From assembly GCA_030430565.1 (NCBI GenBank), contig JAUIKS010000032.1:62001-126000 (forward strand): DNA of 64,000 nt, given 5' to 3'. This stretch comes from Polyangia bacterium (GTDB lineage: Bacteria; Myxococcota_A; Polyangia; Nannocystales; Nannocystaceae). Positions 1-64,000 of this stretch are shown in pieces (the stretch's first letter is position 1; each line of letters opens with the position of its first letter). A program made the position numbers and the translations under genes. A model generated the notes under the pieces. That model was not told where the DNA came from. It saw nothing but the letters and a program-made list of their open reading frames with translations, and searched no databases.

Positions 1-2
1 CG

Positions 3-92
3 ATCGAGTGAGGCCTGCACGAAGCGCGCTCGGGCGTCGGCGCTCGCGTTGAGCAACAAGTCGCGGCGCGCGAGCTGGGCGAGCCAGCCCGC
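3..92 (-). other. Coding-like fragment running off the left edge
   Basis: Read on the minus strand, this stretch is open and has typical high-GC3 codon use. It encodes AGWLAQLARRDLLLNASADA followed by RARFVQASLDR and runs off the window. No start codon is visible in frame between it and the MscS gene that ends at 128, so its beginning is unclear. The RDLLLN segment recurs in a coding-like fragment near 10320-10395. Function not recognised. Confidence 0.3.
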
Positions 93-127
93 GCGCCGAG
101 CTCGGGCAGCGCGATGTCGTCCGCGCG

Positions 128-931
128 TCAGCGATCGAGGTGCACGTCGAGCTGGGGGAACGGGATCGAGATCTTGGCCTCGTCGAGCGCGTTCTTGACG
201 AGCTCCGTCGTCTTGTCCCAGACCTCCCAGTAGTGCGCGGGGTGGGCCCACACGCGGACCTGGAAGTTGACGCAGGAGTCACCGAGACCGGCCAGGAAGA
301 CCTGGTGCCCCTGGCCGCCGTCGCGATGGGGGGCGCGCGCGGCCGCGGCGTCGAGCACCTGGCGCACGCGCGCGAGGTCGGCGTCGTAGGCCACGCCGAC
401 GTCGATGTCGACGCGGCGCAGCGGGTTCGAGGTGAAGTTCTCGATCACGCCGCCGGTCGCGGTCGCGTTCGGGACGATCACGCGGCGGTTGTCGGGCGTG
501 TCGAGCGAGCAGACGAACAGCCCGATCTCCTTGACGACTCCTTCGTTCGCGCCGAGCTTCACGTAGTCACCGACGCTGAACGGCCGGAAGGTCAAGATCA
601 TCACCCCCGACGCGAAGTTCGAGAGCGTGCCCTGGAACGCGAGGCCGACGGCGAGGCCGGCGGCGCCGAGGATCGCCGCGAAGCTCGTCGTCTCGATCCC
701 GAACAGCCCGAGGCACGCGATGATCGCGGCGGTCAGGATCGTGTAGCGAAGCGCGGCGCCGAAGAACAGCGAGAGCGTCGAGTCGAAGCTCTTGGCGCGC
801 AGCGAGGCGGTGAGCCGCTGGCTGAACCAGTTGGCGACGCGGAACGAGAGCCAGAGCGCGATAAGGGCTCCGAGCACGCGGACGCCGTAGCTGATGAGGA
901 GGGGGAGGAGTTGCGTGAGTGTTTCTTCCAT
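128..931 (-). CDS. MscS-family mechanosensitive ion channel (267 aa)
   Basis: Small-conductance mechanosensitive channel of the inner membrane, expected to open under membrane tension and release solutes. Two N-terminal hydrophobic helices are followed by the pore helix, with the Gly/Ala pattern ILGAAGLAVGLAFQG, and then the FRPFSVGDYV entry to the cytosolic beta domain. The length is close to that of E. coli MscS (286 aa), so it looks complete. It is the last gene of a minus-strand run with a second MscS gene (1037-2032) and a large ATPase (2049-5546). The 105-bp gap to the second channel is the widest in that run. Family assignment is firm; the gating stimulus is unknown. Confidence 0.93.
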   Translation of the reverse strand: MEETLTQLLPLLISYGVRVLGALIALWLSFRVANWFSQRLTASLRAKSFDSTLSLFFGAALRYTILTAAIIACLGLFGIETTSFAAILGAAGLAVGLAFQGTLSNFASGVMILTFRPFSVGDYVKLGANEGVVKEIGLFVCSLDTPDNRRVIVPNATATGGVIENFTSNPLRRVDIDVGVAYDADLARVRQVLDAAAARAPHRDGGQGHQVFLAGLGDSCVNFQVRVWAHPAHYWEVWDKTTELVKNALDEAKISIPFPQLDVHLDR

Positions 932-1036
932 GACTCGTGACGTAGGTAGCCCTCCGACGGCGCGGAGGGGTTGTGGTTTTAGGTGCGTCGTGAATGGGGA
1001 GCGGCAGCCGCCTCGAGGCGCGCGGGTCGTCCGGCG

Positions 1037-2032
1037 TCACCGGCTTGGGGCGGCGAACGCCGGCGCGGAGCCGTCGGCCGATCGGTACAGGATCGCGGGC
1101 GGCCTGATCTCGTGCTCGCGGAAGGCGTTGAGCACTCGGAGGTGGATGTCGGTGGCGAAGGGCTTCTCGAAGGGCGTGTCGAGCACGTACGCCTTGAGGG
1201 TCAGCTTCACCGCGACGTAGTTCTCGTGCAGCAGCTGCGTGACGCCGACCGTGACGGGCTTGGCGAGGTACACGTATCGGCTCGAGAGCGCCGCCTCGGT
1301 GATGACCTGGCACGCGGCCGTCACGTCCTGCTCGACGCCGATGAAGAACTCCATCGTGACCTGCATGTCGAGCGCGCCGTAGTTCCCGTTCGACGTGATC
1401 TCGTTGAGGAACTTGTTGTTCGGGATCGTGACGGTGTTGTCGTCGAGCGTCTGCATGCGGACCGATCGGAGCCCGATCGCGGTGATGTCGCCGTACTCGC
1501 CGCCGAAGCTCACGCGATCGCCGACCTGAAACGGGCGGTCGAGCATGATCATGATGCCGGCGATGAACGACGCGACGACATCCTTGACGGCGAAGCCGAT
1601 CGAGACCGCCATCGTCCCGCCGATCAGCGCGAGCACGGCCTCGTCGAGGCGGAAGCTCAGGAACACGACGACCACGCCGGTCCCGACGTAGACGACGAAC
1701 TGCACGAAGGTCGCCGACTTGTGCAGGACCAGCCGGTAGTTGGCGAACTGCTCGCTCAGCTGCTCGACGAGCTCGTTGATGAAGCGGAGCCCGAGCCAGG
1801 CGAAGAACACGACGACGAGCGAGGTGAGCACGCCGCTCCAGCGGATGACGCGGGCGAACTGCGTGATCGGGTCGGCGCTGGCGTCGGCGTCGCCCTCGTC
1901 GCCCGCCGCGAGCGCGACCGCGGGCAGCAGCGTCAACAACGAGATGAGCGCGGGGCGGGCGAACACGGCGCGTCGCCACGATCGCGCCCACGCGGACGCG
2001 CGATGATACGAACGGTTGGTTTGTGCGCCCAT
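1037..2032 (-). CDS. MscS-family mechanosensitive ion channel with signal-peptide-like N-terminus (331 aa)
   Basis: A second, divergent MscS protein. The N-terminus (about residues 1-45) has Arg residues, a hydrophobic run and an AVALAA-type cleavage site, so it may be processed. Two transmembrane segments follow, then a pore-like helix (GGTMAVSIGFAVKDVVASFI) and the LDRPFQVGDRV turn characteristic of the family, followed by the beta domain with IPNNKFL. It starts only 16 bp after the stop of the upstream ATPase gene, which argues for one transcript. The two channels are not close copies, since the pore helices differ, so they may form separate or mixed oligomers. That last point is inference. 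Confidence 0.92.
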   Translation of the reverse strand: MGAQTNRSYHRASAWARSWRRAVFARPALISLLTLLPAVALAAGDEGDADASADPITQFARVIRWSGVLTSLVVVFFAWLGLRFINELVEQLSEQFANYRLVLHKSATFVQFVVYVGTGVVVVFLSFRLDEAVLALIGGTMAVSIGFAVKDVVASFIAGIMIMLDRPFQVGDRVSFGGEYGDITAIGLRSVRMQTLDDNTVTIPNNKFLNEITSNGNYGALDMQVTMEFFIGVEQDVTAACQVITEAALSSRYVYLAKPVTVGVTQLLHENYVAVKLTLKAYVLDTPFEKPFATDIHLRVLNAFREHEIRPPAILYRSADGSAPAFAAPSR

Positions 2033-2048
2033 GACAGTCAGACGGTGC

Positions 2049-5000
2049 CTAGTGGAGGATCAGGTGGCGGCGCCAGAGCACGCGCGAGACGGCGCGGAAC
2101 CAGTACCAGGTCACGTAGACGCGCCGGTGCCGGTGCTTGATGAAGCCGCGCGCGAGGCAGAAGCGGATCGTGTTGTCGACCTCGGCGCGCGAGAGGTTGG
2201 TCGTGCGCACGATGTCGTCGGTCGCGGCGTGGTCGAGCTGGAGGATCGCGCGCAGCACGAAGTACACGCTCGTCGGCTGGCTCTCGAGCTGCGCCGAGGT
2301 CGGCGGGTCGAACAGCCGCACGACGACGGCGTCGTCGCGGTCGCGGAACAGCGACGCGCGCCACCAGTAGAGCGCGACCGCCGGGTTGCCGTCGCAGTAG
2401 TCCCACAGGATCCTGTGAAAGCCGCGACGCACGCGCTCCTCCTCGGAGAGCGTGTCGTCGTCGGTCGCGCCGCGCGGGATCACGACGCCGTCGAAGCTCG
2501 GGTCGAGGCCGAGCTCGCGCACGCGTCGATCGAGCAGCGCGCCGATCGACCGCTCGTCCCAGCGCGAGAGCTCGACGACCTCGTCGAAGGTCGCGAGCTC
2601 GGCGTAGGCGCGCTGAACGAAGTGCCAGCCGGGCGAGGCGATCGCGAGGACCCACGAGATCGCGCGCGGCGATCGGCGGGCCAGGTCGATCAACCGCCGG
2701 AAGGTCTCGAGCCCGCCGATCGCGGGGCAGACGCAGTTCTGCACGTCGTCGATGCAGATGACGCGCGGCGGGTGCTCGGCGAGATGCGCGAGCAGCTCGT
2801 CCTCGCTGCAGCCCGTCGGCGCGCCGACTCCCTCGGCGACGCGCGCGAGCAGTGTTGCGAAGTCACTCTCGTCGACCGCCGCGCGGACGAGGACGACCGC
2901 GTCGCGCCCGAGCCCCCGCTGAACGCGGCGCAGGAAGGTCGTCTTCCCGATCCCGCGCTCGCCCGCGACGACCGAGATCGTCACGCGCTCCTCGGCCGCG
3001 AGCTCGAGGAGCCGCGCGAGCGAGTCGGCGTCGGAGTCCATCACCCAGGCGTCTTCCTCGAGCTGCGCGTGCTCCTCGCGGTAGGCCGAGAACGGCGCGC
3101 GGAGCTCGTCGTTCATCGGCGTCAGCGAGGCGTCCCCCACGCTCGACTCCGTCTGGCGCGCGACCTCGCGACGCATCATGTACGCGAGCACGCGCCGGGT
3201 GATCTCGAAGGCCGAGGCCTTGATGATGAGCAGGCGCATGGCCCCGCGACCGAGGAGGTAGAGGCCGCCGATCGCGGTAGCGAACGCGCCGGCGAGTCCA
3301 CGCTCGGTCTCGAGGACCCAGACCGCGATCTTGGCGTCGGTGTCGAGCGCGGCGATCCGGGCGCGGATCGTCCGCTTCCACCACGTTGTCAGCAGCGCCG
3401 CGATCGGGATAGCGAGCAGCCAGCAGGTGCTCAGCACCCAGCGGTAGATCGCGCCGCGCCCGACGGTCTCCTCGGTCAGCGAGAGCAGCAGGCCGATCGA
3501 GACGACCGTCAAGCCGACGAGGCGCAGCGAGCGGAGCCGCAGCGCGACGGTCTCGCCGTCGCCCCGCGCGCCACGGGACGCGCGGGTCGCCATCGCGTGG
3601 ACCAGCCGGATGACGAGCACCCCCGAGAGGACCCAGAGCGTGAGCGCCCACAGCAGCTCGACCGGCGGGAAGCGCTCGACGCCGACGATGACGCAGAGCG
3701 CGACGTACACCGACGCGAGCAGCAGCAGCAGCGTGTGCAGCTGCAGCAGGTACCAGGCGAGCACCGCGAGCACGTGTCGGATCGGGCCCCCGGCGGCGCC
3801 GAGGTTCTTGTGGAGCGCGCTCATCAGCGGCCCCACGCGGCGGAGCGCCCACACGAGCGCGACGAGCAGCAGCACGGCCTGCACGAGCAGCCAGACGACG
3901 CTGACGATCGACGCGGAGGCGCTCGCGCGCGCGTCGCTCATCAACTTCGGGAGCATGAGCGCGCGGTAGCGAAGCTCGAGCCGGATCTGCGCCGCCTCGT
4001 CCATCGCCTGCTGCAGCCCGCTTCGGTCGAAGCCCGTCAGCCGCGCGCGCTCACGGGCCGGCGCGAGCGCGAGGAGCTCGAGCCGCAGGCCGTTGAGCGC
4101 GGTGACCTGCTCGTGAAGCGTCGTCACCACGCCGCGCGCGACCTGGCGCTCGCGCTCACGCAGCGCTCGCTCCTCCGCCTCGAGCGCGGCGCGCAGCGAC
4201 ACGAGCGCCTCGTCGCGCTCGCGCAGCGGGAGCGCGCCGTCGAGCACGCCGGGGACGCGCGTGTGACCGCGACGGAGCTCGCGCAGCGCCTGCTTGAGCT
4301 CGGCGCGCGCGTCGACGAGCTGCTGATACACGTCATCGAAGGTCGCCATGACCTCCGCCGCGCGCTCCTCCGCCGGCCGCTCAGCGAGCGCGTGGACGCG
4401 CTCGGAGGTTGTATCGACCGCGAGCAGGCGCTGCGCGGCGTCATGCTCCCGGCGCTCGAGCTCCGTCTCGAGGTCGACGTAGCGCGCCCGCAGCTCGAGC
4501 AGGCGGGCGCGCTCGGCTGCCTGCGCGCGGGTGCTCTCGGAGGCGGCTGACTCGGCGACGGCGAGCGCCGCGTCGCGCTCGGCGGTCGCCGACGCACGGA
4601 TCGCGTCACGAGCAGCCTCTCGGCGGCGCTGCTCCTGCTGCTCGGCGGAGGGCTCCACCTCCGCCGCGTCCGTCGCCTCCGGGGCTACCTCCGTCACCGG
4701 GACGGGCCGCGTGAGCGCGAGCCGCTCCTCCACGGTCATGTCCAGCAGTCGACGGTGAACGGCGTCGAGCTCCGCCTCGCCGTCGCGCTGAACGGCGGCA
4801 GCCGGGGGCTCATCACCCGTCATCTCGTCCCCCGCGCCTGTCGCTTCGGGCGCGGGCTCCGGTCGCGTGACACGACGCAGCGACGCGCGCGTCAGCGGAT
4901 CCAGAAGGTCGAGCGTCAGCAACGCTGCGCCGCGCTCGACGGTGTCGGTCGCCGGCTCGTCGCGCTCCACAAGGAGCTCGGAGAGCGCCTGGGCCCTCGC

Positions 5001-5546
5001 GCGCGCCGTGGCGCCGGTCTGCAATTGGTGCTCGGCGTGGCGGGCCGCGTGCTCGTCGAGCACGCGTCGTCGCGTCGCGTCGTCGAGTCGGAAGAACGCG
5101 GCCCACGCGTCCGCGAGCGCCATCACGTCGGTCGGGAGCGCCTCTAGCGCTGGGGTCGCGGAGTCGAGCGCCGCGGAGTCGAGCGCCGCAGACATTCGCC
5201 GCAGCGCCGCGCTCGCGAACGGCCCGAGCTCCGCGCTCGTGAGATCGACGAGGAACAACGGGGCGGCTGGGTGCTCAGGGGCGAGCTGCCCGGTCGTGAG
5301 CGCCTGGACGAGCGTCGCGCGCTGCTCGAGCGGTGAGCGTGGCGGCTGCTCGACGCGGGGCGCGTCGGGGGACTCGGTGGGGCGCGCTTCGTCGGCGTGA
5401 CCGCTCGCCATCGGCGAGCTCGCGGGGCTGGTCTTCACGCCGTCGGGCGCGGGCTCGGCTGCCCACAGCGATGACCAAGGCGCGAGCCCGAGGAGCAGCA
5501 CGGGGACGGCGAGCGTGCGGGGGAGGGAGTAGCGAGCGACGGTCAT
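2049..5546 (-). CDS. Membrane-anchored P-loop ATPase with long extracytoplasmic helical domain (1165 aa)
   Basis: The start is placed at the ATG whose product begins with a signal peptide (MTVARYSLPRTLAVPVLLLG); the frame is open further upstream but without coding character. Residues about 30-550 are Ala/Glu/Arg-rich, helical and coiled-coil, and predicted extracytoplasmic. About 560-800 holds several transmembrane helices. The C-terminal third is cytosolic, with a Walker A motif GERGIGKTT (Lys about 868), a Walker B-like VICIDDVQN (about 933) and a winged-helix-like tail. It heads an operon with two MscS channels. E. coli MscK/MscM channels carry a similar long periplasmic helical domain fused to the channel; here that part seems to sit on an ATPase instead. 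The STAND/AAA-type assignment and any role in gating are inference. Confidence 0.75.
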   Translation of the reverse strand: MTVARYSLPRTLAVPVLLLGLAPWSSLWAAEPAPDGVKTSPASSPMASGHADEARPTESPDAPRVEQPPRSPLEQRATLVQALTTGQLAPEHPAAPLFLVDLTSAELGPFASAALRRMSAALDSAALDSATPALEALPTDVMALADAWAAFFRLDDATRRRVLDEHAARHAEHQLQTGATARARAQALSELLVERDEPATDTVERGAALLTLDLLDPLTRASLRRVTRPEPAPEATGAGDEMTGDEPPAAAVQRDGEAELDAVHRRLLDMTVEERLALTRPVPVTEVAPEATDAAEVEPSAEQQEQRRREAARDAIRASATAERDAALAVAESAASESTRAQAAERARLLELRARYVDLETELERREHDAAQRLLAVDTTSERVHALAERPAEERAAEVMATFDDVYQQLVDARAELKQALRELRRGHTRVPGVLDGALPLRERDEALVSLRAALEAEERALRERERQVARGVVTTLHEQVTALNGLRLELLALAPARERARLTGFDRSGLQQAMDEAAQIRLELRYRALMLPKLMSDARASASASIVSVVWLLVQAVLLLVALVWALRRVGPLMSALHKNLGAAGGPIRHVLAVLAWYLLQLHTLLLLLASVYVALCVIVGVERFPPVELLWALTLWVLSGVLVIRLVHAMATRASRGARGDGETVALRLRSLRLVGLTVVSIGLLLSLTEETVGRGAIYRWVLSTCWLLAIPIAALLTTWWKRTIRARIAALDTDAKIAVWVLETERGLAGAFATAIGGLYLLGRGAMRLLIIKASAFEITRRVLAYMMRREVARQTESSVGDASLTPMNDELRAPFSAYREEHAQLEEDAWVMDSDADSLARLLELAAEERVTISVVAGERGIGKTTFLRRVQRGLGRDAVVLVRAAVDESDFATLLARVAEGVGAPTGCSEDELLAHLAEHPPRVICIDDVQNCVCPAIGGLETFRRLIDLARRSPRAISWVLAIASPGWHFVQRAYAELATFDEVVELSRWDERSIGALLDRRVRELGLDPSFDGVVIPRGATDDDTLSEEERVRRGFHRILWDYCDGNPAVALYWWRASLFRDRDDAVVVRLFDPPTSAQLESQPTSVYFVLRAILQLDHAATDDIVRTTNLSRAEVDNTIRFCLARGFIKHRHRRVYVTWYWFRAVSRVLWRRHLILH

Positions 5547-5893
5547 ACTCACGCCGGATCGAGGGAGCGCGGATGGGCGCGTTGGCAGGCTATGCACACA
5601 CCTTGCCAAGTCGCGCCGAGGCCGTAATCCGCGAACATCCGGGCTGCGCGGATCCCGGGGGCGGTTCACCCGTGGCGCTTCGCCCCGGCGGGGTGGCAAT
5701 TCACGACGCGCGCCGGTGACCCTCGGCGCTGGATGCCTATACAACGCACGTGATCGTGCGCGCGGTCAGGTTGATGCACGCCGCGACATCGTCGACGACG
5801 ACGCCCGCCCCGTGCTGCGCGGCGCGGAGGCTCGCGGGCCGGCGACGTGACCGCGGGCGCCGACGCGCTGCTGGGGCGCGAGCTGTGTTCTAA
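5547..5893. other. Intergenic region with weak coding-like trace
   Basis: Between the divergent ATPase and DUF1592 genes. On the minus strand, about 5738-5840 reads AAQHGAGVVVDDVAACINLT before a TAG stop, with protein-like codon use but no clear start. It may be a gene remnant or chance. Promoters for both flanking genes should lie here; none is obvious for the ATPase gene. Confidence 0.3.
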
Positions 5894-5909
5894 ATGTCTT
5901 TTAGGATAT
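5894..5909. promoter_or_regulatory. Inverted-repeat operator candidate ATGTC-N6-GATAT
   Basis: ATGTC TTTTAG GATAT is one mismatch from a perfect ATGTC-N6-GACAT inverted repeat, set in an AT-rich island within GC-rich DNA. It lies about 45 bp upstream of the GTG start at 5955. The same repeat occurs at 12507, 20593, 24976 and 55333. A TAGCGT hexamer at 5942-5947, 7 nt before the GTG, is the candidate -10. Confidence 0.5.
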
Positions 5910-5954
5910 GTTTTTGAGGACAGTACGCGGGCGCGGCGTGGTAGCGTCGTGCCC

Positions 5955-8087
<2,133 letters not shown>

Positions 8088-8147
8088 GGTGCCGACGCCG
8101 CCCTGTGCAGCCCCCGCGCGTTCGAGATTTTCTGGAGAGAGCCCATC

Positions 8148-9605
8148 ATGTTTAAGCGTCGCACCTTCCTCACCGCCTCGGGTCTGATCGCCAGCGCCGC
8201 GATGCTGAGCGGGGTCAGCCGCGCGGCGAAGCTCGCCGCCCGCCGCCCGCGAGCCGCCGGCGCGCACCGTCGCGTCGTCATCTTCCTCGAGGGCAACGGC
8301 GTGCGCCCGGCGTGCATGTTCGACCCGCAGACCCGCGCGACCCTCGAGGGCATCGCCGGCAAGGAGATCCTCAGCAACCGCGACTACGGCCACGACGATC
8401 CGGTCATCACCCAGAACGCGCCGCTCAGCGAGGCGCGCGCGCTCGGGGCCCTCGCGGCCGGTCAAGACGAGGTCTCGCTGGTCGAGCGCGCGGCGGTGGT
8501 GCTCGGGCTGTCGTCGACCAACCTCGGCGGCGGTCACTCCACGGATCACGGGGCGCTGAGCGCCGCCAGGGCCCTCGGCGGCCCGGCCTCGGCGACCATC
8601 GAGACCGTGCTCGGCCAGATCCCCGAGGTCCGCGGGGCGACGCCCTTCGACGTGGTGCGGATCGGCACGGGGGTCTCCAACACGCCGCTCAACTACTCGT
8701 GCTGCGCCTTCGACAAGGGCAAGCCGGCGCCGGTGCTCATCGACCCGACGGCGGCCTTCACCTCGTTGTTCGGCTCGGTCTCCTCCGGCCAGGCCGGCAG
8801 CGACTTCACCCGCCGCAAGCGCCTGCTCGAGTACGGCTTAGAGGATGTCCAGCGCGAGCTGCAGGGCTTCGGCGGCTCGTCGCGCGCGCTCGAGAAGCTC
8901 GAGACCTACGAGGCCTCGCTGCTCGAGATGATCGCGCGCAACGACCAGATCGAGGGCATGAAGGACGCGCTCATGGCCGTTAAGCCGCCCGAGCCCGGCG
9001 AGCTCGACCCCGACCCCTACGCCTCGACCGCGCCGCTGGAGCGCTACGGGATCCAGGTCGACATCGCGATCGCGTCGCTGCTCAGCGGGCTGACCAACGT
9101 CCTCGTCATCACCATGGGCGCCGGCAGCTACTACTGGTCCGAGCAGTACTCGACGCTGGTCGACCTCTACCCCGGCGGGCAGATGATGGGGGGTCACGAC
9201 CTGCGCCACGCCGACACCGCGCAGTCCTACGAGGTCCTGCACGAGCTGACCGCGCGCTACGTCGCCGGGATGGCGCGGATGGCCCGCGCGCTCGAGGCGG
9301 TGCCGGAGGAGGGCGGGACCATGCTCGACAACACGCTGCTGCTGTACATGCCCGACAACGGCGAGAAGCACCACTCGAACGCCGAGGAGTGGGCGACGCT
9401 GCTGATCGGCGGCAACAACCTGGGCTTCAAGACAGACGGTCGCAGCGTCGCCTTCCCCAAGAGCGGGCACGAGAACAACCGGCAGACCTCGAACGTGTTC
9501 AACTCGGTGCTGCACGGCGTCGGCCTGCCGACGGACGACTTCGGCCACGCCAACCCGGACTCGCGCGTGGCCGAGGGCCCGCTGTCGGAGATCTGGGCGG
9601 GGTAG
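8148..9605 (+). CDS. DUF1552 protein with Tat-type signal (485 aa)
   Basis: Begins MFKRRTFLTASG, a twin-arginine signal followed by a hydrophobic segment, so export in the folded state is likely. The body contains DUF1552 hallmarks such as RRVVIFLEGNGV and GGHSTDHGALS near the start and MPDNGEKHHSN near the end. A purine-rich ribosome-binding site (GGAGAGAG) precedes the ATG. DUF1552 proteins are nearly always encoded beside DUF1592 proteins, as here. Their metal or redox role is unproven. The arrangement suggests co-transcription with the upstream gene. Confidence 0.88.
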   Translation: MFKRRTFLTASGLIASAAMLSGVSRAAKLAARRPRAAGAHRRVVIFLEGNGVRPACMFDPQTRATLEGIAGKEILSNRDYGHDDPVITQNAPLSEARALGALAAGQDEVSLVERAAVVLGLSSTNLGGGHSTDHGALSAARALGGPASATIETVLGQIPEVRGATPFDVVRIGTGVSNTPLNYSCCAFDKGKPAPVLIDPTAAFTSLFGSVSSGQAGSDFTRRKRLLEYGLEDVQRELQGFGGSSRALEKLETYEASLLEMIARNDQIEGMKDALMAVKPPEPGELDPDPYASTAPLERYGIQVDIAIASLLSGLTNVLVITMGAGSYYWSEQYSTLVDLYPGGQMMGGHDLRHADTAQSYEVLHELTARYVAGMARMARALEAVPEEGGTMLDNTLLLYMPDNGEKHHSNAEEWATLLIGGNNLGFKTDGRSVAFPKSGHENNRQTSNVFNSVLHGVGLPTDDFGHANPDSRVAEGPLSEIWAG

Positions 9606-9630
9606 GGGGCCTGCCTCTCAACGCGTTTTA

Positions 9631-9658
9631 TTGAGAGTTCGCGAAGCGCAGGTACACT
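9631..9658 (+). promoter_or_regulatory. Predicted leaderless promoter (TTGAGA / TACACT)
   Basis: TTGAGA at 9631-9636 and TACACT at 9653-9658 are separated by 16 bp and resemble sigma-70-type -35 and -10 boxes. Only 5 nt separate the -10 from the ATG at 9664, so transcription would start at or next to the start codon. There is no Shine-Dalgarno. Confidence 0.5.
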
Positions 9659-9663
9659 GCGGT

Positions 9664-10218
9664 ATGCCGACCTACTGGCTGAGCCCCAAGGCGGACATCT
9701 CGGTCCCGCTCCCAGGGTGTAGCTGCGAGCTCAGCGAGGATCTCTATGGCCTCATCGGCGGCGGCTACACGGCGCTCTTCGACGCCTTCCCGCCGGTGTT
9801 TACGCAGATTCAGAAGCTCGCGGGGGTCGACATCGACTCGCTGCTGCCGCTGTACATCAGCGCTCGCTTCACCGATAGAGACGAGATGCCGAGCGCGATC
9901 GCGCGGGTCTCCAAGCCGCTCGAGCTCGTGCGCGAGCGCTTCCACGCGCTGCGCGAGGCGCTCTTGCTGCGGCCTGGGTGGCAGCACGAGCTGATCCTGC
10001 CCGAGCGCGGCTACGCGCCGGACCGCGCGTACTTTGAGCACTTCGCGGCGCCGCCTCCCCTCAGCGAGGAGCTGGCGGAGCAGATCGAGTGGGGGCTCAT
10101 ACGCCGCGAAGACCTCAACGAGGAGCCGTCGTTTCGCGCGGACGTGGGCGGGCTGCTCCGCTTTCTCGACCACGCGAGACAGCACGGCGGGACGCGGTTT
10201 TGGTTTCTCGGGCGCTAG
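9664..10218 (+). CDS. Conserved-looking hypothetical protein (184 aa)
   Basis: Not recognised. The start is the ATG giving MPTYWLSPKADISVP, chosen because a good TTGAGA/TACACT promoter ends 5 nt upstream. The protein is soluble, acidic and mostly helical in appearance, with no signal peptide, membrane segment or metal-binding motif. Its C-terminus, FRADVGGLLRFLDHARQHGG, is well formed, and codon use is typical for this genome, so it is very likely expressed. It stands alone between the DUF1552 gene and the oxygenase-like gene at 10469, with no clear operon link. Confidence 0.7.
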   Translation: MPTYWLSPKADISVPLPGCSCELSEDLYGLIGGGYTALFDAFPPVFTQIQKLAGVDIDSLLPLYISARFTDRDEMPSAIARVSKPLELVRERFHALREALLLRPGWQHELILPERGYAPDRAYFEHFAAPPPLSEELAEQIEWGLIRREDLNEEPSFRADVGGLLRFLDHARQHGGTRFWFLGR

Positions 10219-10468
10219 CGAGGCGCGGCCGCGCCACGTCGGCGCGCTCGTCAGCCTACGTCTTACGCGAGGGCGAAAGCTCGCGCGCGAGGCATCCCGT
10301 GGACCCTCGCGATCGTGCTGTTTGGCACTCGAAGCGCAGCTCCTCGGCGGTCGGGTTGAGCAGGAGGTCGCGCCACGCGAACAGCTCGGCGCGTCTCGTG
10401 CTCCCGGTCACGCCGCTGGTTGTAGGCCGGTTTGTCGCGCTCGCGGCCTGTGGAATACTGGCGCGGAC
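10219..10468. other. Intergenic region with coding-like minus-strand remnant
   Basis: On the minus strand about 10320-10395 reads AELFAWRDLLLNPTAEELRF with normal codon use, running to a stop at 10256 but lacking a plausible start, because the frame continues under the oxygenase gene. The RDLLLN core is shared with the fragment at the left edge of the window. The plus strand ends in TACTGG (10457-10462), a possible -10 for the next gene. Confidence 0.3.
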
Positions 10469-11659
10469 GTGACCGTCGCCGACAGCGAGCTCCCGAGGAG
10501 CGTCCGCGCCGAGCTCGCGTTCACGCGGCCCGAGCGGGTCAAGGCGGATTTTACGGGCAGCGGGGTCGCGCGCGCCGAGGCGATCGAGGTCGAGGCGATG
10601 AACGACCTGCGGCGCTACGATTGTCGCCGCTGCCGCGTGTACGACTGCGTCGACCCGGAGAGCCCCGTGCGCCCCACGCTCGATGAGCAGGGCTTCGCCA
10701 TCGTGGACCTGTCGAAGAAGACAGGGCTTCAAGCGCACCTCGCCCGCGTGCGCGCGGCCGGGCGCGCCAGCGAGGAGGACGCGGCCGCGATCCGCCGGAG
10801 CCTGCGCGGCGCGGTCCTGCGAACCACCGGCGGCGCGCGCCTGCGCGTGCTGTACATCGCGCCCGAGGGCTTCATCATGCGGCGCGGCGGCCCCGACGGC
10901 GTGTCGACCGGCGCCGCGCCGGAGGGCCCCGGCAGCGTCAACGGTCACGACGCGGCGCGCATCGTCCACGCCGACCAGGATGTCGACGGCACGCCCGTGC
11001 GCCAGATCCTGCGCGGCGCGGCGCCCTGGCTGTTTCGCCATGACTCACCGACCCGTCGCAACCGGCGCGCGCCGCTGCGGCTCGTCAACCTCTGGATCCC
11101 GCTCGATCAGGTGACGCGGCCGCTGGCGCTGATGGACGCGCGCACCCTCGATCGTCGCGCCCACCAGCTGCGCTACGGCCTGCCGACCGACAGCTTCCTC
11201 GCGCGCGAGGGCGACCGGCGCGTCAACGACATTTGGGCGTTCCTGCACGACGACGCGCAGCGCTGGTACTTCAGCTCCGAGATGGACGCGCGCCGGGCCT
11301 ACGTCTTCGACACGCTGAGCACGCCCCACGGCTCGTTCGTGGTGCCCGGCGAGGCCCGGGCCGCGCTGCGCTACCGCCAGCTCACCGCCGCGATCGAGGC
11401 GCGCGACGCCGGGGACCGTGACGCGCTGCGACGGGCGGCGAGCGCCGGCGAGCGCGAGCCGGCCGCGCGCGCGTCGATCGCGACCGCGGCGCTGCAGCGG
11501 GCGGTCGCGGCCATGGAGGCGCTGCTCGAGCGCGCCCGCGCGGGCGCGGGCGACCTGTGCCAGGGGACATCTGGACAGGAGTGGCGCGCGCGGGCCGAGG
11601 AGGCGCGCCGCCGGGTGATTCGAAAGTCGATCGAGCTGCGCGCCGTCGCGCTGCCGTAG
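10469..11659 (+). CDS. CmcJ/NvfI-like oxygenase family protein (396 aa)
   Basis: Probably a cytosolic oxidoreductase related to the CmcJ/NvfI group. Family-like features are the VNLWIPLDQVTRPLALMDAR segment, the later WYFSSEMDARRAYVFDT segment and a final TPHGSF containing a candidate metal-binding His. An N-terminal DLRRYDCRRCRVYDC stretch carries three Cys that could bind metal. The GTG at 10469 is chosen because coding character begins there and TACTGG lies 6 nt upstream; the longer open frame to 10034 overlaps the preceding gene. Residues 300-396 are Arg/Ala-rich and helical and look like a lineage-specific tail. Substrate unknown; family call from remembered motifs. Confidence 0.6.
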   Translation: MTVADSELPRSVRAELAFTRPERVKADFTGSGVARAEAIEVEAMNDLRRYDCRRCRVYDCVDPESPVRPTLDEQGFAIVDLSKKTGLQAHLARVRAAGRASEEDAAAIRRSLRGAVLRTTGGARLRVLYIAPEGFIMRRGGPDGVSTGAAPEGPGSVNGHDAARIVHADQDVDGTPVRQILRGAAPWLFRHDSPTRRNRRAPLRLVNLWIPLDQVTRPLALMDARTLDRRAHQLRYGLPTDSFLAREGDRRVNDIWAFLHDDAQRWYFSSEMDARRAYVFDTLSTPHGSFVVPGEARAALRYRQLTAAIEARDAGDRDALRRAASAGEREPAARASIATAALQRAVAAMEALLERARAGAGDLCQGTSGQEWRARAEEARRRVIRKSIELRAVALP

Positions 11660-11688
11660 CGACCCGCCTCGCGCCGGGCGCCCAGCGG

Positions 11689-12489
11689 CTACGGCATCGA
11701 CTTGCTCGGGGTCGGGTCCTTGAACCACTTCATCGCCTTGGGGTGGCGGTGGCTGAAGTCCGTCATGAACTCGAGGTTCTCGTTAAACCACTCGCGGTAG
11801 CCGTCGAGCAGGCGGTAGGAGCGGGCGACGGAGCGCTTGCGCAGGAGCACGTCGATCAGCGCCTGCTCGGCGGTCGCGAGGTTGTGGCGGACCACCGACG
11901 AGTCGCGCTTGAGGTCGAGGGTCTTGAGGACCTTGCTCTCGCGCAGCTTCTTCTTGGTCGTCACGCCGCCGTCCTCGAGGTTGACGGTGACGCGGATCGG
12001 CCGGCCGACCTTGACCTTCATCGAGCTCTCGACCGGGATCATCGGGTAGACCAGGTAGATCAGCCGCAGGTCCTCGGGCGGCCAGGTCGGCGTCAGCGCG
12101 GGCGAGACCTTGGTGCTCGTGTCGTAGCCCAGCGCCTCGCCGGCGGCGGTCTCCGCCAGCTGGCGCGCCTCCTCAGCCGTGCTGATCTTCGCCTCGCGCT
12201 CCTCGAGCTGGACCTCGTCGTCAGCCGCTTCGGCGCCCGCCTCGTCGCTCGCCTCGCCGGCGGCCTCATCGTCCTCGCCGTCCTCGTCTGGCGCCGCGGC
12301 GCCGCCGTGCTCGGCTCCCGAGACGTAGGTCATCACGTCCTTGTCAGCGGGCGGACCGTCGGGGGTGGACGCGGGCTCGTCCTCGGGCGGCGCGGGCGCG
12401 GGCTCCTCCTGCCGCTTGCACGCGGTCGCCAGGAGCGCGGCGGTGAGGAGCACGAGGAGGCCGCGCGCGCGGGGGCGTCGAGGGAGCAT
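11689..12489 (-). CDS. Lipoprotein with acidic linker, unknown function (266 aa)
   Basis: Lipoprotein signal MLPRRPRARGLLVLLTAALL ending in ATAC (lipobox Cys24), then a long Pro/Asp/Glu/Ala linker to about residue 105. The folded C-terminal domain includes an IRVTVNLEDGGV segment and helices rich in Leu and Arg. No enzyme motif was recognised. On the minus strand TATACT ends 6 nt before the ATG, so the message may be leaderless, and an ATGTC-N6-TTCAT repeat covers the -35 position. It is convergent with the oxygenase gene, with stops 29 bp apart. Confidence 0.75.
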   Translation of the reverse strand: MLPRRPRARGLLVLLTAALLATACKRQEEPAPAPPEDEPASTPDGPPADKDVMTYVSGAEHGGAAAPDEDGEDDEAAGEASDEAGAEAADDEVQLEEREAKISTAEEARQLAETAAGEALGYDTSTKVSPALTPTWPPEDLRLIYLVYPMIPVESSMKVKVGRPIRVTVNLEDGGVTTKKKLRESKVLKTLDLKRDSSVVRHNLATAEQALIDVLLRKRSVARSYRLLDGYREWFNENLEFMTDFSHRHPKAMKWFKDPTPSKSMP

Positions 12490-12495
12490 GGCCGA

Positions 12496-12522
12496 AGTAT
12501 ATCTCTATGAACAAAAAGACAT
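12496..12522 (-). promoter_or_regulatory. Promoter with overlapping inverted-repeat operator
   Basis: Minus-strand TATACT (12501-12496) lies 6 nt before the ATG at 12489. Directly upstream, 12507-12522 reads ATGAA CAAAAA GACAT on the plus strand, a variant of the ATGTC-N6-GACAT repeat. The repeat covers the expected -35, so a bound protein would be placed to repress. Confidence 0.5.
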
Positions 12523-12525
12523 GTT

Positions 12526-12615
12526 CTAAGGGACGCGCGGTGATCGGCCGTCCTGCTCTCCCGGGTCGAGCGCGTCGATCATCCCGAGCACCTGCTCGAC
12601 GGAGAATTTCACCAT
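12526..12615 (-). CDS. Possible 29-aa small ORF or truncated gene start
   Basis: ATG at 12615 opens MVKFSVEQVLGMIDALDPGE and reaches a TAG at 12526 after 29 codons. The first 20 residues look like a genuine amphipathic protein N-terminus with good codon choice; the last nine (QDGRSPRVP) do not. This fits either a small protein or the surviving 5' end of a decayed gene. It ends a few bases upstream of the operator of the lipoprotein gene. No ribosome-binding site is evident. Confidence 0.3.
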   Translation of the reverse strand: MVKFSVEQVLGMIDALDPGEQDGRSPRVP

Positions 12616-12700
12616 GTCACACGCATCGCACCGGCGCCGCGCTCGGCTCAAGCCACGGCGACGCGCGGGGACGCGCGCCGTCGCGCGCCACCGCCCGCGC

Positions 12701-13798
12701 CTAGCTCGACGCGACGCGGCGCGCCTTCTTCTCGCGCCGCTCGACGACCCGGCGCATGCGCTTCATGGCCTTGTCGAGACCCATGGCGCCCCGCACCTCT
12801 CGCAGCGTCTCGCGGGCCATCGCCTGCACACGCCGCGTGCCGTGGTACAGGATCTCGTCGACCATCCCCGGATCGCGCACGAGCTGAGCGCGGCGCTCCC
12901 ACAGCGGCGTCATGAACCGGTTGAGCGCCGCCGTCAGCCGGTCCTTGACCTCACCGTCGCCGACGCGGCCCTGCCGATAGCGCTCCTTCAGCTCCTGCAC
13001 TTCGTCCGGGCGGTCGTTGAACAGCTCGTGGAAGACGAACACCGGGTTGCCGTTGTCGGGGTCCGCCGGGACGTCGGCGCGCACGCGCGTCGGGTCCGTG
13101 AACATCCCGCGCACCTTCTTCTTCACCGCGCTCGCGTCGTCGCTGAGGAAGATCGCGTTGCCGGCGGACTTCGACATCTTGCCCTTGCCGTCCGTGCCCA
13201 CGAGCGTGGGCACCTCGCCGAGCAGCGCCTCGGGCTCGCGAAACACCTCGCCGTAGAGGCTGTTGAAGCGCCGGGCGATCTCGCGGGTGATCTCGACGTG
13301 CGCGAGGTTGTCGCGGCCGACCGGCACGAGCTCGGCGCGCGGCAGCAGGATGTCGGCCGCCTGCAGCACCGGGTAGCCGAGCAGCCCGTAGGGCATCGAG
13401 TCGTCGTCGATCTCGGCGTTGCGCGCCATGTCCTTGAGGGAAGGAAGGCGGGAGAGCCGGTTCACGGTCACGAGGTTCTGAAACAGCGTGTTGAGCTCGT
13501 AGACCTCCGGGATCGCCGACTGCAGGTAGATCGTCGTGATCTCGGGGTCGATGCCCGCGGCCAGGTAGTCGATCACCATCTCCCGCGCGTTCTTCGATAT
13601 CTGCTCGATCGCGGCCGCGCTCGGTCGTGTCGTGAGCATGTGCAGGTCCGCGACGATCACGATCGTCTCGTACTCCCGCTGCAGCCGCACGCGGTTGCGC
13701 AGGCTGCCGAGGAGGTGACCCAGGTGCAGACGCCCCGTGGGGCGGTCGCCGGTGAGGATACGCTTGCGCCGGGGCGCGACGGGGGGCTCGGTCGTCAT
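12701..13798 (-). CDS. trpS: Tryptophan-tRNA ligase (365 aa)
   Basis: Charges tRNA-Trp in the cytosol. It has both class I aminoacyl-tRNA synthetase signatures: the HIGH-like HLGH in RPTGRLHLGHLLGS (about residue 22) and KMSKS in KGKMSKSAGNAIFL (about residue 205). Bacterial TrpRS is usually about 330-340 aa; the small excess is a polar N-terminus and a basic C-terminal tail ending KRMRRVVERREKKARR. A minus-strand TATACA lies about 15 nt before the ATG. It stands alone and is a housekeeping gene in an otherwise accessory-looking region. Confidence 0.95.
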   Translation of the reverse strand: MTTEPPVAPRRKRILTGDRPTGRLHLGHLLGSLRNRVRLQREYETIVIVADLHMLTTRPSAAAIEQISKNAREMVIDYLAAGIDPEITTIYLQSAIPEVYELNTLFQNLVTVNRLSRLPSLKDMARNAEIDDDSMPYGLLGYPVLQAADILLPRAELVPVGRDNLAHVEITREIARRFNSLYGEVFREPEALLGEVPTLVGTDGKGKMSKSAGNAIFLSDDASAVKKKVRGMFTDPTRVRADVPADPDNGNPVFVFHELFNDRPDEVQELKERYRQGRVGDGEVKDRLTAALNRFMTPLWERRAQLVRDPGMVDEILYHGTRRVQAMARETLREVRGAMGLDKAMKRMRRVVERREKKARRVASS

Positions 13799-14044
13799 GG
13801 TCGCTCGCGGTCTTGTATAGCAGGCCGAGGTAGCAGGCCGTCGCGCGACCCAGCGGCGGCGCGCAGCGCGATTCGGCGGCCATGGATGATATCGCGCCGC
13901 TCGAGCTCAGCTCCAGACCCGAGCCGACGCAGGGCGTCCTCTCCGTCGCGGTCGCTGACTCCGGCCGGGTCCTGGTCTGCCACCGTCAGACGCCAACGCG
14001 GTCGCGAACGCGTGGCTGTGGGAGCGACCACCCGCGCCATCCGG
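13799..14044. other. Intergenic region with a possible truncated ORF
   Basis: Upstream of trpS. On the plus strand an ATG at 13882 opens MDDIAPLELSSRPEPTQGVL and continues to VAVADSGRVLVCHR with protein-like codon use. It then becomes Arg/Thr-rich and runs into the antisense of the TonB receptor gene, stopping at 14079. It may be a gene remnant; nothing else is apparent. Confidence 0.25.
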
Positions 14045-16207
14045 TCACAGCCAGAGCGTCGCGCCGAGGCGCACCGTGAGCGGCGGCCCAGCGGCGAAGT
14101 GCAGCGTCGGGATCGCGCTGCGCGGATCGTCGCGGTTAAACCACGACGCGTAGTTGTACTCGCCCTCCTTCCACCGGCGGTTCAGCACGTTGTCGACCTG
14201 CAGATCGAGCTGGAGCCGGCCCACGCGGTACCCCGCGCTGAGATCGAGCAGCGCGTAGCCGGACGCCCGCGCGCCCTGGGGCAGCGGGCGCGGGCCGAGC
14301 ACCACGAGGCGTGCGCCGGCGCGAACACCTGAGCGATGAAACAGGTAGCCTGACGTGTTCCAGAGGACAGGAGGAGCGTTCGGGACCGGCGCGCCCGAGT
14401 CGACGAAGCGCGCGCGCACCAGCGTGGCGTTGGTGCGCAGCTCGAGCCAGGGGGCCGGCCGCACGCGGAGGTCGAATTCGCCGCCGAGCCTGCGCGTGCG
14501 GCTGCGCTCGAGGTTGATCCCCGACACGTGGTCGAACACCAGCTCGTTGCCGACCCAGGTGCCGAAGGCCGAGGCGCCCGCGGAGACGAACTCGTGCGGC
14601 TCCCAGCGCGCGCCCAGCTCGACCGCGTCGGACGCCGTGATCCGCGGCTCGCCGCCGCGGAACTGCTCGACGCTCTCCCCCTCGCTGCTGCCCTGCGCGA
14701 TCACGGCGCGGGCCTCCGGCGCCCGCAGGCCGCGGCCGTAGGCCGTGAAGATCGACCAGCGCTCGGCCGGGCGGAAGCGGGTGAGCAGGCGCGGGGAGGG
14801 TAGCGCCATCGCGTCCTTAAACGGCCCGCCCGCGCCGCGCTCGAGCGCGCCGAGCACGTCGACGACCCAGTAGTAGAACATGTCCGCGCGGACACCCCCC
14901 TCGATCAAGGCCCAGTCCGCGGGCATCCAGCGCAGGCCCGCCAGCGCGGCGAGCTGGTGCTGCGCGATCTCCAGATCCCAGCGCTCGTCGATCGTCCGGT
15001 GCTCGGCGTCGACTTGGTGCTCGAGCTGGCTGACGCGATCGAATTGCCAGTTGAGGCCGGTGACGAGCACGAGCCCCTCGGCGACCGGCCGCGTCACGCG
15101 GAGCCGGTAGCCCACGCCGCCGAACTCGTGCTCTTGGAGCCGGCGATCGCCGTTGACCGGGTCGAGCAGGAAGCCGGTGAAGTCCTCGGTCAGCTGAAGC
15201 TGCCGATATTGCCCGTAGACCAGCTGATCGATCCGGGTCGTCCCCCGGCGCAGGAGGTGGTGCACGCCGACGAGGCCGCGCAGCGACGCGCCGCGCGTGT
15301 CGTCGCGGTAGGCGTCGTAGAAGCCGAAGTCGCCGGCCTCGACGTCATCAGCGCGCAGCGATCCGGGCGCGCCGAAGTCCGCGAGGTAGCCCGCGACGAG
15401 CAGGTCGAGGCGGCCGAGCTGCTTGCTCTTGTGCAGCTGCACCTGCGCCATCGACGTCAGCCGCCGCGCGCCGCGGTTCTGCCCGAAGCCGCGGTCGTGC
15501 ATGGCCTCGACCGCCATGAACGAGCGCTTGTTCGGCCACACGCGCGGCGCGTGCAGCAGCAGCGCGTGGTGGCGGAGCGTGCTGCCGAGCTCGTAGCTGA
15601 CCCGCGTGCCTCGCAGCGGGTCCGGCACGCCGAGCTCGAAGCCCACCGAGCCGGCGTTGGCGAAGTTGCCCTGCTCGAGCTGGAACGGGCCCTTCTGCAC
15701 GTTGATGCGCCGAACCGCCTCGGGGATGATGAAGTTGAGATCGAGGTAGCCCTGCCCATGGATGTTCGAGAGCTCGTTGACCGGGATCCCGGCGAGCGTG
15801 ACCTCGACGTCGGTCCCGTGGGCGGCGTCGAAGCCACGCATGAACAGCTGCGAGCCCTTGCCCTCGGCGCCGTGCTGGCTCAGCAGCACGCCGGGGACGA
15901 GGCGCAGCAGATCGTCCGCCGAGCGGCGACGCGGCGACGCGCTGATCGTCTGGGCGTCGACGACCTCCTCGCTCGCGGTCCTCGAGCTGCGCTTGCTGCG
16001 GACGACCGTGGTGTAGCCGCGCTCGTCGCCATGGCACGCGACCGCCGCCCCGTCAGGCAGCTGCAGCTCGGCGAGCGCTCGCGCGGCGCTCGCCCGCAGC
16101 GCGGCGAGCTCCGGATCCTCGACGTCGGGGGGGCGCGCGTCCTCGGCGGGCGCGTCTGCGTCACCGAGCGCGAGCGCGAGCGCGAGCAGTGCTTGGGCGA
16201 AGACCAC
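14045..16207 (-). CDS. TonB-dependent outer-membrane receptor (720 aa)
   Basis: Outer-membrane active transporter. After a short hydrophobic signal (VFAQALLALALAL) and an acidic Ala-rich segment with one Cys, the plug domain is visible: DDLLRLVPGVLLSQHGAEGK, then FMRGFDAAHGTDVEVTLAGI and a final VQKGPFQLEQGNFANAG. The rest is beta-strand-rich barrel, ending DNVLNRRWKEGEYNYASW and a C-terminal strand closing LTVRLGATLWL. It is the last gene of the cluster with MbnP and MbnH, 30 bp after the preceding lipoprotein, so a copper-related substrate is likely by context. In methanotrophs the analogous receptor takes up copper-methanobactin; the ligand here is unknown. Confidence 0.88.
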   Translation of the reverse strand: MVFAQALLALALALGDADAPAEDARPPDVEDPELAALRASAARALAELQLPDGAAVACHGDERGYTTVVRSKRSSRTASEEVVDAQTISASPRRRSADDLLRLVPGVLLSQHGAEGKGSQLFMRGFDAAHGTDVEVTLAGIPVNELSNIHGQGYLDLNFIIPEAVRRINVQKGPFQLEQGNFANAGSVGFELGVPDPLRGTRVSYELGSTLRHHALLLHAPRVWPNKRSFMAVEAMHDRGFGQNRGARRLTSMAQVQLHKSKQLGRLDLLVAGYLADFGAPGSLRADDVEAGDFGFYDAYRDDTRGASLRGLVGVHHLLRRGTTRIDQLVYGQYRQLQLTEDFTGFLLDPVNGDRRLQEHEFGGVGYRLRVTRPVAEGLVLVTGLNWQFDRVSQLEHQVDAEHRTIDERWDLEIAQHQLAALAGLRWMPADWALIEGGVRADMFYYWVVDVLGALERGAGGPFKDAMALPSPRLLTRFRPAERWSIFTAYGRGLRAPEARAVIAQGSSEGESVEQFRGGEPRITASDAVELGARWEPHEFVSAGASAFGTWVGNELVFDHVSGINLERSRTRRLGGEFDLRVRPAPWLELRTNATLVRARFVDSGAPVPNAPPVLWNTSGYLFHRSGVRAGARLVVLGPRPLPQGARASGYALLDLSAGYRVGRLQLDLQVDNVLNRRWKEGEYNYASWFNRDDPRSAIPTLHFAAGPPLTVRLGATLWL

Positions 16208-16237
16208 GAACTCCTGTTGCTCCCGCGGGAGACGCGG

Positions 16238-17026
16238 CTACTCGCAGTGACCCTCGCCGTCGATATGCCCGAGGGTCGAGGTCTGCGCGCTGATAAAGCC
16301 CCAGAGGTCGGTGATGTCGCGGCTGCCGACCTGGTAGCGCGCCTGCCCGGTGATATCGAGCGCGGCCAGCTCAGCCTGCGTGATCGCGCCGTCCGTGTCG
16401 CTGTCGGCGGCGGCGATCAAGTCAAAGGCGACGTTGGGCTCCTCGCTGTCGAGGTCGTCGTAGAACAGGTGGTCGGCGTGGATCGTCAGTTCGCTCGCGC
16501 CCTCGGCCGACTCCGAGACCTCCGCCGAGGTCTCGCACGGGCCGTAGCTCGTGTCGGTCGTGAAGCCCCACGCGAACGAGTAGCTCTCGGCGTCGCGCGT
16601 GGCCGCGCCCGTGACGAACACGCTGTAGCCCGCGTCGCGCATCATCGTCACCTGGTCGTCGCGCGCGTTCCCGGCGCTCGCGTCGGCGTTCGGCGCGACG
16701 CGGTAGGAGAGCGCGCTGTAGCTCCCGGCCGGGACCGTGACGCTGGCGAGCTCGTGGCCGGCGCCGCCGGAGGACTGGGCCAGGTCAAACACGCGCCAGC
16801 CGTCGACCGCGACCGCGCCGTCGGCGAGCGTGATGTCGCCCACGACGATCAGGAACTCGTCGAAGCTGATCGTCCACCCGTCGATGACATCCGCCGCCGG
16901 GATCTGGTCCTCGATGTACGCCTCGCCGTAGATCGTGACGCGGTAGGAGCCCTCGCCGTCGCCGCAGGAGGTCATCGCGGTGGCGAGCGCGGCGGTGCAG
17001 ATGATTCGGAGACAATTGGTGTGCAT
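16238..17026 (-). CDS. Lipoprotein of the MbnP/MbnH-TonB cluster, EF-hand-like (262 aa)
   Basis: Lipoprotein: MHTNCLRIICTAALATAMTSC with Cys21 as the likely acylation site. A beta-rich domain contains GWTISFDEFLIVVGDITL, which parallels a segment of the next upstream gene, so the two may be distant paralogues. Near residue 225 is DSDTDGAITQAEL, matching the EF-hand loop spacing (D-x-D-x-D-G-x-I-x-x-x-E). The protein ends HIDGEGHCE. It sits 33 bp downstream of the 17060-17893 gene and 30 bp before the TonB receptor. A periplasmic or outer-membrane metal-handling role is inferred from context only. Confidence 0.72.
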   Translation of the reverse strand: MHTNCLRIICTAALATAMTSCGDGEGSYRVTIYGEAYIEDQIPAADVIDGWTISFDEFLIVVGDITLADGAVAVDGWRVFDLAQSSGGAGHELASVTVPAGSYSALSYRVAPNADASAGNARDDQVTMMRDAGYSVFVTGAATRDAESYSFAWGFTTDTSYGPCETSAEVSESAEGASELTIHADHLFYDDLDSEEPNVAFDLIAAADSDTDGAITQAELAALDITGQARYQVGSRDITDLWGFISAQTSTLGHIDGEGHCE

Positions 17027-17059
17027 GTGAAGTCTGGTCTGGAGCGTGTTCGTAGTACG

Positions 17060-17893
17060 TCAGCCGCCCGCGTCGGGATCGACGAGGTAGTAGTCGTGAT
17101 CCTGAAGCGCGCGGCGCAGCTGGTTGAGGGTCGTCTCGTCGAGCTCGAGCGCGACCGCGCCGTCGCCGTCGCCGTCGAGCGCGGCGAAGTCGACACCATC
17201 AAACACGGTGTCGCCCTCGAAGGGATCCGTCGGCACGAGCTGGAGCCCGAGCGTGTTCGCGCTGGTCTCTGTGACGTCGAGTTCGAAGGGGATCCCGATG
17301 ACCTCGCGGCCGTCGTCCTGCGCGACGACGGCCGTGAACGCGATCGTCTGCGCGCCCTTGCGCGCGGTCCCGACGAGCTCGGTGGTCTGGCCGTAGAGCG
17401 GATCCTCGGGCGTGATCCCGTCGTCCTCGCCGGCGAGCCCGAACAAGAAATTCGCGCCGTTGTAGTCGCCCACGGTCAGCGTGGCGTCGCCCAGCGGCGC
17501 GCTCGCCTCGGCAGCGCACCAGTCGACGACGAAGCGACCGGGCAGCTCGCCGATGATGTCGCCCCCGCCCGCGTGCCCCGGGTGGGCGTGGGCGCTCGGG
17601 AGCAGCGCGCGCGAGAGCCACGCGAGCGCCGAGGCGCCGGGCTCCTCGGGCACGCGCATCGCGGTCGCGCCCTCGTCGTGAAACTCGCCGGCGGTCGTGA
17701 GCTCGAGGTCTTGGATCACCGCGCGACAGCGCTCGAGCTCGACCCGCCACCCCAGGTCGGTCTCGAGCTCTTGGACGCCGCGGCCGTCGACGACGACCGC
17801 GAGCGTGACGCGGGGCGCCTCCTGGCTCACGGAGCAGCCCGAGGCGACGAGGCAGAGGAGCGTGAGCGACAACGCGGGCGCGCGGGCGAGCAT
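17060..17893 (-). CDS. Lipoprotein with His-rich loop in MbnP/MbnH-TonB cluster (277 aa)
   Basis: The start at ATG 17893 gives MLARAPALSLTLLCLVASGC, a clean lipoprotein signal; the longer open frame upstream is Arg-rich and noncoding in character. A His-rich loop SAHAHPGHAGGG near residue 115 looks like a Cu or Zn site. The C-terminal region has DGDGDGAVALEL, an EF-hand-like acidic loop, paralleling the neighbouring lipoprotein. It also shares the GWRVELERCRAVIQDLEL pattern with that neighbour. It follows mbnH by 165 bp. The molecular function is unproven. Confidence 0.72.
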   Translation of the reverse strand: MLARAPALSLTLLCLVASGCSVSQEAPRVTLAVVVDGRGVQELETDLGWRVELERCRAVIQDLELTTAGEFHDEGATAMRVPEEPGASALAWLSRALLPSAHAHPGHAGGGDIIGELPGRFVVDWCAAEASAPLGDATLTVGDYNGANFLFGLAGEDDGITPEDPLYGQTTELVGTARKGAQTIAFTAVVAQDDGREVIGIPFELDVTETSANTLGLQLVPTDPFEGDTVFDGVDFAALDGDGDGAVALELDETTLNQLRRALQDHDYYLVDPDAGG

Positions 17894-18058
17894 CCGGCGG
17901 AGTATCGCGTCGACCCGGAGAACCTTCAAGCGGCGCCGCGGGCACGCGCTCGCGGTGAACGAAGGGAGGACGAGCACACGACCGCGCGTGAGTCCGCGCC
18001 CAGCGCTCTTGTCCGCGGCGAGCGGCGCGCGTCAAAAAACGACGTCGCTGCCCGGTGA

Positions 18059-19255
18059 TCAGTCGAGCGGATCCGCGTGCGCCGAGTTCGTCGTGAACGA
18101 CTCGTCGGTCATCGCCTCGAGGAACGCGACCACCGCGTCGATCTCCTCGTCCGTCGCCGCGAAGGGTCGCACGAGGCCCGACTTCAAGGGGCTCACGCGC
18201 CCGTCACCGGCGAACGGGCCGTCCTCGAGCAGGCGCCCGCCGGCGACGTAGTGCTCGACCACCTCGCGGAGCGTAGCGATGCTGCCGTCGTGCATATAGG
18301 GCGCGGTCACGGCGATGTTACGGAGGCTCGGCGGGCGGAACAGCCCGCGGTGAGCGGGGTTGAGCGTCAGCTCGTAGAGCCCCTGGTCGTGGGTCGGGTA
18401 GCTGCCCTCACCGTCGACGTTGTAGAGCCCGTTGTTGAAGAACACGAGCTGCGGCTCGGTCCGGTTGGCGTCGTGGTAGGCGTTCGTCAGCAGCACGCCG
18501 CCGTGACAGTGGAAGCACTCGAAGCGCTCGCCGTTGAACAGCGAGAGCCCGAGGCGCTGCTGCTCCGTCAGCGCGTCTTTGTCGCCGGTGACGTGACGGT
18601 CGTAGGGGCTATCGCCGCTGATCAGGCTGCGGCAGAAGCTCGCCAGCGCGAACACGATCTTGTTGGTCGTGACCCCGGCGGCGTCGTCTGGGAACGCGTC
18701 TTGGAACAGCTGTGCGTACTCGGGGTCCTGCTCGAAGCGCGCGAACACCTCGTCGCGCGCGCCGTCGGTGACGCCGAGCTCGACCGGGTTGTCCGACAGC
18801 AGCGGGACCTTGATCTGGTCCTCGAGCGTGACCAGGTTGTCGCTCGCCCACGTGTACGATGAGTTGTAGGCGACGTTGGCGAGCGCCATGCTGTTGCGGG
18901 CGAGCACCGTGCCGGTGGAGCCGGTCGGCGTCTTCATCCCGTCGGCGAAGCCGAACTCCTGAAAGTGACAGTCGGCGCAGGACTGCGTGCCGTTCGCCGA
19001 GAGCTGGCGGTCGTAGAACAGTCGGCGGCCCAGCGCGATCTTCTCGGCCGTCAACGGGTTGTAGTCGGGGATCGCGGGGAGCTCGAAGTGGTCGGGGAGC
19101 CCCAGGAGCGCGCGCAGGTCCTCCTCGGGTGAGCCCGCCTCCGTGTCGGTGCCGTCCGGCCCCCCCGAGTCCCCGCAGCCCGCCACGCACAGCAAGCCCA
19201 TCAGGGCCGCCGCGCTCCAGCGCCGCGTCGCCACCTCGGTCGACTCCGCCATCAC
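18059..19255 (-). CDS. mbnH: MbnH-like di-heme cytochrome c peroxidase family lipoprotein (398 aa)
   Basis: MauG/cytochrome-c-peroxidase superfamily protein. Two CxxCH heme sites are visible, CADCH (about residue 96) and CFHCH (about residue 248). A YMHDGSIATLREVVEHY segment contains the conserved MHDG. The N-terminus has a lipoprotein signal ending CVAGC. MbnH of methanotrophs uses its two hemes to oxidise a Trp of MbnP to kynurenine, creating a Cu(I) site (established for the characterised pair). Here the gene overlaps the end of an mbnP-like gene by 4 bp (start GTG 19255, or ATG 19252), so the same job is likely. Other MauG-like roles cannot be excluded. Confidence 0.85.
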   Translation of the reverse strand: MMAESTEVATRRWSAAALMGLLCVAGCGDSGGPDGTDTEAGSPEEDLRALLGLPDHFELPAIPDYNPLTAEKIALGRRLFYDRQLSANGTQSCADCHFQEFGFADGMKTPTGSTGTVLARNSMALANVAYNSSYTWASDNLVTLEDQIKVPLLSDNPVELGVTDGARDEVFARFEQDPEYAQLFQDAFPDDAAGVTTNKIVFALASFCRSLISGDSPYDRHVTGDKDALTEQQRLGLSLFNGERFECFHCHGGVLLTNAYHDANRTEPQLVFFNNGLYNVDGEGSYPTHDQGLYELTLNPAHRGLFRPPSLRNIAVTAPYMHDGSIATLREVVEHYVAGGRLLEDGPFAGDGRVSPLKSGLVRPFAATDEEIDAVVAFLEAMTDESFTTNSAHADPLD

Positions 19256-20265
19256 ATCGCCGTGAACGCCGTGTTGGTCGCGTCGCTCGCCGCGCCGCTC
19301 GCCTGGTCGAGCCCGAAGGCCGAGAACACGCCGGCGCAGTCGGGCTGCATCGGCGACGAGTGGCAGGCGACGCCGGGGCCCTCGCCGATCGGCTCCATGG
19401 TGTCGGGGTCGAGGATCGGCACCACGAAGTCGAGGTTAGCGAGCGCGGCCTTGACGTCGAGCGTGACGATCCCGGTGGCGGGGTCGAAGCCGTCGAGCGT
19501 CACGGTCGGCGTGTTGACGAAGCCGCAGGTGTCGCGGTCCTCGAGCGCGTTGAAGCCGTCGGCCGCGCAGTCGCGGCTGCCGATGTGGATGTAGCCGTCG
19601 CCGGACTCGCCGCCGTCGCTCGAGATCGCGAAGTTGAACACGAAGTGGCGGTAGCCCGAGGCCCATGACCAGTACATCTCGGCGAGCGGCGTGGGGGCGC
19701 CCTCGGCCGTGTTGTTGGCGATGGTCTCCTTCATCACCGCCTGGGGGACGCCGACGTCAAAGGCGACGCGGGCGACCTGGTCGGTCGCCGACATGCCGGT
19801 GATGACCGTGTTGGTCCGCGCCGTGCCCTCGGCGAAGGCGATCGCCGAGTCCGCGCAGGTCCCCTCCGTGTTGCTCGTCAGGTCGATCAGCGCGACGTCG
19901 CCCGCCTCGCTGCTGTACTGGAACTCGTTGGTGTCGAGCTCGACCGTGAGCTCCTCTCCGCCCGCGTCGAAGAACCGGAGGTTGCTGATGTAGAAGCGCA
20001 GGTCGCTGACGCCGACCGTGATGTCGCCGGCCGGGCCGAGGCCCGTGATCGCGTCGGCGCAGCCGATCGCCTGTCCGTCGACGCTGGCGACGAACTGCAG
20101 GCTGAAGGGGGACAACATCTCCCCGGTGCCAGCCGACTCACCCGAATCGCTCGTCTCGCCGGAGTCCGAGTCGGTGCCGGCCTGCGAGTCGCCGCAGCCG
20201 GAGAGCCCGGGGAGGACGAGGAGCGAGAGCGCGACGATGAGAGAGCGGGGCGTGTAAGTCTGCAT
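19252..20265 (-). CDS. mbnP: MbnP-family copper-binding lipoprotein (337 aa)
   Basis: MbnP-like by its ordered motifs: DLRFYISNLRFFDAGG, VALIDLTSNTEGTC, GVPQAVMKETIANN and MYWSWASGYRHF. The WSW segment contains the candidate Trp for conversion to kynurenine by MbnH. The ATG at 20265 gives a signal peptide ending LPGLSGC; a GGAG lies upstream. A Ser/Thr/Asp/Glu linker (SDSGETSDSGESAGTGEM) follows. First gene of a five-gene cluster: mbnP, mbnH, two lipoproteins, TonB receptor. Expected to sit at the cell surface or in the periplasm and bind copper. The match rests on remembered family motifs but is strong because of the mbnH partner. Confidence 0.85.
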   Translation of the reverse strand: MQTYTPRSLIVALSLLVLPGLSGCGDSQAGTDSDSGETSDSGESAGTGEMLSPFSLQFVASVDGQAIGCADAITGLGPAGDITVGVSDLRFYISNLRFFDAGGEELTVELDTNEFQYSSEAGDVALIDLTSNTEGTCADSAIAFAEGTARTNTVITGMSATDQVARVAFDVGVPQAVMKETIANNTAEGAPTPLAEMYWSWASGYRHFVFNFAISSDGGESGDGYIHIGSRDCAADGFNALEDRDTCGFVNTPTVTLDGFDPATGIVTLDVKAALANLDFVVPILDPDTMEPIGEGPGVACHSSPMQPDCAGVFSAFGLDQASGAASDATNTAFTAM

Positions 20266-20592
20266 GGGTACTCCGGCTTCAGTGTCAGCATGATGGCCGC
20301 GTTGTGGGTCGATCGGTGAGCGCCGTGACAACGCGTCGCAGCTCACGGCGTTCACGAGCGCGCGCGCGCGCCCCCGTTGGGGGGAATTCCACTGATCGGC
20401 GGGCGCGGCACCCGTGTTTGCTCCTGCGACGCGCCGTCGCGGGTCTCTGGAGCGCTTGCATACGCATCGTAGCGATGTCGGCCGTGGTCGCGTCGCGTCG
20501 GCGCCTCGCTCGTTAGCGCGCTCTCGCCCGCGGTGAGCATGAACTCAGGGAGCGGGCTCACGGCGCTCGCGCCGCCCGTCGTCATGTTTTAA
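20266..20592. other. Intergenic region between mbnP and the TSP3-repeat lipoprotein
   Basis: Holds the divergent promoters. On the minus strand an ATG at 20585, next to the operator, opens MTTGGASAVSPLPEFMLTAG with fair codon use, then degrades in character before stopping at 20352. It may be a small protein or a remnant. No copper-responsive operator was recognised upstream of mbnP. Confidence 0.3.
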
Positions 20593-20631
20593 ATGTCCTA
20601 AAAGACATGTTTGTGCCCGAGCTGTTATCGT
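20593..20631 (+). promoter_or_regulatory. Perfect ATGTC-N6-GACAT operator over a leaderless promoter
   Basis: 20593-20608 reads ATGTC CTAAAA GACAT, a perfect 5-bp inverted repeat with a 6-bp spacer. AAGACA (20602-20607) and TATCGT (20626-20631) are 18 bp apart and can serve as -35 and -10; the ATG at 20637 follows by 5 nt. The operator overlaps the -35. Confidence 0.55.
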
Positions 20632-20636
20632 GGGTC

Positions 20637-22298
20637 ATGGTGAAGGTACTCGGTCGTAGAAGTTTACATATCGCGATAGCGCTGGCGCTGGTCAGCATCA
20701 CGGGCTGCGGCGACGACGTGGCGGGGACGGACACGGAGACGACGTCGACGACGGGGGATGACTCCTCGACCTCATCGGACGCCTCCGCGGGGCCGGGGAC
20801 GACGACCGATGACTCGGGCTCGGACAGCGACGCCTCGACGAGCTCGACGACCGATGACTCGACGACCGATGACTCGACGACTGATGACTCGACGACCGAC
20901 GACTCGACGACGTCGACGACCGATGACTCGACGACCGACGACTCGACGACCGACGACTCGACGACCGACGACTCGACGACCGACGCCGTGATGGACGCGG
21001 ACGGCGACGGCGTCGAGGACGACATGGACAACTGCGTCGACACGCCGAACCCGGACCAGGAGGACGGTGACCTCGACCTCGTGGGCGACGCCTGCGACAA
21101 CTGCGTCGCCGACCCCAACGAGGACCAGGCCAACGCCGACGCCGATCTGTACGGCGACGTCTGCGACAGCTGCCCCGACGCGGCCAACGATATGCAGGAG
21201 GACGCCGACGCCGACGGGTGGGGCGACATCTGCGACAACTGCCCCGACCTGGCGAACCCGAACCAGGGGGACGGCGACAACGACCAGATCGGCGACCTCT
21301 GCGACGAGGAGGTCGTCGACAACGCGGACATCCTGTTCGTGCCCGAGGGCGCGGTCTACGACCTCGGGGGCGAGCACTGCTACGCGAGCGAGATCCTGAT
21401 CTACGGCACGGTCAACGTCCCGCCCTACGACGGGAACCCAGGCACCGGCGTGCTCACGCTGACCTCGGAGCAGATCACCGTCGGCCCGGCGGGCCTGATC
21501 AACGCGAACGGGGCCGGGGGCGCGGGCGGTCTCGAGAGCCCGCTGGCGAACACGGGCGGCTTCGGCGGCGAGGGGCCAGGGCGCTCGTGCGGCGGCGGTC
21601 GTGGGAGCTCGGTCGGCCAGGGGGGCACCGGCGCGAGCTACGGCGGCAGCGGCGGCACGCCCAACAACAGCTGGGCCAACGGCAACGCGTGCAACCTGTG
21701 CGACCAGCCGAGCAACCCGAGCCACTGCGAGGGTGACATCGGCACGCAGTACGGCACCCTCGATATGGAGGACATCGAGATGGGCTCGGGCGGCGGCGCG
21801 GGTGGTAACTCCTCGGGCTGCACCAACGCGGGCGGCGTCGGTGGTGCTGGCGGCGGCGGCGTCTTGCTGCTCGCGAACCAGTGGATCCTGATGGACGGCG
21901 TCATCTCGACCGTCGGCGAGGAGCCGCCGGGCGACGACGCGAACTGCGGCTACCGCCCGGGCGGCGGCGGCGGATCGGGCGGGGGCATCCTGCTCGCCGC
22001 GCCGATCGTGCAGGGCGACGTCGCCGCGGTGCTCGACGCCAGCGGCGGAAAGGGCGGCCCGGCGCTCGGTGAGGTCAACAGCCAGACCTGGGGCTGGTCC
22101 GGCGGCGGCGGCGGCGGCGGTCGCGTCAAGGTCTTCACGCCCGACAATCAATGGATGGGCACGGCCGTCAGCGACGGCGGCGAGGGCGGCGACTTCCCCA
22201 ACACGGGTCAGAGCTTCGGTGGCGACCCGGGGGGCGCGGGGACGGTTCACGAGGGCGACACGATCCCGATGCCGTACCAGGACCTCTCGTGCGGCTGA
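20637..22298 (+). CDS. Lipoprotein with thrombospondin type-3-like Ca-binding repeats and Gly-rich domain (553 aa)
   Basis: Surface lipoprotein. ATG 20637 is preferred over the in-frame ATG at 20607 because it gives a compact signal (MVKVLGRRSLHIAIALALVS, then ITGC) and follows the TATCGT box by 5 nt. A long Asp/Ser/Thr repeat linker (DNA repeat at 20836-20988) precedes four or five thrombospondin type-3-like repeats of the DGDGVEDDMDNCVDTPNPDQ type, whose Asp and Cys residues usually bind calcium. The C-terminal half is Gly-rich with many Cys and probably beta-solenoid. An adhesive or envelope-structural role is likely; no enzyme motif is seen. Confidence 0.8.
   Translation: MVKVLGRRSLHIAIALALVSITGCGDDVAGTDTETTSTTGDDSSTSSDASAGPGTTTDDSGSDSDASTSSTTDDSTTDDSTTDDSTTDDSTTSTTDDSTTDDSTTDDSTTDDSTTDAVMDADGDGVEDDMDNCVDTPNPDQEDGDLDLVGDACDNCVADPNEDQANADADLYGDVCDSCPDAANDMQEDADADGWGDICDNCPDLANPNQGDGDNDQIGDLCDEEVVDNADILFVPEGAVYDLGGEHCYASEILIYGTVNVPPYDGNPGTGVLTLTSEQITVGPAGLINANGAGGAGGLESPLANTGGFGGEGPGRSCGGGRGSSVGQGGTGASYGGSGGTPNNSWANGNACNLCDQPSNPSHCEGDIGTQYGTLDMEDIEMGSGGGAGGNSSGCTNAGGVGGAGGGGVLLLANQWILMDGVISTVGEEPPGDDANCGYRPGGGGGSGGGILLAAPIVQGDVAAVLDASGGKGGPALGEVNSQTWGWSGGGGGGGRVKVFTPDNQWMGTAVSDGGEGGDFPNTGQSFGGDPGGAGTVHEGDTIPMPYQDLSCG
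20836..20988 (+). repeat. In-frame 15-bp tandem-like repeat (DSTTD linker)
   Basis: Repeated GACTCGACGACCGAY units, broken by a few short variants, encode the DDSTT linker of the lipoprotein. The units are a multiple of three, so copy-number change keeps the frame and alters linker length. Confidence 0.85.
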
Positions 22299-22504
22299 GC
22301 CGACGCGGACGCGCTGGGCCGCGCGCGGCTCGAGGCGCGCAACGGTCATGTCGCGCGACCGTCACGGCGTGAACAGCTCGCGCACGCGGACCTGGCTCAA
22401 GGGCCCTGCGTGCGCGAGGTTGTAGGCGGAGGGGGGAGCCCGCCGTCGCGCGTGGGCGTGGGCTTGAGCATGCTTCGAGCGCTCCTGACCCGGGAATAGC
22501 GAGC

Positions 22505-22539
22505 GAGACGAATTCGTCTCACTCGTCGCGCCGATTTTT
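22505..22539. terminator. Palindrome followed by T-run between convergent genes
   Basis: GAGACGAATTCGTCTC (22505-22520) is a perfect 16-bp palindrome, and a run of six T lies 14 nt downstream. It sits between convergent genes ending at 22298 and 22576. It could act as a bidirectional terminator, though the distance to the T-run is long. Confidence 0.3.
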
Positions 22540-22575
22540 TCCGAGGGCTGGGAGTGGGAGGCTGGGTGAGCAGCG

Positions 22576-23688
22576 CTACCCGGCTCGTTGCTCGCCCGCC
22601 GCCCGCTCGATCGCGATCGGGAGCGTCACGGTGAAGGTCGAGCCGACGCCGAGCTCGCTCTCGACGTCGACCTCGCCGCCGAGCAGCTGACAGTGTTTTC
22701 GAACCAGCGCGAGGCCGAGGCCCGAGCCTTCGAAGCGCCGGTTCGCCGCCGCCTCGACCTGCGAGAACGGCTTGAACAGCTTGCTGAAGTCCTCGCGCGC
22801 GATGCCGATGCCGCTGTCGCGCACGGAGATGAGCAGGCGCTGCGCGACGCAGCGCGCCGACAGCTCGAGCTCGCCGTCGCGCGTGAACTTGGCGGCGTTG
22901 CTCAGCAGGTTGTTCACGATCTGCCGCAGCTTCGTGCGATCGGTGACGAAGTCGTCCGGCAGCGCCGCGAGCGTGAGCGAGAACTTGTTGCGCTGCTTGT
23001 TGGCGAGCGTCCGCGCCGTGTCGGCCATCTCCGCGAAGAAGCGCGCGAGATCGACCGGCGCGAGCTGCAGCTCGGACGCGCCCGCCTCGATCTTCGAGAG
23101 ATCGAGGATGTCGTCGATCAGCGTCAGCAGATGCCGCGCGGCGCGGAGGATTCGATCGAGGTCCTCCTGCGCGGCGTCGTTGTCGATCACGCGGGCGCGC
23201 CGCGTGAGCGCGCTCCGCAGCGCGCGCATCGCCTCGAGATCGTCGCCGCTGATGCTGAGCACGCCGCGGTCGGGCGCGCCGTCGTCGAGCAGCCCGTCCG
23301 CGACGAGCTCCTGTAGCAGCTCCGCGTAGCCGATGATCACGTTCAGCGGCGTGCGCAGCTCGTGACTCATCGTCGCGAGGAAGTAGCTCTTGGCCTGGTT
23401 CGCCGCGAGCGCCGCGTCGCGGGCCTCGATCAGCGCCGCGTTCGCGCTGCGCAGCGCTCGCGTGCGCTCGTCGACGCGGCGCCCGAGCTCTTCATTCGCG
23501 CGCCGGACCTGCTCCTGCGCCGCTCGCAGCTCGGAGATGATCGTCCGCTGCAGCGTCCCGTGGCGCTCCTTGAGCTCCTCGAGCCGGCGGCGGTTCTCCT
23601 CCGAGCGCTCGAGCTTCGCGGTGAGGATGCGGTTCGATCGCTCGAGCTTCTTGATCCGGCGCCGGAGCGTGTCGAGCTCTTCCTCCAT
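22576..23688 (-). CDS. Soluble sensor histidine kinase (370 aa)
   Basis: Two-component kinase without membrane or PAS domains. Residues 1-100 form a charged coiled coil (LDTLRRRIKKLERSNRIL). The H-box is ATMSHELRTPLN with phospho-acceptor His109. An insertion of about 45 residues follows the first HisKA helix. The ATP-binding domain shows the N-box RQIVNNLLSNAAKF, G1 RDSGIGI and G2 GSGLGLALV. It lies 41 bp downstream of a FIST-domain gene in the same direction, so the FIST protein is probably its sensory partner. No response regulator is adjacent, so the target is elsewhere. Confidence 0.92.
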   Translation of the reverse strand: MEEELDTLRRRIKKLERSNRILTAKLERSEENRRRLEELKERHGTLQRTIISELRAAQEQVRRANEELGRRVDERTRALRSANAALIEARDAALAANQAKSYFLATMSHELRTPLNVIIGYAELLQELVADGLLDDGAPDRGVLSISGDDLEAMRALRSALTRRARVIDNDAAQEDLDRILRAARHLLTLIDDILDLSKIEAGASELQLAPVDLARFFAEMADTARTLANKQRNKFSLTLAALPDDFVTDRTKLRQIVNNLLSNAAKFTRDGELELSARCVAQRLLISVRDSGIGIAREDFSKLFKPFSQVEAAANRRFEGSGLGLALVRKHCQLLGGEVDVESELGVGSTFTVTLPIAIERAAGEQRAG

Positions 23689-23729
23689 CGTGCGCGCGCG
23701 GTTCGGGTGGTGGGCGATCCCTCGGGTCC

Positions 23730-24881
23730 TCAGCTCCCGAGCAGCAGCGTCACGATCGTCTCGTTGTGGAATTGCGCCGCGTTCCCGCGCCCGAGCGGCG
23801 CGAACTCACCGTAGGCGTAGAAGCCGAACACCGGGAGCGCGTCGTCCAGCGAGCGCCGGATGACTCGCTCCTCCTCGCAGGTGCGCGTGCCGAGCAGCTG
23901 CTTGCGCGCGGCGCAGGAGAACACGAGCGCGACCGAGGGCGCGTCGCCCGGGTAGTCGCGCTTGGCCTCGTCGATCGAGAGGCGCGAGGCGGCGATGATC
24001 TCGTCGCGGCTCGCGGAGGTCAGCTGGACCATCGCGCCGAGCGGGACGTCGCCCGCGAAGGTGATCGTCCCGCGCTCCAGGTCGTAGGCCAGGGGCGCGC
24101 GCAGGTAGTGTCGACCGGAGCGCGGCTCGACCACGGCGAGCGGGCTCTCGCCGGAGGGGAGGACGTGCTCGCCGAGGTAGTACTGGTAGTACTCGAGCGC
24201 CGTGCGCTCGCCGATCCGCGCGACGACGTTGGCGGCGGTCTCGGTGACCTTTTGCGGCTCCCCGAGCGGTCGCCAACCGCCCGCCACGCCCCACGAGAAG
24301 CGCGCGGGTCCGCCGATCAGCAGGACCGGCAGCGAGTCCTCGACGACCTCGCCCCCGAAGAATTGGTATGTGTGCTCAAAGCGCCATTGGTCGCTCGCGA
24401 GCCCGCCGAGGATCGGGAAGTTCTCGCCGAGCGCGCCGCGGAGCCCGTCGAGCGCCTGCGTCGCGCTCGCCGTCAGGCTCTCCGGCACGATGATGCAGAG
24501 GCTCGGCTCCTGCGAGAGCGACGCGCGGGCCTGCTCGACCGCCCGCGCGGCCGCCTGCTCGGGGCCCTTCGAGAGCCCGCGCCCGAGGCCGACTGAGAAC
24601 TCGAGCGTGTCGCTGACCAGCAGCATCAGCGTCGTCGAGCCCTCGTTGAAGCCCTCCCGCGAGGACAGCTCGCCGTCGGTCGTGCAGCCGATCACCGGCA
24701 CGTCGGGATAGGCCTCGGCGAGGCCCGCGAGCAGCGCCTCGTGGTCGACGCCGATGGCCGAGAGCAGCACGGCGACGCCGGGGGCGCGACCCGCGAGGCG
24801 CTCACCGCACTGCTCGACGAGCTCCTCGACGGCGGAGCTCGCGTCAGGGTCCAGACTGTGTCCAACGACGGCTTGGAGCAT
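23730..24881 (-). CDS. FIST N/C-domain signal-transduction sensor protein (383 aa)
   Basis: Cytosolic sensor of the FIST family, thought to bind small ligands such as amino acids. The N-terminal part has VIGCTTDGELSSREGFNEGS, typical of FIST_N, then FPILGGLASDQWRF; the C-terminal part has VFSCAARKQLLG and FGFYAYGEFAPLG, typical of FIST_C. ATG 24881 is chosen because TACAAT lies 6 nt upstream with a TTGGAG-like -35 18 bp further; the upstream TTG at 24917 falls within that promoter. It probably forms an operon with the histidine kinase gene downstream. An ATGAT-N6-GACAT repeat lies about 95 bp upstream. Confidence 0.9.
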   Translation of the reverse strand: MLQAVVGHSLDPDASSAVEELVEQCGERLAGRAPGVAVLLSAIGVDHEALLAGLAEAYPDVPVIGCTTDGELSSREGFNEGSTTLMLLVSDTLEFSVGLGRGLSKGPEQAAARAVEQARASLSQEPSLCIIVPESLTASATQALDGLRGALGENFPILGGLASDQWRFEHTYQFFGGEVVEDSLPVLLIGGPARFSWGVAGGWRPLGEPQKVTETAANVVARIGERTALEYYQYYLGEHVLPSGESPLAVVEPRSGRHYLRAPLAYDLERGTITFAGDVPLGAMVQLTSASRDEIIAASRLSIDEAKRDYPGDAPSVALVFSCAARKQLLGTRTCEEERVIRRSLDDALPVFGFYAYGEFAPLGRGNAAQFHNETIVTLLLGS

Positions 24882-24975
24882 CAGGATATTGTATCGGCGC
24901 GGACTCGCCAGCTCCAACAGCCATGTCCCCGCGTACGCGTTTATTATCGCGCGAGAGCTCGCGGACTACAGATAC

Positions 24976-24991
24976 ATGATCGAATAGACAT
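24976..24991. promoter_or_regulatory. Inverted-repeat operator candidate ATGAT-N6-GACAT
   Basis: ATGAT CGAATA GACAT matches the ATGTC-N6-GACAT repeat with two mismatches in the left arm. It lies 95-110 bp upstream of the FIST gene start, in the 353-bp gap before the divergent alginate-lyase-like gene. The rest of that gap is GC-rich, with a direct repeat of TGACAC near 25178-25195 closer to the latter gene. Confidence 0.4.
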
Positions 24992-25234
24992 GTTAATGGA
25001 GGCGGGCGCTCGCGCGCGCGGCCGCGGAGCCGGCCCCGCGCACCGAGCGAGGCGCATGAACACACCCGCGGGCGACGCTCGGCGACGTGGAGGTCGGCCG
25101 CGAGCGCCGCCCGATCTACCTCGGGCGGCGGCCGTGCCGCGTGCGCGAGAGGTCGGCGCGAGCGAGCCTGTCTCTTGTGACACAATCCCTGACACGGCCG
25201 CGAGGGCCGACGCGCGCGGCGAGAGGGGCGGACG

Positions 25235-26737
25235 ATGAGAACGACGATTGCGGTGAGCGGGGCGCTGCTCCTGGCGCTCGTGGCCTGCTCGGGTGACGAC
25301 GGCGCGACGAGCGAAGGCAGCGAGACGAGCGAGGAGAGCGCCGGGACGGACGCGTCGACGTCGGCCACGGACAGCGATCCCTCCGCGGGCTCCACGACGC
25401 CCGGGGACGGCGACGGGGACGGCGACGGAGACGGGGACGGCGACGGGGATGGCGACGGCGACGGAGACGGGGACGGCGACGGAGATGGCGACGGAGATGG
25501 CGACGGCGACGGGGACGGCGAGCTCGAGCCTGCCGGGCTGTTCCTCAGTCACGACGACCTGCTGCGCGCGCGAGACCGGATCACCGCCGTCGACGGCTTG
25601 TTCGCGACCCAGGCCTCGCTGGTCGCCGGGCGGGCGCAGACGGCGATGTCCATGACCGCCGACCCCTTCCACATGGACGACGTGACGCAGATCCGCTTCG
25701 GCTGGTGTGAGCCGGGGGACGATGTCGACGACACGCTGTCAGAGGCCACGGGGAAGTTTGAGGACGAGAGCGACCCGATCCGCACCCTCGCGCTCCACTA
25801 CGCGCTCTCCGACGACGTCGCCGCGGCCGACAAGGCGGTCGCGCTGATGCTCGCCTGGTCGCAGGAGCAGACCATCGTCAACCTCCACGACCTCGGCGTC
25901 GACTTCGCGGCCGCGACGCTCGACGACCAGACCGATGACTACTGCAGCGACCGCCCGTGGAACTTCGCGCTCGACGCGATGTGGCAGACCTACGGGCTGA
26001 TCAACGTGTCCGACGCCTACCTGCTGCTGACGCGCAACGGCTACGAGCTCGCGCCCGAGGACGACGCGGCGCTGCGCGCCTGGCTGCTCGAGCTGACCGA
26101 GGCCGTGAACTCGAGCTTTCACGCCTGGACCAAGTGGGCCGACGCTCACCCCAACTCGAGCTCCTTCGAGCGCTACCGATCCGACAACCACCTCTCGTGG
26201 GCGCTCGCCGGCTTGATCGCCGGGGCGACCGCGCTCGACGACGACGCGCTCGCGGCCTACGTGCTCGACGGCGGCACCTGGGCCGACAGCCACGAGGGCG
26301 CCTATCAAAACCCCTCGTCGATCCGCTCGGTGATCGACTGGGCGATCGAGCCGGACGGACGCATCTACGAGGAGAAGATCCTGCGCGACCCGCCGATCGG
26401 CTACTCGTTCTTTCACCTGTGGGCGATGATGCTGGTCGCGCGTGTGGCCGAGGTCCACTACCAGGCGCCTCCAGAAGGCGTCTGGAGCTATCCCGGGGAC
26501 GACGGCGGCGGCCTCGAGCTCGCCTACGATCGCTACGCGGGCTTTATCCTGGGGGACAAGGTCTCGCCCGAGCCCCAGCAAGAAGGCGACCTGACGACCA
26601 ACCGCTGGCTGTACGAGGCGGCGGTCTCGCGTTGGGAGAAGCAGGAGCACCGCGTCGTCATCGACTTCGGCGATCGCAACACGTGGATCAACCAGAGCGT
26701 CGGCGCGGTGCCGCTGCTCATCGGCGTCGACCCGTGA
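25235..26737 (+). CDS. Alginate-lyase-like alpha/alpha-barrel lipoprotein with Gly-Asp linker (500 aa)
   Basis: Secreted lipoprotein: MRTTIAVSGALLLALVACSG with the lipobox Cys at position 18. An acidic Ser/Thr linker is followed by 19 consecutive Gly-Asp dipeptides, then a helical domain of about 400 residues. That domain resembles the alginate_lyase (PL5-like) fold, with repeats such as LALHYALSDDVAAADKAVAL, a central SDNHLSWALAGLIAG and YSFFHLWAMMLVARVAE. The NH in SDNHLSW matches the family's usual catalytic Asn/His region. A polysaccharide lyase acting outside the cell is likely; the substrate is not determined. The start is preceded by GGCGGACG, a weak ribosome-binding site. Confidence 0.75.
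   Translation: MRTTIAVSGALLLALVACSGDDGATSEGSETSEESAGTDASTSATDSDPSAGSTTPGDGDGDGDGDGDGDGDGDGDGDGDGDGDGDGDGDGDGDGELEPAGLFLSHDDLLRARDRITAVDGLFATQASLVAGRAQTAMSMTADPFHMDDVTQIRFGWCEPGDDVDDTLSEATGKFEDESDPIRTLALHYALSDDVAAADKAVALMLAWSQEQTIVNLHDLGVDFAAATLDDQTDDYCSDRPWNFALDAMWQTYGLINVSDAYLLLTRNGYELAPEDDAALRAWLLELTEAVNSSFHAWTKWADAHPNSSSFERYRSDNHLSWALAGLIAGATALDDDALAAYVLDGGTWADSHEGAYQNPSSIRSVIDWAIEPDGRIYEEKILRDPPIGYSFFHLWAMMLVARVAEVHYQAPPEGVWSYPGDDGGGLELAYDRYAGFILGDKVSPEPQQEGDLTTNRWLYEAAVSRWEKQEHRVVIDFGDRNTWINQSVGAVPLLIGVDP
25403..25516 (+). repeat. In-frame hexanucleotide repeat encoding (Gly-Asp)19
   Basis: GGNGAC units vary at the Gly third position while the protein stays strictly Gly-Asp, which suggests selection on the peptide. 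It forms a flexible, strongly acidic linker between the lipid anchor and the catalytic domain. Confidence 0.9.
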
Positions 26738-26794
26738 CGCGCACAAACTCGGTCGACGCTGCCCCAGGCGGCGTATGATCGGATCACCGCGTAC

Positions 26795-26950
26795 ATGCCC
26801 CAAAGGCGTGCCGGCCCTGGTCGCCGAGACCGCGTGATCGAGCGCGCGGGTCACTACATCCAGCTCGATGACCCAGAGGCCGTGGTCACGGCGGTTCGCG
26901 ACGTTGTTCGAGCGGTCCGCGACGCGGCGCCGGTCGTCGATCGATCGTAG
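26795..26950 (+). pseudogene. C-terminal remnant of an alpha/beta-hydrolase
   Basis: A 51-codon frame contains VIERAGHYIQLDDPEAVVTA and RDVVRAVRD before its stop. This matches the C-terminal end of alpha/beta-hydrolases, where the catalytic His precedes a helix starting with PEAV. The preceding 15 residues (MPQRRAGPGRRDR) are noncoding in character, and no nucleophile elbow or core domain is present in the 325-bp gap. It is most likely the 3' relic of a deleted hydrolase gene. Confidence 0.5.
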
Positions 26951-27062
26951 CGGCGACGCGCTGCCTTCGCCCGCCGCGCGCGGGGGCGCGCGCGAGCTCA
27001 GCTCGCACGAGTTGCGCCGTGTCGCGCGCTGGTCCTGGAGACATGAGCGTTAGGATGTACAC

Positions 27063-27944
27063 ATGAGTGACGTCCCCGACGCCCCCGCGCCGCTCGACCG
27101 CTGGCTCACGCAGGCCGGGCTCGACGCGTTCCCGATGCCGTCGTACGTCTACACGCCCGACGGGCTGCTGGTCGCCGGCAACGCGGCGGCCGAGGCGTTC
27201 TGGAAGGTCCCCAACGCGGCGCTGATCAATTCGTTTAACCTCGTGGACAACGGCGAGCAGCTCGGCGCCGAGCTGGTCGATCGGTTCAAGCGCTGCGCGG
27301 AGACGGGCGAGTCGCAGCGCGCGGGCGCGACGCTCTTCGACTTCAGCCAGGGATCCGAGCTGCCGACGAACGAGCGCTCGCGCATGTGGCTGCAGATCGT
27401 CTATTTCCCGCTCCTCGACGAGCGGGGCGCCACCCGCTTTATCCTCGGCATGGGCTTTGACGTCAGCGAGGAGATGCGGCGCAAAGAGGAGGTCGAGCGG
27501 GCCGCGGCGCAGATCGAGGCGCAGCGCGAGACGATCGCCACCCTCGAGGCCGCGCGCGCCGAGATCGAGCGCCAGCGCGAGACGATCGAGGCGCTCTCGA
27601 GCCCGATCATCGACGTCTGGCGCGGGGTCGTGCTGCTGCCGCTGACCGGCGAGGTCGAGCGCGCCCGCGTCAGCGTCATCGTCGAGCGGCTGCTCGCGGC
27701 GATCTCGGCGAAGCACGCGCGCTACGCGATCATCGATCTGACCGGCGTCGCGCAGCTCGACACGGGCTCGGCCAACCAGCTGATCCGGATCCGCTCGATG
27801 GTCTCGCTGCTCGGCGCCGAGTGTGTGCTGGCGGGGATCCAGCCGGCGGTGGCGCGGACGATCACGACCCTCGAGATCAACCTCGGCCAGGTCAACGTCT
27901 TCAACTCCCTGCGCGACGCGCTGCAGTACTGCATGGATCGCTGA
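27063..27944 (+). CDS. RsbR-like PAS-STAS regulator (293 aa)
   Basis: Cytosolic stress-signalling protein. Residues about 20-135 look like a PAS sensor (PDGLLVAGNAAAEAFWKVPN, then LGMGFDVSEEMRRKEEVERA). A coiled coil (to about 180) leads to a C-terminal STAS domain with SPIIDVWRGVVLLPLTG and AIIDLTGVAQLDTGSANQL. This is the RsbR pattern, in which the equivalent Thr is phosphorylated by an RsbT-type kinase. No rsbS, rsbT or rsbX homologue is adjacent, so the protein may work alone or with partners elsewhere. It is preceded by TTAGGATGTACAC, an AT-richer promoter-like stretch. Confidence 0.88.
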   Translation: MSDVPDAPAPLDRWLTQAGLDAFPMPSYVYTPDGLLVAGNAAAEAFWKVPNAALINSFNLVDNGEQLGAELVDRFKRCAETGESQRAGATLFDFSQGSELPTNERSRMWLQIVYFPLLDERGATRFILGMGFDVSEEMRRKEEVERAAAQIEAQRETIATLEAARAEIERQRETIEALSSPIIDVWRGVVLLPLTGEVERARVSVIVERLLAAISAKHARYAIIDLTGVAQLDTGSANQLIRIRSMVSLLGAECVLAGIQPAVARTITTLEINLGQVNVFNSLRDALQYCMDR

Positions 27945-27970
27945 CCGTCGCTGAAGGTCGCTGAAGGTCG

Positions 27971-28591
27971 TCAGCGCGCCCGCTTCTCGCGGACTTTCTG
28001 GCATAGCTCGCAGGCGCAGCGCTCGGCCTTGAACAGCGCGTCGAGCCGCGCGAGCGTCTTGGAGGACAGGTCCTCAGCCCGGAAGCGCGCGTTGATGTCC
28101 GTCCGGAGCCTCCACCCCCGCGCGCGCTCGGGCGCCGCGCAGAGCTGACATACATGCTGATCGATCACGACGATCGGAGCCGCGACCGGGGCGTCGACGA
28201 GCGCCTGGACGTCGGGCGCCGGCGTAACGAGCCGGTGCAGGTTTCGGCGCACCGCCGCCGCGATCTTGTCGCGGCGCAGGCCGAGCACGAGCGAGATCCA
28301 GTGCGGGACCGCCTGCGAGGCGACGTCCGCGTTGCCTTGCTCGTCCGAGAAGAAGTAGCGCAGCCGGCCCTTGGCCGCGCGCTCGTCGATCAGCTCGTCC
28401 CACTCCGCCCAGTGACACTGCGCCTGCATCTCCGCGTACGCGAGCACGCGGCGCCCGGCCTTGGAGCGAAGGTTCGCCGACATCCCGGCGCGCAGCGCCT
28501 CCCACGCGCTCCAGAACGCGGCGCGTCCCCAGCTCGGCGGGAGCGCGCGGAGCGGCTCAATCTCGAGGTCGACGGTGTCGGGGTAGCGCAT
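27971..28591 (-). CDS. Hypothetical protein with paired CxxC motifs (206 aa)
   Basis: Start at ATG 28591 (MRYPDTVDLEIEPLRALPPS), chosen because TACCGT lies 9 nt upstream and coding character begins there; the open frame extends to 28783 without it. Two Cys pairs, VCQLC (about 140) and CACELC (about 195, near the C-terminus), could form a zinc site. The middle is helical and charged, with WISLVLGLRRDKIAAAVRRN. It is soluble, with no signal. Convergent with the STAS gene (stops 26 bp apart). Not assigned to a known family. Confidence 0.72.
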   Translation of the reverse strand: MRYPDTVDLEIEPLRALPPSWGRAAFWSAWEALRAGMSANLRSKAGRRVLAYAEMQAQCHWAEWDELIDERAAKGRLRYFFSDEQGNADVASQAVPHWISLVLGLRRDKIAAAVRRNLHRLVTPAPDVQALVDAPVAAPIVVIDQHVCQLCAAPERARGWRLRTDINARFRAEDLSSKTLARLDALFKAERCACELCQKVREKRAR

Positions 28592-28629
28592 TCGTGCCGG
28601 ACGGTAGCACGTCGCCGGTGACACGCGCG

Positions 28630-30531
28630 CTAGCCGTTGTTGAGCGTCTGGCAGCGACGCGCCGCCGACTCGGCGTCCTCGTGCTCTGCGGTAGCGACGT
28701 GCTCCCACACGAACGCGCCGTCGGCCGCGCGCGAGTACCAGCCCAGCTCGCCGCGCTCGATGTTGACGCGGGTCGCGGCGCACTGCGCCAGCGCCTGCTC
28801 CTCGGGCGTCGCGTCGGCTGCCAGGTGTTGGGTGAGCGCCTCGAGATCGGCGATGTGCTGGCCGCGAACCACCATCGGCAGCGTCTCCGCGAGCGCCTCG
28901 ATCGCGGCGGCGCCCGCGAGCTCGTCCGCGCTGTCGCAGCGCAGCTGCGGCAGGCTCACGGGCGCGCCGGCGGGCTGGTCGAGGCTGAAGGGGCGCTCGT
29001 CGGGCGTGACGTAGACGTGCGAGGTGTACAGCTGCTCGTGCGTCGAGCCCTCGACCCCCGGGTAGCGCAGCTCGAGCACGTAGGCGTCGTAGCCCGATGC
29101 CGGGCTGGCGAGCGTGAACGCGTAGGTGCCGGGCGCGCTCGGCTCCAGCGGGGTGGGGGTCCAGGCGTCGTCGATGGTGTCAAAGCGGAAGTCCGGGACG
29201 TCGGGGTTGTTCGCGATCCACAGCACCGCGCTCGTCGGCTCCTGATCGCTGGTGACCGTCACCTCGTTCCCCTCTAGCGCCTCGCTCAACACCGGCCGGC
29301 TCTGGCCGGCGAGCACGACCTGGTACCAGGCGATCAGCGCGGAGAGGTTGTCGTCGAGGTTCTTGTCGAGGCCGTGGGACTCGTTGGGGATGATCCGCTG
29401 GGTCGCCTCCCCGGGGATCCGGTCGAGGAAGCTGCGGGCCGCGTCCGGCAGGAAGAACTCGTCGCCGCTGGCCTGAAGGACATAATGCGGCATCGTCAGC
29501 GCGTCGCGGTAGTGGATGAGGTCGACGACGCCGCGCAGGAAGTAGCCCTCGGGCGCGCGGATCTCCTGCAGGATCTCCTCGTTGACGTAGGACTCGGTCG
29601 CCTCGGCGAATTTCCCGTAGCGGGTGTACATGGTCTCCGTGAGCTCGCCGAGCTCGAGCGCCGGGAACACGCCCGGGACTACCGCCTCGACGCGATCGTC
29701 GGCCGCCGCGGTCAACCACGCGGTCGCGCCGCGCTTCGAGAAGCCCGTGACGATGAAGCCGTCCGGCGCCTGCCCGAGCGTCTCGGCCAAGAATTCCTGC
29801 GTCGTGTCCATGGCCCGCACCGAGGCCTTGGTCATCGGGAAGTACGCCGCCCAGGTCGGGTCCTGGGTCTCCATGGCCTTGCGCCACGAGTAGGCCACGA
29901 GATCATCCTCCTTCATCGGCTCCGGGCGATCCGGCGCCGTCGAGGGCTGCGCGGGGATCTGCCCGAGCACGACGACCGGGCTCTCGGTGTCGCGCGCGAC
30001 CTGGGTCAGCAGCGCGACCTCGGCCATCGCGGGGAGCGTCTCGGACACGCTGCCGCCGACGATCACGAGGTGCGCCTTGCTGGTGGTCAGCTCCTCGGGG
30101 ACGATGATCGTCATCCAGTGGCTCCACACGCTCGGCGTGATCTCGCCCTCGGGGCGCCACTGCAGCGAGTCCATCTGGATGTTGTAGAGCGTGTAGCCCA
30201 CGCCCGAGGACTCGCTGTCGAGGGTGTAGCGGTAGGCTGGATCCGCGGCCTGGACGTACTCCCGCAGGCGCGCCGCGCTCCCGCTGAGCTCCGGCCAGGG
30301 CGTCGTCGCGCTCAGCGGCTGGATGTCCTCCGGCTCAGGTGGGCACTGGAGCGGCTGCTCCGCGCCGGTGCCCGCCGTGTCGGTCGTGTCGGTGCCCGCC
30401 GTGTCGGTCGTGTCGGTGGTCTGCTCGCCCGGGTCACCTGTTTGCTGACAGCCCGTGAGCGCGGGCGACGCGAGCGTGAGGGGGAGGGCGAGCGCGAGGG
30501 GAGGGTAGTTCGGCACACGTCGGGAGCGCAT
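28630..30531 (-). CDS. PhoPQ-activated PqaA-type alpha/beta-hydrolase-like lipoprotein (633 aa)
   Basis: Member of the PhoPQ-activated pathogenicity-related (PqaA) family. Key segments are GFSKRGATAWLTAAADDRVE, followed closely by VVPGVFPALELG, and later YVLQASGDEFFLPDAARSFL with the substrate-side Asp. The N-terminus is a lipoprotein signal ending ALTGC, followed by a short Asp/Thr linker (DTTDTAGTDTTDTAGT). In this family SKRG takes the place of the usual Ser-containing nucleophile elbow, so hydrolase activity is uncertain. It is a stand-alone gene with a 228-bp upstream gap containing AT-rich operator-like sites. Confidence 0.85.
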   Translation of the reverse strand: MRSRRVPNYPPLALALPLTLASPALTGCQQTGDPGEQTTDTTDTAGTDTTDTAGTGAEQPLQCPPEPEDIQPLSATTPWPELSGSAARLREYVQAADPAYRYTLDSESSGVGYTLYNIQMDSLQWRPEGEITPSVWSHWMTIIVPEELTTSKAHLVIVGGSVSETLPAMAEVALLTQVARDTESPVVVLGQIPAQPSTAPDRPEPMKEDDLVAYSWRKAMETQDPTWAAYFPMTKASVRAMDTTQEFLAETLGQAPDGFIVTGFSKRGATAWLTAAADDRVEAVVPGVFPALELGELTETMYTRYGKFAEATESYVNEEILQEIRAPEGYFLRGVVDLIHYRDALTMPHYVLQASGDEFFLPDAARSFLDRIPGEATQRIIPNESHGLDKNLDDNLSALIAWYQVVLAGQSRPVLSEALEGNEVTVTSDQEPTSAVLWIANNPDVPDFRFDTIDDAWTPTPLEPSAPGTYAFTLASPASGYDAYVLELRYPGVEGSTHEQLYTSHVYVTPDERPFSLDQPAGAPVSLPQLRCDSADELAGAAAIEALAETLPMVVRGQHIADLEALTQHLAADATPEEQALAQCAATRVNIERGELGWYSRAADGAFVWEHVATAEHEDAESAARRCQTLNNG

Positions 30532-30682
30532 CCCCGCATGGTGGCAGAATCGCGCGGCGCGTCGTGTGGTTAGTTTGTATGTTCAAATTACGATGGCGTC
30601 ACCCGCTCGCGGCTCAGCCTCGCGCGGTGAGCTGCGGCGAGATAGCCCGGCGCGTCTATGGTAGCGAGCGCCGTCACGCGAG

Positions 30683-30698
30683 AAGTTCGATTAGACAT
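30683..30698. promoter_or_regulatory. Weak operator-like site AAGTT-N6-GACAT
   Basis: AAGTT CGATTA GACAT has a perfect right arm, continuing GTT as at 12518, 20604 and 24987, and a poor left arm. It lies about 155 bp upstream of the PqaA-type gene. A second AT-rich half site, ATGTT CAAATT, is at 30579-30589, closer to the gene. The rest of the gap shows nothing else. Confidence 0.3.
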
Positions 30699-30759
30699 GT
30701 TGAAATGGTCACGTCCGAGCCGGCCCGCGGAGACGATCGGCCCGGCGCGGGCGGAGGCG

Positions 30760-33700
30760 CTACGAGCCGTCGACGAGGGCCGCGGCCGCGGATCGCTCGC
30801 GGGCGAAGCCGGCGCCGAGCGCCGCGAAGCTGTCCCGCGCCCGCGCGGCGAGCTCCCGCGCGCGGGCGGAGTCATCCAGGGCGCGCGCGAGCGAGAGCCG
30901 GCAGTCGGCGAGGCGCGGGTCGTCGGGGTCGCGCGTCGCGGCGAACCGCCGGCAGGCGCGCTCGAGATCCTCGCGCGCGCGGGCGTTGTCCCCTCGAGAC
31001 AGGTGGAGCTGGCCGCGGAGCATCACGACCCACGCGTAGCTGTCCTGCTCGGGCCCGAGCTCCGCTCGCTCGTGGGCCGCGAGCGCGCGCTCGATCGCCG
31101 CGTCGGCGCGCTCGAGCTGCGCGCTCTCGAGGTAGGCCGTGATCAGCCGCTCGGACTGACAGGCGACCATCGCGGGGTTGGACGCGTAGCTGTCGAGCGC
31201 GCGCTGGAGCTCGACGGCGGCTTCGTCGGCTCGACCGGCGAGCAGCAGGCCGGCGCCGAGCCACCAGCGCGCGAGCGCGGTGAGCTCGCTGTCGGCGCCA
31301 GATCGTCGCTCCTCTCGCGCGAGCGCGCGGCGGAGCGACGCGAGCCCGCGGTCATGGTCACCGCCGCCGACCAGCGCGATCCCGCGCTGAGTGAGCGCCG
31401 CGGTGAACTCGGGGTGCGCTTCGGTGATCGTCTCGAGCGCGGCGCTCGCGTCGTCGAGCGCCGCGTCGTAGTCGCGGACGTATCCCGAGACGATAGCGCG
31501 CACGATGTAGTGAACGCCCGTGAGCCACGTACCCGGCGCGGACCTGGCGATACTCTGATCCAGCTCGCGGAGCGCCTCGCCGTGACGACCGGCCGTGTAC
31601 AGCGCGTCGGCGATCTGCGGCGCGACGAACAGGGTCCGCGGGTGCTCTTCACCGAGCAGCTCCCGCGCGCGCTCCCGCGCCGTCACGAGCTCGGCGGCCG
31701 CCTCGTTGGGGCGGCACATCTGGGTGAGCAACGTCGCTCGATTAAGCCGGGTCGAGAGCTCCTCGACGGGGTGTCCTGCGCCGCCCTCGATCGCCGAGAG
31801 CGCCTCGCGGTACGCGGCCTCGGCCGCGCGCGGCTGCTTGTCTCGGAACAGCGCGACGCCGCGGTTGTTGAGCGACAGCCAGCGCAGCGCGGTGGGCTGG
31901 CCGAGCTTGTCAACGAGCGCTTCGGCCAATTCATCATCGCGCAGGCCCTCGCTCGGTCGCCCGAGCGGGTCCGCGAGGAGCCACGTCCTTCGGGCGAAGG
32001 CCTCCGCCGCGACCTCATCGTGGCCCAGGCGCGTCGCCGTCTTGACGCTCAACGAGAGCTGCTCCAGCGCGCGCTCGTGGTCGCGTAGCTCGAGCATCGC
32101 GGCGCCGAGCCCGAGCTGCGCCTCGGCTGTCAGGGGGGCGTAGGCGAGCTGCTCGGCCCGCGTGAGGACGTCCTCCAGCATCGAGGTCGCGGCTTCGTGC
32201 TCACCCGCCGAGCGCAGCGCGGCCGCGGCGGCGATCCGCTCGCGCTCCACCTGAACCGCGCGCGCGCTCGCGGGATCATCCGGCGGCGGCAGCTTCGCGG
32301 TCAGGACGTCGAGATCACGGCACACCGACGGCGAGGGGAGGCTCGCGGCCGCCCAGGCGGCGTTCATCACGGTGTCCGCGTCGGCGCGCTCGAACGCGCC
32401 GACGAGCACGTCGAGGGCGGCGCGCTGGGTGTCGAGGCACGCGGTCCGCAGGTCGAAGAGGCGATCGCTCTGGGAGCCGTCGCGGTGGGTCTCACAGGCC
32501 TCGACGCGCGCGTCGGTCCAGGCGCCGGCGTAGGCGTTGAGCGCGGCGCTCACTCGGGCGGCGGTGTCACCCGCGAGCTCGCTCCCGGTCGACATGAACG
32601 CGGCGGTCACTCGCTCGCCGCGCGCGTCGGACCACATTTCGTCAAGCTCGGCGCGGGCGCTGGCGCAGGGCTCAACCGTCTCGCCGCGCGCGTCCGCGAG
32701 TCCGAAGCCGAGCGCGCCGGTCAGCGCGGCCACGCCTGTCACCGTGAGCACGCGACGACGACGGCGCGCCGGATCGCGCTCGAGCGCCGAGACCAGCGCG
32801 CGCATCGTCGGCCAGCGCGCCGCGGGCTCACGCGCGAGCCCGCGGAGCACCGCGCGGTGGACCCACGCCGGCACGCCGCGCTCGCGGGGCGGCGGGCGCG
32901 GGTCGCTGTGCAGCACGTTGTGGGCCAGGTCGAAGACCGTGTCGCCCGCGAACGGGAGCTGGCCGTAGAGCGCCTCGTAGAGCGCGACGCAGAAGCTGAA
33001 TTGGTCGCTGCGCTCGTCGGCCGAGGCGCCCTCGTGCTGCTCTGGGGACATATACGCCGGCGTCCCCAGGATCGCGCCGGTGCGCGTCAGCTCGCGGGCG
33101 AGGGCGGTGGAGGTCGACGGCGTTGAGCCCTCCTCGTCGCGCGCGCCGGGGGACGCGTCCGTATCGGGGGCCGCGCGCGCGAGCCCGAAGTCGAGGACCT
33201 TCACCGCGCCGTCCTCCGCCCGCAGGATGTTGTGCGGCTTGAGGTCGCGGTGCACGAGGCCGGCGTCGTGCGCCGCGATCAACCCATGACCTGCCTGAAT
33301 GTACACGTCGATGATCTCGCGCCAGCCGGGCGCGCCCTCGATCCACCGCTCGAGGCTCTGCCCGCGCACGTACTCCATCGCGATGAAGACCTGGCCGTCG
33401 TGCTCGCCGACCTCGTGCACGGTCACGACGTTGGGGTGCGCGAGGCGGGCCATCGCCTGGGCCTCGCGGTTCAGGCGGGCGCGCGCGATGTCGCCGCCCT
33501 CGTCGTCGGCGTTGAGGATCTTGACCGCGATCTTGCGGTCGAGCGTGTCGTCGTAGGCCGCGTAGACGACGCCCATGCCGCCCTTGCCGACGCGCTCGAG
33601 CACCGCGTAGCGCCCGATCCGCTGGTGCGTGGCTGGCTCATTGAACAGCCGGCTGAAGACGAGGCCGCGCAGCTGCTTGCCCGCGAAGCCGCCGCCGCCG

Positions 33701-33933
33701 AGGGGCGCGAGGCGATCGGGGTCCTCGCTGGCCACGAGCGTGTCGCCGAAGACCGCGCGCGCGTCGGCCTCGGTCGGCTCTCGCTCCGGCTCGCCGTCCG
33801 CGGTCGCGGCGACGGTCGCGAACAGCCCGCGCGGGTCGCTCTCGCCCGGCTCGCGCGGGGCAGCGGTCTTGAGGACGCCGAGGCGTTCGCGCTCGAGCGG
33901 CGTGTGCTGGGTGGAGCTCATCAGCGGCATCAT
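30760..33933 (-). CDS. Ser/Thr protein kinase with C-terminal TPR domain (1057 aa)
   Basis: Eukaryotic-type (Hanks) kinase. An acidic N-terminal tail (1-105) leads to the kinase domain (about 107-390): Gly loop GKGGMGVVY, Lys138 in AVKIL, catalytic HRDLKPHN and DFGLAR. A single transmembrane segment, TVTGVAALTGALGFGLA, follows near residue 420. The rest (about 430-1057) is a helical TPR array of the tetratricopeptide kind common in myxobacterial kinase fusions. It is divergent from the ADYC lipoprotein gene, and near-identical inverted arms occur close to both starts. The start could also be the internal Met5. Substrates unknown. Confidence 0.92.
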   Translation of the reverse strand: MMPLMSSTQHTPLERERLGVLKTAAPREPGESDPRGLFATVAATADGEPEREPTEADARAVFGDTLVASEDPDRLAPLGGGGFAGKQLRGLVFSRLFNEPATHQRIGRYAVLERVGKGGMGVVYAAYDDTLDRKIAVKILNADDEGGDIARARLNREAQAMARLAHPNVVTVHEVGEHDGQVFIAMEYVRGQSLERWIEGAPGWREIIDVYIQAGHGLIAAHDAGLVHRDLKPHNILRAEDGAVKVLDFGLARAAPDTDASPGARDEEGSTPSTSTALARELTRTGAILGTPAYMSPEQHEGASADERSDQFSFCVALYEALYGQLPFAGDTVFDLAHNVLHSDPRPPPRERGVPAWVHRAVLRGLAREPAARWPTMRALVSALERDPARRRRRVLTVTGVAALTGALGFGLADARGETVEPCASARAELDEMWSDARGERVTAAFMSTGSELAGDTAARVSAALNAYAGAWTDARVEACETHRDGSQSDRLFDLRTACLDTQRAALDVLVGAFERADADTVMNAAWAAASLPSPSVCRDLDVLTAKLPPPDDPASARAVQVERERIAAAAALRSAGEHEAATSMLEDVLTRAEQLAYAPLTAEAQLGLGAAMLELRDHERALEQLSLSVKTATRLGHDEVAAEAFARRTWLLADPLGRPSEGLRDDELAEALVDKLGQPTALRWLSLNNRGVALFRDKQPRAAEAAYREALSAIEGGAGHPVEELSTRLNRATLLTQMCRPNEAAAELVTARERARELLGEEHPRTLFVAPQIADALYTAGRHGEALRELDQSIARSAPGTWLTGVHYIVRAIVSGYVRDYDAALDDASAALETITEAHPEFTAALTQRGIALVGGGDHDRGLASLRRALAREERRSGADSELTALARWWLGAGLLLAGRADEAAVELQRALDSYASNPAMVACQSERLITAYLESAQLERADAAIERALAAHERAELGPEQDSYAWVVMLRGQLHLSRGDNARAREDLERACRRFAATRDPDDPRLADCRLSLARALDDSARARELAARARDSFAALGAGFARERSAAAALVDGS

Positions 33934-33938
33934 TCGAA

Positions 33939-34074
33939 TACGTGATCCTGCGGCGAGAAAGAATTCTCGAGCGGCCCCGCGCGGCGCGGCGCGGCCGCGA
34001 GGCCTTCGCGCGGATCTGCCCCTCGTAAAAAACTTCGCCGAGCTGAAATCTTTGGGTCCCGCGGATCACGTGTA
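33939..34074. promoter_or_regulatory. Pair of inverted operator-like arms in a divergent promoter region
   Basis: CGTGATCCTGCGG (33941-33953) and, on the opposite strand, CGTGATCCGCGG (34070-34059) match except for one extra T. One arm is next to the kinase start (33933), the other about 25 bp before the ADYC gene start (34099). This suggests one regulator acting on both genes. Confidence 0.4.
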
Positions 34075-34098
34075 GATCGAGACGCCAGCCGGAGACAG

Positions 34099-35187
34099 AT
34101 GATGAACGGTATCGCCAAGAACAGCGTAGTGATGATGACCCTCGGGCTCGCCCTGTGCGCGGGCGGCTGCGACGAGCCGACGAGCGGCGGCGCGATCGCG
34201 TTGCGCGGAATCGGCACCGGCGGGATCACCTTCAACACCGACGACTGGGTCGCCCCGACCGCCCGCGACGTCTACGAGTACACGACCGACGGCGAGTGGC
34301 ACACCAACAGCTTCGGCTTCGTCTCGCGGCTCAAGAAGATCTCTTACGAGGACGCGAGCTTCGGCCTGCTCGAGACCGATCCGAGCGTGCCGCCGGATCC
34401 TGCCGACCCCCGCGTCTCCTTCGCCAATGACGGCTCGGAGCTGCTCAACCTCTGGGTGACCGACGGCGTCGCCCCGCCGCAGCAGCGCAGCGGCGCTGAG
34501 CTGATCGGCCTCGAGCTCGTCTTCGACATCTCGGGGGCAGGCGGCGGCGCGCACGTCGTCACGATCCGGATCACGGATCACGTGGAGACCCCCGAGGGCG
34601 GCGAGGTCTTCGACTTCAAGAAGAGCACCACGGGCGCCGGCGCCGGCTTCGTCTCGATCTGCGGCAACGGGCTCACCAGTAACAATTTCGCGCGGGTCTA
34701 CCGGCACCGCAGCATCGACGGCGTGACCGGCGACGTCGACTACGAGTCCTCCGGGCGCATGCATCACATCGCCTGCCTCTCGAGCGCGCCGGGCAAGGCG
34801 AGCACCTTCGGCATCACGCCGCACAACGTCAGCAACGAGGCCTTCGAGCTGGCGAACCGGGTGATCCGCGCGGACTTCTGCGGCGACGGGCACCCCTACA
34901 CCTTCCCGGGGAACCCGCTGGCGATCCTCCACAACGCGTGGGAGCCGATGACGCTCGCGCAGGCGATCGCGGCCGACGAGAACGAGCTCGAGGCGCTGTG
35001 GAACCACGAGGGGGTCTTGTGCGTCGACACGACGCGCGTCGACGGCCTGCTGCGCGAGGACATCGTGTGCCCGGTCAAGAAGCTCCCGGGCGGCGAGATT
35101 CGCTACAACTGGACGCCGCCCTCCTGCGACGGCTTCGTCGACCCCAACCCGGCGGCGCTGCGCTTCTTCTCGAAGACGACGCCCTGA
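34099..35187 (+). CDS. ADYC-domain lipoprotein (362 aa)
   Basis: Exported lipoprotein of the ADYC family found in Myxococcota. The signal MMNGIAKNSVVMMTLGLALC leads to AGGC at the likely lipid Cys. The signature appears as RADFCGDGHPYTFPGN (Phe in place of the usual Tyr of ADYC), with conserved Cys before and after it (SICGNG, HHIACLSS, VLCVDT, DIVCPV). GGAGACAG before the ATG is a reasonable ribosome-binding site. An ECF sigma gene follows 59 bp downstream. Function unknown for the family. Confidence 0.85.
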   Translation: MMNGIAKNSVVMMTLGLALCAGGCDEPTSGGAIALRGIGTGGITFNTDDWVAPTARDVYEYTTDGEWHTNSFGFVSRLKKISYEDASFGLLETDPSVPPDPADPRVSFANDGSELLNLWVTDGVAPPQQRSGAELIGLELVFDISGAGGGAHVVTIRITDHVETPEGGEVFDFKKSTTGAGAGFVSICGNGLTSNNFARVYRHRSIDGVTGDVDYESSGRMHHIACLSSAPGKASTFGITPHNVSNEAFELANRVIRADFCGDGHPYTFPGNPLAILHNAWEPMTLAQAIAADENELEALWNHEGVLCVDTTRVDGLLREDIVCPVKKLPGGEIRYNWTPPSCDGFVDPNPAALRFFSKTTP

Positions 35188-35246
35188 GCGCGCGCGCCGG
35201 CGCGCCTCGTCATGACGGCGCCGACGCGACGCGATATCGTGGACCC

Positions 35247-35870
35247 GTGGTGAGCGGAGACATGGAGCTGCTGGCGGCGTGGCGCGACGGCGATCAGCGG
35301 GCCGGCAAGCTCCTGTTTCAGCGCCACTACGCCAAGATCTCGCGGTTCTTTTACAACAAGGCGAGCGAGGACGACGCGGCCGATCTGATCCAGCGCAGCT
35401 TGCTGCGCTGCATCGAGCACCAGTCGCGCAAGCGCCCCGAGAGCTCGTTCGGCGCGTACCTCTTCGGGATCGCGCGCAACGTCCTCTACGAGTACTACCG
35501 GCACAAGCGTCGCGGCCGCGAGCGCGTCGACTTTCAGACCTGCACGCTCGCCGACCTCGGGCCCACGCCCTCGAGCCAGCTCGGCCACCGGCGCGAGGCC
35601 CAGCTGCTCTTGCAGGCGCTGCGCCAGATCCCGGTCGAGATGCAGGTGACCCTCGAGCTGTACATGTTCGAGGGTCTCAGCGGCAAGGAGATCGCCGCCG
35701 CCACCAACGCCCCGATCGGGACCGTGCGCACGCGGATCCACCGTGGGAAGCAGCAGCTGCAAAAGCGCGTCGAGGCGCTCACGCACAACCCCGAGCTGCG
35801 CGAGAGCACCATGACCGGCCTCGAGCGCTGGGCTCGGATGATCCGCGAGCGCTCGAGTCAGCCAGCCTGA
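35247..35870 (+). CDS. ECF-type RNA polymerase sigma factor (207 aa)
   Basis: Sigma-70 family regulator. Region 2 is LLFQRHYAKISRFFYNKASE through DAADLIQRSLLRCIEH; region 4 is LYMFEGLSGKEIAAATNAPI through GTVRTRIHRGKQQLQ, a helix-turn-helix. GTG 35247 is proposed because TATCGT (35235-35240) is 6 nt upstream; GTG 35250 or ATG 35262 are alternatives. It has no adjacent anti-sigma factor. In myxobacteria such sigma factors often accompany Ser/Thr kinases and lipoproteins; here it lies between the ADYC gene and a steroid-reductase-like gene. Confidence 0.9.
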   Translation: MVSGDMELLAAWRDGDQRAGKLLFQRHYAKISRFFYNKASEDDAADLIQRSLLRCIEHQSRKRPESSFGAYLFGIARNVLYEYYRHKRRGRERVDFQTCTLADLGPTPSSQLGHRREAQLLLQALRQIPVEMQVTLELYMFEGLSGKEIAAATNAPIGTVRTRIHRGKQQLQKRVEALTHNPELRESTMTGLERWARMIRERSSQPA

Positions 35871-35926
35871 CGCGCAGGTCCACCAATGCGGCCCCTACAG
35901 GCCGCCTGCTGTAGCATCCCGGGGCG

Positions 35927-36709
35927 ATGTTCTACTTCCCGGAATTCAACGGCGGCGTCGTGCACTGGCTGTGTGTGCTCTCGCTGGTCGCCGCGCCGAT
36001 GATGTACCTGACCGAGAGTCGCGGCCTGAACCTGGGCTACTCCAAGTTCGCCGCGCGCTCGGCCGCGCTCGCGCTGCCCTCGCGGGTGGGCATGCTCCTC
36101 ATCTACGCGCCCTCGGTCGTGCTGTTCCCCGCTATGCTGCTCGCGCACGGCGCCGAGTGGACGACGTGGCACCTCGTGACCGCGGCGCTGATCAGCCTGC
36201 ACTTCGCGAAGCGCTGCGTCGAGGTGCTGTACGTGCACCGCTACTCGGGCGTGATGAACCTCGGGAGCGTCGCGTTCATCGGCGTGTGGTACTCCGCCGT
36301 GACCGGCTTTGTCGGTCACGTCGCCGCGACCGAGGTCGACGCCGCGCTGGTCAACGACCCGGCGTTTCACCCCTGGTACCTGCTCGGCGGGCTGACCTGG
36401 CTCGCCGGGACCGCGCTGAACTACTTCCACCACGAGCTGCTCGCGCGGCTGCGCGCGCCCGGCGAGACCGAGTACAAGCTGCCGACTGCGGGGCTGTTTC
36501 GCTGGGTCGCGTGCCCGCACTACCTCGCCGAGCTGGTCGCGTGGTGGGGCTACGCGCTGGTGTTTCACCACGTCGCGGCAGCGGCGGTCGCGGTGATCAT
36601 GACGGGGTACCTGTTCGGGCGCGCCGACACCACGCTGCGCTGGTATCACGACAAGCTCGGACACGGGGTCCCGCCCGACTGGAAGCGCATCATCCCGCGG
36701 GTGTTCTAG
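35927..36709 (+). CDS. Steroid 5-alpha-reductase-family integral membrane protein (260 aa)
   Basis: Polytopic membrane protein with about six hydrophobic helices. The C-terminal third matches the 3-oxo-5-alpha-steroid 4-dehydrogenase family: TAGLFRWVACPHYLAELVAW, then FGRADTTLRWYHDKLG and the terminal WKRIIPRVF. These regions bind NADPH in known members. Substrates here could be sterols or other enones; some myxobacteria make sterols, which is suggestive only. TAGCAT (35912-35917) is 9 nt before the ATG. The 3' end overlaps the convergent kinase gene by 20 bp. Confidence 0.88.
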   Translation: MFYFPEFNGGVVHWLCVLSLVAAPMMYLTESRGLNLGYSKFAARSAALALPSRVGMLLIYAPSVVLFPAMLLAHGAEWTTWHLVTAALISLHFAKRCVEVLYVHRYSGVMNLGSVAFIGVWYSAVTGFVGHVAATEVDAALVNDPAFHPWYLLGGLTWLAGTALNYFHHELLARLRAPGETEYKLPTAGLFRWVACPHYLAELVAWWGYALVFHHVAAAAVAVIMTGYLFGRADTTLRWYHDKLGHGVPPDWKRIIPRVF

Positions 36710-39410
36710 GGACGTGGTCGCGCGCGGCGAGCCAGGCGACGACCTCTTTATGCTCGCGCGCGTAGACCTCGCCGGAGCGGGCGTACTCGTCCTCCGCGCG
36801 GCGACCGAGCTCGAGCGCGCGGGCTCGCTGCTCGTCGCCGAGCTCCCACAGGACGCGCGCGAGCCCGAAGCGCGTGCGGGCGATCAGGCGGAGCGCGAAG
36901 GGCTGCGCCTCGGCGGTCGCCAGCGCGCGCTCGAGCTGCGGGCGCGCGCCCTCGTAATCACCGAGCGCGTACAGGACCTCGCCGATGCCGCGCTGGGCGA
37001 AGGCGCAGCGCGGGTGGTCGGCGCCGAGGGTCGCGATGTACATCCTCAGCGCGCGCTCGTAGGAGGCGAGCGCCTGCTCATGCCGCCCCATGCTCGAGAG
37101 CACGTCGCCGAGGTTGCTCACCGCGCCCGCGAGCGCCGGGTGCTCGGGCCCGAAGGCCCGCTCGTAGATGTCGATGTTGCGCTCGAAGATGGCGCGCGCG
37201 TCTTCGAAGCGACGCTCGTCCCAGGCGACGTTGCCGAGGTTGTTCAAGAAGTCGGCGTTGCGCGGGTGTTCCGGGCCGAGCGCGGCCTCGCTGATCGCCA
37301 GCGCGCGCTCCTGCAGCCGGCGCGACTCGTCGAAGTCGCCGAGCCGGTGAAACACGCGCCCGAGGTGGAACAGCGGCCGCGTGACGCGGATGTCGTCGGG
37401 GCCGAGGAGGCGGCGGTAGAGCGCGAGCGCGCGCTCGTGATAGCTGCGGGCCGCGTCGTAGTCCTGCATGTGCCAGTGGACATATCCGATGTTGGTGAGC
37501 AGCTCGGCGTGCGCCAACGAGGACGCGCCGACGCGGGCGACGATCGCCTGCCCCCCCGCGCCCCACTCGAGCGCCTCGTCGAGGCGCGCGAGCTCGCCGT
37601 TGATCTCGACCAGGCTGGTCAGCGACTCGAGCTTGCGCCGGTCGTCCCCGACCGACTCCGCGGCCCAGAAGGCGTCGAGCGCGGTGGCGCGGGCCGCCGT
37701 GTACTCGCCGAGCGCGAGCTCGGCGCGCGCGCGGGCGTTGAGCGAGTCGGCCACGAGCGGCGCGTAGCCCAGCTGGCGCGCCTCCTCGCTGAGCTCGCGC
37801 GCGAGCGTCAGACCCGAGCGAAACGCGCCCAGCCGCGCGCGGGCGGAGACCGAGAGCAGCCGGGTCTGCAGCGCGCGCACGGCCGCCGCGTCCTCGGGCG
37901 GGGGCGCGGTCGATGCCGAGCCGCGCAGCGCCTCGAGGTCCTCGCAGCTCGAGAGCGGCGCGAGCTCGAGCGAGAGCTGAACCGCGCGCGAGACCGACTC
38001 CGCGTCGATGGTCGTGAGCGCGCTGGTGAAGGCGTCGAGCTCGTGCAGGAGGCGCTGGAGACACGCCATGCGCAGGTCGAGCATGTGCTCCGACTGCTCG
38101 CCGCGCACGCGGGTCGCCTCGCAGGCGTCGGTGTGCGCGTCGACCCAGCGCTGGCTGTAGCGATCGAGCTGCTCGCGGACGCGGCGGCGCGCGTCGTCCG
38201 CTGAGCGCAGGCCGGTCGCGAGCAGCGCGCGCTCAACCGCGTCGCGGCGCTCGTCGTCCCAGACCCCGGCGAGATGCTCGGCGGCTCCGGTGCAGCGCGC
38301 GCGCTGCTCGGAGAGCTGCCGCTGCATCCGCGACGCGTACAGATAGCCGCCGGCCGTGAACACGCCGGCCGTGATGACGATCAGCAGCCCGAGCCGCCAG
38401 GGCCGCTGGCTACGCCCGCGCAGCCGCTTCAGCAGCGCGTCCATCGAGGGCCAGCGATCGTCGGGATCCGGGCTCAGGCCGCGCAGCAGCGCCTCGCGGA
38501 CGTAGGTGGGCGCGCGCGCGCTGCGGGGCGGGGGGCGGACGCGCCGCTGCGCGATGTTGAGCGTGAGCGCGGCTCGGTCGGCGCCCGCGAACGGCCGCTC
38601 GCCGTACAGCGCCTCGTAGACCACCACGCAGAAGCTGAATTGGTCGCTCTTCGTGCTGACGGGGCGGCGGAGGAGCTGCTCGGGGGACATGTACGCCGGC
38701 GTGCCGATGAGCGCGCCGGCCCGCGTCAGCGGCTTGGCCAGCTCGATCGACTCGACGCTGCGCTCGGGCTCATCCCGTTCATCGCTGACCTCGACGTAGC
38801 TGACCTTGTCGTAGCTGAGCGCGCTGCGCCTCCCGTGCCAGCTCGACGCGCTGGCCGACAGCTCGCCGTCCTCGTCGCGCTCGCCGACGTCGTGCGCGCG
38901 CGCGAGCCCGAAGTCGCTGACCCGCGGCACGCCGTCGGTGCGCACGAGCACGTTGTCTGGCTTAAAGTCGCGGTGGATCAGCCCGGCCGCGTGCGCCGCG
39001 ACGAGACCTCGACCTGCCTGAACGCACACGTCGAGGCGCGCGCGCCAGCGCGGCGCGCCCTCGAGCTTGCGCAGGTGCTCGCCGAGCGTGAGGCCCTCGA
39101 CGAGCTCCATGGCGAGGAAGACCTGGCCGCGGTACTCGCCGACGTCGTAGACCTGCACGACGTTGGGGTGGGACAGCCGGGCCATCGCCTGGGCCTCCCG
39201 CAGCATGCGCGCGCGGCCCTCGCCGGCGCGGCGGTCGTCCTGCTTGAGCAGCTTGATCGCGACGCGGCGATCGAGCTCTTCGTCGTAGGCGGAGTAGACG
39301 ATGCCCATCCCGCCCTCGCCGAGGATCCGCAGCACGACGTAGCGGCCGATCCGGCTCGGCGTCGCGGCCGAGGGCGCCGTCGTCGACGGGCTCGCTCGCG
39401 TCGCGCCCAC
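36690..39410 (-). CDS. Ser/Thr protein kinase with C-terminal TPR domain (906 aa)
   Basis: Hanks-type kinase. The kinase domain spans about 22-310: GEGGMGIVY, Lys53 in AIKLL, HRDFKPDNVL and DFGLAR, with an insertion of about 60 residues (SASASSWHGRRSALSYDKVS and after) before the PAYMSPEQ activation-loop end. A transmembrane helix, LGLLIVITAGVFTAGGYLYA, follows near 350. The C-terminal half is TPR, with clear 42-residue repeats such as NIGYVHWHMQDYDAARSYHE. The start is a GTG at 39410. It resembles the 30760 kinase in layout but has the shorter N-terminus and HRDF instead of HRDL. Confidence 0.92.
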   Translation of the reverse strand: MGATRASPSTTAPSAATPSRIGRYVVLRILGEGGMGIVYSAYDEELDRRVAIKLLKQDDRRAGEGRARMLREAQAMARLSHPNVVQVYDVGEYRGQVFLAMELVEGLTLGEHLRKLEGAPRWRARLDVCVQAGRGLVAAHAAGLIHRDFKPDNVLVRTDGVPRVSDFGLARAHDVGERDEDGELSASASSWHGRRSALSYDKVSYVEVSDERDEPERSVESIELAKPLTRAGALIGTPAYMSPEQLLRRPVSTKSDQFSFCVVVYEALYGERPFAGADRAALTLNIAQRRVRPPPRSARAPTYVREALLRGLSPDPDDRWPSMDALLKRLRGRSQRPWRLGLLIVITAGVFTAGGYLYASRMQRQLSEQRARCTGAAEHLAGVWDDERRDAVERALLATGLRSADDARRRVREQLDRYSQRWVDAHTDACEATRVRGEQSEHMLDLRMACLQRLLHELDAFTSALTTIDAESVSRAVQLSLELAPLSSCEDLEALRGSASTAPPPEDAAAVRALQTRLLSVSARARLGAFRSGLTLARELSEEARQLGYAPLVADSLNARARAELALGEYTAARATALDAFWAAESVGDDRRKLESLTSLVEINGELARLDEALEWGAGGQAIVARVGASSLAHAELLTNIGYVHWHMQDYDAARSYHERALALYRRLLGPDDIRVTRPLFHLGRVFHRLGDFDESRRLQERALAISEAALGPEHPRNADFLNNLGNVAWDERRFEDARAIFERNIDIYERAFGPEHPALAGAVSNLGDVLSSMGRHEQALASYERALRMYIATLGADHPRCAFAQRGIGEVLYALGDYEGARPQLERALATAEAQPFALRLIARTRFGLARVLWELGDEQRARALELGRRAEDEYARSGEVYAREHKEVVAWLAARDHVPRTPAG

Positions 39411-39596
39411 GGCGACTACCGACCCCTCGCGTCGATCGTCGGCGTTTCACCGTCCATGCTCATCACGTATCAATTCCCAGTGTACACCGGCCCGCGGGTG
39501 CATATGGCCTTCGTGACAGGGGCGCGCGGGCGTCCGCGCGCGAGTCGACGCGGCGCCCGCCGGGCGATATCGCCGAGCCCCGCAGGCCCGCGCGGG

Positions 39597-39602
39597 TATA
39601 GT
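39597..39602 (+). promoter_or_regulatory. -10-like TATAGT next to the M48 peptidase start
   Basis: TATAGT lies 7 nt before ATG 39610 in a GC-rich context, and there is no Shine-Dalgarno between them. This is one of the clearest leaderless-type starts in the window. The 199-bp gap upstream, shared with the divergent kinase gene, holds nothing else obvious. Confidence 0.5.
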
Positions 39603-39609
39603 TCCGTGT

Positions 39610-40926
39610 ATGGGCAATGTCTCGCGGGTCACTCGAATCGCCGCTCGCGGCTTCGCGCCGCTGACCTCACCTGGCCTCGGCCTCGGGCTCGGGCTCGTGC
39701 TGGCGGCGCTGTGCGTCGGCGGCGAGGCGCTCGCGGCGGCGCCGGGCTTTGATCCGGCCGTCGCCACGCAGGCGTACCTCGACTCGGTGCCCGCCGAGGC
39801 GCGCGCGCGCTCGGACGCGTACTTCGAGGGCGGCTACTGGCTGCAGCTGTGGAGCTTCCTGCTCACCGCGGCGATCATGATCGGCCTCCTGCGCACGGGC
39901 GCCTCGGCGAGGATCCGCGCGCTCATCGAGCGATATGTCCGCCGGGTCAGCATCATCCCGGGGCTCTACGCGCTGCTGTTTTTGTGGATCAACGCCGCGC
40001 TGCAGCTCGGCTGGAACCTCTACACCGACTACTTCCGCGAGCACGCCTACGGCCTCTCCAACCTCAGCCTGGTCCAGTGGTTCGTCGAGCTGCTCAAGGG
40101 CCTCGCGGTCGGCAGCGTGCTCCTGCCCCTGGTAGCGATGGCGATCTACGCGGTGTTTCGTCGCGCGCCGCGGCGCTGGTGGATGTGGGCGACCGCGGTG
40201 ATGCTGGTATTCACGACGCTGGGCGGCGCGATCGCGCCGGTTTACATCGCGCCGGTGTTCAACACCTACTCTGAGCTCGAGGACGGCCCCGTGCGCCGCT
40301 CGGTCCTGCGGATGGCGAGGGCGAGCGGGGTCAAGACGGACAAGGTGCTCAAGAACGACGCCTCGAGGCAGAGCACGCGGATCAGGGCGAACGTCAGCGG
40401 GATGCTCGGCACCGAGCGCATCACGCTCAACGACAACCTGCTCACGCGCTGCACGCCCGAGGAGGTCGAGGCGGTGATGGGGCACGAGATCGGCCACTAC
40501 GTGCTCAACCACGCCTACGAGTCGATCATCACGATCACGCTGATGCTGATGCTCATGTTCGCGGCGACGCAGTGGGCCTTCGATCGCGCGGTCGCGCGCT
40601 GGGGTGAGCGCTGGGGCGTGCGCGGGATCGCGGATCCGGCCGGTCTGCCGCTGCTGATGCTGATCGTGAGCGCCCTGGGCCTGCTGGCGACGCCGGTGAG
40701 CAACACCATCATCCGCGTCAACGAGGCCGAGGCGGATATCTACGGGCTCAACGCGGCGCGCCAGCCCGAGGGCTTCGCGACCGTCGCGCTCAAGCTCGGC
40801 GAGTACCGCAAGCTCGACCCCTCGCTGGAGGAATTTATCTTCTTCGATCACCCCTCGGGGCGCGCGCGAATCCGCATGGCGATGGAGTGGAAGGCGGCGC
40901 ACATCGCGAAGCACGCGCCCGAGTAG
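39610..40926 (+). CDS. M48-family (Ste24-like) membrane zinc metallopeptidase (438 aa)
   Basis: Integral membrane protease. Several N-terminal helices (GLGLGLVLAALCVGGEALAA, SFLLTAAIMIGLL, GLYALLFLWINAAL and others) precede the zinc site VMGHEIGHYVLNH (HExxH). The third ligand is Glu in NEAEADIYGLN. The layout and PEEVEAVMGHEIGHY wording resemble CAAX prenyl protease 1 (Ste24). In bacteria such enzymes take part in membrane protein quality control. The start follows TATAGT by 7 nt. A short minus-strand gene ends 16 bp downstream. Confidence 0.92.
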   Translation: MGNVSRVTRIAARGFAPLTSPGLGLGLGLVLAALCVGGEALAAAPGFDPAVATQAYLDSVPAEARARSDAYFEGGYWLQLWSFLLTAAIMIGLLRTGASARIRALIERYVRRVSIIPGLYALLFLWINAALQLGWNLYTDYFREHAYGLSNLSLVQWFVELLKGLAVGSVLLPLVAMAIYAVFRRAPRRWWMWATAVMLVFTTLGGAIAPVYIAPVFNTYSELEDGPVRRSVLRMARASGVKTDKVLKNDASRQSTRIRANVSGMLGTERITLNDNLLTRCTPEEVEAVMGHEIGHYVLNHAYESIITITLMLMLMFAATQWAFDRAVARWGERWGVRGIADPAGLPLLMLIVSALGLLATPVSNTIIRVNEAEADIYGLNAARQPEGFATVALKLGEYRKLDPSLEEFIFFDHPSGRARIRMAMEWKAAHIAKHAPE

Positions 40927-40942
40927 CGCCGCGTGACCTGTC

Positions 40943-41455
40943 CTAGCGCTCAGGCAGTCGGTGCGAGCGGCGAGCGGAGGCGCTCGTCGGCGGTGTTGGC
41001 GACCGCGTCAGGTGGACAGGTTGACCCTCGCCACGCGCGGGAGATACCCATGCGAGTAGGGCTCGACTTCGCAAAAACCCAGCGTGGCACTTCTCGCGGG
41101 CCCCTGGGGAGAACTCGAACGAGTAGCGCCCGGCTTCATCAGGCTTGGTACAGGCGACGCGCGCGAGCAATACATGACCCGAGGGAGCCCGCGGGGTCGC
41201 GCAGACTCGCGCGGTCCCTGACGAGTCGCTCACCGCGAGCAGAACGTCACCAGCGACGCGCGCGGGCCTCTCCTCGGGTTGAGCGGGCACCCCGTGCGCA
41301 CGCCGAGCGACGCGCTGACTGGACTCCGCGCGCGAGGCCTCGTCTCGAGCCGGCTCACCTTCGCCCCGGCTCCAAAGGAAGACGATCAGCAACAACACGA
41401 ACAAGCCGAATCCGCCGAGCGCGACGAGGCGGCGAGAATTCGGGGGACGCGACAT
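40943..41455 (-). CDS. Small membrane-anchored hypothetical protein (170 aa)
   Basis: N-terminal anchor RRLVALGGFGLFVLLLIVFL, then an acidic/Arg segment and a periplasmic-looking domain with GDVLLAVSDSSGTARVCATP and LLARVACTKPDEAGRYSFEF, which has a beta-sandwich feel. The last 30 residues (HLTRSPTPPTSASARRSHRL) look noncoding, so a frameshift near the 3' end is possible. Not assigned to a family. Convergent with the M48 peptidase gene. It lies at the edge of the AT-richer CHAT region. Confidence 0.5.
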   Translation of the reverse strand: MSRPPNSRRLVALGGFGLFVLLLIVFLWSRGEGEPARDEASRAESSQRVARRAHGVPAQPEERPARVAGDVLLAVSDSSGTARVCATPRAPSGHVLLARVACTKPDEAGRYSFEFSPGAREKCHAGFLRSRALLAWVSPARGEGQPVHLTRSPTPPTSASARRSHRLPER

Positions 41456-41472
41456 GGGCGGCGCGATTCTAG

Positions 41473-41661
41473 GTGATGCTGCGCGCCGCTTGGGCTCTCG
41501 TCACAATGCTCGCTTGGTCCAGCGAGTCGCTCGCGCATGTCGACGAAGACGTCGTCTCGCCAGCCTCAGACTCGCCAGAATGGACCCCTGAGCTCGGGAA
41601 AACCGATCGTCGTTCCGGAAAGGTCTGTTTCCGGCGGCGTCATGAGCGTTCGAAACGCTAA
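41473..41661 (+). CDS. Possible small secreted protein or 5' gene fragment (62 aa)
   Basis: Opens MMLRAAWALVTMLAWSSESL followed by AHVDEDVVSPAS, a convincing signal peptide with an Ala cleavage site. The C-terminal half turns Arg/Lys-rich (DRRSGKVCFRRRHERSKR) and looks out of frame. A competing 61-codon frame (41537-41722) overlaps it. Either it is a small exported protein or the start of a gene broken by a frameshift, at the border of the CHAT region. Confidence 0.3.
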   Translation: MMLRAAWALVTMLAWSSESLAHVDEDVVSPASDSPEWTPELGKTDRRSGKVCFRRRHERSKR

Positions 41662-41764
41662 CGGCCCGACTGGCGCGTACCGCCCTCCCGCGCGTCCGCG
41701 ATGGCGATTTGCGACGGGTTGACGTCAACGGATCCGGTCGGGGTACAAGGTTGGGGAGGCGGGG

Positions 41765-42232
41765 ATGAAGAAACACGACATTGAGGCCCGTCGCGCCCTG
41801 TTAACGCGCTACGTCCGGAAGATGGAGGATCGGTCTGCCAGCGACCCGAACAACGCGAGCACGCGTAGGATGCTCTTCAATGGGTTGACCAGGCTCGGGA
41901 CCACCGAGATGCAGGCGGGAAATCTCGTGGAAGCGCGCGTTCACTTTCGCCGCGCCCTCGCGCTCGTGGAGGCGCTCACAGAGGCGTTCGAAGTCACCGC
42001 ACTGGCTCGCGTGATCGCCCAGAACCGCGTCGCGGACACGCTGGAGCGACTCGCCACCGTCGCGCTGCGGACCGGCGATCTAGAAGTCGCCCGCGCGCAC
42101 CTCGAGCGCGCGCTCGAGATACGCACAGTGGCGGCGGCGAAGGCCGACAAGCCTTTTCTCAAGCGGAAATTGTCCGCCACGCTCAAGCTCCTCGAGGCGC
42201 TGTCGCGCGAGCGCGCGTCGTCCCCCGGGTGA
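41765..42232 (+). CDS. Small TPR protein (155 aa)
   Basis: Soluble helical protein. Two TPR-like units are visible, MLFNGLTRLGTTEMQAGNLV-EARVHFRRALALVE and RLATVALRTGDLEVARAHLE-RALEIR, preceded by a DRSASDPNNASTRRM lead-in typical of TPR arrays. A good ribosome-binding site (GGGGAGGCGGGG) precedes the ATG, and a TACAAG box lies about 20 bp upstream. It faces the CHAT protease gene with only a broken gene between them. TPR domains often accompany CHAT proteases as target- or partner-binding modules, so it could be a partner; that is inference. Confidence 0.75.
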   Translation: MKKHDIEARRALLTRYVRKMEDRSASDPNNASTRRMLFNGLTRLGTTEMQAGNLVEARVHFRRALALVEALTEAFEVTALARVIAQNRVADTLERLATVALRTGDLEVARAHLERALEIRTVAAAKADKPFLKRKLSATLKLLEALSRERASSPG

Positions 42233-42237
42233 CACGC

Positions 42238-42609
42238 GGTGAGCATCAGCGCGGAGCCGGGCGGCGCTGCGACTGCTGACCTGCGCGTAGAACGGGTCGG
42301 GCCAGTGGCGGCGATCGTTGACGCCCATCGTGAAGGTGAAGGTCGGCGCGGCGTCGTCGGCGGGGACGCGGACCTGATGGAAGGCCTCGCGCGGGCACGC
42401 GCCTGCGGAGCGCGCTGCAGCGTGTGCAGCCGCTCGAGCAGCCGCGTGTCCCAGTCGAAGCGAGACCCCTCGGTGGTGCCGTCGGGGCGGCGCAGCAGAT
42501 ACTCCTGCGGTTCGAGGTGAAAGCCGAAGGGCTCGCCGCTGTTGCGCGCCCGCGTGAGGTCGAGCAGCACGTGGAGCGGACGTGACCTCGTTCTCGACCC
42601 TGCCATCAA
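42238..42609 (-). pseudogene. Frameshifted remnant, CHAT-associated N-terminal-like region
   Basis: The first part (from 42609) reads LHVLLDLTRARNSGEPFGFH and LEPQEYLLRRPDGTTEGSRF. Around 42385-42420 coding character jumps frame to REAFHQVRVPADDAAPTFTF and GVNDRRHWPDPFYAQ, then dissolves at the TPR gene. Both halves have normal codon bias, so one ancestral gene has suffered a frameshift and lost its 3' end. The first half resembles the region that precedes the protease domain in some myxobacterial CHAT proteins (from memory, unverified). Confidence 0.5.
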
Positions 42610-42639
42610 CTGTGCCCTCTCGTCTTCGCCAAATAGACA

Positions 42640-45600
42640 TCAGGGGGGCGATGAGCCGGGCGCGGCGGGCGCGGTGGGCGTGGCGGGTACGCTCGCTTCC
42701 GGCGTCGTGGAAAGCCCGCAGAGATCCTCGACGAATCCCAACCGTGTCTCCGGATATCGATCGGTAACGAGAAGGATGTACTCCTTCTCCGGGGGCGCTG
42801 TAGGCCGCGCGGTCGGAAGAGCGGTCGCTCCGGACCACTGCCTCCCTGTCCCGACAGGTGCAATGTCAATCACGCAGTCAACCTCACCGTCAATATCCTT
42901 CAACCGAATCAACTGCTCGAGCGCCTGTTGATCGCGCGCCCTGAATATCGAATCGTCTTTGACGTTCACGTGGTCGCGCCACTTCTCAGATCTCCAGAGG
43001 TAGTGGACAAGCCACGGCTGCTGTCCATGACCGGTAAACGCGTCTGTGACGCGACCGTGAAGCGGGTCTATGACCCGCTTGACACGACGCGAACTCAGTC
43101 TCTCGACGTTTCCGGGCAACGTGACTGCGCCCGCCTTGCCAAGCACAAAGCCAAGTTCGCTTTCTGGTTTATATAAATAACTTTTAATGCCATCCTTTAT
43201 GTTCATGCCAGCGTTCATTTCAGGGTACAATGTCGGTCTCGATTTCTCGAGAATGAGCGCCTCAGCACTCAGTTTCTCTACTGCGTACCCGAACGTTCTG
43301 GTCCCTGTGTTGATCTTCACACCTGGGTTTTTCCACCACTCTGCGCTCGCCCAATCAAGCTTAATCTCACTGCAAAACGCGCGATTGCCAACACACTCCG
43401 TAAGCGTTACGGGGAGTACGACCGAATCCAGTCGAGCAATCTCATGATCTGTTTCTGTCTCCCTATCTTTTTTAGATAAAATATTGATTGATATTAGCGC
43501 CCAACCCTTGAAAATCTTCACGCCATCTTCGCTGCTGACCGGAGCCGCGTCGATCTCGATCGCCTCGACCCCCGCAAATTCAAAGAGCAGGTCCGAGTTC
43601 TCGCTCCATTTCCAATTAAACGCAGAATTCATCTGCTCGGCACTCTGAGGTTCTGAGCAAACCTCGCGTGGCGCAAGTCCCCGCATCTTGTCGCCGTGTG
43701 ATACGGACACCACCTGCGGCTCGAGCGGAACTCGCGTGGTGTCGCCAAGAATCTGGTTTCGGACCGACGAGACCGGCAAGGAATAAAGATTGTAGCTGGA
43801 GCAAGCCGTTCCCAGTTGCCATTCACTAGGCTCTGCGGTCCTCGTATCCTCGTCTACCGAGGGTCGTCCCTCTGGGGCAAAGTATACGTTACTCGCGGTG
43901 GCGAACATGCCGGAGATCTCCAAATCTTCACTCAGCGCGGGCCAGTTTACGTCGAGATACCGAACGTTCGATCGATGATGTCTAACGCCATCCCTCTCCT
44001 CCTCCTCCTCCCTGGTTACCTCGACTTTAGTCCCGGAGATCGTATAGAATTTTTGGGTTTCCGTCGGCTTCTCACCTTCAGGGCACCCCTCGTCCGGTGA
44101 GAACGCCGCGTACAATCCCTTCCAGCTGCGACTTGATTTAAGCCACTCGCACTTTGGACTCTCGGTGCGCCCGACTTTTACCGCGAAGTCACGGCGCTCC
44201 CAGGGATAAAGGCGATTCCGCTTGTGCCCGGAGGGATGCGGGACCGTGACGATCTTCTTTAATAACTCGTCGTCAACGGCCTCCCATCCAGCAGTCGCGC
44301 GCAGACCCTCATGCCGCTTCTCGGTAATCCATATGGCCTTTTCACCCCGTGACGTCCGCAGCCCGCCGTGGCGGGTCAGCTCAATCACGCGTTTATCGCC
44401 CGCCACGCCAGTTTGGCCGGTCGGCTCCCACTGCTCGTAATCGCGGCGTAATCTGTATATATTGACCGCTTCCCCGCTAGACTCGCTCGGGAGTGTCTTA
44501 TTCTCCCAACGTTTCCCTTGCTTGAATATACATGCCTTGGGTCCATCGCCACCTTCGATGTGAAACGCCCGTCTCTGCCTTCTGTAGTCTTTTTGAAGCG
44601 CTTCTAGATCGCGTTTATCTGTACACCGAACGCGATCGGGCATCGCGTACTCACCGACCGCCCCGCGAAGCAGCTTCGATCTTGTTACTGTATCGCCGTC
44701 GTGTTCGACATCCGGTGCGCTCCAGCAGTCAAAATCCTCTGTAATGCTTGCAACGTCGCTCTTGGCCCGGCGCTCGAGGCGCTCCAGCAACGAGGTGACA
44801 ATTTTACATACGGCTGGCGAGAAGACGACCTCCTTGTCGTCATTACGCCTCTTTCCTCGCAAGTACAGGTTGAGCGGCCGCATATTGTCCAGCCGTTCAC
44901 TCGACTCGTACTGCTGGGCGATCAAGCACCGTCCCTTTGTAAATTGACCCGTCGTCCGCGGCGAACAGGCATCGTCTTCGCGAACCTTGTGGAGATCGTC
45001 TCGAAACTGGCTACCCTCGCCGGCCCAGAACCAGCCCGTACCGCCTTCCTTTAGCCGACACACCTTGTGAGTCGGCCCGATGAAGCTGAGGTTCCAGCCG
45101 TGAGAGTCGATCGCGCTAACCCACCGTCTTTCAAGTGACATCGCCGTCGCGGAGCCCTTCGAAGGGGCCCAGTAGTCGACCGCACCGGCGCTTCGCTTGA
45201 TCAGTAGATCGATGAGACCTGCGTTTTCAAAGTAGGGAGTCACCGCGCCGAGCTTAAAATGCCATGGTTTGGGCAGCGCGTCGCAACTCCAGGTCTCTTT
45301 TCCCAACTCCTTGGAAACTTCGCAATCGTGTCCACATAAAACGCTGAGGAGGGGATCGTGGTGTTTGAGTCGTACCTCGACGAACGTCAGTCCGTCGGTA
45401 AATGGACCCAATTTGTCCGGAGCGCGCTCACTCAGCGCCACGAGGTCGAAAGAGGCGGCCGCGACCACCGCTGGATCCTCGAATCTCGTCCCGCCGGTAT
45501 CACCACTGTACAGATAGCTCGCCGTCGCGCGAATTCCCGTTAGGCTCCCGGAGTCAATAAACATCGTCTCGAAGTCGTTGTTTGTTACGAACGTTCTCAA

Positions 45601-47004
45601 TGTGTCGAAGAATCGACGTATAAAGCCGCAGTCGGCGCCCAGCGCCCCCAGGAGACTTGGGCAGGTGTTGGCGGAACTGCTTCGCGTCGTCGAGTCCAGC
45701 GACGGTGCGCATGAAAACAATTCCGGTGTATTTCGGCATAAGAACCCGTAGACAGTACCACTCCCGATCAACACGACACGACGGGCGCGCTGCGCATAAA
45801 CGACTTTCTCCTCCGGCTCGTTCGCACCACAGACGGCGAAGAATACACTCAACGTGACTATTGCGATGAGTAAGGCTGTCAGGAGAATCGGCCGCCACGG
45901 GACTCGTTCAAGCTTCGTGACGATAATCCGCTCCCCCAGTACGCGAGGATGGCAGAATATCTGGACGCCGGCCCACCTGTAGGTCGCAAACTCGCGATCG
46001 TAGATACGATCTTGCGCCGCGAGGAATGATGACTCGATTGTCTCGCCGAGGGCCAACCGCTCGTAGAGCGTTTCGGCGAAATTGATCGAGTCTTTGACTT
46101 TCAGCGCAAATCGGAACGCGATGACAACCGGGATCCCCATGCGATGCAACCGCTCGGCGATTCCCGAGATGAGGAATGAACGCGGGGTTTCGTCGGTGCC
46201 GCAGGCCGAGATCACGACTAACTTGAGAGTAGAGGCGTATTGCCCCAACTTCGTCTCGAGCGCGGTGGCGTCCACGCGCTCATCGCCGCTGGAGTCGGTC
46301 GTCTCCGCGTTGTCGTCAGTTCTCGTGAGCCAAAGGCTGTCTTTTTCTCCGTGGCATACGATGTGCAGAATATCGAACGGCTTGCCGGAATTCTTGCTAG
46401 CGCTGAGATGAGCAGTGAGAGATCCGAAGGACGCGTTCTCTAGTGTCTCGCTGTGAAGGTTCTTCGAGCGCCCGATAACCTTGGCGTGTTCGGCGCCCTC
46501 GACCTTATTTTCATTGTTCGCCCCGTTCGACCACGCGAGCAACACGCGGGCCGAACTACGAGCACGGATTGCGCGAACACGGCGTACTCGCGTTGTTTTG
46601 TAGTAGTAGTGAACGAGAACACTGCCTGGACTCCCCAGCAGTTCCGCGTCATCGGCCAAGTACGCGAGTTCCCACGCGACTCCATAGACCTCAGGGGTTC
46701 TCGAGCACACGCTGACGACAAATACTCCTGAGCCCGGCTTGTCATGCTCGATGCGACGCGACCGTATTTCGCCACCTACGTCTCCGATCAGCTGTTTCAG
46801 ATAGGTTGAGGTCGGTTTGCTCCCCTTGTCGAGCGCGTCGAAGTAGTCAGGCCAGTTTACGTGTGATCTTTGGTGCGCGTCACCGTCTGTATTGATCGCG
46901 TAGTCAGCGCTCACCTCCTCGATCATCGTGTTTGCTATAAGGTCTGTGCATCGATAGAAGTCGAGCTGGATCCCTGACTCTCGGTAGTTGTGCTCCGCCT
47001 CCAT
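42640..47004 (-). CDS. CHAT-domain caspase-like protease with TM anchor and large Cys-rich extracytoplasmic region (1454 aa)
   Basis: Residues about 90-360 form a CHAT (caspase-like) protease. The catalytic dyad is His218 in DILHIVCHGE and Cys268 in LVVISACGTDE, and the upstream YGVAWELAYL strand is typical of CHAT. A single transmembrane helix (about 371-392, ILLTALLIAIVTLSVFFAVC) follows. The remaining 1060 residues have many dispersed Cys, fitting a disulfide-rich extracytoplasmic region; its start, RRVVLIGSGTVYGFL, recalls phosphate-type periplasmic binding proteins. The protease would face the cytosol. TAGGAT lies 6 nt before the ATG. The gene is visibly AT-richer than its neighbours, suggesting transfer. 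No gasdermin-like target gene is adjacent. Confidence 0.8.
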   Translation of the reverse strand: MEAEHNYRESGIQLDFYRCTDLIANTMIEEVSADYAINTDGDAHQRSHVNWPDYFDALDKGSKPTSTYLKQLIGDVGGEIRSRRIEHDKPGSGVFVVSVCSRTPEVYGVAWELAYLADDAELLGSPGSVLVHYYYKTTRVRRVRAIRARSSARVLLAWSNGANNENKVEGAEHAKVIGRSKNLHSETLENASFGSLTAHLSASKNSGKPFDILHIVCHGEKDSLWLTRTDDNAETTDSSGDERVDATALETKLGQYASTLKLVVISACGTDETPRSFLISGIAERLHRMGIPVVIAFRFALKVKDSINFAETLYERLALGETIESSFLAAQDRIYDREFATYRWAGVQIFCHPRVLGERIIVTKLERVPWRPILLTALLIAIVTLSVFFAVCGANEPEEKVVYAQRARRVVLIGSGTVYGFLCRNTPELFSCAPSLDSTTRSSSANTCPSLLGALGADCGFIRRFFDTLRTFVTNNDFETMFIDSGSLTGIRATASYLYSGDTGGTRFEDPAVVAAASFDLVALSERAPDKLGPFTDGLTFVEVRLKHHDPLLSVLCGHDCEVSKELGKETWSCDALPKPWHFKLGAVTPYFENAGLIDLLIKRSAGAVDYWAPSKGSATAMSLERRWVSAIDSHGWNLSFIGPTHKVCRLKEGGTGWFWAGEGSQFRDDLHKVREDDACSPRTTGQFTKGRCLIAQQYESSERLDNMRPLNLYLRGKRRNDDKEVVFSPAVCKIVTSLLERLERRAKSDVASITEDFDCWSAPDVEHDGDTVTRSKLLRGAVGEYAMPDRVRCTDKRDLEALQKDYRRQRRAFHIEGGDGPKACIFKQGKRWENKTLPSESSGEAVNIYRLRRDYEQWEPTGQTGVAGDKRVIELTRHGGLRTSRGEKAIWITEKRHEGLRATAGWEAVDDELLKKIVTVPHPSGHKRNRLYPWERRDFAVKVGRTESPKCEWLKSSRSWKGLYAAFSPDEGCPEGEKPTETQKFYTISGTKVEVTREEEEERDGVRHHRSNVRYLDVNWPALSEDLEISGMFATASNVYFAPEGRPSVDEDTRTAEPSEWQLGTACSSYNLYSLPVSSVRNQILGDTTRVPLEPQVVSVSHGDKMRGLAPREVCSEPQSAEQMNSAFNWKWSENSDLLFEFAGVEAIEIDAAPVSSEDGVKIFKGWALISINILSKKDRETETDHEIARLDSVVLPVTLTECVGNRAFCSEIKLDWASAEWWKNPGVKINTGTRTFGYAVEKLSAEALILEKSRPTLYPEMNAGMNIKDGIKSYLYKPESELGFVLGKAGAVTLPGNVERLSSRRVKRVIDPLHGRVTDAFTGHGQQPWLVHYLWRSEKWRDHVNVKDDSIFRARDQQALEQLIRLKDIDGEVDCVIDIAPVGTGRQWSGATALPTARPTAPPEKEYILLVTDRYPETRLGFVEDLCGLSTTPEASVPATPTAPAAPGSSPP

Positions 47005-47249
47005 GCTCCAATCCTATCACCGCTTTCTCGAGGCAGCGCGGCACGATTATTGGTCGATCCCCAAGATTGGCGTCGCGTCATCGTAAGCGACGATGCGCGT
47101 CGGCGCTCGCCGGAGCGGCCGGCTCGCCGGAGCGGGCGGCGAGCGCGAGGTGCTTGTCTCGTTGGCTTCGAGGGTTCTCCAGCTAGCCCCCATTCGAGGA
47201 GCTGCGTTCGTTCAGCTGAACCGACTGGCGGTGGATGGCGGCGTGGGGG

Positions 47250-48026
47250 TTACTCAGACGCGCTCCTCACGAGCGAGAGCAGGCTCGGCAGCAGCACCCC
47301 GCCGACCATCGCCCCGATCGTGAGGACCGGGTCGTCTTGGATCGCCTGCTGCACACCCGCGTACAGCGAGGCGCCGCCGAGGTCGTCGAGCAGGTAGAGC
47401 GCGCCCTCGCCGATCGCGAGGCCGACCAGCGGGAGCAGCAGCAGGCTGACGAGCGTGGGCAGCCAGCGAAACGGCGTGGTCACGAGCCGCAGCGCCGGGA
47501 TGAACACCGAGCAGGCCGCGAGATAGTTCGGAAACCACATCACGAGGGTCATCATCCCGAAGTACTGCGCCCGCATCGCGAGGGGGGCGCCGTCGGGCGC
47601 CGCGGGATCGAGCGGGCCGATCGAGAGGTCCCAGGTCTGCAGCGCGACCACGCCGAGGTACGTGAACGCGAGGGTGAACGACCAGCGCACCGGGCGGGAG
47701 TCGATCTTCATCCACAGCGGGAGGTCGACGCTCGACTCGCCGTAGTCGATGCGGCCCTCGGCGTAGCCCTCGAGCATGAGCAGCGGGAAGGTCAGCAGCA
47801 GGATCGTGGGCGCGAGCTCGGGGGGCAGAAGCTGGGCGAGGTCCGGGAAGCGCGTCGCGATTGCGATCGCGTGCAGCAGCGCCGTGACGATGAACAGAGG
47901 CGCGAGCGCGAGCGGGCGGACCATCCCGGGGCGCGGGCCCTTCGGCGCGCTCGCGTTGTCGTCGTCGTCGTCGTCGTCGTCGTCGACATCGTCGACCTCG
48001 TCGCGCTCATCTTCGTCGTCGACCAT
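47250..48026 (-). CDS. Integral membrane protein with poly-Asp N-terminus (258 aa)
   Basis: ATG 48026 begins MVDDEDERDEVDDV and nine Asp in a row; the longer open frame upstream is Arg-rich and overlaps the methyltransferase gene, so it is rejected. Six or so hydrophobic segments follow (for example LALAPLFIVTALLHAIAIAT, LAPTILLLTFPLLMLEGYAE, LPTLVSLLLLPLVGLAIGEG). The layout resembles YIP1-like membrane proteins, but the match is not strong enough to name. The 245-bp gap to the CHAT gene shows no feature. Function unknown. Confidence 0.75.
   Translation of the reverse strand: MVDDEDERDEVDDVDDDDDDDDDNASAPKGPRPGMVRPLALAPLFIVTALLHAIAIATRFPDLAQLLPPELAPTILLLTFPLLMLEGYAEGRIDYGESSVDLPLWMKIDSRPVRWSFTLAFTYLGVVALQTWDLSIGPLDPAAPDGAPLAMRAQYFGMMTLVMWFPNYLAACSVFIPALRLVTTPFRWLPTLVSLLLLPLVGLAIGEGALYLLDDLGGASLYAGVQQAIQDDPVLTIGAMVGGVLLPSLLSLVRSASE
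47958..47984 (-). repeat. Trinucleotide repeat (GAC)9 encoding Asp9
   Basis: Nine identical Asp codons in a row near the N-terminus of the membrane protein. Unlike the other acidic repeats here, the DNA is pure, so slippage is possible. Confidence 0.9.
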
Positions 48027-48121
48027 CGGCCGATGATGACACGCCGACCCGCCGGCCGCGGGCGAGTTCGCGCGCGGCCGAGTTCGACAGCGGCGCGCGT
48101 GCACTCGGGGCGCGCTGATGG

Positions 48122-48814
48122 TCAGCGACGACCGGGTGTCTCGCTCGACCCGACGGCGGCGCGCGTGCGGATCCGGTACACGTCGCGTGGGCGCCCGTAG
48201 GCGAGGCGCTTGGCCCAGGTCGTCGGGTAGTCGCGCAGCGCCGCGAGCGGCACGCGCTCGACGACCGTGTCGGAGAAGCCCGCTTCGTCGTAGCGCGCGA
48301 CGAGCCCGCGCGCGTGGGCGTCGTCGAGGTTCAATATGTCCTCTTCGCCATGTTGATGTCCGCGGTCGCGGGCGCCGTAGGAGGCGACGAGCTCGAGGTG
48401 CGCGGCGGGTCGGCACAGCGCGCGCAGGCGCGCGAGCGCGGCGGGTCGCGGCTCGATGAGCCCGCGCAGCAGGCTGCCCCAGGGGAGGATGACGGTGACC
48501 CGATCGGCGCGAGCGCGGAGCGGACCGGGGAGGGCCTCGGCGGCCGCGACGACGAAGAGCAAATTCTCCACGCCGCCGCGTCTCGGCTTGCGCGCGGCCG
48601 CGCGCGCGCTGGCTCGCATCCCGTCGGCGTTGGCGTCGAGCGCGACGTACAGGCGCGCGGGGTCCCGCCGCGCCCAGCGGAGGGGGCCGCGCGCGTCGCC
48701 GGAGCCGAGGTCGACGTGGACCAGGCCCTCCCAGCGCGTGATCAGCTCATCGGCTTACGGGCCCCAGCGGGACGCGCGTCCGCGCGCGTCGAGGAGCTTG
48801 AACTCTCGCGTCAC
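48122..48814 (-). pseudogene. KamB/NpmA-like 16S rRNA methyltransferase gene with premature stop
   Basis: The product resembles the aminoglycoside-resistance 16S rRNA (A1408-type) methyltransferases KamB/NpmA: SAM motif VHVDLGSGDARGPLRWARRD, then RLYVALDANADGMRASARAA, VILPWGSLLRGLI and a closing TTWAKRLAYGRPRDVYRIRT. The likely start is GTG 48814 (VTREFKLLDARGRASRWGP), but codon 20 (48757-48755) is TAA, immediately followed in frame by ADELITRWEGLVHV. The first ATG after the stop (48619) lies beyond the SAM motif. So the gene is disrupted, misread at one base, or starts at an unusual CTG such as that in ADELI. Because the stop is TAA, selenocysteine is excluded. Confidence 0.65.
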
Positions 48815-48927
48815 GGCGGCGAAACCACGGGGGCGCGCTGACTATTTCTTGTCGCGCGGGGCGCCGCGATCGCGTCTGAGCACGATTTCGACAGCGCGGA
48901 TCCGAGGCTCGTCCCTACGGTAGCGCC

Positions 48928-50538
48928 ATGGATCGCCGCGTTATCCGCTGTCTCACCGCCTGTCTGGTTTTGCTCCCGAGCTGGGCCCTCGCCGCGCCGG
49001 GCGAATTCGTCGAGGACGAAGTGCAGGTCCTCCACACGCTCGAGGGGGAGGCCGAGGGGGATCAGTTCGGGTGGGCGGTCTCGGAGCTCGCGGACATCGA
49101 CGGCGACGGCGCGAGCGAGGTCATCGTCGGCGCGCCGAACCACAGCGAGGACGTCGAGAACAGCGGGCGCACCTACGTGTACTCGGGCGCCACGGGGGCG
49201 CCGCTGTTCAGCTTCTCGGGCGGGCCGGGGGGGACGCTGCACGGCTACGCCATGGCCGACGCCGGTGATGTCGACGGCGACGGCACCCACGACATCGTGG
49301 CGGGGGCGCCGGGGGACGGCGGGAAGGTGTTTGTGTACTCGGGCGCGAGCGGGGAGCAGCTGCACGAGCTCACGAGCGAGGGGATGCAGGGCTTTCTGGG
49401 CGCCGCGGTCTCGAGCGCGGGCGACGTCGACGAGGACGGCTTCGACGACGTGATCGTCGGCGCGCCGCTGTACCCCTCGTTGGGCGAGGACGGCGGGCGG
49501 GTGTACCTGTTCTCCGGCGCGAGCGGGCAGGTGATCCGCAGCTTCGACGCCGACGCGCCCGGGGCCAAGTTCGGCAGCGCGGTCGCCTACCTCGGCGACG
49601 TGGACGGCGACGACATCCCCGATCAGCTGGTCGGGGCGCGCGACGCCGGCGAGAGCATGGGCGGACGCGTCTACGTGTACTCCGGAGCCGACGGCGCGCT
49701 GATCGAGCCGATCATCGAGGCCGACGACACGGGGATGGATCTGGCGTGGTTCTTTGTCGCGGGCCTCGGTGATCTCGACGGTGACGACATCCCGGAGATC
49801 TACGCTGGCGACTTCGCGAACGCGGCGCGCGGGCAGGCGACCGGGCGCGCCTACGTGTACTCAGGCGCGACCCACGAGGCGCTGTTTACGTTCACGGGCG
49901 CGGGCGCGGGCGAGGGCATGGGCCCCGGGCGGCGCGGCGGCGACATCGACGGCGACGGCGTCCCCGACGTCGTGGCCTGCTCCTACAGCAGCAGCATCGG
50001 GGCGCCGTCCGCCGGTCAGCTCTCGCTGTTCTCCGGCGCCGACGGGTCGCTCCTGCGGACCATCACGAGCGCGCGCGAGGGCGAGACGCTGGGTTTCGAC
50101 GCGGTGACGCTCGGCGACGTCGACGGCGACGGGGTCGATGATCTCGCGGCCTCCGGCGCGACGCTCAACGTCGTCTACATCTTCTCGGGCGCGGTCACGG
50201 ACGGCGGCGAGACGGACGGGACGAGCGACACGAGCGACACCGGCGACACTGGGTCGACCGGCGACGGCTCGAGCAGCACGGGCGACGCGCCCGGCACGAC
50301 GAGCGGGGGCGGGAGCGACGGCGGGGGCGCGACGACGACTGCGGGACCGGAGCCGACGACGGGCGGCGAAGAGACGGGCGGCGGGATCGACAGCGCGACC
50401 GGAGGGGAGCAGGACGGCGCGGGCTGCAGCTGCCAGCAGATCACGACGCGGCGGGTCGCGATCCCGTGGTTGGTCGTCTACTCGATCTTGCTGGGCCTGA
50501 TGTTTTGGCGCCCGCGCGCGCGTCGACGTCCGCGGTAG
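48928..50538 (+). CDS. FG-GAP beta-propeller surface protein with MYXO-CTERM-like tail (536 aa)
   Basis: Secreted: MDRRVIRCLTACLVLLPSWA then LAAPGEF. Seven or so FG-GAP/integrin-alpha repeats follow, with Ca-binding loops such as DIDGDGASEVIVGAPN and DVDGDGTHDIVAGAPG, predicting a propeller. A Gly/Ser/Thr/Asp linker leads to GAGCSCQQ, a hydrophobic segment WLVVYSILLGLMFW and a terminal RPRARRRPR. This Cys-TM-Arg pattern is that of the MYXO-CTERM sorting tail, implying cell-surface attachment after processing. TACGGT lies 6 nt before the ATG. Probably adhesion or structural. Confidence 0.88.
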   Translation: MDRRVIRCLTACLVLLPSWALAAPGEFVEDEVQVLHTLEGEAEGDQFGWAVSELADIDGDGASEVIVGAPNHSEDVENSGRTYVYSGATGAPLFSFSGGPGGTLHGYAMADAGDVDGDGTHDIVAGAPGDGGKVFVYSGASGEQLHELTSEGMQGFLGAAVSSAGDVDEDGFDDVIVGAPLYPSLGEDGGRVYLFSGASGQVIRSFDADAPGAKFGSAVAYLGDVDGDDIPDQLVGARDAGESMGGRVYVYSGADGALIEPIIEADDTGMDLAWFFVAGLGDLDGDDIPEIYAGDFANAARGQATGRAYVYSGATHEALFTFTGAGAGEGMGPGRRGGDIDGDGVPDVVACSYSSSIGAPSAGQLSLFSGADGSLLRTITSAREGETLGFDAVTLGDVDGDGVDDLAASGATLNVVYIFSGAVTDGGETDGTSDTSDTGDTGSTGDGSSSTGDAPGTTSGGGSDGGGATTTAGPEPTTGGEETGGGIDSATGGEQDGAGCSCQQITTRRVAIPWLVVYSILLGLMFWRPRARRRPR

Positions 50539-50602
50539 CGAGGGCTGGGCAGCGCTGTAGATTCGGCAGCGCGCGTCGAAAACACGCCGTGATACGATGG
50601 AG

Positions 50603-50632
50603 AGACCTCGGGCGATCCCGAGGTCTTTCTTG
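50603..50632 (+). terminator. Strong hairpin followed by U-rich tail
   Basis: AGACCTCGGG CGAT CCCGAGGTCT forms a perfect 10-bp stem with a 4-nt loop, followed by TTCTTGAATTTT. It may terminate the FG-GAP gene. It also lies just after a TACGAT (50593-50598) that could be the -10 of the next gene, which would place the hairpin at the 5' end of that message. Confidence 0.6.
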
Positions 50633-50656
50633 AATTTTCTTACCAAGGATTACTCA

Positions 50657-52657
50657 ATGCAATTCGATCGGATCTGGCAGTGGCGCTTTGTCGCGCTCGG
50701 CGTGACCGCGCTGGCCCTCTCCACCTCGATCCAGGCCTGCGGCGACGCCGGCGGGCCGCTCGTCGACGGTGACGCGGCGTGGGATCGCCCGCCTTTTGAA
50801 CCCCCCGGAGGTGACGGCGAGCCCTTGGATGACAGCGGCGGCTACGACTCAGGCGGCAGCGCGACCGGCGGGGGCCCAGGCGGCACGACCGGCGGCGGCT
50901 ACAGCAGCGATGGCTACGGCGACGGAGACGGAGACGGAGACGGAGACGGCGACGGAGACGGCGACTACATGTGCCTCTCGGATATGAACGGCGCGTGTGA
51001 CCTGCACCCGAGCGCCTGCGAGCCCGCGCCGTTGCCGACGCCCGAGACAGACACAGACACCGAAACAGACACCGACACGGACACCGACACGGACACCGAA
51101 ACAGACACGGGCGGCTGGGACACGGATCCGGCGCCTTGCTGCGAAGATCCGAACTGCGGCTGCGACACCGGTCAGTGTCAGAATCTGCCGTGCCAGGCGG
51201 ACGCCTACTGCGACTGTCAGTGCCCCAGCGACCCTGACTGCGGGCCCGGGACCTGCAGTGATCTCCCCGCGCCGCCGCTCCCGCCCGTGATCTCGAACGA
51301 CCCGGCCGCGCAGGCGGCGATCGAGTGCCCGGACGCGAAGGATCCGGTGGTGCTGTACATGTCGAACGACGACAGCAACTCGCAGGCCTCGCCGGTGCTC
51401 GCGCGCCGCACGATCCACGAGGGCTACGTCGTCGACCCGTTCCGGGTGCGCGTCCACGAGTTCCTCAACTACTACGACCTCAGCTACGAGACGGTCACGG
51501 ACGCGCCCGCGCGCGTGGGCATGCAGATGCGTCGCATCAACCAAGAGATCGGCGAGTTCGCGCTGCTGCTCTACGCCCAGGGGCGGCATCGACCGAAGGA
51601 GGACCGTCGACCCATGAACCTGGTGTTCTCGCTCGACACCTCGGGCTCGATGTCGGGCGAGCCGATCGAGCTGCTCAAGGAGTCGATGCGCGCGACCGCG
51701 TCGGCGCTGCGCGAGGGCGACATCGTCTCGATCGTCGAGTGGAGCACCGTCCAGGCCGTGCTGATGGACTCCTACCCGGTCAGCGGGCCCGACGATCCGA
51801 TGCTGCTCAACATCGTCAACAACGTCGAGGCGGGCGGGGGCACCGACCTTCACGCCGGCCTCGTGACGGCCTACGAGCTGGCGAACGCGAACTTCTCGGA
51901 CGAGCGGATCAACCGCGTGGTGTTGATCAGCGACGGCGGCGCGAACACGGGGACCACCGACATCGACCTGATCGCCGCTGAGGCGGAAGACAGCGACGGC
52001 GAGGGGATCTACATGGTCGGCGTCGGCGTCGGTGAGTCCAGCGGATACCGCGATGACCTGATGGACGAGGTCACCGACGCGGGCAAGGGCGCGTACGTGT
52101 TCATCGACAGCGCGGCCGAGGCCCACCGGATGTTCGACGAGCGCTTCGTGCAGATCATGGACGTCGCGGCGCGCGACGTGCAGATGGAGGTCACGCTCCC
52201 CTGGTACTTCGCGATCAAGGAGTTCCACGGCGAGGAGTACAGCGCCGACCCGGCTGAGGTCGAGCCGCAGCACCTCGCGCCCAACGACACGATGAGCTAC
52301 CACCAGATCATTCAGGTCTGCGACCCCGCGCTGCCGGGCAAGAAGCACACGATCAAGGCGCGCGCGACCTTCGAGGACCCGATCTCGCGCGAGCAGATGA
52401 GCGACGAGCTGAAGATGCCGCTCGGGGAGCTGGTCACGACCGGCGCGGAGCAGCTCTACAAGGCCGACGTGATCGTCGCCTACGCGCAGTCGCTGATCGT
52501 GATCGGCGACCTCGTGCAGCAAGGCGAGCAGGACCAGGCGAAGGCGGTCGCAGACGCGATGGTCAGCTGGCTTGGCGACGCCATGGACGCGCTCAATGAT
52601 CCCGAGATCGCTGAGATTCGCGGGATCATGGAGGACTACGCGGCGATCCTGGGGTGA
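50657..52657 (+). CDS. VWA-domain lipoprotein, YfbK-like (666 aa)
   Basis: Start at ATG 50657 after an AAGGA ribosome-binding site; the upstream open frame runs through the hairpin. The signal ends STSIQACGD (lipid Cys28). Two low-complexity linkers, Gly-Asp (about 50921-50961) and Asp/Glu-Thr (51049-51111), flank Cys-rich segments with CxC pairs (CCEDPNCGCDTGQCQNLPC). The VRVHEFLNYYDLSYETVTD segment precedes the von Willebrand A domain, with MIDAS D327-T-S-G-S and the later ISDGGANTGTTDIDL. The order resembles YfbK-type proteins. A surface or periplasmic metal-ion-dependent adhesion role is likely. Confidence 0.85.
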   Translation: MQFDRIWQWRFVALGVTALALSTSIQACGDAGGPLVDGDAAWDRPPFEPPGGDGEPLDDSGGYDSGGSATGGGPGGTTGGGYSSDGYGDGDGDGDGDGDGDGDYMCLSDMNGACDLHPSACEPAPLPTPETDTDTETDTDTDTDTDTETDTGGWDTDPAPCCEDPNCGCDTGQCQNLPCQADAYCDCQCPSDPDCGPGTCSDLPAPPLPPVISNDPAAQAAIECPDAKDPVVLYMSNDDSNSQASPVLARRTIHEGYVVDPFRVRVHEFLNYYDLSYETVTDAPARVGMQMRRINQEIGEFALLLYAQGRHRPKEDRRPMNLVFSLDTSGSMSGEPIELLKESMRATASALREGDIVSIVEWSTVQAVLMDSYPVSGPDDPMLLNIVNNVEAGGGTDLHAGLVTAYELANANFSDERINRVVLISDGGANTGTTDIDLIAAEAEDSDGEGIYMVGVGVGESSGYRDDLMDEVTDAGKGAYVFIDSAAEAHRMFDERFVQIMDVAARDVQMEVTLPWYFAIKEFHGEEYSADPAEVEPQHLAPNDTMSYHQIIQVCDPALPGKKHTIKARATFEDPISREQMSDELKMPLGELVTTGAEQLYKADVIVAYAQSLIVIGDLVQQGEQDQAKAVADAMVSWLGDAMDALNDPEIAEIRGIMEDYAAILG

Positions 52658-52866
<209 letters not shown>

Positions 52867-55329
52867 TCAGCCGATGTCGGGGCAGGCCGCCTCGGTGACG
52901 AGGCTGTCGTTGTTGTCCTCGTTGCACTCGAGGATCGCGCCGTCGCCCTCGCTCGCGTGGTCGACCTCGGCGAAGTAGTTCGCGGTCATGCCCGGGGGCG
53001 GGGCGGGGACCTCGAGGGTGACCTTGGTCGAGGCGCCGGGCAGCAGGCCGACGTTGGTCGGGACCGTGCCGAGCAGCACGCCCGTGGCGTCGAGGCCCTC
53101 GTAGAAGCTCACGTCGATGCCGGGGGTCACGCCGAGCGAGCCGTTGTTGTAGACGGTGGCGATGAGCACGAGCTGCGCGTCGCACTGGTCGAGGCCGAGC
53201 GCGAGCTCGACGGTGAGGTCGGGCGCGTTGAAGACGCCGTTGCCCTGGACGTTCTGGCGGTAGTTGTTGAGCCCCGGCTGCAGCCAGTTGTTGAGCTCGG
53301 GGTCGGGGACGACGCCCGCGCTGCTGGTGTTGGTCACGTGGTAGGCGTGCTGGTTCCAGACGCGGCGCGTCGGCACCCAGCCGTTGCCCGCGTCGCCGTA
53401 GACGAACACGCCCTGACGCTCCTGGTAGCCGGGGACGTTGCACTGACCGCCGAGGTTGGCGACCACGATGATCTCGGAGTTGCCGTCGTCGTCGACGTCG
53501 ACGACCAGGGGGTACTCGTGGATCGTCGCGCTCGAGTTCTGCACCTCGAGCTGGATCGTGCCGTCGGTGCCGGAGTACACGCGCATGAAGCACTCGTCGG
53601 CGTAGACGACCTCGGCGGCGCCGTCGCCCTGGAAGTCGAAGACCGAGGAGCCCGTCGCGTTCGACGACTGGTCCTGCGTCGGGCTCTCCCAGCGGACGTA
53701 GGTCGCGCCGGCGGCCGGGTCGGGCTCGCCGCCCGGCTTGACGATCTCCTCGTCGGGTCGGTTGAAGTCGAAGACGATGTAGCGGCTCGCGCCGGCGATG
53801 CCGACCTCGGGCTTGCCGTCGCCGTCGAAGTCCGAGATCGTCGGCGGTCCGCCGCGCCCGCCGCCCGGGATGGCGCGCGGCTGCGTGCGCGCGGCGTCGT
53901 TATTCTGGCAGAGCACGCCCGAGGGGTCGGCGCCGCACCACAGCTGACCGGTCGCGCCGTCGACGACCTGCACGATCCCGCTGCCGATGATCACGACCTC
54001 CGGGGTCCCGTTGAGGTCGAGGTCGGCGACCGCCGGGTAGCCGTCGGGGCTCGCGTTGCTGGTCCACTTGAGGTCGAGGCTCACGGTCGGCGGGTCGCCG
54101 GGCTGCCAGTTGATCTCCCACGCGTCGTGCCCCGAGACGATCTCAGGGACGCCGTCGTCGTCGAGGTCGGCGATCGCCGAGATGCCACCGGTGTAGCCGT
54201 TGGAGGTGCCGTAGGTCCCGCCGTTGCCGCCCTGATCCCAGACCATCAGCCCGTCGTGATCAAACACGGCCGCGCCGAACACGATCTCGGCCTGGGGGTC
54301 GTCGTCGAGGTTGGCGAGCGAGGCGCCGCCGTTGACGATGGTCGTGGTCGCGACCTGGTTGTTCGAGGTGCGCGACGTCCAGATCAGGCCGCCGGCGCCG
54401 TTGACCGCGTGCACGGCCGAGCGCCCGTTGCCGCCCGCGCGCCCGGCGTAGACGATGTCGGCCGTGCCGTCGCCGTCGACGTCGCCGGCCGCGATCGAGG
54501 AGCGGCCGTGCGAGCCGTACTGGTTGTTGTTGGGGTCGTGGGGGATGGTCCACAGCAGGCTGCCGGTCTGCCCGTCGAGCGCGTAGATGTTGCCGTTCGG
54601 CCAGCTCCCGCCGTCCTCGCGGGTCGAGTTGATGACGACCTCGGGGATCCCGTCGCCGGTGATGTCGACGACGATCGGCGGCGAGATGATGTCCTCCTCC
54701 TCCCACGACCACTCGAGCGCGACCTCGAGCTCTTCGAAGTCGGGCACGTAGGTGCACTCGACCGGGTCGGGCTGCGGCAGGCACTGATCGAGGGTCGGCT
54801 CGCAGAACTGACCCTCCTCGCAGTCGTAGGAGTCCTCGCAGGGCTCACCTGGCGTCGCGCACATGTCCGCGAGGCACACGTCGCCGCCGTCGCAGCAGAT
54901 CTCGAGGTTGGGGCCGCAGCGGACCTCGCTCTCGCAGGCGGGCAGGCACATGCCCTGGACGCACTCGTTGCCCGCCGCGCAGCACATCGCCGGCTGTCCG
55001 CAGAGCGTGCCGCCCTCGCAATTGTCGTCGCCGGTGTCGGTCTCGGTCCCGTCGGTCGCGCTCATCGTCACGGCGTTGGTGCTCGCGTCGGAGCCCGCGC
55101 TCGTCGTGTCGGTCGTGCCGGTCGCGGAGTTGTTGCCGGTGCCGCCGGTGTTCGGCCCGGCGCTCGTGCTCGTCTCGGTCCCGTCGGTCGCGCCGCTGTT
55201 GGTGGCCGCGTCGCTGCTGCCGCTCGTCTCGCCAGCGCTGACCTCGGTCTCGCCGCTCGAGTCGCCGCAGGCGAGCGCCATCGCGGGCGCGAGGATGAGG
55301 ATTAAACAGGACCTATTGGACAGGTTCAT
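52867..55329 (-). CDS. FG-GAP/VCBS-repeat lipoprotein with C-terminal CARDB-like domain (820 aa)
   Basis: Lipoprotein: MNLSNRSCLILILAPAMALA then CGDSSG. A Ser/Thr/Gly/Asp linker precedes a Cys-rich block with repeated CCxxGxxC-type patterns (CGQPAMCCAAGNECVQGMCL and NLEICCDGGDVCLADMC). Then come several FG-GAP/VCBS repeats such as VDITGDGIPEVVIN and VDGDGTADIVYAGRAG, forming a propeller. The C-terminal part (ATVYNNGSLGVTPGIDVSFY) looks like a CARDB adhesion module. An ATGGC-N6-GACAT operator lies 4-19 bp upstream of the start. Probably a large cell-surface adhesin. Confidence 0.87.
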   Translation of the reverse strand: MNLSNRSCLILILAPAMALACGDSSGETEVSAGETSGSSDAATNSGATDGTETSTSAGPNTGGTGNNSATGTTDTTSAGSDASTNAVTMSATDGTETDTGDDNCEGGTLCGQPAMCCAAGNECVQGMCLPACESEVRCGPNLEICCDGGDVCLADMCATPGEPCEDSYDCEEGQFCEPTLDQCLPQPDPVECTYVPDFEELEVALEWSWEEEDIISPPIVVDITGDGIPEVVINSTREDGGSWPNGNIYALDGQTGSLLWTIPHDPNNNQYGSHGRSSIAAGDVDGDGTADIVYAGRAGGNGRSAVHAVNGAGGLIWTSRTSNNQVATTTIVNGGASLANLDDDPQAEIVFGAAVFDHDGLMVWDQGGNGGTYGTSNGYTGGISAIADLDDDGVPEIVSGHDAWEINWQPGDPPTVSLDLKWTSNASPDGYPAVADLDLNGTPEVVIIGSGIVQVVDGATGQLWCGADPSGVLCQNNDAARTQPRAIPGGGRGGPPTISDFDGDGKPEVGIAGASRYIVFDFNRPDEEIVKPGGEPDPAAGATYVRWESPTQDQSSNATGSSVFDFQGDGAAEVVYADECFMRVYSGTDGTIQLEVQNSSATIHEYPLVVDVDDDGNSEIIVVANLGGQCNVPGYQERQGVFVYGDAGNGWVPTRRVWNQHAYHVTNTSSAGVVPDPELNNWLQPGLNNYRQNVQGNGVFNAPDLTVELALGLDQCDAQLVLIATVYNNGSLGVTPGIDVSFYEGLDATGVLLGTVPTNVGLLPGASTKVTLEVPAPPPGMTANYFAEVDHASEGDGAILECNEDNNDSLVTEAACPDIG

Positions 55330-55332
55330 GAC

Positions 55333-55348
55333 ATGGCTATTGAGACAT
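55333..55348. promoter_or_regulatory. Inverted-repeat operator candidate ATGGC-N6-GACAT
   Basis: ATGGC TATTGA GACAT differs from the perfect repeat by one base and lies immediately before the start of the 820-aa lipoprotein gene, in an AT-rich patch that continues AAAAAA. Its position over the start region suits a repressor. Confidence 0.45.
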
Positions 55349-55466
55349 AAAAAACCGGCGCGACCAAGCGCCTACGCCCGCGCGCGGGCGCGACGTCGCG
55401 CGCCTCGCGTCGACGAGTGGGGTGCTTCGCCACAGCGACCGACGCGTGCGGCCGCGCGGGCAGGGG

Positions 55467-56207
55467 TCAGAACCGGTGCGTCAGCGTGAAGCCGCCGCCG
55501 GTGGTGGTCGGGCCGGCGTTAAAGCGGAGCCCCGAGCGCGTCAGCCGGATCCCGTCGGCGTTGAGGGCCGTGTTGGCGCGACCGGAGCGCACGAACAGGA
55601 CGGTGCCGGCGATCCCCAGCGTGAGCCCGGCGGCCTGGGCGGCGAAGGGGAACACGAGCACGACCTTCCCGCTCAGCGAGTCCGTCTTGGGGATCGCGAG
55701 CAGCGGGCCGACGACGGGGATCATCATGCGGATCCCGAGATCGCGACAGTTGTACTCACCCGGGGTGTTGTACAGCTCGTTGTCGGTCAGCCCGCAGCCG
55801 TCGTAGATCGCGGCGCCGATCAGCGCGGTCATCAGGTACGAGGCGGCGAAGGTCACGTAGCCGCCGATCATCATGCCCTTGCCGCGGCGCTTGGGCGGGG
55901 GCGGGGGCGGCTGCGGGTAGTTCTGGCTGGGCGCGGCGGCGGGCGCCGGTCCGTAGGGCGCCGGCTGGCTGGGGTCGGCGTAGGGCCCCGGCGCGGGCTG
56001 TGGCGCGGGCTGTGGCGCGGGCTGGTAGACCGGGGCGGGCTGACCCGCAGGGGCGGGCTGGGCGACGGGCGCCGGCTGCGGCTGCGGAGCGGGCTGCGTA
56101 ACCGGCTGCGCCGTGGGTTCAGGGTAGGGGGCTTGCGACGCGCTCGCCGTCTGCGCGAGCCCGAGCGAGAGCGAGACCATCAATACAGCAGGGAAGCAGC
56201 GACGCAT
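55467..56207 (-). CDS. Secreted/membrane protein with Pro-Ala-Gln repeat region (246 aa)
   Basis: Signal peptide MRRCFPAVLMVSLSLGLAQT ending ASASQA, chosen as start over the in-frame upstream ATG. Residues 30-110 are a QPAP-type repeat, likely extended across the cell wall or periplasm. A basic PPKRRGKGMMIGGYVTFAAS junction leads to two or three hydrophobic stretches (ASYLMTALIGAAIYDGC and VVLVFPFAAQAAGLTLGIAG). It ends LTRSGLRFNAGPTTTGGGFT and LTHRF, an outer-membrane-like strand. This architecture recurs in Myxococcota but has no known function. Confidence 0.72.
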   Translation of the reverse strand: MRRCFPAVLMVSLSLGLAQTASASQAPYPEPTAQPVTQPAPQPQPAPVAQPAPAGQPAPVYQPAPQPAPQPAPGPYADPSQPAPYGPAPAAAPSQNYPQPPPPPPKRRGKGMMIGGYVTFAASYLMTALIGAAIYDGCGLTDNELYNTPGEYNCRDLGIRMMIPVVGPLLAIPKTDSLSGKVVLVFPFAAQAAGLTLGIAGTVLFVRSGRANTALNADGIRLTRSGLRFNAGPTTTGGGFTLTHRF

Positions 56208-56393
56208 GGGCGAAGTGTCTCCCGCGCGAAACGGGATTGCAACTGGCGAATCGGCGTCACGCGGCACGCCGTGATCTAGGTTCAGGCCCGCGCTCGCGCC
56301 CGCGTGGACCTTCGTGCCGGCGGGCTCGAAGTCGGCGCGCACACGCTGCGGGCTGTGCTGCGTGGCCGGATTGCGCGTGCGTGCGCTCGCTCG

Positions 56394-57470
56394 CTACTGC
56401 GGGATGTACTGCTTGCAGAGGCTCTGCTCGACGGAGTCGTTGATCGCGGCCGAGAGACTGAGCGAGTTGTCGAGCACGTCGTTGATGTTGAACGCGCCGC
56501 CGTCGGTGGCCACCGGGATCTCGGTGTTGCCCTTGTAGGGCGTGAAGAAGCCGGCGCTGACGTCCTCGTTGTTGAAGGGGCCGCCGGTCATGTCGTTGTC
56601 GGCGAAGCTGAACACGCGGATCTGTCGGGTCTGCAGCAGCGAGACGGTCTCGAGGTACGTGCGCTGGATCGGCACGCCGCTCTGGATCGCCGGCTTCTCG
56701 CCGAAGGTGTCGTCGGTGGTGTGGATCACGAGGCGCAGCGTGTCCTCGATGTCCCCCCACTGAAACTCGTCGGCGGCCTGGTACAGCGCGTCGAGGGTGT
56801 TCTCGGGCCAGTCGTTGTTGCTCCCCATCCCGGAGGTCTGGGTGTTGCCCTGGGTGAAGGTGTACCAGGTGTTGAAGTGACTCTGGATCAGCGCGACGTC
56901 GGGCAGCGGCTCGCCGCTCGCGATCAGCTTGGTGTCGTCGACGAACACGATGAGGCCGTAGCGCGGCGTGATCGGGGCGCCGAGGTCCAGCGCCTTGATC
57001 GCGGCGTCGACCGTCGCGATCTCAGCCTCGAGCTTGGCGAGGATCGGCCCCATCGAGGTCGAGACGTCCATGACGAACACGAGGTCGACCTGAGTCTGAC
57101 AGTCGTCATCGCCGCCGGTGCCGAAGCCGGAGGTGAAGCTGTCGCTGCCCGCCGTCTCGAAGGGGTCGTCGGTGCTGGCGCTCGTGGTCGCGCCGGTCGT
57201 GGTCGCGCCGGTCGTGGTCGCGCCGGTCGTGGTCGCGTCGATCGTGGTCGCGCCGGTCGTGGTCGCGCCGTCGGTGGTCGCGTCGGTGCCGGCGCTCGCG
57301 GCCGAGGCCGCGCTCGCGGCGGAGGATGACCCAACGGACATCACGCCCGTCGCCCCCTCCGTCGCGGCGCCGTCGTCACCAAAGCAGCCCGCAACACAGA
57401 TGAGGGCGAGCGCGGCGCCGGCGAGCGCGGCGACGCGCGCGCGGGACCGCGAGGGGAGGAGTTGTTGCAT
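56394..57470 (-). CDS. VWA-domain lipoprotein (358 aa)
   Basis: ATG 57470 yields MQQLLPSRSRARVAALAGAA through ICVAGC, a lipoprotein signal; GAGGGGAGGAG upstream... on the coding strand the region after the start is the signal itself, and no clear ribosome-binding site is seen before it. An Ala/Thr/Gly linker (repeat at 57184-57285) precedes a von Willebrand A domain with the MIDAS motif VFVMDVSTSMGPILAK (D-x-S-x-S). The domain continues RYGLIVFVDDTKLI and ends near SLSAAINDSVEQSLCKQYI. A surface-exposed metal-dependent binding protein is likely, similar in layout to the one at 50657. Confidence 0.82.
   Translation of the reverse strand: MQQLLPSRSRARVAALAGAALALICVAGCFGDDGAATEGATGVMSVGSSSAASAASAASAGTDATTDGATTTGATTIDATTTGATTTGATTTGATTSASTDDPFETAGSDSFTSGFGTGGDDDCQTQVDLVFVMDVSTSMGPILAKLEAEIATVDAAIKALDLGAPITPRYGLIVFVDDTKLIASGEPLPDVALIQSHFNTWYTFTQGNTQTSGMGSNNDWPENTLDALYQAADEFQWGDIEDTLRLVIHTTDDTFGEKPAIQSGVPIQRTYLETVSLLQTRQIRVFSFADNDMTGGPFNNEDVSAGFFTPYKGNTEIPVATDGGAFNINDVLDNSLSLSAAINDSVEQSLCKQYIPQ
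57184..57285 (-). repeat. In-frame 15-bp repeat (ATTTG linker)
   Basis: GTGGTCGCGCCGGTC units (plus-strand view) with small variants encode the Thr/Ala/Gly linker of the VWA lipoprotein. The repeat length is a multiple of three, so gains or losses keep the frame. Confidence 0.85.
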
Positions 57471-57605
57471 ACGCACGGGCGAATTCTCGGTCACGCCGAC
57501 GCCCGCGCGCAAGCCGTTGTCAGCGCGGCGAGTCGCGCCGCGAACGTTCTGCCCTCGACCCAGCTCAAACGGTGTTCGCGGCGAGCGCCGACGTCTCGAT
57601 CGCGT

Positions 57606-58241
57606 TTATTTCGGGTGCTTCGGACGACGCCCAGGCCGCGAGTCGCCCGGGACCGCGCCCAGCATGTAGCCGAGCCGCATCAGGTTCTTGCCCAGCGACT
57701 GCCGCTCCCTGGCGGTCCGGCTCGAGAAGCCGAAGCTGTCGACGAAGCGCAGGATGACGTTGAACGCGAAGGCGACCAGCAGCGCCTCCTCGATCGCGTC
57801 CCGCGGGACGCCGGCGGCGAGCGGCTTGGCCATGTCATCCGGTCCGAAGCTCTCGGGCGCGCTCGTGAGCCGGGCGAGCATCCCGAGCGTGGCGCGAAGC
57901 TGCTCGTTGATCGGCGCTGTGTCCGGGTCCTCGATGATCGCGTGGACGAGCTTTTCGTCCATGGTCTGCGCCGCGACCGCGGCGTGATCACCCAGTCAGT
58001 ACTCGCAGCTGCTGTGCTTCGCCACGTAGGCCGCCATGATCTCGGCCTCGGCGACGGTCCAGCGCTTCGGCTTGCGCAGCGCGTGATGCAGCAGCGGCGT
58101 GAACTGGCGCCCGAACAGCGCGCGGCGATAGGAGAACACGAGGATCGGGTCGGGCACGTAGCCGACGAGTCGCGTGATCACCCCCAAGAGCATCCGCTGC
58201 AGCGGCCCGAAGCCGTGTTCGAACACGCTGATGCGCGCCAT
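57606..58241 (-). CDS. Probable AhpD/carboxymuconolactone-decarboxylase-like selenoprotein with CxxU motif (211 aa)
   Basis: Translation from ATG 58241 (MARISVFEHGFGPLQRMLLG) reaches YVAKHSSCEY, then an in-frame TGA (57998-57996), and continues without a break as LGDHAAVAAQTMDEKLVHAI to a TAA at 57606. AhpD-like proteins carry CxxC at this point followed by a His; here it reads C79-E-Y-[TGA82]-L-G-D-H, so the TGA replaces the second Cys. A hairpin 11 nt downstream fits a bacterial SECIS element. The likely product is a peroxidase- or thiol-redox-active selenoprotein. Without readthrough both halves lack a complete active site. Its start overlaps the stop of the 58241-58627 gene (ATGA), so translation is coupled. 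Confirmation needs the genome's selA, selB, selC and selD. Confidence 0.8.
57969..57998 (-). promoter_or_regulatory. Sec codon TGA and candidate bacterial SECIS hairpin
   Basis: TGA at 57998-57996 is followed by 11 nt (57995-57985), then CGCCGC (57984-57979), loop GGUC (57978-57975) and GCGGCG (57974-57969): a perfect 6-bp stem with a 4-nt loop. In E. coli fdhF the SelB-binding hairpin also lies about 11 nt after UGA and has GGUC in its loop. The UGA-to-loop distance of 17 nt falls in the range accepted for bacterial SECIS elements. Confidence 0.75.
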
Positions 58242-58627
58242 CAGCGGTCCCTTCCTCGCGTCGCCTGCTCCAGCGCCTCGAGCGCTCGCTCGTGGCGACC
58301 GCGAGCGGCCCCGAGCGCGGCGCACAGCGTGATCTCGAACAGCTCGTCGTCGGTGTAGCCCGTGGCCCTGAGCGCCGCGTAGTCCTCGTCCACGACCTTG
58401 TAGGCGTGTCGCGTGATCTTGTCGACGAGCGTCGTGAGCTCGCTGCGGATCGGGCCCGCGTCTCGCTCGCGCGCGCCGCTTTGAAGCGCCGCGCGGGCCT
58501 CGATCCCGCGTCGCAGCCGCTGCGACGTGTGCCCGGCGGGGCCGTCGAGCAGGCCGCGGACGACTCGCTGAATCATCGCGCGGGCTCGGCTGGTGAAGTC
58601 GTCGCGTCTCGATCTCCGCTGGAGCAT
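58241..58627 (-). CDS. Small helical CMD/AhpD-like protein lacking the redox Cys pair (128 aa)
   Basis: Helical protein with the segment YTDDELFEITLCAALGAARG near the C-terminus, which resembles the second half of carboxymuconolactone-decarboxylase-like domains but with a single Cys and no CxxC. A strong ribosome-binding site (AGAGGAGGA) precedes the ATG, and TACACT further upstream may be the promoter. Its TGA stop overlaps the ATG of the selenoprotein gene by one base, so the two are translated together. It is likely a partner subunit of, or inactive relative to, the selenoprotein. Confidence 0.72.
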   Translation of the reverse strand: MLQRRSRRDDFTSRARAMIQRVVRGLLDGPAGHTSQRLRRGIEARAALQSGARERDAGPIRSELTTLVDKITRHAYKVVDEDYAALRATGYTDDELFEITLCAALGAARGRHERALEALEQATRGRDR

Positions 58628-58774
58628 GGGCGTCCTCCTCTCGACCGGGGCGCGACGGGGGGCCGCGCCGAGCGGGCTACGAAGAGTGTATTCCCGGATC
58701 GTCGCGTTGGTTCACGGTTTCGAGAGATTCTGATGAGCCGCGCCGGCCCGAGAGCCCCGCGTGACGTCCGGCTC

Positions 58775-58798
58775 GGCGCGCCGGCGCGCCGGCGCGCC
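58775..58798. repeat. Three tandem GGCGCGCC palindromes
   Basis: The self-complementary octamer GGCGCGCC occurs three times head to tail just past the stop of the GH92 gene. It can fold into a very stable stem and may mark the end of that transcript or be a remnant of short-repeat expansion. Confidence 0.7.
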
Positions 58799-58802
58799 GC
58801 GC

Positions 58803-61235
58803 CTAGAAGCGGCCCCAGTCGCCTGGCGTCTCGGACATCTCGAGCCGCAGCGTGGCCCCGTCCGCGAGCTGCGCCCACTCGACCCACGGGACCTCGAGCG
58901 GCGCGCCGTCGAGCTCGGCCGCGGTGACGTAGAGCCGCTCGGCGCTCGCCCCCTCGGCGATGATCGTCAGCGGGACGCGCTCGGGCGAACCCGCGCCCAG
59001 GTCGAGCTCGACGCGCTCGAACAGCGGGCTGCCGACGTAGAAGCGCTGCGTCCCCGGGATCGGGTAGAGGCCGGCGGCGCTGAGGATGTACCAGGCGCTC
59101 ATCGTCCCGCCGTCGTCGTTGCCGGGGAGCCCGCCGGCGTCGACCCCGTAGTGCTGCGCGAGCGCCCAGCGGACCCAGCGCTGGGTCTCGTCGGGGCGCC
59201 CGAGCGCGGCGAACAGGTAGGTGTTGGGCAGCGACGGCTCGTTGCTGTGCCAGTAGTACTCGAAGGGGTTGATCGAGTTGCCGTGCTTGTTCGTGAGGTG
59301 GGTGTCGCTCAGCTCGAAGTACTCGCGCAGCTTGGCGAGCGCGGCCTCGCGCCCGCCGAACATGTCCGCGAGGCCTTCTGGATCGTGGGGCGCGGACCAG
59401 GTGTACTGCCAGGCGTCGCCCTCGGCGTAGACGTCGAGCCACTCGGTCGGCGTGAAGCCGTCGAGCTGCCACGATCCGTCGGCGCGCCGGCCGATCAGGA
59501 ACTGCAGCTCGGGGTGGAACAGGTTCTGGAAGCTGCGCGCGCGCGCGTCGAACATCGCCGCGTCGTCGTGCTCGCCGAGCAGCTCGGCGAAGCGCGCGAG
59601 CGCGTAGTCGTCGTGGGCGAATTCGACCGTCCGCGAGACCGAGGAGCTGGCGACGTCGCTGGCGACGTAGCCGCGCTCCAGGTAGCTCTCGACGCCCGCG
59701 CGCCCGGCGTTGGGCCTGGGGCCCGTCGCGTGCAGGCGCGCGCCCGCGTAGGCGGCGTCCCAGTCGAAGTCGGTGAGGCCCTTGAGCGCGGCGTCGGCGA
59801 GCACGATGTCCGCGCTCGTGCCGACCATCCCGCCGGTGTAGCCGACGCCCAGCGGCCACTTCGGGAGGTCGCCGCCTTGCTCGTACATGCGCACCAGCGA
59901 CTGCATCATCGCGCCGTGGCGGTCGCGCTGGATCAGGTTGAAGAGCGGGTGCAGCGTCCGGTAGGTGTCCCACAGCGAGAAGTCGCTGTAGTAGGTCTGA
60001 CCGCCGTCGTCGTGGACCGCCCCGTCGAAGCCGCGGTAGCGCCCGTCGGCCTCGGAGTAGGTCGTCGGCGCGAGGTGGACGCGGTACATCGACGAGTAGA
60101 ATTTCAGGCGCTCAGCCGGGCTGCCTCCGAGGACACGTACGCGCGAGAGCTCGTCCTGCCAGGCCGCGGCCGCGGCCGCGCGGGTCTCCTCGAACGCGAA
60201 CTCGGGGAGCGAGGCCTCGAGGTTGGCGAGCGCCTGCTCCTCCGAGATGTACGAGAGCCCGACCAGCAGCTCGACCTGCGACGCGTCGCGCAGATCGAAC
60301 TGCAGGTACGCGCCGATGTCCCCGCCCGAGAGGCTCGACTGCTCGAGCAGCGCGCCCTCTTCGTCCCAGACCCCGCGGGACTGCGCCGCCCGGCTGAGGC
60401 GGACGTGGAAGTAGGTCTTGAGGCCGCCGAAGCGCTTGGAGTAGCCGCCGTTCGTCGTCGTCCAGCCGTGGAGCGAGAGGCCGTCGTCGGCGATCGTGAC
60501 GTGGCTGTCGGTCGAGGGCTCCTCCGCCGGGATGTAGCCGAGGTCGAAGACGATCACGCCCTCGGCGGTCGGCTCGGCCCAGCGGTAGCGGTGGTGGGCG
60601 GCGTACATCGCCCCGGTCAGCTCGGCGAGGATGCCGGTGTCGAGCATCGTGACGCCGTAGTAGCCGGGCTCGGCCCACTCCTGCTCGTGCGAGAACAGCG
60701 AGCGCGCGCCGCCCTTCGCGGTCTTGCCCTCGTCCATGCCGATCGTCGGCGTGATCAGCAGCGCGCCGAAGTCGGGCACGCCCATGCCGTTGAAGCGGTT
60801 GTGCGAGAAGCCCCACAGGTGCGTGTCGTTGTAGCTGTAGCCGGTGCAGTTCGAAAACCCGATCTGGAGGCCGGCGATCCCGGTGTCAGGCCCGGCCTTG
60901 ACGAGCGAGAAGGGCACCGTCGGCCCAGGGTTCATGGTGCCGACGCCGTAGCCGACGCCGCCGCTGCCGATGAACGGGTCGACGAGCGCGGTCAGATCCT
61001 CGTCGGGCCAGGGGAAGGCGTCCTCGCCGGTCTCGCTCGCGTCGGTCTCGCTGGTCGAGCCGGTCGAGCCGGTGTCCGCGCTCGTCCCCGTCGTCGTCGC
61101 GTCGTCGCTCGCGCCGCTGTCGCTTTGGGAGTCGGTGTAGAGCTCGTAGCCGCACGCGCTGGCGGCGAGCGCGAGCGCGATGAGGAGCGTGGAGCGTGTA
61201 GATGCACGGAGATCGAGCCGGCTGCGCGTGTGCAT
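58803..61235 (-). CDS. GH92-family exo-alpha-mannosidase lipoprotein (810 aa)
   Basis: Secreted glycoside hydrolase. The N-terminus MHTRSRLDLRASTRSTLLIA is followed by LALAASAC, a lipobox. A Ser/Thr/Asp/Gly linker precedes the GH92 N-terminal domain (VDPFIGSGGVGYGVGTMNPG, then GFSNCTGYSYNDTHLWGFSH) and the alpha/alpha-barrel, with HYGVDAGGLPGNDDGGTMSA and WYILSAAGLYPIPGTQRFYV, hallmark strings of the family. GH92 enzymes are Ca-dependent exo-mannosidases. It would act on external mannose-containing glycans such as those of prey. TAGATT lies 6 nt before the ATG. Divergent from the methyltransferase gene. Confidence 0.93.
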   Translation of the reverse strand: MHTRSRLDLRASTRSTLLIALALAASACGYELYTDSQSDSGASDDATTTGTSADTGSTGSTSETDASETGEDAFPWPDEDLTALVDPFIGSGGVGYGVGTMNPGPTVPFSLVKAGPDTGIAGLQIGFSNCTGYSYNDTHLWGFSHNRFNGMGVPDFGALLITPTIGMDEGKTAKGGARSLFSHEQEWAEPGYYGVTMLDTGILAELTGAMYAAHHRYRWAEPTAEGVIVFDLGYIPAEEPSTDSHVTIADDGLSLHGWTTTNGGYSKRFGGLKTYFHVRLSRAAQSRGVWDEEGALLEQSSLSGGDIGAYLQFDLRDASQVELLVGLSYISEEQALANLEASLPEFAFEETRAAAAAAWQDELSRVRVLGGSPAERLKFYSSMYRVHLAPTTYSEADGRYRGFDGAVHDDGGQTYYSDFSLWDTYRTLHPLFNLIQRDRHGAMMQSLVRMYEQGGDLPKWPLGVGYTGGMVGTSADIVLADAALKGLTDFDWDAAYAGARLHATGPRPNAGRAGVESYLERGYVASDVASSSVSRTVEFAHDDYALARFAELLGEHDDAAMFDARARSFQNLFHPELQFLIGRRADGSWQLDGFTPTEWLDVYAEGDAWQYTWSAPHDPEGLADMFGGREAALAKLREYFELSDTHLTNKHGNSINPFEYYWHSNEPSLPNTYLFAALGRPDETQRWVRWALAQHYGVDAGGLPGNDDGGTMSAWYILSAAGLYPIPGTQRFYVGSPLFERVELDLGAGSPERVPLTIIAEGASAERLYVTAAELDGAPLEVPWVEWAQLADGATLRLEMSETPGDWGRF

Positions 61236-61365
61236 GCAGGGAATCTACCCTCCGCTGGACACTGATTGTTTGTTCATGTTCGGAAATTGCTGGCCGCGTC
61301 ACGCGCCGCGAAACCGAACTGCGCGGACTGGGTCCAATGTGACACACTCGCGCCCACGGAATCCC
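61236..61365. promoter_or_regulatory. Divergent promoter region of GH92 and methyltransferase genes
   Basis: AT-rich patch ATTGTTTGTTCATG (61265-61278) in GC-rich DNA. It contains CTGAT TGTTTG TTCAT, which shares the TGTTCAT half with the operator at 12507 (minus strand) but lacks a good second arm. GTGACACACTC near 61340 resembles GTGACACAATC upstream of the 25235 gene. Confidence 0.35.
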
Positions 61366-62418
61366 ATGCGCCGACAGCTCACGATTTTGACCACAGCCCT
61401 GCTCACCTCCACGCTCGCGCTCACCAGCGCCTGTGACGGCGGGGAGAAACCCGCAGACAAGAAGGCCGAGACGAAGGCGGACGCCAAGGCCGAGACGAAG
61501 GCGGACGCCAAGGCCGAGAAGAAAGAGAAGACCGAGGCCGAGAAGCAGGAGGAAGGTCGCACGAAGAACGCCGAGCGCATGAAGGAGCTCGAGGAGAAGA
61601 GCAAGGACGAGACCGCGCGCTGGACCGACGAGGTCAAGGCCAAGGCCAAGGAGCTCTCGGAGAAGGAGTGGAAGAGCGCCGAGGACGCCGTGAAGGCGAT
61701 CCTCGCGAGCCCGCACCGACTCCCGGATCACGCCGCGCGCGACGAGTACCGACACCCCGCCGAGACCATGGCGTTCTTCGGGATCACGCCGGAGATGACG
61801 GTCATCGAGGTCGGCCCAGGCGGGGGCTGGTACACCGAGGTGCTCGCGCCGCTGCTCGCCAACAAGGGCAAGCTGATCATCACCGACTTTGACATGAACG
61901 CGCCCGATCACGAGTGGACGTGGTTCGCGGCCCGGCGCATGAAGGCCTTCCTCGACCGCTCGCCCGAGCTGTTCGGCAAGGTCGAGAAGGACATCCAGAA
62001 GAGCTACAAGGAGTTCTCGCTGTCGACCAAGGACGCCGACGCGGTGATGATCATCCGCGGGCTCCACGGCTGGCACAACGCCGGCAACCTGCAGAAGAAC
62101 CTGAAGGTCGTGCACGGCGCGCTCAAGCCGGGCGGGACCCTGGCGATCGTCCAGCACCGCGCGAAGGCGGACGCCAAGGCCGAGGAGTCGGCGAAGAAGG
62201 GCTACCTGCCGGAGGCCTGGCTGATCGAGGAGGTCCAGCAGCTCGGCTTTGAGCTGGTCGAGAAGTCTGAGATCAACGCCAACCCGAAGGACACGAAGGA
62301 CTACGAGGAGGGCGTCTGGACGCTGCCGCCGACGCTGGCGCTCAAGGACAAAGACAAAGACAAGTACACCGCGATCGGCGAGAGCGATCGCATGACGCTT
62401 AAGTTCAAGAAGAAGTAG
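61366..62418 (+). CDS. Exported class I methyltransferase-like lipoprotein with charged repeat linker (350 aa)
   Basis: Lipoprotein signal MRRQLTILTTALLTSTLALT then SAC (lipid Cys23); the ATG at 61366 is chosen over a longer noncoding extension. A Lys/Ala/Glu linker built on a 24-bp tandem repeat (61465-61512) leads to a Rossmann domain: MTVIEVGPGGGWYTEVLAPL is the SAM-binding motif I, IITDFDMN motif II and VMIIRGLHGWHNAGNLQKNL motif IV-like. It resembles the COG4798 group of predicted exported methyltransferases. SAM is not expected outside the cytosol, so its role is puzzling. Confidence 0.82.
   Translation: MRRQLTILTTALLTSTLALTSACDGGEKPADKKAETKADAKAETKADAKAEKKEKTEAEKQEEGRTKNAERMKELEEKSKDETARWTDEVKAKAKELSEKEWKSAEDAVKAILASPHRLPDHAARDEYRHPAETMAFFGITPEMTVIEVGPGGGWYTEVLAPLLANKGKLIITDFDMNAPDHEWTWFAARRMKAFLDRSPELFGKVEKDIQKSYKEFSLSTKDADAVMIIRGLHGWHNAGNLQKNLKVVHGALKPGGTLAIVQHRAKADAKAEESAKKGYLPEAWLIEEVQQLGFELVEKSEINANPKDTKDYEEGVWTLPPTLALKDKDKDKYTAIGESDRMTLKFKKK
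61465..61512 (+). repeat. 24-bp direct repeat (AETKADAK)
   Basis: Two identical 24-bp units (GCCGAGACGAAGGCGGACGC-CAAG) followed by a partial third, encoding AETKADAK, in the linker of the methyltransferase-like lipoprotein. Confidence 0.9.
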
Positions 62419-62424
62419 CGCCGC

Positions 62425-63918
62425 TCAGGTCGGCTGGAGCGCGGCCCGGGCGCGCTCCAGCGCCTCGTCGACCGTGTCGTGCAGCGTCCAGGTCCCCGGC
62501 GCGCGCACCGGTTCGAACACGAAGCTCGCGCCGAAGCGAAACACCGGATCGGGCGTCGCGGCGGCGACGTGGATCAGGTGCGGGTCCATGAACAAGCCGC
62601 GGATGACCTCCATGACGTTCTGGCTCGGCATGTACGCGCGGCGGAGGTCCACGACCATCCCGTAGATCTCGACAGAGCGCACGAGCTCGTCGAGCTGGAT
62701 GCGCATCTGGGCGACCGTGTAGATCGTCGGCATCGGCACCTCCCAGTACCGGATGATGCCCGGCTCCAACCACTGAATGCAGTCCCGGATCGCGCGCTGC
62801 TCGGCGCGCGAGGTGTTGTGCTCGTGGAACAAGCGATTGGTGAGGGTCGCGGGCGAGATGTCGGTCGGGCCCTTGGCGCTCAGGTCGAGCGTGTCGAGCA
62901 GCGCCGACATCGAGGAGAAGCGGTCCTGGTAGCGGAACGAGAGCCCGCGGCGCAGCGCCTCGATCACGCGCGGCGGGATCTGTGAAGTCGCGGGGGGCTC
63001 GGCGTACTGGGAGCGCAGCATCGCGGAGATCCGCTCGATCGAGGTCTCGCCGGGGAAGGGCGAGCAGCCGAGCAGCGCCTCGTAGAGCGCGAGGCAGTAC
63101 GAGAACTGATCGGAGTGCGGCCCCGTCGCCCAGCCGAGGAACTGCTCGGGGGCCATGTACGCGGGCGTGCCGGTGAGCTTCCCGGTCTGGCTCATCGACA
63201 CGGACTCGTTGGCCAGCGCGATCGAGTCGAGCGGCGCGTCGACCGGCTGCATCGCGCCGGTCTTCTCCGAGCGCAGCTGGGCGCTGGCGAGGCCGAAGTC
63301 GAGGACCTTGGCCACGCCCGCGCGGTTGACCATGACGTTGCCGGGTTTGAAGTCACGGTGCGCGAAGCCCTTGGCGTGGGCGGCCACGAGGCCGTCACCG
63401 GCCGCGCGGAACGCCGTGAGGATCTCCTTCCACCCCCGCTGCTGCGCGGTGAGCCAGCGATCGAGGGTCATCCCGTCGATCAGCTCCATGACGATGAACA
63501 CCCCGTCCTCGACGGAGACGCCGGCCTCATCTTTGTGGCCGTAGGTGCCGGCGTCGTACACGGCGACGATGTTGGGGTGCGCGAGCTTGGCGAGCGCGTG
63601 GGCCTCGCGCAGCAGCTTCCGGCGCGCGCGCTGCTGACTGCGGTTGCGCTCCGAGTCGCGCTCCTCGTCGGGATCCTCGTCCTCGTGCGTGGGCGCGGCG
63701 CGGCGCAGCAGCTTGATCGCGACCTTGCGATCCAGAATCGGATCGCGGGCCGCGTAGACCTGTCCAAAGCCGCCCGAGCCGATGGTCTTCAGCAGGGTGT
63801 AGCGCGGGAGCTCGATCGGGTGCGTGACCCCTTCGCTCGGGGCCTCGACGAGGGAGCCGTCGGCGATCGTCGCTCCGAGCGCGTCGACCGGCACGAGCGT
63901 TTTGTTCTCCGCCGTCAT
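62425..63918 (-). CDS. Ser/Thr protein kinase with C-terminal STAS-like domain (497 aa)
   Basis: Hanks-type kinase without a transmembrane helix. The kinase domain (about 40-330) has GSGGFGQVYAARD, Lys69 in VAIKLL, HRDFKPGNVMV and DFGLAS, then PAYMAPEQ. The C-terminal 140 residues include GIIRYWEVPMPTIYTVAQMR and GMVVDLRRAYMPSQNVMEVI, resembling a SpoIIAA/STAS-like fold rather than TPRs. TACAAT lies 11 nt before the ATG. The stop is 6 bp from the stop of the convergent methyltransferase gene. The 82 bp beyond the start show only this promoter. Confidence 0.9.
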   Translation of the reverse strand: MTAENKTLVPVDALGATIADGSLVEAPSEGVTHPIELPRYTLLKTIGSGGFGQVYAARDPILDRKVAIKLLRRAAPTHEDEDPDEERDSERNRSQQRARRKLLREAHALAKLAHPNIVAVYDAGTYGHKDEAGVSVEDGVFIVMELIDGMTLDRWLTAQQRGWKEILTAFRAAGDGLVAAHAKGFAHRDFKPGNVMVNRAGVAKVLDFGLASAQLRSEKTGAMQPVDAPLDSIALANESVSMSQTGKLTGTPAYMAPEQFLGWATGPHSDQFSYCLALYEALLGCSPFPGETSIERISAMLRSQYAEPPATSQIPPRVIEALRRGLSFRYQDRFSSMSALLDTLDLSAKGPTDISPATLTNRLFHEHNTSRAEQRAIRDCIQWLEPGIIRYWEVPMPTIYTVAQMRIQLDELVRSVEIYGMVVDLRRAYMPSQNVMEVIRGLFMDPHLIHVAAATPDPVFRFGASFVFEPVRAPGTWTLHDTVDEALERARAALQPT

Positions 63919-64000
63919 CCTACGCCGCGATTGTATCGGAGATACTCCCCAGGTGGTCGCGTCGGTCCCGGTGTCGGCGCGCGTGCGCTGCTGCGGCGCT

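Follow-up and report, generated by a model that had tools for sequence, protein, structure and literature searches.

Organization of the locus

The window, by which we mean the whole 64,000-nucleotide stretch of DNA analysed, carries on its minus strand two overlapping genes that appear to encode AhpD-like proteins (Table 1). The product of the upstream gene, here termed the partner, is composed of AhpD-like helices without a CxxC motif, and its stop codon overlaps the start of the second gene (TGATG). The sequence and translation of the second gene define a frame that begins at an ATG (58241), is preceded by a candidate ribosome-binding site, ends at a TAA (57608-57606) and is interrupted once, by a TGA at 57998-57996; when this codon is counted as a residue the frame stays open over 211 amino acids. 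The TGA sits inside TGC GAG TAC TGA, corresponding to C79-E-Y-U82, and is followed by L-G-D-H86. The original prediction had described a single frame broken only by this TGA, and its coordinates all hold. It was also right to place the codon in a CxxC redox motif, but not at the second position, as the TGA replaces the second cysteine, which is the fourth position of the motif. The prediction was silent on the partner gene, on a second, partner-fused selenoprotein in the same genome and on the weakness of the hairpin when considered alone.

Table 1. Features of the selenoprotein locus, in window coordinates
Feature	Position	Strand	Remarks
Partner gene, AhpD-like helices without CxxC	58241..58627	-	128 aa, upstream of the selenoprotein gene
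Possible ribosome-binding site, GAGGAAGGGA region	58247..58256	-	upstream of the ATG; candidate from sequence reading
Predicted AhpD-like selenoprotein gene	57606..58241	-	211 aa, Sec at residue 82 (CEYU)
UGA predicted to be read as selenocysteine (U82)	57996..57998	-	TGA or Cys codon in homologues
11-nt spacer from UGA to SECIS stem, CTGGGTGATCA	57985..57995	-	sole stem-forming spacing in Sec homologues
Bacterial SECIS hairpin, CGCCGC-GGTC-GCGGCG	57969..57984	-	6 bp, GGUC loop at 57978-57975; covariation, -10.8 kcal/mol

The sequences flanking the TGA display similar conservation, exemplified by identities of 47% and 44% on the two sides to the homologue L011, and coding GC periodicity is evident both before and after the codon. 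The earlier claim that conserved sequence lies on either side of the TGA is thus upheld.

The hairpin downstream of the UGA

A perfect 6-bp stem with a GGUC loop, starting exactly 11 nt past the TGA, was central to the original prediction, and its spacing, stem and loop are confirmed. The SECIS of Escherichia coli fdhF is likewise a short hairpin about 11 nt past the UGA with a GGUC-type loop; it belongs to a different gene and has a different stem, and the two elements are likened by description only. The published bSECIS model specifies a stem of 4-16 bp, a loop of 3-9 nt whose first two positions contain G, a distance of 16-37 nt between UGA and loop, and a minimum free energy of at most -7.5 kcal/mol. 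The window hairpin, with a 4-nt loop, 6 bp, GG, a distance of 17 nt and -10.8 kcal/mol, agrees with this model in every respect, as expected for the bacterial SECIS originally proposed. It should be emphasized that, taken alone, the hairpin is weak evidence. With the peptide HAAVAA held fixed and local codon usage applied, a 6-bp stem has a chance probability of 0.27, which falls to 0.10 if a GGTC loop is required as well, so the structure is not improbable by codon choice (about 10%). Folds starting at the UGA or later contain the hairpin; when 71 nt beginning upstream of the UGA were folded, a different structure resulted that does not include it. An Rfam scan of the region returned nothing relevant. 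When the genome was searched with a covariance model of this particular SECIS, only the window site and its paralogue were recovered, at scores of 45-49 bits, the next score being 24 bits. As the lone hairpin is weak, the genome and the protein family have to decide.

Selenocysteine machinery

The 11.6-Mb genome from which the window derives contains selA, selB, selC and selD, the four genes for which the original prediction had proposed a search. The selC gene specifies a tRNA-Sec with anticodon TCA, and selA, selB and selD are clustered within 5 kb on contig C34. The Sec form of the protein occurs in 41 genomes of the class; SelB was detected in 38 of them, SelA in 38 and at least one of the two in all 41, the genomes without one of them being drafts. 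SelA or SelB was present in 110 of the 277 other class genomes (Fisher p = 2e-15, with phylogeny ignored). The window genome also encodes a second selenoprotein of the same family (L042 2977-3975, contig C19 around 376491). Formate dehydrogenase was considered as another Sec user, and its matches in this genome contained no in-frame stops; they include an alpha subunit (FdhA) homologue that scores above the family cut-off (L167, C64:164190-166289) and, having no in-frame TGA, is not a selenoprotein.

It could be argued that the UGA is read not as Sec but by a near-cognate tRNA, for example that for Trp or Cys, or that the code has been reassigned, as an open frame by itself cannot reveal which residue is inserted. 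The SECIS and the co-occurrence with SelA/SelB, however, are specific to Sec. Furthermore, the partner gene and many homologous genes terminate in UGA, which is thus a stop codon in this lineage. The alternative-code reading was rejected on these grounds, and we regard its probability as negligible.

Comparison of Sec and Cys homologues

Of 318 class genomes, 76 contain homologues, which also occur in other phyla. Once orientation had been corrected, TGA was seen at this codon in 44 loci of the subfamily at class level. The 80 loci from named genome records comprise 32 with TGA and 48 with a Cys codon (TGC/TGT), the former including records from Ktedonobacter, Gemmatimonadota, Planctomycetota and Actinomycetota. 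Because the class-level and named-record sets overlap, they were counted as distinct 36-nt sites, giving 57 Sec and 58 Cys sites. The alignment thus contains both patterns expected of a selenoprotein family under the original prediction, with the TGA either replaced by Cys or kept together with a SECIS. All six base pairs form in 55 of the 57 Sec sites and five in the remaining two, and the full six-pair stem occurs at a spacing of 11 and at no other; only 2 of the 58 Cys sites form all six pairs. In the covariation analysis of 38 sequences every cell was paired (228/228) and three of the pairs had changed on both sides. Double-sided changes numbered 21 in these sequences, compared with 6.0 in shuffles, a control that retains relatedness, and 0-3 when the stem was slid, a control that removes it. 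The comparative hairpin data are therefore far beyond chance.

These data bear on whether the TGA marks a pseudogene, as a genuine nonsense mutation, or is a sequencing error for TGC or TGT. The presence of TGC or TGT at the same codon in some homologues would be compatible with such an error. Against this, the identical TGA is accompanied by the covarying hairpin in dozens of independent genomes, and both halves of the protein are conserved equally. Conservation of the TGA in independent genomes refutes the pseudogene or sequencing-error explanation, which we consider vanishingly improbable. A further possibility is that the UGA ends a short protein, perhaps as a regulated stop, with a downstream product made from the ATG at 57962 or the GTG at 57991. 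Separate open reading frames can indeed be listed, and a ribosome would stop at the UGA without Sec. The Cys homologues, however, are one continuous protein, the TGA precedes active-site His86 and the greater part of the fold, and the hairpin is missing where Cys replaces the TGA. The two-gene explanation was rejected for these reasons and is very unlikely to be correct. We conclude that the locus almost certainly contains a functional AhpD-like selenoprotein gene, the reading to which sequence comparison points. The proposal that the two apparent open reading frames are one selenoprotein gene is supported by the conserved TGA, the covarying SECIS, the sel genes and the continuous Cys homologues. 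Annotation that treats UGA as a stop would split the gene and lose its active site, and many further genomes, myxobacterial and gemmatimonadal ones among them, probably suffer the same mis-splitting.

The stem also dictates the amino acids at positions U+5 and U+9 of the Sec proteins. The residue pairs at these positions in Sec homologues are G/S, A/A, T/V, D/S, S/E and A/V, whereas the Cys homologues contain 22 different pairs with no such linkage. The family is thus a natural experiment in which the hairpin fixes two residues of the protein, and the constraint disappears once Cys replaces Sec. A quick unrooted tree required five Sec/Cys changes, against a mean of 40 when shuffled, and placed a 45-row Cys clade among the Sec rows, with the window protein on a long branch. 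One of the two Cys sites that form all six pairs (L067; genome G094, contig C207) has a TGC codon followed by a complete Sec-type hairpin, and this hairpin is possibly a SECIS relic left after replacement of Sec by Cys; the row is highly divergent and lies near a contig end. Four more distant AhpD-like proteins from other class genomes (L065, L066, L070 and L074) have a CxxU motif encoded with an in-frame TGA; the first three carry a different hairpin, ACGCAG-AGTTT-CTGCGT.

Family assignment and active site

The window protein is divergent, reaching at most 45% identity and falling below Pfam and NCBIfam cut-offs. It matches TIGR01926 with 47.1 bits (E=2.3e-12), under the curated cut-off of 81.8 bits, and a Pfam search produced no match over the cut-off, CMD reaching merely E=0.11. 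With 24.7 bits against a curated cut-off of 175, it is not a member of NF041238. At E<0.001, both TIGR01926 and NF041238 are matched by all 31 aligned family members, and some relatives exceed the TIGR01926 cut-off (such as L057, 101.7 bits, and L103, 91.8 bits). The family profile matches solved AhpD-like proteins, the best being 6k40 (9.6e-28). The predicted structure (pLDDT 88.9) is AhpD-like, with Foldseek probabilities of 1.00 to 6k40, 2pfx and 3c1l, the best PDB match again being 6k40; the debrominase Bmp8 is also among the structural matches.

Residues E67, C79, U82 and H86 are invariant in the 31 aligned sequences (position 82 being U or C), and the spacing E-x11-C-x2-U-x3-H is that of solved AhpD-like proteins. 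The proton relay residues of PA0269 (E36, C48, Y50, C51 and H55) are spaced exactly as E67, C79, Y81, U82 and H86, and the same is true of the relay of Mycobacterium tuberculosis AhpD (E118, C130, H132, C133 and H137) (PMC3141380). Profile matches, the spacing of the active site and the predicted fold thus all bear out the AhpD-like assignment. In many actinobacterial Cys homologues the first Cys is replaced by Ser or Thr and the second is retained, suggesting that Sec/Cys82 is the attacking position. Examples of such T/S-x-x-C proteins are the actinobacterial L105, L112 and L119, and a further one is L050 (G020).

The partner gene

At 88 of 113 loci, from Sec and Cys forms alike and in several phyla, the gene immediately upstream is a homologue of the partner, and the search for conserved neighbours around the homologous loci yielded the partner only. 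The partner profile matches the Sec protein in its C-terminal half, at residues 110-162 (E=1.6e-7). Pfam gave the partner protein no name; its predicted fold (pLDDT 92.9) has weak PDB matches, which are AhpD-like. In three selenoproteins, L042 of this genome, L055 and L057, the partner domain is fused at the C-terminus (E about 1e-20). The gene order, the overlap and the fusions suggest a two-subunit enzyme. The chances are evenly divided that the partner is made and assembled with the selenoprotein as a complex, in which, lacking redox cysteines, it might serve in a structural role or in substrate binding.

Discussion

We propose that SelB carrying Sec-tRNA(Sec) would bind the hairpin starting 11 nt past the UGA, and that Sec would be inserted at residue 82, as the conserved sequence and genome content indicate. 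The mechanism would most likely be that proposed for other AhpD-like proteins: Sec82, activated by a relay of Glu67, Tyr81 and His86, would be the attacking residue, and Cys79 would resolve the resulting selenenic acid or mixed selenosulfide to form a Cys79-Sec82 bond, from which a thiol reductant would regenerate the enzyme. Peroxides or oxidised protein partners are the presumed substrates of this reduction. Gene order and natural fusions suggest that the partner (58627-58241) would be translationally coupled to the selenoprotein, made at the same time and co-assembled with it.

The relay spacing, together with Sec/Cys82 as the attacker, points to peroxide or disulfide reduction as the likely chemistry, a view by analogy that we favour with some reserve. 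The peroxidase activity of PA0269 is weak (PMC3141380), and thus the principal function may be other than peroxide reduction. An alternative is that the selenoprotein acts chiefly as a disulfide reductase or adaptor for another peroxidase, or as a reductive enzyme resembling Bmp8, with the partner forming a substrate pocket. Such a role would accord with the function of M. tuberculosis AhpD as an adaptor for AhpC (PMC3141380), with the structural match to Bmp8 debrominase and with conservation of the partner. However, neither AhpC nor a substrate-pathway gene is conserved nearby, and no substrate is singled out; this alternative is a serious possibility that falls somewhat short of an even prospect. 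The neighbourhood search, which extended to AhpC, thioredoxin and reductase genes, found none of these conserved around the loci.

The original prediction had stated that the AhpD-like superfamily includes CxxU selenoproteins, and this is in accord with the parts of the literature consulted (PMC1088965, PMC2398784, PMC13188914). Such proteins were predicted from Sargasso Sea data in 2005 (PMC1088965) and from GOS data in 2008 (PMC2398784), and AhpD-like selenoproteins are listed under TIGR01926 in Table 1 of a 2026 review (PMC13188914). As these predictions date back to 2005, the window gene adds to a known group. The sections of these three papers that were consulted contain no description of a CxxC-less partner or of the fused form, and no description of selenoproteins in myxobacteria was found in the open-licence papers searched. 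The combination of a catalytic CxxU subunit with a CxxC-less pseudo-AhpD subunit may, with the case equally balanced for and against, constitute a class of heteromeric AhpD-like enzymes not described before.

With the AhpD-like CxxU selenoproteins of COG2128/TIGR01926, as described in those sections, the window protein has in common the CxxU redox site, a bacterial SECIS, Cys homologues and a match to TIGR01926, but it differs in scoring 47 bits against a cut-off of 81.8. NF041238, the AhpD_rel_CFYUT (seleno)protein, is likewise an AhpD relative with CxxU; it differs in being a model of 357 positions, against which the window protein attains 24.7 bits where 175 are required. The solved AhpD-like peroxidase-related proteins 6k40, 2pfx, 3c1l, 2oyo and 2prr have the same fold and length, and in 6k40 a CxxC is aligned at the place of the CxxU; these proteins have Cys instead of Sec and share 18-26% identity with the window protein. 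The window gene is thus a divergent member of the known AhpD-like selenoproteins, and its partner is the less expected part of the locus, the conservation of which offers a way into the function of AhpD-like selenoproteins.
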